In this document: positions 1 to 32,149 of the stretch, in pieces
Numbering within the stretch: position 1 is the stretch's first letter
Layout: each line of letters begins with the position of its first letter
NCBI RefSeq assembly: GCF_003184905.1
Contig: NZ_QFRU01000009.1
Span: 1 to 32,149 of the forward strand
Length of the DNA stretch: 32,149 nucleotides
Origin: Bacillus sp. CGMCC 1.16541
GTDB taxonomy: Bacteria; Bacillota; Bacilli; Bacillales; Bacillaceae_H
Direction of reading: 5' to 3'
The notes under the pieces: generated by a model
Seen by the model: only the letters and a program-made list of their open reading frames with translations
What the model was told of the DNA's origin: nothing
Database searches by the model: none
Translations under genes and position numbers: made by a program

Positions 1-174
1 TCTCAATTATGTTCAATTTGTGGCTACCAAAACAAAGCCGTTAAAAATCTCAACCTCGGTGAATGGGATTGCCCTTCTTGTGGCACCCATCATGATCGAG
101 ATATTAACGCAGGACAAAATCTTAAAAATGAAGCAATAAGACTTCTAACCGTAGGGACTACGGGGATCGCCTAA
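1..174 (+). CDS. tnpB: TnpB (IS200/IS605 OrfB) RNA-guided nuclease, C-terminal fragment cut by window edge
   Basis: The frame is open from base 1 to a TAA at 172-174 and gives the last 57 residues of a TnpB/OrfB protein. Visible are a zinc ribbon (C-S-I-C near residues 4-7 and C-P-S-C near 24-27 of the fragment) and, right after it, the H-D-R-D-I-N-A-G motif that carries the last RuvC aspartate. This is the usual C-terminal order in the family. TnpB proteins are RNA-guided DNA endonucleases that help IS200/IS605 elements persist. The 5' part of the gene lies outside the window, so whether the full gene is intact cannot be judged; the visible part shows no lesion. Confidence 0.93.
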
Positions 175-256
175 TCAATAACTAACCGTTAGGTTGGTGT
201 TCTTAGGAATCTCCCACTTCAAACAGCTCGTAAGAGTGTTAAGTGGGAGTAGTTCA
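175..256 (+). ncRNA. candidate omega RNA (reRNA) 3' region of the TnpB element
   Basis: In IS200/IS605 elements the guide RNA overlaps the 3' end of tnpB and runs through the right end. The stretch has the expected long hairpin (211-249, 9-bp arms, 21-nt loop) just before the predicted element border. The guide would start at about 257 (GCTTGACTTAATGATG...). Family knowledge plus a visible hairpin supports this; the exact RNA ends are not determined. Confidence 0.5.
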
Positions 257-283
257 AGCTTGACTTAATGATGAATTTAACAT

Positions 284-340
284 CTAAATGTGCTTTTCAA
301 GTGTAGCAATTTGTACGTTCAATACTTGTTCAAGTTTCAT
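284..340 (-). pseudogene. probable N-terminal remnant of Dps/MrgA ferritin-like protein
   Basis: An ATG (338-340, minus strand) with an AGGAGG-type ribosome binding site 7 bases upstream opens an 18-codon frame ending in TAG. Its first residues, M-K-L-E-Q-V-L-N-V-Q-I-A-T, resemble the start of Bacillaceae Dps/MrgA proteins (LEQVLNKQIATW...). Homology appears to stop after residue 13, and an IS200/IS605 right end lies about 45 bp further on. Upstream is a perfect PerR box (408-422), and mrgA is a classic PerR target. Together this suggests a dps/mrgA gene destroyed by insertion or deletion while its control region survived. It could instead be a coincidental short peptide. Confidence 0.5.
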
Positions 341-407
341 AATGATTCCTCCTGATGATGTTAATGTATATTGATTATAACAAATGTAAAATTTAAAAAA
401 TACTAAA

Positions 408-422
408 TTATAATAATTATAA
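408..422. promoter_or_regulatory. PerR box (peroxide-stress operator)
   Basis: TTATAATAATTATAA matches the Bacillus PerR consensus (TTATAAT-N-ATTATAA) at every defined position. PerR is the Fe/Mn-dependent peroxide sensor of the Fur family and represses mrgA, katA and ahpC in B. subtilis. The box lies about 70 bp upstream of the dps-like remnant on the minus strand and about 110 bp upstream of the HesB-like gene on the plus strand. It was built for the former and may now act on the latter. Confidence 0.75.
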
Positions 423-427
423 TTAAA

Positions 428-449
428 GTGAAAAGTGTATACTTTTCAC
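428..449. promoter_or_regulatory. 9-bp inverted repeat, possible operator
   Basis: GTGAAAAGT, a 4-nt centre and ACTTTTCAC form a perfect inverted repeat 5 bp from the PerR box. Its right arm covers the putative -35 (TTTTCA, 443-448) of the HesB-like gene, so it is placed like a repressor site. The cognate regulator is not recognised. Confidence 0.4.
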
Positions 450-471
450 GCATTTTCTTATAAGGTAAATA
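443..471 (+). promoter_or_regulatory. putative sigma-A promoter of the HesB-like gene
   Basis: TTTTCA (443-448), a 17-bp spacer and TAAATA (466-471) give an acceptable housekeeping promoter about 60 bp before the start codon. The -35 overlaps the inverted repeat at 428-449. Confidence 0.35.
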
Positions 472-533
472 AGGATCAAAAGCAGATAAAACAACAAAAT
501 ATGATTATGTAACAGAAGGAGATAGAAGGCTCA

Positions 534-815
534 ATGGTTATTACTTCAAAAGCAAAAACACTCGTAGAAGAAGTCTTAGCAGAACAAGGAATTGAGGGAA
601 TTCGTTTATTTTTTAAAGGAATTAGCTGTGAAATTCCGAATATTGGCTTAGCTTTTCAACCTGAGGAAGAAGGGGACGAACTGCAAATCATTAATGGAAT
701 TAAAGTAGCGATTCAACCCGACATTCTTCCTTATACAGACGAACTCATTTTAGACGTTCACACAACACCGTATGGACCTGGCTTAGCGCTTGTAGGAGTG
801 AAGACAGATTGTTAA
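534..815 (+). CDS. HesB/IscA-like family protein lacking the Cys-Gly-Cys motif
   Basis: This is a 93-residue protein of the HesB/IscA fold family (A-type iron-sulfur carrier superfamily), likely cytosolic. Classical IscA/SufA proteins carry three cysteines, one internal and a C-terminal C-G-C; here only Cys32 (GISCEIP) and the final Cys93 are present. It therefore probably belongs to the Bacillus HesB-like/YneR-type subgroup, and an iron-sulfur carrier role is doubtful. ATG at 534 follows an AAGGAG-type site. It stands alone between a PerR box/inverted repeat upstream and a 59-codon gene downstream. The family call is reasonably sure; the function is unknown. Confidence 0.75.
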   Translation: MVITSKAKTLVEEVLAEQGIEGIRLFFKGISCEIPNIGLAFQPEEEGDELQIINGIKVAIQPDILPYTDELILDVHTTPYGPGLALVGVKTDC

Positions 816-984
816 TGATGGGGGAGAGCGGCATCTCTAATGTATATACAAGGGATAATGTCTAAATCATTCATATCTAGCTGCAACATACATCGAATTA
901 GTTTGTGTTCAAATGCTATATCATGTTCTGTTATTTGACACGGTTTTAACGACACATGGCTCGGTAAATAGGATGTAAGCTTCG

Positions 985-1013
985 TTGACAAAGTTATTGA
1001 AGGATTTGTTAAA
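985..1013 (+). promoter_or_regulatory. putative sigma-A promoter before the 59-aa gene
   Basis: TTGACA (985-990), a 17-bp spacer and GTTAAA (1008-1013) lie 44 bp upstream of the ATG at 1057. The rest of 816-1056 shows no convincing gene; an open minus-strand frame there lacks a ribosome binding site. Confidence 0.4.
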
Positions 1014-1056
1014 AATTGGTTCAATCGAATTAAAAGCATGAAAGGGATGAGGAAGC

Positions 1057-1236
1057 ATGCTTTTAACTCATCATGTGTCGATTGAACAAAGAGAACAAAT
1101 TAAGCTCTTAAAGCAAAAAATACGTGAAGCATCAACAAAATCGGAGAAAGAGACGTACGAAAAGCAACTAAATCACCTAGTTGAGCGAATGTTTATTGAG
1201 CATAAGTTAAAGCGATACTTAAATACAAATGACTAA
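1057..1236 (+). CDS. small helical hypothetical protein (59 aa)
   Basis: The 60-codon frame starts at ATG 1057 after a purine-rich site (GGGATGAGG). The product is highly charged, rich in Lys, Glu and Gln, has no membrane segment or signal peptide, and looks mostly alpha-helical with heptad-like spacing in residues 8-55. A TTGACA-type promoter precedes it and a strong hairpin terminator follows within 5 bp of the stop, so it seems to be a monocistronic gene. I do not recognise the family; a small cytosolic regulator or an adaptor is possible but not shown. Confidence 0.6.
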   Translation: MLLTHHVSIEQREQIKLLKQKIREASTKSEKETYEKQLNHLVERMFIEHKLKRYLNTND

Positions 1237-1240
1237 GACT

Positions 1241-1296
1241 CTCTTGCCTATGACATCTCATCAAAACGATGGATGCATAAGCAAGAGATTTTTTTG
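1241..1296 (+). terminator. rho-independent terminator of the 59-aa gene
   Basis: CTCTTGC (1241-1247) pairs with GCAAGAG (1281-1287), with TATG/CATA extending the stem, followed by a run of eight T. Confidence 0.8.
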
Positions 1297-1317
1297 ACAA
1301 AGAGACAAAAGAGGGTT

Positions 1318-1345
1318 TTGACACTTTTGTGACATACGATACAAT
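1318..1345 (+). promoter_or_regulatory. sigma-A promoter of copC-copD
   Basis: TTGACA (1318-1323), a 16-bp spacer and TACAAT (1340-1345) lie about 85 bp upstream of the TTG start at 1429. No CsoR- or YcnK-like copper operator was recognised nearby. Confidence 0.6.
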
Positions 1346-1428
1346 GCTTTGCTCATGAATTTAATTGTTTGATATGATAAGAACGCGTTCATACTGAAGA
1401 TACATAGAAAAAGAAAGGCTGATTAAAC

Positions 1429-1971
1429 TTGAAAAAAATAGTCGTTAGTTTGTGTATGTTTTTTCTGTTCGTTCCCAATATAGGGTTTGCACATACGCAT
1501 TTAAAAACTGCTAACCCTGAAAATGGAGCGGTTGTAAAAGAACCGATTGAAGAAGTTGTCCTTACATTTGATACAGAAATTGAAAAGTTAAGTACAATGA
1601 CATTAACAAAAGATGGAGAACCGGTAGAGATTGCAACAGAAACCATTACTGATAATCAGTTAACTGGCAAAGTAGGTAAGCCGTTAGAAAATGGTCAGTA
1701 CGAAGTGAAGTGGAATATCATTGGGGCAGACGGTCATGTGATGAAAGATACAATTTCATTTGAAGTCGATGCAGATAAACCAACTACTGAAAAAGAACAA
1801 ACAGAACAAAAAAACGAAGTGACAGAAGAACCATTATCTCCAAACAAACAACCTCAAAGTGAAACAGCAAATGAAACGTCTACACCGTTCTTTTTTGTCG
1901 CGTTTATTGTGCTGCTCTTTATCATAGGAGTATCTGTTTTATTCTTCCTAAGAAAGAGAAAGAAAGGATAA
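1429..1971 (+). CDS. CopC-domain copper-binding protein, membrane-anchored
   Basis: The 180-residue secreted protein has a signal peptide (1-21, cleavage after GFA), so the mature chain begins H-T-H-L; an N-terminal histidine is the copper-binding His brace typical of CopC. The CopC domain spans about 22-114 and keeps the A-N-P-E-N-G-A motif and the D101-G-H103 pair near its end. A Lys/Glu/Gln/Thr-rich linker (115-150) leads to one transmembrane helix (about 153-174) and a basic tail (RKRKKG), so the domain is tethered on the outer face. The start is TTG after AAAGG. It lies 4 bp before the CopD gene, as expected for a copper-handling pair; Bacillus YcnJ is a fusion of both. Direction of copper transport is not shown. 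Confidence 0.88.
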   Translation: MKKIVVSLCMFFLFVPNIGFAHTHLKTANPENGAVVKEPIEEVVLTFDTEIEKLSTMTLTKDGEPVEIATETITDNQLTGKVGKPLENGQYEVKWNIIGADGHVMKDTISFEVDADKPTTEKEQTEQKNEVTEEPLSPNKQPQSETANETSTPFFFVAFIVLLFIIGVSVLFFLRKRKKG

Positions 1972-1975
1972 GCTG

Positions 1976-3040
1976 ATGGAAGTGTTGTTATCCATTTTAG
2001 AGTGGTTCACTTATATAAGCGTATCACTCCTTATGGGATGGGTCATTTTAGGTTATGTGGACGATACGCAAAAGCCCATCATTTCTGCATCAAAAAATTT
2101 ACCTATGTGGTTTGCAGCTTCTATTCCAGTTGCAGCATTTGGTAACATTTTGAGCCTTACACTTACATTGTCAAATGAACAAAGCGTTGCTCAAACATTA
2201 TTTTTAATCGTCACAGAAACGCGAGTAGGACAAGCTTGGTTTGTCTTACTCTTTGTATCCATTTTAGTAGCATTATCAATTTATTTAGAAAGCCATAGAC
2301 ATATACAACTAGGATTTTCCGTAGGTGTGTTACTTGCATTGTCATATGCAAGTCATGCAGCTTCACAAAACATCTGGGTAGGTTTAGGTGCTCATCTTGT
2401 GCACTTTCTAACTGTGGCAGTGTGGGCAGGGATTGTGTTTTATGTTGGCTGGTTTGTAAAAGAAGATAAGCACTGGCAAGCTTTTTTAAAATGGTTTACG
2501 CCTTTGGCTGTTGGGTGTGTTGTTCTAGCATTTAGTACAGGGTTTCTTCTGATGTGGTTAATTGTTGGTTTCGATCACTATGTGGATGCGTGGGCGACAC
2601 CATATGGTCATGCGCTATTATTAAAGCATATAACCATCATACCATTGTTGTTGTTCGCTGTGATTAATGGTTTTTTAAGTCGCAAAGTCAATCAAGAACA
2701 ACATTACAGCCCAATTCACTGGATTCGTGCAGAAAGTATTGTTCTCCTTCTCGTTTTTTTATGGACAGGAATGATGACGACGCAATCGCCGCCCATTGAT
2801 ATTGAACACATTGCCACTCATTCAACCATATTCCCCTTTATTTATGGTCGACCTGTTTCCTTACCTTTAGAAATAGAAGTAACGATGATAAGTATCCTAT
2901 TTTTAGGGATTTCGTTGTTGTTTGCTCTTTATTTAATCGTTAGTTTTTATAAAAAGATGAATAGTTGGATGAGTATAGTATGTAGTTTTCTACTAGTGTT
3001 TGCTCTTTATATTAGTGTACTTACAAGTATTCGGTTATGA
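1976..3040 (+). CDS. CopD family copper resistance/uptake membrane protein
   Basis: The 354-residue integral membrane protein has about eight to nine hydrophobic segments. It keeps CopD landmarks: a Y-A-S-H-A-A-S histidine motif, then H-L-V-H-F with A-V-W-A-G in the next helix, a Y-G-H-A-L-L-L-K-H stretch and R-A-E before a late helix. These His residues are likely copper ligands within the membrane. It follows the CopC gene by 4 bp and is surely cotranscribed. The pair probably delivers copper into the cytoplasm or to membrane cuproenzymes such as terminal oxidases. The ATG at 1976 is preceded by AAAGGATAAGCTG. Confidence 0.88.
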   Translation: MEVLLSILEWFTYISVSLLMGWVILGYVDDTQKPIISASKNLPMWFAASIPVAAFGNILSLTLTLSNEQSVAQTLFLIVTETRVGQAWFVLLFVSILVALSIYLESHRHIQLGFSVGVLLALSYASHAASQNIWVGLGAHLVHFLTVAVWAGIVFYVGWFVKEDKHWQAFLKWFTPLAVGCVVLAFSTGFLLMWLIVGFDHYVDAWATPYGHALLLKHITIIPLLLFAVINGFLSRKVNQEQHYSPIHWIRAESIVLLLVFLWTGMMTTQSPPIDIEHIATHSTIFPFIYGRPVSLPLEIEVTMISILFLGISLLFALYLIVSFYKKMNSWMSIVCSFLLVFALYISVLTSIRL

Positions 3041-3046
3041 AAAAAA

Positions 3047-3095
3047 GGCAGTGTCAATGTAGAAGAATCGGACTCTAATTGACACTGCTTTTTTT
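3047..3095. terminator. bidirectional terminator between copD and the gerP-like gene
   Basis: GCAGTGTCAA (3048-3057) pairs with TTGACACTGC (3079-3088). A run of T follows on the plus strand and AAAAAAA precedes, so the hairpin can end both converging transcripts. Confidence 0.85.
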
Positions 3096-3276
3096 ATTCT
3101 TCAGGCATGATCATTTCGTTCGTTTCATTTATCGTATCGATTGGAGACGTATTCGCCGCTCCAGCGCCCTCGACTGTTTTTTCCACTGTCTTTGGACAGA
3201 TGCAATAAATATCACCAAAATTAACGATTCCGCCTTCTACACTTTTTATATAAACACTTTTAATGAAAACTGGCAT
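3094..3276 (-). CDS. GerPA/GerPF family spore germination protein (orphan)
   Basis: The 60-residue product begins M-P-V-F-I-K-S-V and carries the family's glycine/asparagine core (E-G-G-I-V-N-F-G-D, residues about 14-22) and a C-P-K-T...G-A-G-A-A-N-T stretch, matching GerPA/GerPF proteins (usually 60-75 aa). GerP proteins are spore-coat proteins needed for germinants to reach inner receptors. The longer open frame extends upstream to 3453, but ATG 3276 is chosen because GAAAGG lies 8 bases before it, homology starts there, and a sporulation-type promoter (3300-3327) lies just upstream. No other gerP gene adjoins it, unlike the six-gene gerP operon. Confidence 0.82.
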   Translation of the reverse strand: MPVFIKSVYIKSVEGGIVNFGDIYCICPKTVEKTVEGAGAANTSPIDTINETNEMIMPEE

Positions 3277-3299
3277 ATAGTCAAACCTTTCTTTTTCTC

Positions 3300-3327
3300 T
3301 ACTATATGCAAAGCTTGTCATGGTTGT
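3300..3327 (-). promoter_or_regulatory. sigma-K/sigma-E-like sporulation promoter
   Basis: On the minus strand CATATAGTA fits the mother-cell -10 form CATA-N3-TA, with AC 17 bp upstream as in sigma-K -35 elements. It lies 24 bp before the start of a spore-coat-type gene, which fits mother-cell expression. Confidence 0.55.
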
Positions 3328-3355
3328 ATAGACAGAAAGGGGAGAAACAGACATT

Positions 3356-3415
3356 AAAAAAGTCTTTACCAACTCATTCACGTTGTAGTGCATACGGTTG
3401 GTAAAGACTTTTGTG
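3356..3415 (-). terminator. terminator of the SLH-protein gene
   Basis: AAAAGTCTTTACCAAC pairs with GTTGGTAAAGACTTTT across a 24-nt loop, with T runs on the minus strand. It lies immediately after the stop of the SLH gene and separates it from the gerP-like gene. Confidence 0.85.
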
Positions 3416-4495
3416 TTAAAGACCAAATAGTGATCGATTTGCAAGTGATTCATCCGTTGGAATGTAGTTATAAATCTTCCAATTACCAGATAAATCTTTT
3501 CTTAATGAATAGACACCTGATACATCTAGTGTATCTTTATAGGTTGATGTACCTTGCTTAATATGGACTTTTTGCTTCGCATTTTTCGTTTCAACTTGTA
3601 CATATCGATCATTAAGATGTGTGATAGAAATGGTATAAGTTCCAACTGGCTCTATGGAAAGAGTCGCACCCATGTCGGCAAATAACTTATACATGTCGAT
3701 TGATTCAAGCCCAACTGTACGATAGAAACCAGTCGTGTTTTTATTGAATAAAGTTTCCAATGCTGAGAAGTCATTTGCACGAAGTAATGACATTTCGGCA
3801 TCAACGTGGCCTCTCATGAACTTCTCAATGCTTTGAGCTGTCGGTGTGTTTTTTGTTTCTTGTTTAAGTGCACGATGAATCATTAACACAGCTTGAGCTC
3901 TTGTTGCCTTGTTTAATGGACGAAATTCGTTTGTTTCTGTGTATCCATTAATAATGCCGACAGATGAAGCTTCATTAATTTCTTTATAAGCCCAATGTGT
4001 AGCAGGTACGTCTTTAAATGACGTGTTGGTACGTTTAAACGCTACACTGTTTTTAAACGCACGGTGAATCATAGCGGCCATATGCTCGCGCTTAATTTGT
4101 TCATAAGGATAGAACTTTCCATCTTCTCGTCCCGTTACAATTCCTAAGCTGCTTGCGATCGTTATGTATTCATAGTGCCAATCGTCTTTTTTGACATCGA
4201 TAAAAGTTTTTGAACTAGCACTAGCCTTCAAGTTTAACGCATTCACAAGAATCTTGGTAAATTGAGCGCGTGTGACAGAATGATTTGGCTTTATCTCTAC
4301 TAAACCGTGTTCATTTAACGTTCCATCAATAATATCTGCTGCCATAAAATCATCTAGCTCGTTATACGCATGATGATTCACAATATCGTAGGCTAAATAG
4401 GATTCAGACGTTTTATTTGCTGCACTTACAGATGATACTTGTAGTGTAAGTGTAAGAGATAGAATAAGTGCTATCCATATACGAATTTTCTTCAT
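3416..4495 (-). CDS. S-layer homology (SLH) domain surface protein with C-terminal NTF2-like region
   Basis: The 359-residue secreted protein has a signal peptide (1-25, ending VSA) and three SLH repeats (about 44-93, 96-148 and 160-211) with the typical V-T-R-A-Q-F-T-K, F-x-D-V-x-x-x-x-W and G-I-x-x-G motifs. SLH domains bind pyruvylated secondary cell-wall polymers. The C-terminal 140 residues, beginning S-I-E-K-F-M-R-G-H-V-D, alternate helix and strand and resemble small NTF2/SnoaL-like domains; that call is tentative. ATG 4495 follows AAGGAG by 8 bases. It is monocistronic, with its own terminator. Confidence 0.88.
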   Translation of the reverse strand: MKKIRIWIALILSLTLTLQVSSVSAANKTSESYLAYDIVNHHAYNELDDFMAADIIDGTLNEHGLVEIKPNHSVTRAQFTKILVNALNLKASASSKTFIDVKKDDWHYEYITIASSLGIVTGREDGKFYPYEQIKREHMAAMIHRAFKNSVAFKRTNTSFKDVPATHWAYKEINEASSVGIINGYTETNEFRPLNKATRAQAVLMIHRALKQETKNTPTAQSIEKFMRGHVDAEMSLLRANDFSALETLFNKNTTGFYRTVGLESIDMYKLFADMGATLSIEPVGTYTISITHLNDRYVQVETKNAKQKVHIKQGTSTYKDTLDVSGVYSLRKDLSGNWKIYNYIPTDESLANRSLFGL

Positions 4496-4665
4496 TAATT
4501 CAACTCCTTAGTAATATATGTCATCACAGTTAAGATTCTACTATTATTTTAAAATATTGTCATCTAGTAAAAGTTTACCATATAAGTGAGGGATGCGTAT
4601 GATTTCGCTAATTGCCTTGTAATAAGGTAAAATAAAAAAGCAAGTAAAGAGAGAAGAGGGTCAGT

Positions 4666-6387
4666 ATGAAAGAGAAGTCTAGTTTTGAATTTCGAAAATT
4701 ATGGGTGCTAACTCGTCCTCCTGTTGGAAAATTAGTGATTTCATTTGTATTATCGTTAATTAATACAGCAACCGCCCTATCCATTCCACTTCTGATTAAA
4801 CAGTTAATGGATACGATTAGCCAGGGAATTACACCTCAAGTTGTAGGTGGAATTATTGGGTTATTTTTAATTCAAATGATAACGAGTGCAATCTCACTAT
4901 ATCTCTTAGCTCAAGTGGGTCAAGGAGTTGTTCGAGAGCTTCGAACAAAAGTGTGGGATAAATTAATTCGGTTACCTGTTTCTTATTATGACAAAAATCG
5001 TTCAGGTGAGATGGTGAGTCGTATTACAAATGACACGACCATTGTGATGAACCTTTTATCAACAGAGATGATTGATTTTGTGAAAAATATTTTATCAATC
5101 GTTGTCGCCATGATCATCTTGTTTACATTAGATGTACCGATGACATTTATTTTACTAGCCGTTATTCCTGTCATGTTTGTGCTCGTTATGCCACTTGCAC
5201 GAAAAGTACATAAAATCGCAAAAGAACAACAAGATCACATGTCTAAGCTAACCGCCTTTTTAGCTCAAATGCTAGGAGAGATACGTCTTATTAAAGCATA
5301 TAATTCAGAGCAAAAAGAATTCTCAGCGGGTGTTACGACATTTCAATCGCTGTTTACATTTGGAATTAGAAGAGCTAAAATTGAAGCGATTATTTCGCCT
5401 ATTATTAGTACAATCATGACAGCTGTTTTAATTACAATTGTCGGGTTTGGATCTTATCGTGTAAGTCAAGGTCTCATTTCCGCTGGAGATCTGGTAGCAT
5501 TCGTTCTGTACTTGTTTCAAATCATGGTACCGGTTGGTTCGCTCACCCGTTTTGTGACGAGCTTTCAACAAACAAAAGGAGCATCCGAGCGTATTTTTGA
5601 CATATTAGAAGAAAAAGAAGAAGAATATGAACGCGGAAAGGAACTAACTGAAGCAGGAACATTATCGTTTCATTCCGTTCGGTTTCAATACGATGATAAA
5701 GTCGTCTTAGAAGACATCACATTTGAAGCGAAAAAAGGTACAGTGACGGCATTTGTCGGTCCTAGCGGAGCAGGTAAGTCAACGATTTTCTCGTTGATTG
5801 AGCGGTTTTACGAGCCGCAGTCAGGAGAGATGCGTTTAAATGGAGAACCGTATCAACAAATAAACTTGCGCTCCTGGAGGCAACTGTTTAGTTATGTGCA
5901 ACAGGATTCTCCTATTCTAGCAGGAACGATACGGGAAAACATGACGTATGGGTTAGAAAAACACGTAACAGATGAAGAAATGATAGACGCAGCTAAAATG
6001 GCCAATGCTCATGAATTTATTACAACGTTTACGCAAGGGTATGACACGATGATTGGTGAAAGAGGTGTAAATTTATCTGGAGGGCAACGTCAACGAATTG
6101 CAATAGCACGAGCACTACTGCGAGATCCACAAGTCCTTTTATTAGATGAAGCGACAGCTAGCTTAGATTCCGAGTCAGAAAAGCTGGTACAAGAAGCGCT
6201 AGAGACAATTATGAAAGAGCGTACGTCGTTCGTTATTGCCCATCGATTGTCAACAGTCATCAATGCTGATCAAATCGTTGTCATTGAAAGAGGACGTGTA
6301 ACTGGAATCGGAACACACGAAGAATTATTGAAAAATCATGATTTTTATCGTATACTTGTTAATCAACAGTTTAAAGCCTTGTCATAA
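4666..6387 (+). CDS. bmrA: BmrA-like multidrug ABC half-transporter
   Basis: The 573-residue ABC exporter half has a six-helix membrane domain (about 20-310) fused to an ATPase domain (about 335-570). Walker A G-P-S-G-A-G-K-S at 365-372, signature L-S-G-G-Q at 470-474, Walker B L-L-L-D-E at 491-495 and the switch His526 (I-A-H-R-L-S-T) are all present, so it should hydrolyse ATP. The motifs L-P-V-S-Y-Y-D and S-G-E-M-V-S-R-I-T-N-D and the overall length match B. subtilis BmrA, a homodimeric drug exporter; the ortholog call is from remembered family sequence. It is monocistronic: GAGAAGAGGG site, own terminator. Confidence 0.85.
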   Translation: MKEKSSFEFRKLWVLTRPPVGKLVISFVLSLINTATALSIPLLIKQLMDTISQGITPQVVGGIIGLFLIQMITSAISLYLLAQVGQGVVRELRTKVWDKLIRLPVSYYDKNRSGEMVSRITNDTTIVMNLLSTEMIDFVKNILSIVVAMIILFTLDVPMTFILLAVIPVMFVLVMPLARKVHKIAKEQQDHMSKLTAFLAQMLGEIRLIKAYNSEQKEFSAGVTTFQSLFTFGIRRAKIEAIISPIISTIMTAVLITIVGFGSYRVSQGLISAGDLVAFVLYLFQIMVPVGSLTRFVTSFQQTKGASERIFDILEEKEEEYERGKELTEAGTLSFHSVRFQYDDKVVLEDITFEAKKGTVTAFVGPSGAGKSTIFSLIERFYEPQSGEMRLNGEPYQQINLRSWRQLFSYVQQDSPILAGTIRENMTYGLEKHVTDEEMIDAAKMANAHEFITTFTQGYDTMIGERGVNLSGGQRQRIAIARALLRDPQVLLLDEATASLDSESEKLVQEALETIMKERTSFVIAHRLSTVINADQIVVIERGRVTGIGTHEELLKNHDFYRILVNQQFKALS

Positions 6388-6398
6388 TGGGTATATAA

Positions 6399-6432
6399 AA
6401 AGAGTCGTTTTAAAGCGGCTCTTTTGTTTTTT
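6399..6432 (+). terminator. terminator of the BmrA-like gene
   Basis: AAGAGTCG and CGGCTCTT form a stem around TTTTAAAG, followed by TTGTTTTTTTT. Confidence 0.8.
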
Positions 6433-6474
6433 TTGTCGAATGTGTAAAAAAATAAAAAAAGTACTTGCATTGTT

Positions 6475-6503
6475 TTGCGATTAATGATAAATTATTAAAA
6501 ATT
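6475..6503 (+). promoter_or_regulatory. sigma-A promoter of the 48-aa gene
   Basis: TTGCAT (6475-6480), a 17-bp spacer and TAAATT (6498-6503) lie 37 bp upstream of the ATG at 6541. Confidence 0.6.
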
Positions 6504-6540
6504 TACAATTTTCAAAATAAAACTTGAAGGAGAGATGAAA

Positions 6541-6687
6541 ATGAAATTAGGAGATCACGTTATGTACAATAAAGAGGAATATAAGATTATGCACATTTAC
6601 CGTAATGGAACATGCGAATTGATTCCTACGACAAATCCAAACTTTAAGAACGTATTAGTAATCGAAATGAACAAATTACAGAAATAA
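6541..6687 (+). CDS. small hypothetical protein (48 aa)
   Basis: ATG 6541 follows a good AAGGAG site by 9 bases, and a clean sigma-A promoter lies upstream. The 48-residue product (M-K-L-G-D-H-V-M-Y-N-K-E-E-Y-K-I...) looks like one small beta-barrel: the pattern G-D-x-V-x-Y, Y-K-I, C-E-L and V-L-V recalls KOW/Tudor-like or SH3-like folds, but no family is recognised. One Cys, two His, no membrane segment. It is monocistronic and near the BmrA-like gene only by position. Confidence 0.7.
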   Translation: MKLGDHVMYNKEEYKIMHIYRNGTCELIPTTNPNFKNVLVIEMNKLQK

Positions 6688-7342
6688 GTGAGCGAGTGCT
6701 GAAGTGATAATTAGATTATGGTACTTCTAGCTTGAATCTTCAACTTTTTTAGTTTGTTCCTCTTGTTTTGTTACTTCTCAATGGTTATCTTTTCAATTCA
6801 TACGATTTAAATATGTAAAAGTCTCTTTTATAGGAATCCTTCCTGATAAAAGATACAAAAGAAATACATGTTTAGTCCGCACATATTGGCTCTAAATGAT
6901 AAAAAATAAAAACTAGAAGCAGGAGTCCAAAAAGTGACTTCTGCTTTCTAATGTATTTAGAGATAATTTGACGTCGATTCAAGTGCTAATTCACCTTATT
7001 TTACAAAAACTGTTGGATTGACAAACGTACATTTCATTTGTGGAAAAGTAGTTAAAATAAGAATCTGCATTGGGAATTTCTTTTGGATAGTTGATATTAA
7101 TTTTGTTACTGTGTCTTTTTGTTCATTGCTCACATTAGTTGGTTAAACATAAATAGTAATGATTCTTGTTATTGATAATATAATATCTCTATTTAGTTTG
7201 TAAATAGAAAGATCTTTCACCTCAATTTCATTTTTCTCTCACAAATAGAAAGTATGATGAAAAAGTGATAAGAGCATTTTATTTTTCATGGTAGGATAGA
7301 AGATGAAATGCATCTAGTTTACACATTGAAAGGTTGATACAT
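6688..7342. other. 655-bp gene-poor interval with two hairpins
   Basis: No open frame with a plausible ribosome binding site was found on either strand. Two structures stand out: a hairpin at 6824-6853 (TCTTTTATAGGAA against TTCCTGATAAAAGA, one bulged base, 3-nt loop) without a T run, and a terminator-like hairpin at 6915-6949 (AGCAGGAGTC against GACTTCTGCT). The stretch 7150-7190 is very AT-rich and probably holds the promoter of the lipoprotein gene; a weak Fur-like half-site (TTGATAATATAATA) is present but not convincing. Confidence 0.5.
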
Positions 7343-8086
7343 ATGAAGAGGATGGCTCTGTTGGTTGCATTATCTTTTACTTTTTTAACTGCATGTGGAC
7401 AAGACGGGGAACAAACGAACACAGTAGGCGATAATGAGCCTAAAATGCTTGAAGTCAATTTAAGCGGACCTGAAAACGCGAACGTCAATGAAGAAGTAGC
7501 GTTTAAAGCAGCAATTACATATGGAACAGATCCTGTGAATGATGCAGATGAGGTTCAGTTTGAGGTTTGGGAAAATAGTAAAAAAGAAGATAGTGAAATA
7601 ATTGAAGCGAAGCATGAAGGAGACGGTGTATATAGTATAACGAAAGCGTTTGAAACTGAAGGTGTCTATACTGTTCAGTCACATGTAACAGCTAAAAGCT
7701 ATCATAATATGCCTAAAACGAATATTGTCATAGGAAATCCAAGTGAAGCTTTAGTGGAGGATTCCCATTCGAAGGAAGCTGAACACCATCATCACGGTGC
7801 TAGTATTAGTTTGACTCCAAATGTTGCTGTAAAGGGAGAAGAGACGATCTTATCTGCTACAGTAAAAGTAGAAGAGCAATCGTTACCAGAAGCGGATGTT
7901 CGATTTGAAATCTGGAAAGATGGTACCGATAAGCATGATTGGGTAAATGCAGTCGAACAAAAAGAGAGTAACTCTTATGATGCTCCGTATACGTTTGGTG
8001 AGGAAGGAACGTATTACGTGCAAGTTCATGTCGAAAACGATGCAGGACTTCATGAGCATACAACAATCGAAGTGAGTGTAAAGTAA
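7343..8086 (+). CDS. lipoprotein with two YtkA-like (FixH-like) domains
   Basis: The 247-residue predicted lipoprotein has a signal peptide ending L-T-A-C, with lipidated Cys18. Two immunoglobulin-like YtkA/FixH-type domains follow at about 35-130 and 150-246; each has the pattern P...V.F.V W.....D...I.A and ends in G-x-Y-x-V-Q-x-H-V. An E-H-H-H-H-G cluster in the linker could bind metal. The open frame could start at TTG 7334, but ATG 7343 has AAAGG at a 9-base spacing. It converges on the histidine kinase/response regulator pair, which may sense or control the same envelope stress; that link is inference. Partner or ligand unknown. Confidence 0.8.
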   Translation: MKRMALLVALSFTFLTACGQDGEQTNTVGDNEPKMLEVNLSGPENANVNEEVAFKAAITYGTDPVNDADEVQFEVWENSKKEDSEIIEAKHEGDGVYSITKAFETEGVYTVQSHVTAKSYHNMPKTNIVIGNPSEALVEDSHSKEAEHHHHGASISLTPNVAVKGEETILSATVKVEEQSLPEADVRFEIWKDGTDKHDWVNAVEQKESNSYDAPYTFGEEGTYYVQVHVENDAGLHEHTTIEVSVK

Positions 8087-8088
8087 CG

Positions 8089-8140
8089 AAAAGAGGGAAG
8101 GTGTCAAAATGGGATTCCACTAGGCACATTCCCTCTTTTT
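8089..8140. terminator. bidirectional terminator between lipoprotein and histidine kinase genes
   Basis: AAAAGAGGGAA (8089-8099) pairs with TTCCCTCTTTT (8129-8139). T runs exist on both strands between converging genes. Confidence 0.85.
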
Positions 8141-8146
8141 AGATGT

Positions 8147-9562
8147 TTACATGTCTTTATAAGGAAGTCGAATAAAAACGGTTGTTCCTGTTCCAAGTTC
8201 ACTTTCAATATGAAGAGTACCTTCGTGACGTTCTACAATTTGTTTTACAATGGCCATCCCTAATCCTGTTCCACCTTTTTCGCGTGTACGTGCTTTGTCA
8301 GCTCGGTAAAATCGTTCTCCGATATAAACAAGATCCTCTTTGGAAATACCAATACCGTCATCTCTCACAGACGCTACAATCATATCACGTTCTTTTTTGA
8401 GTTCAATGTGTATATTTCCACCTTCATTCGTGTAGCGAAGCGCATTTTGTAACAAATTGTAAAAAAGTTGCTGTAGACGGTTAGGGTCGGCATTTACAAT
8501 TAATTCATGGTCAAAGGAAGAAGAGATTGAAATGTTTTTTTCTTTTGCTTTTAATGAAAAAGAGTGTACAGTATCTTCAAGCAATTGTGCAAACACAAGT
8601 GGCTGTTTGAACAGTGGTTGATCATTTCCTTCGAGTTGAGCAAGATCTAATAAGTCTTTAACAAGTCGATTCATTCGCTCTGATTCACGCCGGATAAGAG
8701 AAAGGTATTCCTTGCGCTCTTGCTCGCTATCTACTAATTCTTGCTCTAGTATCTCGCTGTATCCTTTTACATAACTAAGCGGTGTACGCAATTCATGTGC
8801 GACATTTGCTAAAAATTCTTTCTTTTGTTCACTAGATTCTTCAAGCGTGTATGCCATCTGATTAAACGCGTTGGCTAATTGACCAAATTCATCTTTATTT
8901 GTAACATCTACGCGTGCCGAGAAATCTTCAGCTGCGACTGCTTGAGAAAATTGCTTCATTTTTCGAATCGGATAAACGAGTGACTTTGTTAACCAATCTC
9001 CGATAAGAAATAAAAGAGCAAACACGATAAGGCCTGTTCCAATTAAAATAGGTGTTGCTTTATTGAACACTTCATAGATGGAAGGAAGGGGAAGATACAA
9101 ATAAACCACCCCAGCTAAATGACCATCTTTGTTATCTAAAAGAGGAGTGATTACTCCAATAATATTTCGTTCAAATTTTTCTTCGTATCCTTGTTTGATA
9201 AGGTGTTGACCTTTTAACAGTTGCTTCCGTTCTTCTTCAGAAATAACAGCTTGATAGTCATCATCAAAAATCGTGTACATACTGAGTTCGCGAGGATCGT
9301 TAAAAATCATCACTTCTGCTTCTGAAATTGTATTATGCCAGTTCACATTTCCTATTAAAAAGGAAGGAATATCTCCACTATGATAATGAGCTGCAATCAT
9401 ATTTCCTTCTGTAATAAGAGATTGTTCAATCTTTTTCACATACAAATCTTTATAAAGGAAGTGGATGAATAGAAATGAAAATAAAATTGAAAAGAGAATA
9501 AACAAGCTAATCACAATACGTATTTTCGTATGTATACTGATAGAGAGCCAACGTTTTTTCAT
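8147..9562 (-). CDS. two-component sensor histidine kinase
   Basis: The 471-residue membrane kinase has transmembrane helices at about 15-37 and 172-192 enclosing a 130-residue extracytoplasmic sensor (double-Cache/PAS-like; no family call). Then come a HAMP domain (about 193-245), the dimerisation helix with phospho-acceptor His256 in A-H-E-L-R-T-P, and the ATPase domain with N-box Asn373, D-D-G-I-G-I (401-406) and G-T-G-L-G (431-435). All catalytic motifs are intact. The gene starts 2 bp after the response regulator stop, so the two are cotranscribed. Overall plan is that of OmpR-partnered HisKA kinases; the signal is unknown. Confidence 0.93.
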   Translation of the reverse strand: MKKRWLSISIHTKIRIVISLFILFSILFSFLFIHFLYKDLYVKKIEQSLITEGNMIAAHYHSGDIPSFLIGNVNWHNTISEAEVMIFNDPRELSMYTIFDDDYQAVISEEERKQLLKGQHLIKQGYEEKFERNIIGVITPLLDNKDGHLAGVVYLYLPLPSIYEVFNKATPILIGTGLIVFALLFLIGDWLTKSLVYPIRKMKQFSQAVAAEDFSARVDVTNKDEFGQLANAFNQMAYTLEESSEQKKEFLANVAHELRTPLSYVKGYSEILEQELVDSEQERKEYLSLIRRESERMNRLVKDLLDLAQLEGNDQPLFKQPLVFAQLLEDTVHSFSLKAKEKNISISSSFDHELIVNADPNRLQQLFYNLLQNALRYTNEGGNIHIELKKERDMIVASVRDDGIGISKEDLVYIGERFYRADKARTREKGGTGLGMAIVKQIVERHEGTLHIESELGTGTTVFIRLPYKDM

Positions 9563-9564
9563 TT

Positions 9565-10242
9565 TTACACCTCAGCTTTATAGCCAACACCCCATACGGT
9601 CTTAACGATAGAAGCTGCCTCACCTAATTTAAGTCGCAACGTTTTAATGTGTGTATCTACTGTACGTTCACTGCCTAAATAATCGATGCCCCACACTTTT
9701 TCTAGTAAATGTTCACGTGAAAACACGTGACCTGGATGTTGACATAGAAACAGCAGCAATTCATATTCTTTCAAAGTAAGAGATACTTCTTCTTCTTGTA
9801 CGTATACCTTTCGCCCAAGTTGATCAAATGAAAGAATCCCAAAGGTCTCTTTTGAATCGGTACGAAGCTTAGTCCCTCGAGTTCTTCGTAATACGGCTTC
9901 AATACGAGCGGACAATTCACCTAAGCTAAACGGTTTGACAATGTAATCATCCGCACCTAACTTTAATCCGTGAATACGGTCCCATTCATCACCGCGTGCT
10001 GTTAAGAAAATAATGGGGCATGTATGTGATTGGCGAATTTTATTGACTAATGTAAACCCGTCCAAAAAAGGCATCATCACATCAACGAGGATAAGAGAGG
10101 GAGTGTAATAATCTAACACTTTTAACGCTTCTATTCCATTTTCTGCTTCTACGCATTCATATCCTTCTCGGTGAAGGTACAAAGAAAGCATTTGTCTCAT
10201 ATCAGGTTCATCATCAATAATTAATAGTTTAACGTTTTCCAT
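9565..10242 (-). CDS. OmpR/PhoB-family response regulator
   Basis: The 225-residue regulator has a receiver domain (about 4-118; acidic pair Asp10/Asp11, phospho-acceptor Asp54 in V-D-V-M-M-P, Lys103 in V-K-P-F) and a winged-helix DNA-binding domain (about 128-224). It is the cognate partner of the downstream kinase. The frame opens 15 bases earlier at GTG 10257, but that codon lies inside the AAAGGTG ribosome binding site; ATG 10242 is preferred although its spacing of 12 is long. No operator was recognised. Confidence 0.93.
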   Translation of the reverse strand: MENVKLLIIDDEPDMRQMLSLYLHREGYECVEAENGIEALKVLDYYTPSLILVDVMMPFLDGFTLVNKIRQSHTCPIIFLTARGDEWDRIHGLKLGADDYIVKPFSLGELSARIEAVLRRTRGTKLRTDSKETFGILSFDQLGRKVYVQEEEVSLTLKEYELLLFLCQHPGHVFSREHLLEKVWGIDYLGSERTVDTHIKTLRLKLGEAASIVKTVWGVGYKAEV

Positions 10243-10368
10243 TTTGTTTGCAAACACCTTTCATTGATTAAATCCTAGTACCCTTAAATTATAATCGGAA
10301 AATGTGAAATGTGGGTGAAACTTCTTCATAGTATTAAAACATTTTCAAGTTTTATCGTTTCAGCAATA

Positions 10369-10403
10369 AAAAATAGCGCCCTTTTAAAAGGGCGCTATTT
10401 TTT
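10369..10403. terminator. strong terminator hairpin after folE2
   Basis: A perfect 13-bp stem (AAAAATAGCGCCC against GGGCGCTATTTTT) with a TTTTAAAA loop. It can work on both strands and ends folE2 transcription on the minus strand. Confidence 0.88.
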
Positions 10404-11319
10404 ATTGAGCTGTTTTATCAAATGAAACTCGGGCAACAGCATCGTGCAGGTGAATAGATTCTTCATTACGGCATGAAACTGTAAATGCTTCTACAAAATC
10501 GTATTCATATAAATCGGCAGCAACTAAACGTACCATATCTTCGACGAAACGAGGATTTTCATAGGCTTGTTCTGTCACCATTTTTTCATCTGGACGCTTT
10601 AAAATCGGATGAATTTTTGCGCTTCCATTTGATTCAATGGCTTCTAAAAGAGAAGCTTTCCAATCCACCGTATCGGTTACATCATCTGTTAATCTCGTAT
10701 CTACAATTACGTTTCCACGTTGGTTATGTGCACTATATTCACTAATTTCTTTTGAACACGGGCATAATGTTTTCACAACAGCTGTTAACCCAACTGATTT
10801 TTTTATGCCAGTTTCTTTATTATAGTCAATTGTCATGCGCGCTTCTGCATGGTTCAATCCAGATAATCCTGAAGCTGGTGCAACCTGATCATAAAACCAT
10901 GGATACGAAATATCTACTTTAGCATCTTCAACACCAAGACGATCCGCTAACTCTACAATAAAACGAGATAATGTTGAGAATGAAAGGTCGAACCCTCCAT
11001 CAAGTCGGTATTGCTCAAGCAGCTCGGTAAAGCGGCTCATGTTTGTTCCTTTTGCATCACGCGATACGGATGATGTAAGGGTAAATGTTGCAATGGTTGT
11101 TTGTGTTGTCGGTTTAAGAGTTGATTCCACTACAACCGGCATTTTTACATTTGAAATTCCAACTGCTTCAATATCGAATAAAAAGTCACGCTTTGTATTT
11201 TGTAAATCAGGCATGTCCTCTTTTTTTGTTGGTTTTGTTTTTGGGCCTGGCTCCACAGAACCGAATAATTTATGTCTTTCTTCTTTAAACGGTAATTGTA
11301 TCTTTGTCATTGTTGTCAT
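10402..11319 (-). CDS. folE2: GTP cyclohydrolase IB (FolE2)
   Basis: The 305-residue product is a full-length FolE2/MptA-family enzyme, which makes 7,8-dihydroneopterin triphosphate from GTP at the start of folate (and queuosine) synthesis. It shows the family's conserved metal Cys (T-L-C186-P-C-S-K-E-I-S), H198 in S-A-H-N-Q-R-G, the P-M-V/V-V-V-E-S core and E-N-P-R-F-V-E-D near the end. FolE2 works with metals other than zinc and in B. subtilis is induced by zinc starvation via Zur; no Zur box was seen here, so it may be the main cyclohydrolase of this organism. ATG 11319 follows GAGGAG by 7 bases; TTGCAA-17-TAAAAT promoter upstream. Confidence 0.95.
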   Translation of the reverse strand: MTTMTKIQLPFKEERHKLFGSVEPGPKTKPTKKEDMPDLQNTKRDFLFDIEAVGISNVKMPVVVESTLKPTTQTTIATFTLTSSVSRDAKGTNMSRFTELLEQYRLDGGFDLSFSTLSRFIVELADRLGVEDAKVDISYPWFYDQVAPASGLSGLNHAEARMTIDYNKETGIKKSVGLTAVVKTLCPCSKEISEYSAHNQRGNVIVDTRLTDDVTDTVDWKASLLEAIESNGSAKIHPILKRPDEKMVTEQAYENPRFVEDMVRLVAADLYEYDFVEAFTVSCRNEESIHLHDAVARVSFDKTAQ

Positions 11320-11376
11320 CTTCGTGCTCCTCTCCCCATCTAATCATAGCTTGATAGAATGGTTGAATCTTGAGAA

Positions 11377-11405
11377 ATTTTACCTAGTTTTCTCTTGAAT
11401 TGCAA
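11377..11405 (-). promoter_or_regulatory. sigma-A promoter of folE2
   Basis: On the minus strand TTGCAA, a 17-bp spacer and TAAAAT, 58 bp before the start codon. The rest of the 295-bp gap to the flippase gene (11320-11614) shows no gene; a TTGACA at 11569 lacks a clear -10. Confidence 0.6.
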
Positions 11406-11614
11406 GTTTATTGACTCATTTTTTATTTATCTTACTGTGATTTCTTGTAAAAGTCATATCTAAATGTGTTAATAAACAAGGATTTTTAAGATTTAAGCTT
11501 CTGTTTGTGGAACCTTATTTCTTTTAAGAATGAAGGTGAGTGATTAGGATGGACTTATCTATGAATGTTTGACATATAGTTTTATATAGGACAAGGCGCA
11601 AGGGAGATTGAAGA

Positions 11615-12946
11615 ATGAACACGTTTTTAAAAGGAACGTTTATATTAGCTGGTGCAGCATTTATAGGTGAACTGGTCGAATTTCTCGTCAACATGGTGTT
11701 AGCGAGAGAGTTAGGTAAGGAAGGAATGGGGATGTATATGTCTGTACTTCCTGTCATCTTCCTCATTGCAACAGTTGCCAATTTAGAGTTACCAATTTCA
11801 ATTTCAAAATTTATTGCACAACATGACCGAAAAGAACATCCTCATATGATTCGGCACGCAATAAGCTTTGCAACCTTTATTAGTGTTGTTTTCTTTTTTC
11901 TTACATTGGTTATTGTAAGTGTTTTTCCTTTTTTTGAACACTATCATCCCCAATTAAAGTGGGCTGTGTTACTGTTTATACCAATTGTTGCATTTTCAGC
12001 GGTACTTAGAGGGTACTTTACTGGCAAAAATAACATGACGACGATTGCTATTTCCAATTTTATTCGAAAAGCAGTCCAGCTTACCATTTTGTTTCTTGTT
12101 TTTCAAACCTTTCACTTTGAAGATGTGAAAACATCGTTATTTGTTGCGATATGCACACTGATTGGAACGGAAGGAATTATTCTACTTTATTTCTTCTTAA
12201 CGTACATTACACAAATAAATGTCATTTCAAAAGGATATCGATCTTCTTTGACTTCTAGTCAAGTTCGAAAAGAGTTACTTAGTGTATCGTTACCAACAAC
12301 AGGATTACGCTTATTTAACGCCGTTTGTAATGCATTTCAACCTTTTTTAATAAAACAAGCTCTTGTCATTTCAGGGATGACGATGGGGATTGCTACACAG
12401 CATTTTGGAATGTTAACGGGAGTAGCCATGACCATTGGTTTCTTTCCAGCTTTCTTTGCTCACTCTCTATTAGTTGCATTAATCCCAGCTGTCTCACACG
12501 CTCACTCTAAACAAAACATTAGTAAATTACAAGATCTTTTAAAGCAAAGCATGCATTTAACGTTTCTATACGGAGTTCCATCGATCTTAGCCATGTATGT
12601 GTTTGCTGGTCCACTAACCAATTTGTTTTTTCATTCAACAGAAGCTGCTTACTATTTACGTTCGTTATGGCCGTACTTTATTTTTCACTTTTTTGCCATT
12701 CCGCTTCAAGCTTATTTAATTGGATTAGGTCTTATCAAAGATGCCTTGTTACACACGATATGGTCTCATATTGTGTCGTTCTCACTTATGTTTTTTCTAG
12801 GTTCTCAATCAAGTATTGGAATGAGTGGGATTATCATTGGAATGAATACCGGTGCAGTGTTATTAACGATTTTACATTATGTGACCATTTGCCGTGTTAC
12901 ACACGTTTCTATTTTTTCATTAAAGCATAAACCACAATCGACGTAG
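11615..12946 (+). CDS. YkvU/SpoVB-like polysaccharide or lipid-linked precursor flippase
   Basis: The 443-residue multi-helix membrane protein belongs to the MVF/MOP flippase superfamily. Its start (F-L-K-G-T-F-I-L-A-G-A-A-F) and the motifs M-V-L-A-R-E-L-G-x-E-G-M-G-M-Y-M and E-L-P-I-S-I-S-K-F match SpoVB, and in detail B. subtilis YkvU, a sporulation membrane protein. SpoVB is needed for spore cortex formation. Late motifs S-L-W-P-Y-F-I-F-H-F-F and L-G-L-I-K-D-A also fit. It converges on a class A PBP gene, which would polymerise the kind of substrate such a flippase moves. ATG 11615 follows AAGGGAG. The family is sure; the YkvU-level assignment is from memory. Confidence 0.85.
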   Translation: MNTFLKGTFILAGAAFIGELVEFLVNMVLARELGKEGMGMYMSVLPVIFLIATVANLELPISISKFIAQHDRKEHPHMIRHAISFATFISVVFFFLTLVIVSVFPFFEHYHPQLKWAVLLFIPIVAFSAVLRGYFTGKNNMTTIAISNFIRKAVQLTILFLVFQTFHFEDVKTSLFVAICTLIGTEGIILLYFFLTYITQINVISKGYRSSLTSSQVRKELLSVSLPTTGLRLFNAVCNAFQPFLIKQALVISGMTMGIATQHFGMLTGVAMTIGFFPAFFAHSLLVALIPAVSHAHSKQNISKLQDLLKQSMHLTFLYGVPSILAMYVFAGPLTNLFFHSTEAAYYLRSLWPYFIFHFFAIPLQAYLIGLGLIKDALLHTIWSHIVSFSLMFFLGSQSSIGMSGIIIGMNTGAVLLTILHYVTICRVTHVSIFSLKHKPQST

Positions 12947-12965
12947 GCAAGGGAGAAATAGAAAG

Positions 12966-13000
12966 AAAAGCTTGGGGCTGTTCACGACCCCAAGCTTTTT
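12966..13000. terminator. bidirectional terminator between flippase and PBP genes
   Basis: AAAAGCTTGGGG pairs with CCCCAAGCTTTT around CTGTTCACGA. T runs on both strands. Confidence 0.88.
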
Positions 13001-14799
13001 CACTGCATATTCTCCATTATCTCTCTAAATAGTCGAGCTGGATCATCGCCGCCCCCACCTTCTAAATAGTGATTATTATCAGGACTGTCAAAACCGAGGT
13101 GAATAGACAGAACCAAATCTGAATTGTACCCAACAAACCAAGCATCTTTATTCGCTTCACGATTTTCTTGACTGAGTTGAGTTGTTCCTGTTTTTCCAGC
13201 TACTTTGACGGGTGATTGAGCTCTACGGCCTGTTCCATAGCTTTCTTCAACAACACTTACAAGCATTTTTGTCATTTCTTTTGCATATTCTGGCTCCATT
13301 AATTCTTTTGATTCTTTTTCAAGTTCGATAACTGTACCATCGCGCATGTGCAACTTTGAGATGGCTCTTGCTTCATTCATCACACCGTCATTTGCAAAGG
13401 TTGTATAGCTTTGTGATAATTCGATAGGAGAGAAGCCGCCTGTAATTCCACCAAGCGCTAACGCTAAATTTTTGTCATCGTCTGATAATGTAATGCCTGA
13501 GTCCTCAATAAAATCAAATCCGCGGTCAACACCAATATCGTTTAATAAAGAAACAGCCGGGATGTTTAATGAGCGTGCTACCGCTTCTTCCATTGTCACA
13601 CTCCCTCGATAACGGCCGTCTGCATTTTTTGGTTTATAGCCGCTAATATCGATGGGCTCATCTTCTAGTATTGAATTCGATGTGTAATCACCGGATTCTA
13701 AAGCAGGTCCGTACACAGATAAAGGCTTAATAACAGAACCGGGCTGATAAGCTGCATTTGCTCGGTTTAAGCCATTTTGCGTGTAATCTCGACCGCCATA
13801 CAGCGCAGAAATATAACCAGAAGAAGGATCAACAGCTGCCATGCCCACTTCTACTTTTTTTTCAGCACTATCTTCCGAGAACGAATAATTGTTTACTGAT
13901 TGATTCATTGAATCTTGCAAAGCGCGATCAAAATTTGTATAGATTTTGTATCCACCTTCATACAAGTCATCTGTTGATACATCATAAAGTTCAGTCGCTT
14001 CCTGTACAGCAAAATCAATGAAAGCTTGATAGTCACTCTGTGTTTTCGCTGGTACAGATGGTTCTCTTACTGGTTCGCTTCGAGCAGTTTCATATTGGTT
14101 TTCATCAATCACTTCTTGGTCGAGCATTAATTTTAATACAACATTACGTCTTGTCTTTGCTGCCTCGGGGTCATTGCTAGGTGAGTACGTACTTGGTGCT
14201 TTTGGTAAACCTGCTAAAAGGGCAGCTTCGCCAACCGTTAAATCTTCTACATCTTTATTAAAATAAAGGTTCGATGCAGCGCCAATTCCATATACACCGC
14301 TTCCAAAGTAAATTTGATTCACATATAGTTCGAGAATTTGATCCTTTGTAAAGTTTTGCTCAAGACCTACGGAAATGAACATTTCATCAACTTTACGTTT
14401 AATCGTTTTTTCATTTGATAAATAAAGGTTTCGGGCAAGTTGCTGTGTAATTGTACTAGCCCCTTGAGCCTTACTCATTGTTATGATGTTTTTTGCAGCA
14501 GCACGAAAAATTCCTTGAACATCGATACCTGAATGATTATAAAAGCGACGATCTTCTGTCGCAACGAAAGCCATCTTTACATGGTCAGGTAATTGTTCGA
14601 TGGATATATTTTCCCTCGGAAGTGTTTTATATAGTTTGTCGACTTCATTTCCGTTTTTATCATAAATGACGGTACTTTCCACCGACTGCAATTCTTCGTA
14701 TGATAAATTTTCTGTTTGTTTCATTTGATTAAATATGTATGATGCAATGAGCATCACTACTAATAAGATGCTTAAAAAGAATAAGATGTATTTTCTCAT
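13000..14799 (-). CDS. class A penicillin-binding protein (PbpG/PBP1A-type)
   Basis: The 599-residue bifunctional peptidoglycan synthase has an N-terminal membrane anchor (about 5-24). Its glycosyltransferase-51 domain (about 55-230) has catalytic Glu82 in A-T-E-D-R-R-F-Y-N-H, Q-G-A-S-T-I-T-Q-Q and E158 in L-E-L-Y-V-N. The transpeptidase domain (about 310-590) has nucleophile Ser356 (S-V-I-K), S411-L-N and K537-T-G-T. Both active sites look intact. Length and lack of C-terminal extensions fit PbpG (PBP2d) or PbpF of B. subtilis, of which PbpG acts in sporulation, but the paralog cannot be fixed. ATG 14799 follows TGGAGTG. Its last bases overlap the terminator shared with the flippase. Confidence 0.92.
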   Translation of the reverse strand: MRKYILFFLSILLVVMLIASYIFNQMKQTENLSYEELQSVESTVIYDKNGNEVDKLYKTLPRENISIEQLPDHVKMAFVATEDRRFYNHSGIDVQGIFRAAAKNIITMSKAQGASTITQQLARNLYLSNEKTIKRKVDEMFISVGLEQNFTKDQILELYVNQIYFGSGVYGIGAASNLYFNKDVEDLTVGEAALLAGLPKAPSTYSPSNDPEAAKTRRNVVLKLMLDQEVIDENQYETARSEPVREPSVPAKTQSDYQAFIDFAVQEATELYDVSTDDLYEGGYKIYTNFDRALQDSMNQSVNNYSFSEDSAEKKVEVGMAAVDPSSGYISALYGGRDYTQNGLNRANAAYQPGSVIKPLSVYGPALESGDYTSNSILEDEPIDISGYKPKNADGRYRGSVTMEEAVARSLNIPAVSLLNDIGVDRGFDFIEDSGITLSDDDKNLALALGGITGGFSPIELSQSYTTFANDGVMNEARAISKLHMRDGTVIELEKESKELMEPEYAKEMTKMLVSVVEESYGTGRRAQSPVKVAGKTGTTQLSQENREANKDAWFVGYNSDLVLSIHLGFDSPDNNHYLEGGGGDDPARLFREIMENMQ

Positions 14800-15024
14800 G
14801 TTGAGTCACTCCAATAGCCGTTTCCTCTTGAGAAACGTTTAATCATTTATAGGTGGGTTATGCAACCTACATGTGTTTAACCTTTTTTATAATGAGTGAA
14901 ACATAGAAAGAAGAATTGAGTAAATGGACTTATCGTTCAAAACGAACTGGAATCAAACTCAATAATCTTTTTTCCTTATTATGCATAAAGTTTGACAAAA
15001 TATACGATTCACTAGTAATTAAAA

Positions 15025-15035
15025 TATCTCGAATT
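15025..15035. promoter_or_regulatory. MhqR-like operator half-site
   Basis: TATCTCGAATT equals the left half of the MhqR operator as I remember it from B. subtilis (TATCTCGAAT-TCGAGATA form); the right half is degenerate here. It lies 6 bp upstream of the -35 of a gene whose B. subtilis ortholog mhqD is under MhqR. Confidence 0.5.
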
Positions 15036-15041
15036 AAAAAC

Positions 15042-15070
15042 TTTACAACGAAAGAGACCTTCTCTATAAT
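15042..15070 (+). promoter_or_regulatory. sigma-A promoter of the MhqD-like gene
   Basis: TTTACA (15042-15047), a 17-bp spacer and TATAAT (15065-15070). Confidence 0.75.
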
Positions 15071-15130
15071 AGTCGTATAGTTAAGTCGACCTTTGTGAAA
15101 ACGAGAAGGTAACTAAAGGAGGAGTTCAAC

Positions 15131-15739
15131 ATGATGAAACATATTTTTCAAAAAGGAACGGATGAAACAAAACCAGTGTTAGTCATGCTGCATGGTACAG
15201 GTGGAACCGAACAGGATTTATTACCGGTTGCATCAATGATCGATCCACAAGCAAGTGTATTATCGGTGAGAGGAAATGTTCTAGAAAATGGGATGCCTCG
15301 ATTTTTCCGTCGATTACAAGAAGGGGTATTTGATATTGAAGATTTAGTAGTTCGTACAAAGGAATTGCATGATTTTTTAGATGAAGCAGCAAACAAATAT
15401 GAATTTGATCGAAATAATGTTGTCGCAGTGGGCTATTCAAATGGTGCTAACATTGCAGGTAGCTTACTGTTTCATCATGAGAATTCACTAAAAGGAGCTA
15501 TTTTATTCCACCCAATGGTTCCACGTAGAGGCATGTCGTTGCCTTCTTTACTAAATGTGCCTGTTTTTATCGGAGCAGGTGATAATGATCCGATTTGTTT
15601 ACCAGAAGAAACCAGTGAGTTGACAGCTTTACTGCAAGATGCAGGAGCATCTGTAAAAGTACAGTGGGAATCGTTTGGTCATCAACTAACACGTACGGAA
15701 ATTGAAGCGGCAAAACAATGGTACGAAACAACCTTATAA
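15131..15739 (+). CDS. mhqD: MhqD-like alpha/beta hydrolase (carboxylesterase/phospholipase family)
   Basis: The 202-residue cytosolic hydrolase has an oxyanion-hole motif L-H-G-T-G-G (20-25), nucleophile elbow G-Y-S103-N-G, acid Asp153 (D-N-D-P) and His184 (F-G-H-Q-L), a complete catalytic triad. The S-V-R-G-N-V-L-E-N-G-M-P-R-F-F-R-R stretch is characteristic of MhqD and its relatives. In B. subtilis mhqD is induced by methylhydroquinone and catechols through MhqR; the true substrate is unknown. A matching operator half-site lies upstream. ATG 15131 (followed by a second ATG) has an AAAGGAGGAG site. It is separated from the next gene by a terminator. Confidence 0.85.
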   Translation: MMKHIFQKGTDETKPVLVMLHGTGGTEQDLLPVASMIDPQASVLSVRGNVLENGMPRFFRRLQEGVFDIEDLVVRTKELHDFLDEAANKYEFDRNNVVAVGYSNGANIAGSLLFHHENSLKGAILFHPMVPRRGMSLPSLLNVPVFIGAGDNDPICLPEETSELTALLQDAGASVKVQWESFGHQLTRTEIEAAKQWYETTL

Positions 15740-15745
15740 TGTAGA

Positions 15746-15799
15746 AGAGAGTGCCTTAACAGGAGATTGAACAAAATCTGCGTGAAGCACTCTCTTTTT
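15746..15799 (+). terminator. terminator of the MhqD-like gene
   Basis: AGAGAGTGC pairs with GCACTCTCT, followed by TTTTT. Confidence 0.85.
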
Positions 15800-15816
15800 A
15801 TTCACAAGGCAACAAT

Positions 15817-15846
15817 TTGGTCAAACGTCTTGCACTTTGGTAGACT
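15817..15846 (+). promoter_or_regulatory. putative promoter of the NfrA-like gene
   Basis: TTGGTC (15817-15822), an 18-bp spacer and TAGACT (15841-15846). An alternative is TTGCAC with TACAAA 16 bp on. Confidence 0.4.
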
Positions 15847-15879
15847 AAAACTACAAATGAACGAAAGGGAGAGAAAAAG

Positions 15880-16629
15880 ATGAATGTAGCAATTGAAACC
15901 ATTTTGAATCACCGTTCGATTCGCCATTATAAAGATCAGCCTTTGTCAGATGAACAAATTCGTACATTAGTAGAAAGTGCACAGGCCGCTTCAACATCAA
16001 GTTACATTCAAGCGTATTCCATAATTGGCATTAAAAAGAAAGAAACGAAAGAAAAGCTAGCAGCATTAGCAGGAAATCAGCCTTATGTTGCAGAAAATGG
16101 TCACCTTTTTATTTTCTGTGCAGATTTTCATCGTCACGATCTTGTAGCCGAGATGGAACAGCAAGATTTGAGCACATCACTAGAAAGTACAGAAAAATTT
16201 ATGGTTGCGCTAATTGATGCGTCATTAGCAGCACAAAATACAGCAATCGCGGCAGAATCAATGGGATTAGGCATCTGTTATATCGGGGGGTTACGAAATA
16301 ACCTTGAAGAAGTCAGTAAACTATTAAATGTTCCAAAGCGAGTGATTCCACTGTTTGGGTTAACAGTCGGTTATCCTGTCGATGAGTCAGATAAAAAGCC
16401 TCGCTTACCAGTTGAACATGTGTATCATGAAGAAACGTACGAATCAAATAATGAAGCTGTTAAAAATCAATTACTTCATTATAATAAGCAAATCTCTTCT
16501 TATTATAATGAACGTACAGACGGGAAAAGAAATGATACTTGGACTGGCCAAATGGCAAACATGTTATCGAATCCAACACGCATGTATATGAAAGAGTTTG
16601 TGGAAAAGAAAGGTTTCAACCGTCAATAG
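15880..16629 (+). CDS. NADPH-dependent nitro/flavin reductase (NfrA/NfsA family)
   Basis: The 249-residue FMN oxidoreductase has the FMN phosphate-binding start H-R-S-I-R-H-Y (residues 11-17), the mid-region G-L-G-I-C-Y-I-G-G-L-R-N-N (about 135-147) and the C-terminal arm with basic residues typical of NfsA/NfrA1 enzymes (240-250 aa). These reduce nitro compounds, quinones or free FMN with NADPH. B. subtilis NfrA1 is a stress-induced FMN/NADPH oxidoreductase. Standing next to a quinone-stress hydrolase it probably takes part in the same detoxification, though it has its own promoter. ATG 15880 follows AAGGGAGAG. Its stop lies only 9 bp from the end of an IS remnant. Confidence 0.9.
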   Translation: MNVAIETILNHRSIRHYKDQPLSDEQIRTLVESAQAASTSSYIQAYSIIGIKKKETKEKLAALAGNQPYVAENGHLFIFCADFHRHDLVAEMEQQDLSTSLESTEKFMVALIDASLAAQNTAIAAESMGLGICYIGGLRNNLEEVSKLLNVPKRVIPLFGLTVGYPVDESDKKPRLPVEHVYHEETYESNNEAVKNQLLHYNKQISSYYNERTDGKRNDTWTGQMANMLSNPTRMYMKEFVEKKGFNRQ

Positions 16630-16638
16630 AGTTCTATT

Positions 16639-16692
16639 AAAAGAGGCTCACTCAAAAGGTTGAATAAATTCGATCTGAGAGTCGCCTCTTTT
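16639..16692 (+). terminator. hairpin after the NfrA-like gene, also left end of the IS remnant
   Basis: AAAAGAGGC pairs with GCCTCTTTT with partial pairing inside (CACTCA / TGAGAG). It starts 9 bp after the stop of the reductase gene and ends in T, so it can serve as its terminator even though its sequence matches the IS end at 17089-17135. Confidence 0.7.
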
Positions 16693-16775
16693 ACTTTTCA
16701 TCCAGTTTCTAGGTTTTAATTTGATGGATTTATAGATTTATAAGGGAAAGAGGGATATTCCTTCCCTTCATTACC

Positions 16776-17059
16776 CTAATTTTTGTTCGCTGCCCACTTC
16801 AGTAAATTGTGTGCAGCGCAAATAAGACCCCAATCCGTGGTATTTTGGATAGGCCTCTTAACCCAAATCTGTTAAACGCTCGATTGTGCTTAATCTGTCC
16901 AAACACAGGCTCTACATCTATTTTTCGCTGCCTGTATCTTTTGCTTCCTTCTTCCGTGGCCAAGCGTTCACGAACTTCTTTTCGTTGTTGGTGGTTTCTC
17001 ACTGAGACCTGTACGATTTTTGTATCTTTGTCTTTAGCACAGGTTGTTTGGAACGGAAA
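16776..17059 (-). pseudogene. IS1182-family transposase, truncated and frameshifted
   Basis: The minus-strand frame from 17059 reads ...C-A-K-D-K-D-T-K-I-V-Q-V-S and then V-E-P-V-F-G-Q-I-K-H-N-R-A-F-N-R-F-G-L-R-G-L, the C-terminal part of the IS1182 DDE domain (the E-x-x-F-G-x-I-K-x-N motif). Near 16845 the frame shifts by one; the neighbouring frame continues T-D-W-G-L-I-C-A-A-H-N-L-L-K-W-A to a TAG at 16776. An in-frame stop lies at 17060. The N-terminal DDE residues are absent. It is not functional. Confidence 0.85.
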
Positions 17060-17088
17060 TCAACGGACTAATTTTAGAAGCTAACCTA

Positions 17089-17135
17089 AAAAGAGGGTGT
17101 CCCAAAAGTTTATACCTTTTGGGACACCCTCTTTT
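17089..17135. repeat. perfect 20-bp palindromic IS end
   Basis: Arms at 17089-17108 and 17116-17135 are perfect complements, each reading AAAAGAGGGTGTCCCAAAAG on its own strand, around a 7-nt loop. This is the palindromic terminal repeat of an IS1182-type element and can also act as a transcription terminator. Confidence 0.9.
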
Positions 17136-17215
17136 GTTATGTCGAGAAAAAATTCAGAAACATTACAAAGTAATGGCAATCTATGTGTGAACTTGTAATC
17201 GAACTAGAATCTTCC

Positions 17216-17232
17216 TGTAATTGCTGTGAAAT
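17216..17232 (+). promoter_or_regulatory. candidate WalR box upstream of yocH-like gene
   Basis: TGTAAT, five bases, TGAAAT differs at one position from the WalR consensus (two TGTWAH hexamers 5 bp apart). B. subtilis yocH is a WalR target. A TATGAT at 17243-17248 could be the -10, with the box over the -35. Confidence 0.45.
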
Positions 17233-17280
17233 GTGGACATGTTATGATTCTATCATCGAGTAAATAAGGAGGTATTCTTT

Positions 17281-18090
17281 ATGAAGAAATTTATATTTAC
17301 TCTAGGAACGACAGCTTTACTATCTAGCAGCTTTGCTATGGGAGCGTCGGCACATGAAACGTATCAAGTTCAAACAGGTGATACGTTATGGGGAATCGCT
17401 CAAAATCACAATGTGAGCGTTGATCAATTGAAAGAAAACAATCAACTTTCAAATGATATCATCTTCCCAAGCCAGGAACTAAATGTTTCAAATATAAAAG
17501 AAGTTACACATACAGTTAAACCTGGTGATACATTATGGGCAATTGCTTCTCACTATGGCGTAACAGTCCCAGAAATCATGAACTGGAACACAATGTCATC
17601 TGATGCAATTTATCCTGGTGACAACTTAACATTACAAGTGAATGCTGCAACAGCAGAGCAACAACCTGTGCAACCAGTAGCACAACAACCTGTAAAAGAG
17701 GCTCCGCAGCCTGAACCACAACCACAAGCAGCTCAACCAAGTGAGCCTGTAGAACAAGAGCCACAGGAATCACAGGAGGAGCAACAAGGTGTAGTGGTCA
17801 AAAATGAAATGACAGTTACAGCAACAGCTTATACAGCAGATTGTGAAGGTTGTAGCGGTACAACAGCAACAGGTGTTGACTTAAAAGCAAACCCTAATGA
17901 AAAAGTGATTGCAGTTGATCCAAATGTCATTCCACTAGGTTCAAAAGTATATGTAGATGGATATGGATATGCAACAGCTGCAGATACAGGTGGAGCGATT
18001 AAAGGAAACAAAATTGATGTATTTATTCCATCTGAACAAGAAGCAATAGAGTGGGGTAGTAAACAAGTAAATGTAAAAATCATTGAGTAA
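17281..18090 (+). CDS. yocH: YocH-like cell-wall protein, two LysM plus 3D domain
   Basis: The 269-residue secreted protein has a signal peptide (1-24, ending A-S-A), two LysM peptidoglycan-binding modules (about 27-69 and 74-118, each with the T-G-D-T-L-W / P-G-D-T-L-W motif), a Gln/Pro/Glu-rich linker (about 122-175) and a C-terminal 3D domain (about 178-269). The 3D domain keeps the aspartates of A-V-D-P-N-V-I-P-L-G and A-A-D-T-G-G...K-I-D-V-F, as in MltA/resuscitation-factor-like muralytic enzymes. YocH binds and cleaves peptidoglycan and is controlled by WalRK in B. subtilis. AAGGAGG ribosome binding site; terminator directly downstream; monocistronic. Confidence 0.9.
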   Translation: MKKFIFTLGTTALLSSSFAMGASAHETYQVQTGDTLWGIAQNHNVSVDQLKENNQLSNDIIFPSQELNVSNIKEVTHTVKPGDTLWAIASHYGVTVPEIMNWNTMSSDAIYPGDNLTLQVNAATAEQQPVQPVAQQPVKEAPQPEPQPQAAQPSEPVEQEPQESQEEQQGVVVKNEMTVTATAYTADCEGCSGTTATGVDLKANPNEKVIAVDPNVIPLGSKVYVDGYGYATAADTGGAIKGNKIDVFIPSEQEAIEWGSKQVNVKIIE

Positions 18091-18109
18091 ATCAATGAAT
18101 GAGCAAGTC

Positions 18110-18142
18110 GCTCCGTCACTATTCGCGTGGCGGAGCTTTTTT
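18110..18142 (+). terminator. terminator of the YocH-like gene
   Basis: GCTCCG pairs with CGGAGC with a TCAC/GTGG extension, followed by TTTTTT. Confidence 0.8.
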
Positions 18143-18183
18143 CGTGTGATGAATGGTTAATAAAGCTTGATTAAATGTAATAT

Positions 18184-18212
18184 TTGACTATATGAAATAT
18201 TCGTACTATTAT
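18184..18212 (+). promoter_or_regulatory. sigma-A promoter inside the 5' end of the long trpD2 open frame
   Basis: TTGACT (18184-18189), a 17-bp spacer and TATTAT (18207-18212) form a good promoter. Transcription would begin near 18220, downstream of the first ATG (18192), which argues for a later start codon. Confidence 0.6.
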
Positions 18213-18248
18213 AACGATAACTCACATGGAGAGGAACGTGCACAGTGT

Positions 18249-19289
18249 ATGCAACAGTGGATTAAAGAGATTGCTAGGGGAAAAAGAGGCTCGAATGATT
18301 TAACGTATGAACAAGCGAAACAAGCAGCAGAAGAAATTGCAACAGGAAAAGCGACCGATGCACAAGTAGCTGCCTTTTTCATTGCTCAACGTTTAAAGAC
18401 AGAAATGCCTGAAGAATTACTTGCTTTTGTTCACGTATTTAGTGACTTAACAAAAAAATTGACGTTAACGGAAGAAATAAAAACACGTACTATTGACTTT
18501 GCAAGTCCATATGCTGGACGCAACTCATTCTTTGCTACAATTCCTGTATCACTACTACTTGCTGAAAGAGGGATTCCGGCCTTTTTACATTGCAGTGATG
18601 CATTGCCTCCAAAATACGGGGTAACCATCGCAGATGTTTTAAACGAGTTATCCGTACACACTGTTAAGGATTCACAAGCGATTGCGGATGATATAACACA
18701 GGAGAGAATTGGATTTGCCAATGTCGAACAATTTTCTCCACCACTCTCAACAGTCAAACACATTCGACATGAAATCGGCGTTCGTACATTTCTCAATACA
18801 GCAGAAAAACTATTGAATATATCTGGTGCATCATCAATTATGATGGGAGCATTCCATCGTACGGCTATTAATAAGATTGCGCCTATTTTTAAAGATTTAT
18901 CATACGACAACGTTTATATTGTTCAAGGAATTGAAGGGTCAGAAGACGTTCCTGTTCACCGAAATAGCTTTGTGTACAAAATCACAAATGGAGAAATGGA
19001 GTCATTTATCGTCAGTCCAAAAGAATATGGGGTATATGTTGAAGAAGAACGATTTAATAAGAAGATACCTGTACAAAAACAAGCTCAAATGATTGAAGCA
19101 CTTTTAACTGGAGAGAATTATGAAGAATTAACGTATGCGTATAACCAAGTCGTTTTTAATGCAGGGCTGCGTTATTATTTATTTGGTTACGATGACAGCA
19201 TAGAGGCTGGAATGAATTATGCAAAAGAGCAACTCAAAACAAAAGTAGGTTATGAAAAGTTGCTTCAATGGCGAAACCGACGTAATTAG
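18249..19289 (+). CDS. TrpD2/YbiB-like anthranilate phosphoribosyltransferase homolog
   Basis: The frame opens at 18192 (365 aa), but the start at ATG 18249 (346 aa) is preferred. A promoter sits across 18184-18212, GGAGAGG precedes this ATG (spacing long, 14), and the homology begins here (M-Q-Q-W-I-K-E-I-A-R-G-K-R-G). The helical N-domain (L-T-Y-E-Q-A...G-K-A-T-D-A-Q-V-A-A-F) and the alpha/beta domain are those of the TrpD fold. The phosphoribosyl-pyrophosphate loop G-T-G-G-D of true TrpD is replaced by S-P-Y-A-G-R, and no trp genes are near, so tryptophan synthesis is unlikely. YbiB/TrpD2 proteins bind nucleic acid or have unknown roles. Monocistronic. Confidence 0.75.
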   Translation: MQQWIKEIARGKRGSNDLTYEQAKQAAEEIATGKATDAQVAAFFIAQRLKTEMPEELLAFVHVFSDLTKKLTLTEEIKTRTIDFASPYAGRNSFFATIPVSLLLAERGIPAFLHCSDALPPKYGVTIADVLNELSVHTVKDSQAIADDITQERIGFANVEQFSPPLSTVKHIRHEIGVRTFLNTAEKLLNISGASSIMMGAFHRTAINKIAPIFKDLSYDNVYIVQGIEGSEDVPVHRNSFVYKITNGEMESFIVSPKEYGVYVEEERFNKKIPVQKQAQMIEALLTGENYEELTYAYNQVVFNAGLRYYLFGYDDSIEAGMNYAKEQLKTKVGYEKLLQWRNRRN

Positions 19290-19317
19290 AAGATAGATCA
19301 GTGTAGAAACAAAACAA

Positions 19318-19346
19318 TAGACATGGTTCCAAATACCTATTATAAT
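19318..19346 (+). promoter_or_regulatory. sigma-A promoter of a candidate small RNA
   Basis: TAGACA (19318-19323), a 17-bp spacer and a perfect TATAAT (19341-19346). No gene follows before the terminator at 19408-19440. Confidence 0.6.
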
Positions 19347-19352
19347 GGAAAA

Positions 19353-19439
19353 GTATCAATATTTTTATGCTACTTAAATCAACAACATTGTGGCCTATTT
19401 GCAGGCAAGTCAGTGATTATAATCACTGGCTCTTTTTTT
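19353..19439 (+). ncRNA. candidate small RNA (about 87 nt)
   Basis: A good promoter is followed, about 60 bp downstream of its expected start site, by a strong terminator, with no ribosome binding site or sensible frame between. The RNA would have an unstructured U-rich 5' part, a small hairpin (GCCT 19393-19396 with AGGC 19403-19406) and the terminator hairpin. No known RNA family is recognised. Alternatively the terminator belongs to the upstream TrpD2-like gene and the promoter is chance. Confidence 0.45.
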
Positions 19440-19440
19440 A
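19408..19440 (+). terminator. terminator, perfect 18-bp palindrome plus T run
   Basis: CAGTGATTATAATCACTG at 19411-19428 is a perfect palindrome, extended by AG/CT pairs and followed by TCTTTTTTT. Confidence 0.8.
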
Positions 19441-19754
19441 TCCTTATAAATCTCTTCATATTTACCTTTTTGCTCGTATCGCTCTCAACTGACCTATTGA
19501 TTTCACAGGTTAACAAAGCTTACATGAACAAAGACATGACTGTTCCTCATTTTTCACTTATTCACATGTATAAAACTTCCTATATGAACCAAAATAGTAA
19601 CAACAATAATGTAAGGTATACATAAGTAATTTGTACGTTAACGACTTGAAATCAATCACTACATGACGATGAGTAATAATACGTTCATAGGTGAAAGCAT
19701 TATCGTATATAAACCGTTAGTTTCATTCAAGTACTTATGTTTGTGAGGGATTTT

Positions 19755-19892
19755 ATGCTTATCACTTTTAGAGAAGATCTCAAAAAGAAAGACATCGATT
19801 GTTTTATGAATACAATATGTAAAAAAGAACATTTACCTCAGCCAATTAACATAAACTACCCATGCCGTATAAGGGATAGGATCATCCATTGA
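19755..19892 (+). CDS. small hypothetical protein (45 aa)
   Basis: ATG 19755 follows GTGAGGGATTTT. The 45-residue product (M-L-I-T-F-R-E-D-L-K-K-K-D...) has two Cys and a basic C-terminus and no membrane segment. Its TGA (19890-19892) overlaps the TTG start (19889) of the next gene by 3 bases, which suggests translational coupling and supports that it is real. Family not recognised. Confidence 0.5.
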   Translation: MLITFREDLKKKDIDCFMNTICKKEHLPQPININYPCRIRDRIIH

Positions 19893-20338
19893 ATCGAACA
19901 GAAAAGTTACTATGGAGTATCGCTTTACCAGGGTTTGGTCAATTACTTAATCAGAAATACATAAAAGGAATTGTGTTTATTGGCTTAGAGTTCTTAATTA
20001 ATGTTCAAGCTAACTTTAATGAAGCGATTCGGTTTAGTTTTTTAGGAGAGACACAACAAGCGGCACTTATTACAAATTATCAATGGCTTATGTTCTACCC
20101 TTGTCTCTACTTTTTTGCATTGTGGGATGCATTTAAAGATGCAGAACCAAATGTTCCACGGTATTCTTTTTTACCGTTTGTTAGTTGTGCTTATATTGTA
20201 ACAGTGGGACTTATGTACTCAACGAAAGTTGTGATTGGATCGGTTTTTTTTGGTCCAGTCTGGTTTCCCATCTTATCTGTTGTACCAGGTCTTTTGATTG
20301 GCTTCTTATTACAAAAAATACTAGTGAAAATACAATAA
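19889..20338 (+). CDS. TM2-like small multi-pass membrane protein
   Basis: The 149-residue membrane protein begins N-R-T-E-K-L-L-W-S-I-A-L-P-G-F-G-Q-L-L-N-Q-K-Y-xx-G; the P-G-F-G-Q-x-x-N-x-x-Y-x-K-G pattern is that of TM2-like domains. Four to five hydrophobic segments follow. The start is TTG, justified by AGGGATAGG 8-10 bases upstream. Cotranscribed with the 45-codon gene before it; terminator directly after. Function unknown; a membrane-stress role would be guesswork. Confidence 0.75.
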   Translation: MNRTEKLLWSIALPGFGQLLNQKYIKGIVFIGLEFLINVQANFNEAIRFSFLGETQQAALITNYQWLMFYPCLYFFALWDAFKDAEPNVPRYSFLPFVSCAYIVTVGLMYSTKVVIGSVFFGPVWFPILSVVPGLLIGFLLQKILVKIQ

Positions 20339-20372
20339 AACGAGGGTGGTGTGTCAACCAGCCTCGTTTTAT
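20337..20372 (+). terminator. terminator of the TM2-like gene
   Basis: AAAACGAGG(GTGGT) pairs with (ACCAG)CCTCGTTTT around GTGTCA; T-rich 3' side. Confidence 0.85.
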
Positions 20373-20531
20373 TGTTTCCAAAGGCGCATCGATATGTAAA
20401 TATGTACTAAATAAATAAAGCTTGCGATATAGTTAGGTATAAGAAGGACATGCATAAACACATTGAAACTAGAGGTTCACATATTGTCGTTTTATAATAA
20501 ACCTTACTTAGTAACATAAAAGGGGGAGAAC

Positions 20532-21302
20532 ATGTCTATCTCAAATAATATTTATCGTTTTTTTATTTTATGGTACATATGTGGTGTAGTCTTGCTTACA
20601 TTTGATTTACTACCATCTTGGCTAGAATGGGCAAATGCCGTCTTTTTATACGCGAGTGGAACACTTGCCTTCATTTACTTGATAAAAGCGTATAATGTTT
20701 TAACAGCTACGCTTTTATCGCTTTTTGTTATTTCAGCTACAATCTTTGCAGAATGGCTTGGGGTAACATACGGCTTTTTATTCGGTTCGTATCATTATGA
20801 AAAAGATTTTGGTGCTCAAATTATGGGGGTACCTTTAACGATAGGTTTTGCATGGCTAATGGTCGTTGTGACTAGCCGTGTTTTAACCCTTCAAGTGATG
20901 AAAAATCGACACGTGCATAAATGGGTAAAGCCGTTTGTCTACGCAACCATTACCTCTCTTTTTGCAGTCGTCATGGACTTAGCCATTGATCCAGTTGCAT
21001 ATGTTGTTAAGCAATACTGGATATGGGAAGCTCAAAGTATTTATTATAATATTCCGTTTTCCAATTTTGTTGGGTGGTTTGCGCTCTCATTTTTTATTCA
21101 ATTTTTTGTTTACTTTATTCTTAATCAACAAAAAGCGAAGGATATACTGATTTGGGAAAAGCGAATGGCAGTTTTATATGTGTTAGTTGTGGTCATGTTT
21201 CTAATCATTGCGCTAACATCTAAATTATGGCTTTGTTTTGTTGTCACGACATGTTCCCTCATTGTCCTATTAGTACTCTATTGGAAAGGGAAGCAGAAAT
21301 GA
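20532..21302 (+). CDS. carotenoid biosynthesis protein, CruF-like family
   Basis: The 256-residue integral membrane protein has about seven hydrophobic helices. The motif A-T-I-F-A-E-W-L-G-V-x-Y-G-F-x-F-G-x-Y-H-Y (about 72-94) and the later V-M-D-L-A-I-D-P-V-A stretch are landmarks of the CruF/bacterioruberin-hydratase family, whose members hydrate or otherwise modify carotenoid end groups. First gene of a four-gene operon with an acyltransferase, a glycosyltransferase and a desaturase, so it likely tailors a C30-type carotenoid here. ATG 20532 follows AAAGGGGGAG; TATAAT at 20493-20498 may be its -10 but no good -35 is seen. Confidence 0.82.
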   Translation: MSISNNIYRFFILWYICGVVLLTFDLLPSWLEWANAVFLYASGTLAFIYLIKAYNVLTATLLSLFVISATIFAEWLGVTYGFLFGSYHYEKDFGAQIMGVPLTIGFAWLMVVVTSRVLTLQVMKNRHVHKWVKPFVYATITSLFAVVMDLAIDPVAYVVKQYWIWEAQSIYYNIPFSNFVGWFALSFFIQFFVYFILNQQKAKDILIWEKRMAVLYVLVVVMFLIIALTSKLWLCFVVTTCSLIVLLVLYWKGKQK

Positions 21303-22021
21303 TTTATCCGAAGAAAAGTGAACGGTTTGAACAATTGTTTCACCCTTTTGTAGCACATCAATTAAAAAAACACTTTTATAAAATCTACTTATATGAAGAA
21401 GCAAACATTCAACAACATCGTCCGACCATTTTTATTGTCAATCACTCAAGTTGGTGGGACGGGCTTGTTTGTTATTATTTAAATAGAGTCAAGCTAAAGC
21501 ATGATAGTTATGCGATGATGTCTGAACAAGGGGTGAAGGATTTCTCGTTCTTTCAAAAAATCGGTGCTTTTTCAGTCAATCCATCTTCACCTAAACACGT
21601 GATTCAGTCGTTGCGATATGCTAAGAAGTTAGTCAATGAACAGAAAAGTGTCTGGATTTTTCCACAAGGAAAGGAAGAACATCTAGAGAAAAGGCCATTA
21701 CAGTTTTCAAAAGGAGTTTCTTACGTTATTGACGAAGTTGAAGATGTCACGGTTGTGCCTATAACGTTTTATTATACGTTTCGACACGATCAGCGACCTG
21801 AATTGTTTATTACAATTGGAAAGCCCGTCCATTCTTCGACCTTTTTATCAGATTCTCGTGATAAAATAACGCAAAAGTTGGAAACAATGGTGACAAAACA
21901 ATTAGATGCATCTCGTGAGAAATTAATAAAGGAAGAAGTGACATCATTCTCCATTTTGTTAGAAGGTTACAAAACGGTTAGTGAGTGGCTCACGTGGTGG
22001 AAAGCGAAGGTGAAAAGATGA
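21299..22021 (+). CDS. PlsC-like acyltransferase (CrtO-type carotenoid tailoring)
   Basis: The 240-residue lysophosphatidate-acyltransferase-fold protein has the catalytic block N48-H-S-S-W-W-D54 (N-H-x4-D) and the acceptor motif I-F-P-Q-G-K-E, a variant of F-P-E-G-T. The open frame extends back to 21227, but ATG 21299 overlaps the upstream stop by ATGA, has AAAGGG at good spacing and gives the family length. Lying between a CruF-like gene and a glycosyltransferase, it most likely acylates the sugar of a glycosylated carotenoid, as CrtO does for staphyloxanthin. A general phospholipid role is possible but less likely from context. Confidence 0.83.
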   Translation: MIYPKKSERFEQLFHPFVAHQLKKHFYKIYLYEEANIQQHRPTIFIVNHSSWWDGLVCYYLNRVKLKHDSYAMMSEQGVKDFSFFQKIGAFSVNPSSPKHVIQSLRYAKKLVNEQKSVWIFPQGKEEHLEKRPLQFSKGVSYVIDEVEDVTVVPITFYYTFRHDQRPELFITIGKPVHSSTFLSDSRDKITQKLETMVTKQLDASREKLIKEEVTSFSILLEGYKTVSEWLTWWKAKVKR

Positions 22022-23124
22022 GTGTGTATATCACAATTTTTCTCATGTTATTTTTAGGTACGATTATTAACATTACGTTGCTTCCAACATTGAAAAAGAA
22101 AGCAAAAAAAGAACGAGAATCCTATCCGCTTATTTCTGTTTTGATTCCAATGCGTAACGAAGAAAGAAATGTAAAGCGAGTCATGCAAGCAATAAAGTCT
22201 CTTACGTACCCGAACATAGAGTGTATTATTTTAGATGATCAATCCACAGATAGAACGAGAGACTACTTAGAGGAAGAAATGAGAGGTCATCAACCGTTTA
22301 AAGTGATTGATGGTAAACCACTCCCAACAGGTTGGGTTGGTAAAGTTCATGCCTGTCACCAATTATCTACGCATGCAAAGGGAGATTATTTATTATTTAT
22401 CGACGCAGATGTATCGTTGAAACATGATACGCTTGAACAAGCGCTAGCATTAAGTGAAAAGCGGAAGAGCTCCCTTCTTACAGGATTTTCGCGCTTCCCT
22501 GTTAAGCATTTCTTAGAATCGCTTATTGTACCTATGCAGCATGTTGTGGTGTTTAGTTATTTGCCAGTCATTCTCGCTAACTATACAAACTATCCATCGG
22601 CGACAGCGGCACATGGTGCATTTATGTTTTTTAAGCGAGAAGATTATGATCAAGTTGGTGGTCATCAAGTTGTTCAGTCTTCGTTAATTGAAGATGTACA
22701 TATTGCACAAGAATTTAAAAGACAAGGATTGAAAGTCGTACTTGCAAACATCACTTCTCACGTTTCTTGTTTTATGTATGAATCAGATGAAGAAGTGTGG
22801 AATGGGTTTGCTAAAAACATCTATACAGGGTTAGGCCGTTCCGTTCCTTCGTTGCTTGCACTGTCATTGTTTTTTATCATGTACTATATTTTCCCTGTTC
22901 CGTTGTTTATTTACGGCCTTGTAGCAGGTAATGGGTTTGCTTTGGTCCCGCTTGCTCTTGTCATTGCTCAACGACTAATCATTGATGTAGCTGCGAGACA
23001 GAAGTGGTATCTCTGTGTGACGATGCCGCTCGCTGCACTTGCTTTAATCGTGCTCATGCAACATTCGATGTGGAAAGGTGTGCAAAAAATCGGATACGAA
23101 TGGAAAGGGAGGCATTATCAATGA
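22018..23124 (+). CDS. family 2 glycosyltransferase (CrtQ-type)
   Basis: The 368-residue protein has an N-terminal membrane helix (about 3-20), a GT-A fold domain with V-L-I-P-M-R-N-E-E (about 38-46), D-D-Q-S-T-D-R-T, the metal-binding D-A-D-V and E-D (S-L-I-E-D-V-H), and three to four C-terminal membrane helices. This is the plan of CrtQ, which glucosylates the carotenoid acid in staphyloxanthin synthesis. ATG 22018 (ATGA overlap, AAGGTG site) is preferred to the longer frame at 21985. Sugar and acceptor are inferred from operon context. Confidence 0.85.
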   Translation: MSVYITIFLMLFLGTIINITLLPTLKKKAKKERESYPLISVLIPMRNEERNVKRVMQAIKSLTYPNIECIILDDQSTDRTRDYLEEEMRGHQPFKVIDGKPLPTGWVGKVHACHQLSTHAKGDYLLFIDADVSLKHDTLEQALALSEKRKSSLLTGFSRFPVKHFLESLIVPMQHVVVFSYLPVILANYTNYPSATAAHGAFMFFKREDYDQVGGHQVVQSSLIEDVHIAQEFKRQGLKVVLANITSHVSCFMYESDEEVWNGFAKNIYTGLGRSVPSLLALSLFFIMYYIFPVPLFIYGLVAGNGFALVPLALVIAQRLIIDVAARQKWYLCVTMPLAALALIVLMQHSMWKGVQKIGYEWKGRHYQ

Positions 23125-24593
23125 AAAAAGTAGTCATTGTTGGAGCAGGACTGGGTGGACTTGCAGCCGGTATTGTTCTCGCGAAATCAGGGTTTCATGT
23201 GACCATTTTCGAACAAAATGACCATGTGGGTGGAAAGATGATGCCTGTTCAACTAGGTGACTATCCATTCGACTTCGGGCCTAATACCATTACCATGCCA
23301 GCTGTGTTTCGCCGTGTGTTTGAAGAAGCAGGAGAGAAGTTAGAGGATTACTTAGACCTTATCAAACTAGAACACCATACAAACAATTATTACATGGATG
23401 GTTCCTCTTTTGCGATGACGACAAATCATGATGAGATGATGAAACAATTTGAAGTGTTAGATCCACATGCAGAAGTTAGTTACTCTGACTATTTAGAAGA
23501 AGTAAAGTTTTTGTATGAAACAGCCGAACAGCATTTCTTTTATCGTACGTTTTCTTCTTGGACAGACTATACAAATCTTTCTTTATTGAAAGCTCTTCTT
23601 CAAGTTCGACCATTCGAAACAATGGATCGGTTTCATCGTCGCTATTTTGAAAATGAGAACATTCGGAATGCATTTAACCGTTATGCAACATATATTGGTT
23701 CTTCTCCATATGTATCTCCCGCAACATTTGCACTCATTGGTCATCTTGAAATGACAGATGGAGTTTATTATGTAAAAGGGGGAAATACAAAGATTGCTGC
23801 TGCATTTGCACAAGTATTCAACAAGTTAGGTGGTACTCTTCATACGAATTGTAAAGTAAAAGAGGTTATCGTTAAGGATAAACACGTTCAGGGGATTAAG
23901 ATTGAAGGAAATGAAAAAGTGGAAGCTGATATTGTTATAGTCAATGGCGATTTACTAAAAGCGTACCCTGCATTAGTAAGCGAAGAGAATCGTCCACACT
24001 TTTCAAATCAAAAGATACAATCGTACGAGCCATCCATTTCAGCATATGTTATCATGGCCGGTTTGAAAGAAAGGAACAGCAATTTTATTCATCATCAAGT
24101 GTATTTTGCACAAGATTACAAGAAAGAGTTTGATGAGCTCTTTATAAAAAAACAGTTACCGACTGATCCGACTATTTATATTTGTAATTCATCTTACACA
24201 GATCGTGACATTTCACCAGGTGATAATTTGTTTATGTTAGTGAATGCACCAGCCGTTACTCCTGGACAAGAACGAGATAATGAAGGATACAAAGAAGTCA
24301 TTTATGATAAATTGAAGCGGTTTGGTGTGGATATCTCGTCTCAACTCGCGGTAGAAAAAGTCGTAACACCTAATGAAATTGAACGAAAGTTTGGTTCGTA
24401 CCGTGGAGCACTTTACGGAATTAGTTCAAACAAAAAGATGGATAGCTTTTTACGACCGAGTAACGTGGCAAAAGATGTGGGACATTTGTATTTTGCAGGA
24501 GGTACCACACATCCAGGTGGTGGATCTCCAATGGTTACCATTAGTGGGTTGAATGTTGCCAGGTTACTAAAAGAGCGCTATTCCGACGAATAA
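23121..24593 (+). CDS. CrtN/CrtP-family carotenoid desaturase or oxidase
   Basis: The 490-residue flavoenzyme has an N-terminal dinucleotide-binding motif G-A-G-L-G-G-L-A-A-G (about 8-17), F-E-Q-N-D-H-V-G-G-K-M (about 33-43) and the C-terminal carotenoid-oxidoreductase signature Y-F-A-G-G-T-T-H-P-G-G-G-S-P-M. Such enzymes desaturate phytoene or diapophytoene, or oxidise terminal methyl groups (CrtP); the sequence alone does not separate these. As last gene of the operon, with acyl- and glycosyltransferases upstream, the CrtP-like oxidase role is attractive. Start is ATG 23121 (ATGA overlap, AAAGGGAGG). No CrtM synthase is in the window. Confidence 0.87.
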   Translation: MKKVVIVGAGLGGLAAGIVLAKSGFHVTIFEQNDHVGGKMMPVQLGDYPFDFGPNTITMPAVFRRVFEEAGEKLEDYLDLIKLEHHTNNYYMDGSSFAMTTNHDEMMKQFEVLDPHAEVSYSDYLEEVKFLYETAEQHFFYRTFSSWTDYTNLSLLKALLQVRPFETMDRFHRRYFENENIRNAFNRYATYIGSSPYVSPATFALIGHLEMTDGVYYVKGGNTKIAAAFAQVFNKLGGTLHTNCKVKEVIVKDKHVQGIKIEGNEKVEADIVIVNGDLLKAYPALVSEENRPHFSNQKIQSYEPSISAYVIMAGLKERNSNFIHHQVYFAQDYKKEFDELFIKKQLPTDPTIYICNSSYTDRDISPGDNLFMLVNAPAVTPGQERDNEGYKEVIYDKLKRFGVDISSQLAVEKVVTPNEIERKFGSYRGALYGISSNKKMDSFLRPSNVAKDVGHLYFAGGTTHPGGGSPMVTISGLNVARLLKERYSDE

Positions 24594-24711
24594 AAAGATT
24601 GAGAAAGTAGTCATTTGTCTAGTAGATATAGTAAAATATAGATATAGAAGGTAAGAATGCAAATGTGCTTGCTCCTCTACATACTAAATGAAAAGGTGAT
24701 CGTATTTTTCT

Positions 24712-25467
24712 ATGATTTGGTTTACAGTATTAATCGTGACTATTTGTATCATTCGCCCGTATATTGAAAGCATCTCTGTTCGACGCATTGCATCGGAGAG
24801 GAAAAAGGTAAGCTATTATAAAGAACAGTCTTTTTTTTATGCCCTTATTTTGCTCTTTTTTGTTTTGCTTCTTTTTTACTTTCATCTATCATTCGCTTCC
24901 TTTGGATGGAATCCGGTTTACCTTCAAACGATTCTAGATTCAAATGCGTATCCAGCCATAGTGGAATACTTATTGTTGTTTAGCTTTGCAGGTTTCCTGT
25001 TTATTTCATTTATGATTAGTTGGATGAACGATCACGGGGAGCGGATTTTTTTAGAGCAAGAGCTTCCACTATCTGTTGAGGCAACTGTCCCGAATACTTC
25101 GAGAGAGCGTTCATGGTGGTTTGTCTATAGTGGTGTTTCAGGGGTTGTTGAAAGTATAGTCTATTTCCCGGCTTTCTATTATTTTTTTCAAACGCTCCTT
25201 TTTATTGAAAACACGTGGCTTCTTGCAGTTGTGATGGGCTTTGCTTACTTTATGTCACAACTTGCTTTTCAACGTGATCGTCTTAGCTTCCAAACGTTGT
25301 TAGTAGGAACAGGTCTTGCTGCTTTATACATAATGACGAATTCAATTGTACTCATTTTATTCTTTTATGCATTAAGCTTTTTAGTCTATGATGTGTACCA
25401 AGATGATTTGAATTATCTTGAATCCAAAAGTACTCTTTCTAAGAGAGTCAATAGACGTTCTCAGTAA
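24712..25467 (+). CDS. membrane protein resembling a catalytically dead CPBP (CAAX-like) protease
   Basis: The 251-residue protein has about six to seven hydrophobic helices. Its last third follows the layout of CPBP/Abi intramembrane proteases: a helix with V-V-E-S-I-V-Y-F-P-A-F-Y where E-E-x3-R is expected, then F-A-Y-F-M-S-Q-L for F-A-x-x-H-x, and A-L-S-F-L-V-Y-D for H-A-x-x-N. Glu-Glu, Arg and both His are missing, so proteolysis is not expected. This homology is by eye and tentative. It follows the carotenoid operon by 118 bp in the same direction, with AAAGGTGAT before ATG 24712 and a terminator after. Confidence 0.7.
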   Translation: MIWFTVLIVTICIIRPYIESISVRRIASERKKVSYYKEQSFFYALILLFFVLLLFYFHLSFASFGWNPVYLQTILDSNAYPAIVEYLLLFSFAGFLFISFMISWMNDHGERIFLEQELPLSVEATVPNTSRERSWWFVYSGVSGVVESIVYFPAFYYFFQTLLFIENTWLLAVVMGFAYFMSQLAFQRDRLSFQTLLVGTGLAALYIMTNSIVLILFFYALSFLVYDVYQDDLNYLESKSTLSKRVNRRSQ

Positions 25468-25513
25468 GCAAAAAGGATGTGTCAGCTTAAATTGACACAT
25501 CCTTTTTTGCTTA
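25466..25513 (+). terminator. terminator marking the end of host genes
   Basis: AAGCAAAAAGGATGTGTCA pairs with TGACACATCCTTTTTTGCTT around GCTTAAAT; T run in the 3' arm. Last clear host feature before the prophage. Confidence 0.9.
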
Positions 25514-25972
25514 TAAAGGTAAATCTCTTTTGCTAAACAACTGTAGTATGACAAACAAAGTGATAAATAACTAAATAACGTAATATCTCGTAAATGTTAG
25601 GTAGACCTCGTAAAAATACCTTGATAAATCAGTATTTATAGGAGATCATTACTCGTAATAGAAGTTCAGTAGCAGAAAGCGCAAAATGATAAAAATTGAC
25701 GGTTTCGATAGGTTCGACATCGAATGCTGTCTTTTTAAATTTGCAGGTTAAAATATGTTTAAATCATTGATATATTGCGTTTAAATGCGTTTAAAAGATG
25801 ATTTTTTTGTCTATAATGATTAATTTAATTGGTCAACTAATCATTGGTCAATTGAACAACTGGTTTACCAATAGTTAAAACACTGAAATATCAAGGGCTT
25901 TGAAGAAATTGTTGTTGAATATTCTTCTTTATAGCGCAACTAGATTTTTATACAACTTATTGTATGTTTATT
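25514..25972. other. gene-free left end of the prophage with repeats
   Basis: No gene seen in about 460 bp. It contains three CTCGTAA repeats (25587, 25607, 25652), the inverted pair TTCGAT/ATCGAA near 25707-25727, a tandem TGCGTTTAAA pair (25776-25795) with a related TATGTTTAAA at 25754, a GGTCAA pair (about 25831 and 25847), and AAATTGTTGTTGAA (25906-25919), which recurs in the operator region. Such density of repeats fits transposase and regulator binding at a phage end. Confidence 0.55.
25587..25660. repeat. three CTCGTAA repeats, candidate transposase end-binding sites
   Basis: CTCGTAAAT (25587), CTCGTAAAA (25607) and CTCGTAATA (25652), all same orientation, spaced 20 and 45 bp, within about 110 bp of the inferred left end. 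Mu has three MuA sites (L1-L3) at its left end; this is the analogous position. Confidence 0.4.
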
Positions 25973-26815
25973 CTAACTGAAATTTTGAACATATAAACAC
26001 TCTGCTGCTTCTGGAGAAATCCAATCCAGGACTTTTCCGAGAATCCTCACATCACAATCATTATTATACACCATAGGCTCTATATCGTCGTTTTCAGATA
26101 CTAAGACGGCCACGCCAGTTTCTAATCTAAATCGCTTAATGGTTACATGATTATCAACCATAACAAGTGCTATTTCGTTGTTATCAACATATTCTTGTTG
26201 CCTCACGATCACGAAACCTCCATCTTTGATGCCAGCCTTAATCATTGAATTCCCCTTTACCCTGACCGAAAAACAATTGCTATATTTTTCAGGGACCTCT
26301 AAATATCCTTCAACAAAACGAATTACTTCTATAGGAACTCCAGCTGCGGCAGCTCCTAATACTGGTATTTTGGTAGCTGTGACCTCTCTGATCTCTTTGA
26401 CCTCACTTGCGACAGACTCATTTTCTTTTCTTTTAGTGTTAAGCTTGTATATCCTTTCGCTCTTTTGGTGGCCTCTGTCATTAACATTTTGAGATTTTCT
26501 CATAATAGCGAAGTTAACATACTCGCTCAAAAAAATTTTTTCATCGTTTGACAGTTCTTTTTCCAATTGAGCGATATCGTAATCGGTGTTTAAAAACTTC
26601 ATCTTTCCTCTATGCTCTGTCCCTTTTAGTAACCAATCTGTTGTTACTTCGAAAAAGTCAGAAGCGGTTACTACAAAATCGGAGCGAGGAGTAGTCTTTT
26701 CATTCTCCCAGTCACTAATTCTACTAGATTTAGTACCTATTTTTCGACCTAATTCATCCATCGACAAACCATACTTTTGCCTTAGTTCACGCAATCTTTT
26801 ACCAAAACTCAACAT
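25973..26815 (-). CDS. LexA/CI-like phage repressor with S24 autoprotease domain
   Basis: The 280-residue regulator has an N-terminal XRE helix-turn-helix (about 4-60; L-S-M-D-E-L-G-R-K-I-G-T-K-S-S-R-I-S-D-W-E), a linker, and a C-terminal S24/LexA domain (about 150-270). Predicted self-cleavage is at Ala158-Gly159 (G-A-A-A-A-G-V-P), with Ser190 (G-N-S-M) and Lys227 (T-I-K-R) as catalytic pair; all are present, so induction by RecA/DNA damage is likely. The frame runs upstream to 26956, but ATG 26815 has AAGGGAG at proper spacing and begins the domain. It plays the role of Mu c but is of a different, lambda-like family. Operators at 26839-26916. Confidence 0.88.
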   Translation of the reverse strand: MLSFGKRLRELRQKYGLSMDELGRKIGTKSSRISDWENEKTTPRSDFVVTASDFFEVTTDWLLKGTEHRGKMKFLNTDYDIAQLEKELSNDEKIFLSEYVNFAIMRKSQNVNDRGHQKSERIYKLNTKRKENESVASEVKEIREVTATKIPVLGAAAAGVPIEVIRFVEGYLEVPEKYSNCFSVRVKGNSMIKAGIKDGGFVIVRQQEYVDNNEIALVMVDNHVTIKRFRLETGVAVLVSENDDIEPMVYNNDCDVRILGKVLDWISPEAAECLYVQNFS

Positions 26816-26838
26816 ATTCACTCCCTTTCTGTAGTAAA

Positions 26839-26916
26839 TTTCAACAAAATACTCCGTTTTTGGAAAATTGTTGTTGAAATTACTCCGAATATGGAGTAAT
26901 ATGAAATCAACAACAA
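26839..26916. promoter_or_regulatory. nested-palindrome phage operators
   Basis: Two composite sites. In the first, TTTCAACAA (26839-26847) and TTGTTGAAA (26871-26879) flank ACTCC-N6-GGA (26851-26864). In the second, TTGTTGTTGA (26868-26877) and TCAACAACAA (26907-26916) flank the perfect palindrome ATTACTCC-N6-GGAGTAAT (26879-26900). The sites share the TTGTTGTTGAAA block. They lie between repressor and divergent early gene, over the early promoter. Confidence 0.7.
26874..26902 (+). promoter_or_regulatory. early (lytic) phage promoter
   Basis: TTGAAA (26874-26879), a 17-bp spacer and TAATAT (26897-26902). Both boxes are inside the operator palindromes, so repressor binding would block it. 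Confidence 0.6.
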
Positions 26917-27015
26917 AGGAAACTACTTCCATAAAACGATAAAAAAATAAAAACACGAACCTTAATTATAGCATTTTCGACACAAAAACGACAAAAAGAA
27001 AGAAGGTGTTAAACG

Positions 27016-27417
27016 ATGGCTAGTAATTTAGAAACCACAACTAGACAAATGATTGGTAACAAAATTAAAGTTCACTTCGGACGTTCGAAAAAAGTCGAAC
27101 GTGTATTAAGAGAGGATCAGCAAGGGTTGTACATACGTTACGATAACCAACGCGTTTCTGTTAGAGCAGAAAACAAAGAATCGAACGTTATTGTGTATGT
27201 CGTAATCCAGCAGCAGGAACAAATACAAGAATGCGCCGACGTCGCTGCAAATGAAGTTAATAAAAGTGAACGCAAAGTGATACCAGAATTTAAGTTTTAC
27301 CAAAAGCAGTTTAGAAAAAGAGTTCAAAAAATTAAGAATCAACAATTAAATAACAAACACGACTTTAGTTACAACTATCCAGTGACGGTAACGCAAGAAT
27401 TTGAGAAGCCACCATAA
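27016..27417 (+). CDS. phage early protein, unknown (133 aa)
   Basis: First rightward gene after the operators, in the position of Mu ner. ATG 27016 follows AAGAAGG. The 133-residue product is very basic and Gln/Lys-rich; residues about 13-65 alternate strands (K-I-K-V-H-F-G, Y-I-R-Y, V-S-V-R, V-I-V-Y-V-V-I), the rest looks helical (F-Y-Q-K-Q-F-R-K-R-V-Q-K-I-K-N-Q). No helix-turn-helix is visible, so it is not an obvious Ner. A nucleic-acid-binding role is possible from composition only. Confidence 0.65.
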   Translation: MASNLETTTRQMIGNKIKVHFGRSKKVERVLREDQQGLYIRYDNQRVSVRAENKESNVIVYVVIQQQEQIQECADVAANEVNKSERKVIPEFKFYQKQFRKRVQKIKNQQLNNKHDFSYNYPVTVTQEFEKPP

Positions 27418-27428
27418 TTCGGGAAAAT

Positions 27429-27499
27429 CACCTCCATATTGTTCTATTTATTCGACAAAATGATGTAAAAACCTTTCCTGAAAGGTGGTGTCGGTTTTT
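27429..27499 (+). promoter_or_regulatory. possible RNA attenuator before the second early gene
   Basis: Two exclusive hairpins can form. One is ACCTTTC-CT-GAAAGGT (27471-27486), which buries the ribosome binding site; the other is AAAAACC (27467-27473) with GGTTTTT (27493-27499), which resembles a terminator. An anti-Shine-Dalgarno-like CACCTCC (27430-27436) upstream could also pair with AGGTGG. Confidence 0.4.
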
Positions 27500-27722
27500 G
27501 GTTGAAATAACCGCAGTCGAAAAAGAAAAAATTGTCGAGCTCGCCGTTGCATCAGGAGCTTCTGATATAAACATCCATAAGTTTACTAATCGTTCTGGAT
27601 ATATGGTTGCAATAACGATGAATGATACAAGAAAATTCATAGAACTAATTGAGGCTATTCAAGAAAATGGTTTATCAGACAAAGAGATTGAATTCATTAG
27701 AGTTATTCCTGGGGAGGAGTAA
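27498..27722 (+). CDS. phage early protein, unknown (74 aa)
   Basis: TTG 27498 follows AAAGGTGGTG by about 10 bases. The 74-residue acidic protein (V-E-I-T-A-V-E-K-E-K-I-V-E-L-A-V-A-S-G-A-S-D-I-N-I-H) has an alpha-beta pattern and ends G-E-E. No family recognised. The start codon lies in the T run of a terminator-like hairpin, which suggests control by RNA structure. Next gene follows 2 bp after its stop. Confidence 0.65.
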   Translation: MVEITAVEKEKIVELAVASGASDINIHKFTNRSGYMVAITMNDTRKFIELIEAIQENGLSDKEIEFIRVIPGEE

Positions 27723-27724
27723 AT

Positions 27725-27877
27725 ATGAAGAATGGGAAACGACCAACCAAAAAGCAGAAGCAGCAGATCGAAGCTGCGGGGCTAAATTCGAGCGATTGGT
27801 TAATTGTTAAAAACCTCGAACAAGAATTACATCTTGTGCATCGCTCGAAAATGGAGGTTATAACAATTTCGATTTAA
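27725..27877 (+). CDS. small phage protein, DUF6906-like (50 aa)
   Basis: ATG 27725 has GGGGAGGAG at ideal spacing. The product starts M-K-N-G-K-R-P-T-K-K-Q-K and continues A-G-L-N-S-S-D-W-L-I-V-K-N and H-R-S-K, matching the short family I know from Bacillus phages as DUF6906 (basic N-terminus, L-N-x-x-x-W-L-V-x-K core, C-terminal H-R). Function unknown. Too short to show in length-limited gene calls, but the start and family pattern are good. Confidence 0.75.
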   Translation: MKNGKRPTKKQKQQIEAAGLNSSDWLIVKNLEQELHLVHRSKMEVITISI

Positions 27878-27893
27878 TAGAGAGGTGATCAAC

Positions 27894-28112
27894 TTGGCCC
27901 GTAAGCAGAAAATAACGCCTTTTGGGTGGGAAGTGAAAAAGCGTTTAGCTGAATTGCAAATGACTCAGACTGAATTTTGTGAACAAGAAGGAATTCCCGC
28001 CAATCGTTTTTCTGAGCTTATCTCTGGAACAAACCAAGAAGCTAGGTACATGAAAAAATACAGAATAATTGTAGCTGAAAAACTAGGAATAGAGATTAGA
28101 GAAGTTTCTTAA
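27894..28112 (+). CDS. XRE-type helix-turn-helix protein (Ner/Cro-like)
   Basis: The 72-residue DNA-binding protein has a helix-turn-helix at about 15-50 (V-K-K-R-L-A-E-L-Q-M-T-Q-T-E-F-C-E-Q-E-G then A-N-R-F-S-E-L-I-S-G). It starts T-P-F-G-W-E-V-K-K-R-L, common in small Bacillus phage regulators. GTG 27885 is also in frame, but TTG 27894 is favoured by GAGGTGAT just upstream. By position and fold it is the best candidate for the Ner/Cro function that turns down early or repressor transcription. Confidence 0.8.
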   Translation: MARKQKITPFGWEVKKRLAELQMTQTEFCEQEGIPANRFSELISGTNQEARYMKKYRIIVAEKLGIEIREVS

Positions 28113-28250
28113 AAAATAGCGCAACTAAAAAATAAAAAAGCCCCACTTTTTAGTGGAGGCAAAATAAAAATCATTTAGTACATGATACTTCAAAATTCGA
28201 GTATCTGTAAATAGCAATTAATCCATCCATCGCAGAAAAGGAGGGTAGAG
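28113..28250. promoter_or_regulatory. gap before transposase gene with minus-strand terminator and inverted repeat
   Basis: A hairpin (GCCCCACT against AGTGGAGGC, 28139-28160) has its T run only when read on the minus strand, so it would stop leftward transcripts. GATACT (28184-28189) and AGTATC (28200-28205) form an inverted repeat that could bind a regulator. No clear promoter for the transposase gene. Confidence 0.5.
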
Positions 28251-30227
28251 ATGGAAAGTGTAATTCTGCTAAGTACAAAAGAAGTTGCGGAGCTGCTTGG
28301 AATAACGAAACAAGCGGTGTCTAAAAAGATTAACAACGGTGAATTAACCGCGATGGTTGATAACGCAAAAAAAAGAGGCGGTAGAGCTGGGAAACAGTTT
28401 TTAATCCCCCTCTCCTCTCTACCACCGAAAGCACAAAAGAAATATTTAGCTCAACAGCGAAAACCATCAGATATAAAAGAAGAAATTGAAGCAAAGCCTT
28501 TCGAGGAATTTACCGAAAGCGAACGTGAACAAATCGCCTTCTGGAGAAAATGCCTGGATGATTGGCAGAAGTTCCGTTCCCAGGGTGGTAAAAAAACCGA
28601 ACGAGATATTCAGTTCGTCGAGCTCTGGAATATTCAGCAGCCCGATCATGAACTTTCCATTCCTACATTATATAGAAAGTACAAGATGTGGCAGGAAAAA
28701 GGAGATATCGCTCTAGTGGACAAGCGCGGCGGTTGGAATCGAGGTCAATCAGAAATACCTGAAATAGCCTGGGCGATTTTCGAACAACTTTATCTGCACG
28801 AAGGCAGGCCAAGCATAAGATATGTTTACAAATTGGTCAGTACATGGGCGAAACACGAAATGCCTCAACTGCTACCTTTGCCTAGTTATGAAACATTCCA
28901 GAGAAATGTAAAGAGCATCCCTCTTCCAGTCATTCGCCTTTTCAGATTCGGCGAGAAAGATTATGAGGACAAGGCAGCTCCTTACATATTGAGAAAATAT
29001 GAAGAGTTAGCATCGAATGAAATATGGGTTGCAGATAACCACGAAATCGACGTAATTGTCGAGCGTAAGAACGGTTCGCAATATCGTCCGTGGATCACTG
29101 CTTACCAGGATGTCAGATCGAGGAAAATTGTCGGGAAATTCGTATCCGAAAAACCGACATCAGATACTAACCTATATGCGCTGCGTGATGGAATTTTAAG
29201 ATATGGAATCCCAAGCATTGTCTACACGGATAACGGAATGGACTTCCTTGTCACTGATATTGCTGGGCGCGGTCGCAGAAAAACTCGCAAAAAAGCTGAA
29301 GGCGAGCATCAACCTCCTCCAATTTTCGAACGTTTGGGAATCGAAATGTGGAATGCAAAGGTTAAAAATGCTCGCGCTAAGATTGTGGAACGTGCCTTCC
29401 TTGACTTTAAGAATGAATTTTCGCGTATATGTAGCACGTTCACTGGTGGAAATATCACCGAGAGACCTGAAAGCCTTAAATACACGCTGAAAGATGGAAA
29501 ACTCGTGATGCCTGAAGACGAATTCAAGGACCTCTTCAACAAATACATTGAAGGATGGTTCAATCACCAAGAGCATTCTGGCCAGGGCATGAAAGGTAAG
29601 TCTCCTAATCAAGTATATGCAGAAAATCTTGTTGTTAAACGCACCGCAACAGAAGAAGACTTGAATTTAATGTTAATGCGTTCGTCCAGAATGCTGAAGG
29701 TTGGTCGAATGGGCGTGGCTCTTACTATGTACGGAGAGAAATTCTTCTACGCTCACGATGACCTCATCGCTAAATATCAAGGGCAATCCGTTTATATTCG
29801 CTTCGACCCTGAAAACATGGGACAAGTTCGAGTCTACGACCAGGAGGATAGATACATACTAACAGCCGTCAACCGAGAAGCCCTATCTTACAATGCGACG
29901 AAAGACGACTTGAAGAAATTCGCTAGTGAAGCCAAGCGACTTAAAAAGCTCACGAAAGAACGTGGCGAAGCAGCTGAACAATTATTGTTACAAAAAGGCG
30001 TTAAAGCGCCAACTGCTCTCGATATCATGCAAATGGAAGCTGAATACAACATAGCGAACCAAGAAGAAGCTGAAGCAAAAGTTATTGAGCCTGTTCGCGC
30101 AAATGAAAAACCTATTGAAACAGTGTTGCCGAGAGCTTCTGGTGACGACGAAGCATCAGTTGTTGACTTGAATCGCATGATCAATAACCTAAAACGATTT
30201 AAACAAGGAGGAAATTCGGATGAGTGA
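28251..30227 (+). CDS. MuA-type DDE transposase
   Basis: The 658-residue transposase has an N-terminal MerR/excisionase-like winged helix (about 7-55; E-V-A-E-L-L-G-I-T-K-Q-A-V), further helical DNA-binding segments to about 240, an rve/DDE catalytic core (about 250-440) and a C-terminal beta-barrel and helical tail (about 470-650). Proposed catalytic residues are Asp262 (V-A-D-N-H), Asp327 (Y-T-D-N-G) and Glu380 (A-K-I-V-E-R-A-F), the last matching the A-K-P-x-E-R-A-F block of MuA. It would cut and join phage ends and recruit the MuB-like ATPase. Strong AAAGGAGG site. Overlaps the next gene by 8 bp. All core residues intact. Confidence 0.93.
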   Translation: MESVILLSTKEVAELLGITKQAVSKKINNGELTAMVDNAKKRGGRAGKQFLIPLSSLPPKAQKKYLAQQRKPSDIKEEIEAKPFEEFTESEREQIAFWRKCLDDWQKFRSQGGKKTERDIQFVELWNIQQPDHELSIPTLYRKYKMWQEKGDIALVDKRGGWNRGQSEIPEIAWAIFEQLYLHEGRPSIRYVYKLVSTWAKHEMPQLLPLPSYETFQRNVKSIPLPVIRLFRFGEKDYEDKAAPYILRKYEELASNEIWVADNHEIDVIVERKNGSQYRPWITAYQDVRSRKIVGKFVSEKPTSDTNLYALRDGILRYGIPSIVYTDNGMDFLVTDIAGRGRRKTRKKAEGEHQPPPIFERLGIEMWNAKVKNARAKIVERAFLDFKNEFSRICSTFTGGNITERPESLKYTLKDGKLVMPEDEFKDLFNKYIEGWFNHQEHSGQGMKGKSPNQVYAENLVVKRTATEEDLNLMLMRSSRMLKVGRMGVALTMYGEKFFYAHDDLIAKYQGQSVYIRFDPENMGQVRVYDQEDRYILTAVNREALSYNATKDDLKKFASEAKRLKKLTKERGEAAEQLLLQKGVKAPTALDIMQMEAEYNIANQEEAEAKVIEPVRANEKPIETVLPRASGDDEASVVDLNRMINNLKRFKQGGNSDE

Positions 30228-31119
30228 ACAATTGCACGAAAACCAATTACGTCAAGCACTGAAAGAACATATCGAAACGTCAGAGCAATCTCAAAGCTCT
30301 ATTGCAAAGGCAATCGGCATTTCTGCCCCTGCCCTATCTCAATTCATGAACAGCACTTATGCAACGCCTCATAAGTTGCTACCAAAAATCGAAGCTTATC
30401 TATCGGTCCATAAAAAACGTCAGATTGCGCCTAAAAAGCCCGACTTTGTACCAACAAGTATTTCGACAACTGTGATTAACGTCATCACTTATTGTCATAT
30501 CCAAGGAACAATCGGAGTCATTTATGGCGATGCAGGGGTCGGCAAAACACAAGGAGCGAGAGAATACTGCCGAAACCAACCTGAAGCTTTGTTTATCACG
30601 ATTTCTCCAGCTTATTCAGGTCCGAAAGGCGTAAGTGAATTAATAGCTGAGGAGCTGCGCGTTCCTGAAGCGCGTTCCATCCGTCGTATGCATCGAGATA
30701 TCGTGAAAAAACTTGAGGGTTCAGGTCGAGTAATTATTATCGATGAAGCCCAACATCTTACCCATAGAGCACTTGAGCATCTTCGTTCAATCAGCGACGA
30801 GAGTGGAGTTGGATTGGTGTTAATCGGTAATCAGGAAGTTTATACGAAAATGCTTGGTCGTGGAGAGGCAGCGTTCGCGCAGCTCTTCTCCAGAATGGCA
30901 ATGAAAGAGAATGTACTGACAAACAACATTAAACAAGCAGACATGGATCTTCTATTCCCTCTTCTATCCAAAGAAGAAAAGCAATTCCTGCTCAGAATCG
31001 CCAGGAGCCGTTGGGGAATCCGAGGAGCTGTCAACGTGTTTGTGAATAGTGCGAGTAACCAGGACACGACAGTCACTGGACTTGCAAGTGTTGCAAAATA
31101 CATGGGAATCGGCGCGTAA
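30220..31119 (+). CDS. MuB-type AAA+ target-selection ATPase
   Basis: The 299-residue protein has an N-terminal helix-turn-helix (about 22-50; S-S-I-A-K-A-I-G-I-S-A-P-A-L-S-Q-F) as in MuB, and an AAA+ core with Walker A G-D-A-G-V-G-K-T (103-110) and Walker B V-I-I-I-D-E-A (171-177). A sensor-like L-I-G-N-Q follows (201-205). MuB binds target DNA, activates MuA and gives target immunity. It starts inside the end of the transposase gene (8-bp overlap, AAGGAGG site inside the upstream gene), so the two are translationally coupled. Confidence 0.93.
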   Translation: MSEQLHENQLRQALKEHIETSEQSQSSIAKAIGISAPALSQFMNSTYATPHKLLPKIEAYLSVHKKRQIAPKKPDFVPTSISTTVINVITYCHIQGTIGVIYGDAGVGKTQGAREYCRNQPEALFITISPAYSGPKGVSELIAEELRVPEARSIRRMHRDIVKKLEGSGRVIIIDEAQHLTHRALEHLRSISDESGVGLVLIGNQEVYTKMLGRGEAAFAQLFSRMAMKENVLTNNIKQADMDLLFPLLSKEEKQFLLRIARSRWGIRGAVNVFVNSASNQDTTVTGLASVAKYMGIGA

Positions 31120-31144
31120 GGCGCTATTTGAATGCCCTTCAACA

Positions 31145-31179
31145 GCCGTTTAACGAACTTTCGAACGCTGTTAAACGGC
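31145..31179. repeat. 10-bp inverted repeat between muB-like and next gene
   Basis: GCCGTTTAAC (31145-31154) and GTTAAACGGC (31170-31179) are perfect complements around a 15-nt loop. No T run follows, so it is not an ordinary terminator; an RNA-processing or protein-binding site is possible. Confidence 0.6.
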
Positions 31180-31205
31180 CTAACACATTTGAAGGAGGAA
31201 AAGGT

Positions 31206-31592
31206 ATGGCTCGCTGGAGCATTGATGCTGAAGTTTACAGAGACTTAAAGCGCGCAGGGTTAACGGACCAACAAATATGTGATAGATATCGGATTCTTCC
31301 TGAAACCTTGCGAACTTATAAATACAAATGGCAACGACAAGAAGAGGAATCCAAGGAACGGCAATTTTTCTTAATCGAGATGAGAAAAGCAGCTGGCTTT
31401 GACTTAGAAACTATGGCCGAAAATTTAGGAGTTAAGCGAAAGTATTTGGATGTCCTGGAGAACGAGCCAAGAGGGGTAACGATTCAGGACAAACAATGGG
31501 AAAAGTTAGAAACTACTATTCGAGTAATGGTAAAGAGTGAGATTCGCAGAAAACGAGACCGAGAGACTCTTATCATACCTGATAGTTTTTAA
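31206..31592 (+). CDS. phage protein with two helix-turn-helix-like regions (128 aa)
   Basis: ATG 31206 has GGAGGAAAAGGT directly upstream, and is preferred over the longer frame from 31128, which would run through the inverted repeat. The 128-residue product has a first helix-turn-helix (about 10-40; Y-R-D-L-K-R-A-G-L-T-D-Q-Q-I-C-D-R-Y) and a second XRE-like one (about 58-85; M-R-K-A-A-G-F-D-L-E-T-M-A-E-N-L-G-V-K-R). It is basic and probably DNA-binding; a regulator of the middle operon is plausible. Exact family not recognised. Confidence 0.75.
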   Translation: MARWSIDAEVYRDLKRAGLTDQQICDRYRILPETLRTYKYKWQRQEEESKERQFFLIEMRKAAGFDLETMAENLGVKRKYLDVLENEPRGVTIQDKQWEKLETTIRVMVKSEIRRKRDRETLIIPDSF

Positions 31593-31648
31593 ATTTCATA
31601 GATTGCGTAGAAACCAAAACAAAAAGATAGATTAGGAGGTCCATAGAA

Positions 31649-32065
31649 ATGGCAGCGAAAAAACGCGGTCGGAAGCCGAAAACGAAAACAAAAAGACAGC
31701 TAATGAAAGAACTTGGTCTCCTTCCAGAAAAAGAAAATAAACCGAGAGTGAATCGTAGAAAGCTAGTTTTAGAGCTTCAAGAACACAGCAATAATCAACC
31801 TTTAAAATATTCTGCTATTCAGGATTTTTACAATGTAAAAAGTTATGTGCTTGGCAGATTGGCAGCGAAAGCAAAAGGTGAGCGATTCCTGGAACGCTCT
31901 ATTACAGATGAAGAGCTTGGGATGGTCAAAGTCATTTTGGCTATGTACAACCTACATTACATCCAAGAACTACATAAAGAAAACACAACATACGGACACG
32001 TTTTCGAAGCTCTGGAAGCAGCATTTGATAATTGCAAATTGCTAGAAAAGGAGAGTGTTTCATGA
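31649..32065 (+). CDS. phage protein, unknown (138 aa)
   Basis: ATG 31649 follows TAGGAGG. The 138-residue product has a strongly basic N-terminal tail (K-K-R-G-R-K-P-K-T-K-T-K-R), an AT-hook-like R-G-R-K-P at residues 6-10, and a helical acidic C-terminal half. The tail suggests nucleic-acid contact. No family recognised. Its stop overlaps the next start by ATGA. Confidence 0.7.
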   Translation: MAAKKRGRKPKTKTKRQLMKELGLLPEKENKPRVNRRKLVLELQEHSNNQPLKYSAIQDFYNVKSYVLGRLAAKAKGERFLERSITDEELGMVKVILAMYNLHYIQELHKENTTYGHVFEALEAAFDNCKLLEKESVS

Positions 32066-32149
32066 GAAAGAGATTGCATCTATATCATTGTGAATCTTGC
32101 AAGCTAGATTTTGGAGTTTCAGAAGATTTTGAAGATCAAAGTGTCATAG
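32062..32149 (+). CDS. phage protein with zinc-ribbon-like start, cut by window edge
   Basis: ATG 32062 overlaps the preceding stop (ATGA) and follows AAAGGAGAG. The 29 visible codons read M-R-K-R-L-H-L-Y-H-C-E-S-C-K-L-D-F and stay open to the window end. H-C-x-x-C suggests half of a zinc ribbon or knuckle. Nothing further can be said. Confidence 0.6.
   Translation, partial: MRKRLHLYHCESCKLDFGVSEDFEDQSVI

Follow-up and report, generated by a model that had tools for sequence, protein, structure and literature searches.

A BalMu-1-like transposable prophage with a predicted self-cleaving repressor in a Priestia-type host

A Mu-like prophage of 41,581 bp is located at positions 25542-67122 of contig NZ_QFRU01000009.1 of Bacillus sp. 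CGMCC 1.16541, and both of its ends were found (5'-TGTAG...CTACA-3'). The element is very probably a transposable myophage prophage related to BalMu-1, complete and apparently intact, in a host of Priestia type, and SOS-triggered replicative transposition is proposed for it. The prophage is real and well resolved, and we infer its SOS induction from the repressor domains only. The window (the whole stretch of 32,149 nucleotides that was analysed, contig positions 1 to 32,149) holds the left 6.6 kb of the prophage, and a further 34.97 kb lies beyond the window on the same contig. The features of the left part and its border are as follows.

25514..25541, minus strand: cut-off 3' end of a host ABC-transporter permease gene; the remainder lies to the right of the phage, up to contig position 67903
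25537..25541: left copy of the 5-bp target duplication ACAAC, a direct repeat flanking the element; right copy at 67123-67127 of the contig
25542..25700, plus strand: left phage end TGTAG..., with the end-type repeats TGATAAA, CGTAA and GCGCAAAATGATAAAAA
25973..26815, minus strand: repressor, 280 aa from the ATG at 26815, with N-terminal HTH and C-terminal Peptidase_S24
26819..26898: three operator-like sites TACTCC-N6-GGAGTA, at 26819, 26850 and 26881 (31-bp spacing; 2, 2 and 0 mismatches)
27016..27417, plus strand: early gene, function unassigned, 133 aa (phrog_24088, 2.9e-12)
27498..27722, plus strand: small early gene, function unassigned, 74 aa (phrog_20207, 1e-6, a short partial match)
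27885..28112, plus strand: Ner-like early regulator, 75 aa (phrog_1468 transcriptional repressor, 1.2e-18)
28251..30227, plus strand: transposase MuA, 658 aa (Mu-transpos_C 5e-13, DDE_2 7e-10, phrog_310 transposase 3.5e-126)
30220..31119, plus strand: transposition ATPase MuB, 299 aa (AAA_22 2.3e-20, phrog_296 DNA transposition protein 3.4e-77)
31128..31592, plus strand: early gene with a weak HTH match, 154 aa (phrog_27946, 7.7e-24)
31649..32065, plus strand: early gene, function unassigned, 138 aa (phrog_22110, 3.9e-18)

The MuA-type DDE transposase with the adjoining MuB ATPase is characteristic of Mu-like phages, as is the presence of head, portal, terminase and tail genes within one element. 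An earlier note on this DNA had proposed that a Gram-positive host carries a Mu-like phage in which MuA and MuB are paired with a LexA-like self-cleaving repressor. The phage identity is borne out by the MuA, MuB and HTH-S24 repressor families; for the repressor type both domains were found, and self-cleavage is predicted.

The repressor matches Peptidase_S24 at 2.9e-25 (88.7 bits) and HTH_19 at 7e-14. A Mu c-type repressor, which has an HTH only and no peptidase domain, is ruled out by the 88.7-bit match. The motifs AAAAG (residues 155-159), GNSM (from 188) and TIKRF (from 225) put the Ala-Gly site, the Ser and the Lys at LexA-like places, as in repressors of the LexA/CI type. The best solved-structure matches are LexA chains (best 3e-17). 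The Lys is one residue off against the best LexA chain, 3k2z, and is aligned exactly against 6a2q. The three operator-like sites separate the repressor from the early genes, and three such sites within 80 bp occurred in 0 of 1000 random sequences. An exact LexA-box-like GAAC-N4-GTTC was not found in the 85 kb searched.

From these features the following course is proposed. MuA and MuB would insert the phage and then replicate it by transposition, while binding of the HTH-S24 repressor to the three operator-like sites would hold the early genes off. DNA damage would lead to RecA-stimulated self-cleavage at the Ala-Gly bond and remove the repressor, and its loss would start replicative transposition under SOS. 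Heads would then be filled from integrated phage copies. According to the accessible text of PMC8541194, S24 repressors of Mu-like phages are already tied to mitomycin C induction, and all the mitomycin-induced Mu-like phages checked there carry one. The same text describes exceptions to the correlation: an S24-bearing Burkholderia prophage is induced by heat, and SfMu, in which a peptidase domain was not found, is induced by UV. The Burkholderia case would fit a different reading of the present phage, in which induction does not depend on the S24 domain: heat, an anti-repressor or proteolysis would remove the repressor, and damage would not induce. This reading is unlikely; the phage retains each of the motifs for Ala-Gly, Ser and Lys, and the mitomycin-induced phages argue against it. 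Damage induction is the reading that we prefer.

The earlier note had looked ahead to Mu-like head and tail genes, and had held that their absence downstream would speak against the phage. They are located to the right of the window on the same contig, where families were matched for Gam, both terminase subunits (small and large), portal, minor and major head proteins and scaffold, and for the contractile tail (tail sheath, tail protein, tape measure and baseplate). An Rfam match was not found in the stretch of about 1 kb before the terminase. Prophages often decay, and this genome holds only one copy of the phage, which would be in keeping with a defective remnant whose genes persist while particle production is lost. 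A remnant of this kind is improbable: both ends, the duplication, and the repressor, transposition, head and tail genes are present. The phage genes that were scanned have open frames, in most cases matching a family over its full length or nearly so, and the MuA frame has no inner stop.

The start of the element had been placed at 25514 in the earlier note. The host permease gene that the phage interrupts has its stop codon there; the true start is 25542. When the flanks are joined without the phage, the end of the permease gene is restored (...ISIWLFSKRDLPL*). Eight loci of relatives, representing 6 distinct sequences, were compared, without the own locus L089 and without L096 (the weaker of two matches in its genome, at 43%); in all eight the permease ends with FSKRDLPL or FQKRDLPL. 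In Metabacillus iocasae (L087) the empty site is collinear with the joined flanks: joined positions 28-998 align, and the junction is at 973. These results place the insertion point in the last codons of the permease gene. GCGCAAAATGATAAAAA recurs at the right phage end. The right end with a 5-bp target duplication, which the earlier note had also named as a check, was found at 67122 with ACAAC on both sides; a duplication inside a protein gene does not fit site-specific integration, which it had named as contrary evidence. The element has the TG...CA ends and 5-bp duplication of Mu-like phages, and does not lie at an attachment site. Because these ends and the duplication are accompanied by an empty site in relatives, insertion by Mu-type transposition is demonstrated at the level of sequence. 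A domesticated Mu-type transposase in an integrative element or a site-specific prophage is scarcely credible: short MuA-like transposases at L068, L070, L073 and L074 suggest that non-phage elements of that sort exist, but nothing at this locus speaks for one, and the duplication, the TG...CA ends, the virion gene set and a scan of the window and loci L002-L004 that showed no tRNA gene speak against it.

The closest named phage is BalMu-1 of Bacillus alcalophilus (NC_030945, KP063902, KP063903), whose MuA is 57-59% identical over its length. At the DNA level, matches to BalMu-1 span only 44% of the early region, with roughly 66% identity. Its first and last bases resemble those of this phage (by eye; the first ~50 bases at the left). 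The two phages share a general gene order that starts with the repressor and early genes and runs through A, B, Gam, GemA, the DUF3486 gene, terminase, portal and PBSX-type contractile tail to Avd and RT near the right end. A small 'transcriptional repressor', gp04, is also found between repressor and transposase in BalMu-1. The BalMu-1 repressor (224 aa) has an HTH without an S24 match, whereas the repressor of this phage has both. The papers that a search for BalMu-1 gave were, judged by title, on other subjects.

This phage carries a diversity-generating retroelement (DGR), of which RT, Avd, TR and VR were all found. Thirteen of the 14 TR/VR differences are at template A, with an A content of 21 in 97 bases. 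The target follows the RT, and the VR corresponds to residues 205-237 of the 787-aa target; in BalMu-1 the target precedes Avd, and the VR is near the 3' end of the gene. The DGR would rewrite the variable region of this protein, probably a virion protein, encoded near the right end, and the altered protein may change the binding of the particle. DGRs in Firmicutes Mu-like phages are already known. In Faecalibacterium phage Mushu (NC_047913) the arrangement is likewise Avd-TR-RT-target, and the VR is located within the target; its RT is 45% identical, and an RT-9 RNA is present in the same slot in both phages. A literature search on the RT-9 and RT-14 RNAs as DGR RNAs gave nothing useful. Mushu is Mu-like with a 5-bp direct repeat, according to the accessible part of PMC5883640. 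It differs from this phage in that its repressor has no S24 match and its MuA belongs to another clade.

An HTH-S24 repressor beside transposition genes is also found in Pseudomonas phage MP29 (Casadabanvirus) and, as the accessible text of PMC8541194 describes, in Shewanella MuM16-1. Both differ in having a Gram-negative host, and the MuA of MP29 is ~24% identical over 56% of the query. The accessible part of PMC3564109, on transposable phages of P. aeruginosa, does not mention S24.

Relatives were searched in several ways. The single-protein MuA search at 1e-20 gave the own genome only (1/10 in the genus, 1/16 in the family, 1/397 in the order). A two-row MuA alignment against genome contigs gave 171 pattern matches and 0 relatives; the phrog_310 profile was therefore used on whole genomes. 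Excluding the own match, 23 strong matches (9 + 14) were obtained at E <= 2.3e-74, and 20 were taken; the second matches in G622 and G1110 were left out, as was G924, in which MuA starts at the contig end. The four short-transposase loci named above, which have another layout, were dropped, together with L077 (contig ends too near) and L076 (ambiguous repressor: a 212-aa HTH-S24 protein 4.3 kb upstream of MuA). L076 and L077 were placed on the MuA tree without a repressor state. An S24-type repressor was found in 3 of the 14 other Firmicutes Mu-like loci scored, or 4 of 15 if L076 is counted as S24.

The earlier note had pointed to few described Mu-like phages in Bacillus and to the pairing with a LexA-like repressor instead of the Mu c type. 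Of the 171 phage records that match MuA, only the three BalMu-1 records are from Bacillus. The pairing itself also occurs in MP29 and in the three Firmicutes loci. Since S24 in Mu-like phages and its mitomycin C link are in print (accessible text of PMC8541194), and BalMu-1 is a named relative from Bacillus, the surprise is smaller than had been stated, and the pairing of an S24 repressor with MuA/MuB is not new. The constituent parts are all already known from related phages. In the present transposable phage a DGR occurs together with a likely damage switch. Its gene set, its exact ends and the empty site are those of a BalMu-1-like phage from a different host genus. As it is BalMu-1-like with the opposite repressor type, the two form a matched pair for asking whether S24 sets the DNA-damage response.

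The nearest S24-type relative found is prophage L067 in genome G625 (same class), with a repressor match of 3.9e-64. Its repressor has 337 aa and its host belongs to another family. The MuA proteins of L067, BalMu-1 and this phage form one supported clade. We tentatively suggest, at somewhat below an even chance, that Firmicutes transposable phages repeatedly swap the C-terminal half of the repressor, gaining or losing S24 while the transposition genes stay closely related, and so pass between damage-induced and damage-independent replicative transposition. If so, these three phages would form a matched set, both repressor states being represented within a single clade. In the viral-contig search, MuA matched two records only: one of 39,960 bp, whose MuA is identical, and one of 39,873 bp, the length of BalMu-1.

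The earlier note named a Mu-like prophage from repressor, MuA and MuB genes, and all three are confirmed in the window by strong family matches; scores such as that of MuA leave no room for chance in these sequence matches. Downstream structural genes, on whose presence the earlier reading depended, were found at C7 38592–59215 (C7 is contig NZ_QFRU01000009.1) as head, portal, terminase and tail genes.

Genes and sites of the phage (C7 positions; those beyond the window are open frames)
25973–26815, minus strand: repressor (family match)
26819, 26850 and 26881: three sites like TACTCC-N6-GGAGTA, operator-like, 31 bp apart
28251–30227, plus strand: transposase MuA (family match, 3.5e-126)
30220–31119, plus strand: transposition ATPase MuB (family match)
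34998–35576: Gam
36432–36818: GemA-type gene (name by position, after BalMu-1; PHROG without a function)
38592–39155: small terminase
40067–41839: terminase
41854–43368: portal
43371–44432: minor head protein
45019–45636: scaffold
46060–47142: major head protein
49109–50500: tail sheath
50514–50954: tail protein
51652–54786: tape measure
up to 59215: baseplate-type tail genes
from 64562: amidase-like frame, by eye only

As a tail sheath gene is present, the particle would be contractile-tailed. Ahead of the terminase frame, some 0.9 kb (C7 39155–40067) shows little coding sign by eye; Rfam gave no match there at E 0.5, and neither Pfam nor PHROG matched its sole frame, of 111 aa. The early region also carries an N6-methylase-like gene and an ASCH-domain gene (L002:9401–10099 and L002:11819–12289 of the C7 stretch L002).

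C7 has 156,581 bases, the first 32,149 in the window, in a genome of 3.97 Mb. Within the region examined for bounds (C7 25000–84999), the phage spans 25542–67122 (41,581 bp; G+C 40.6% versus 36.9% in the examined flanks). Its ends are TGTAG...CTACA, and the right-end check gave the same duplication, ACAAC, as at the left end. When the flanks are joined at the duplication, the end of an ABC-permease gene is restored (...WLFSKRDLPL*), whereas it reads ...WLL with the phage present. The joined DNA aligns through the junction (973) to a Metabacillus iocasae locus, L087, and its twin L090 (77%, positions 28–998). The permease ends FSKRDLPL or FQKRDLPL in all eight compared loci of relatives (L087, L088, L090–L095), which are six distinct sequences, as L087/L090 and L088/L091 look identical; the named hits are M. 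iocasae and Priestia megaterium, and the host is on that basis taken to be Priestia or a near relative. Immediately left of the phage (window 20532–25467) lies a carotenoid-cluster-like run of desaturase-, glycosyltransferase- and acyltransferase-like frames, by eye, and the host DNA to the right contains a Cobalamin riboswitch (L004:10766–10950, 132 bits). An IMG/VR record with identical MuA (L007, IMGVR_UViG_2885767954_000001; 39,960 bp) begins 1,235 bases upstream of MuA; should this be the same prophage, the record's predicted left bound excludes the repressor along with the true left end.

The repressor (280 aa) has HTH and Peptidase_S24 (S24) domains, and among solved structures it matches LexA chains best (top 3e-17). 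AAAAG from residue 155, GNSM from 188 and TIKRF from 225 presumably hold the cleavage site, catalytic Ser and catalytic Lys, judging by the LexA alignments and general knowledge of such repressors. The Ser is aligned in all three LexA alignments shown; the Lys is aligned in 6a2q and a near-copy, and is one residue off in 3k2z. Five sites for TACTCC-N6-GGAGTA at up to two mismatches occur in the window (0.54 expected; five reached in 0/100 shuffles), and three within 80 bp were seen in 0/1000 random sequences like the phage part, figures that are flattered because the pattern was derived from a perfect site. According to these results, the Mu-like identity with an S24 repressor stands, the phage being genuine, complete as judged by its sequence, and rightly identified; the induction by DNA damage claimed with it is likely, as a prediction from sequence.

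The transposase profile phrog_310 was matched at 1e-30 by 72/398 class and 82/398 phylum genomes. A gap separates strong rows (≤2.3e-74; 10 class and 15 phylum, own included in each) from the remainder (≥6e-62), many of which cover shorter stretches. The repressor survey took 20 of the 23 strong loci, our own aside; six were left out, namely L068, L070, L073 and L074 (other layout), L077 (contig ends near) and L076 (ambiguous repressor). A recognisable repressor was present in 14 surveyed loci, with S24 in three (L067, L081, L082). S24 is absent in eleven (L069, L071, L072, L075, L078–L080, L083–L086), called by Pfam in three (L072, L080, L085) and by one-sequence phmmer plus short length (136–197 aa) in eight. 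Four short S24-less repressors (L069:9075–9488, L084:6988–7419, L086:7161–7589, L071:7445–7900) have in common an alanine-rich tail, GEEAA... in three and REEAAA... in one, which could be a protease tag for induction instead of S24. The four loci of other layout are a different element, with a 455–512-aa MuA-like transposase between a 197–215-aa frame before and a 270–272-aa frame after.

Among named phages, S24 is found in the repressor of Pseudomonas phage MP29 and not in those of Faecalibacterium phage Mushu, YPCBV-1 and Bacillus phage BalMu-1. In the MuA tree the S24 rows are not monophyletic, requiring at least 4 changes over 17 Firmicutes rows, and at least 5 with MP29 and YPCBV-1 added, both on long branches. 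The phage forms a clade with BalMu-1 and L067 (support 98/96) that holds both repressor states; within it the grouping with BalMu-1 is weaker (85/82). The phage is an addition to the Mu-like Firmicutes group, with BalMu-1 closest among named phages, from which it differs in repressor type and retroelement layout. According to PMC8541194, the MuM16-1 repressor has S24 and HTH, as do those of the other mitomycin-induced Mu-like phages checked there; S24 is also found in the BcepMu repressor, whereas those of Mu, D108 and B3 have HTH only. The paper proposes a link of S24 to mitomycin C and names as exceptions a prophage that bears S24 but is heat-induced, and SfMu, which is induced by UV and in which no peptidase domain was found. 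Each piece is thus already in print. Among the literature matches listed, from a search not aimed at proving absence, no title names a Priestia phage of this kind, and a further search gave no paper.

A diversity-generating retroelement (DGR) lies near the right end of the phage.

Components of the DGR (C7 positions)
59839–60237: Avd (bAvd, 1e-26)
60259–60355: template (TR)
60492–61559: reverse transcriptase, RT (phrog_1423, 2e-131)
61495–63858: target, with variable region (VR) at 62109–62205

Across 97 positions TR and VR have 14 differences; template adenines, of which there are 21, account for 13 (hypergeometric P 6e-10), and the only other change is G to C. Template asparagine codons become other residues in VR (GANRALRGNN... 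to GAYRALRALD...). The target matches phrog_36643 (no function given); its weaker matches are to Hoc-like head decoration and minor tail families. The DGR order is the same as in Mushu and differs in BalMu-1, and the RT is 45% identical to that of Mushu versus 38% to BalMu-1; the cassette therefore seems, from these comparisons, to have a history apart from the transposition genes. Four further DGR stretches (L102–L105) had no match at the Rfam gathering score. Between TR and RT, Rfam RT-9 is located in our phage (L003:15373–15462, C7 60372–60461) and in Mushu (L098:32875–32974), RT-14 in BalMu-1 (L005:37143–37286), and Phage_DGR RNA in BPP-1 (L101:1251–1383). One possibility is that RT-9 and RT-14 each form the structured RNA on the template side of the DGR in which they occur.
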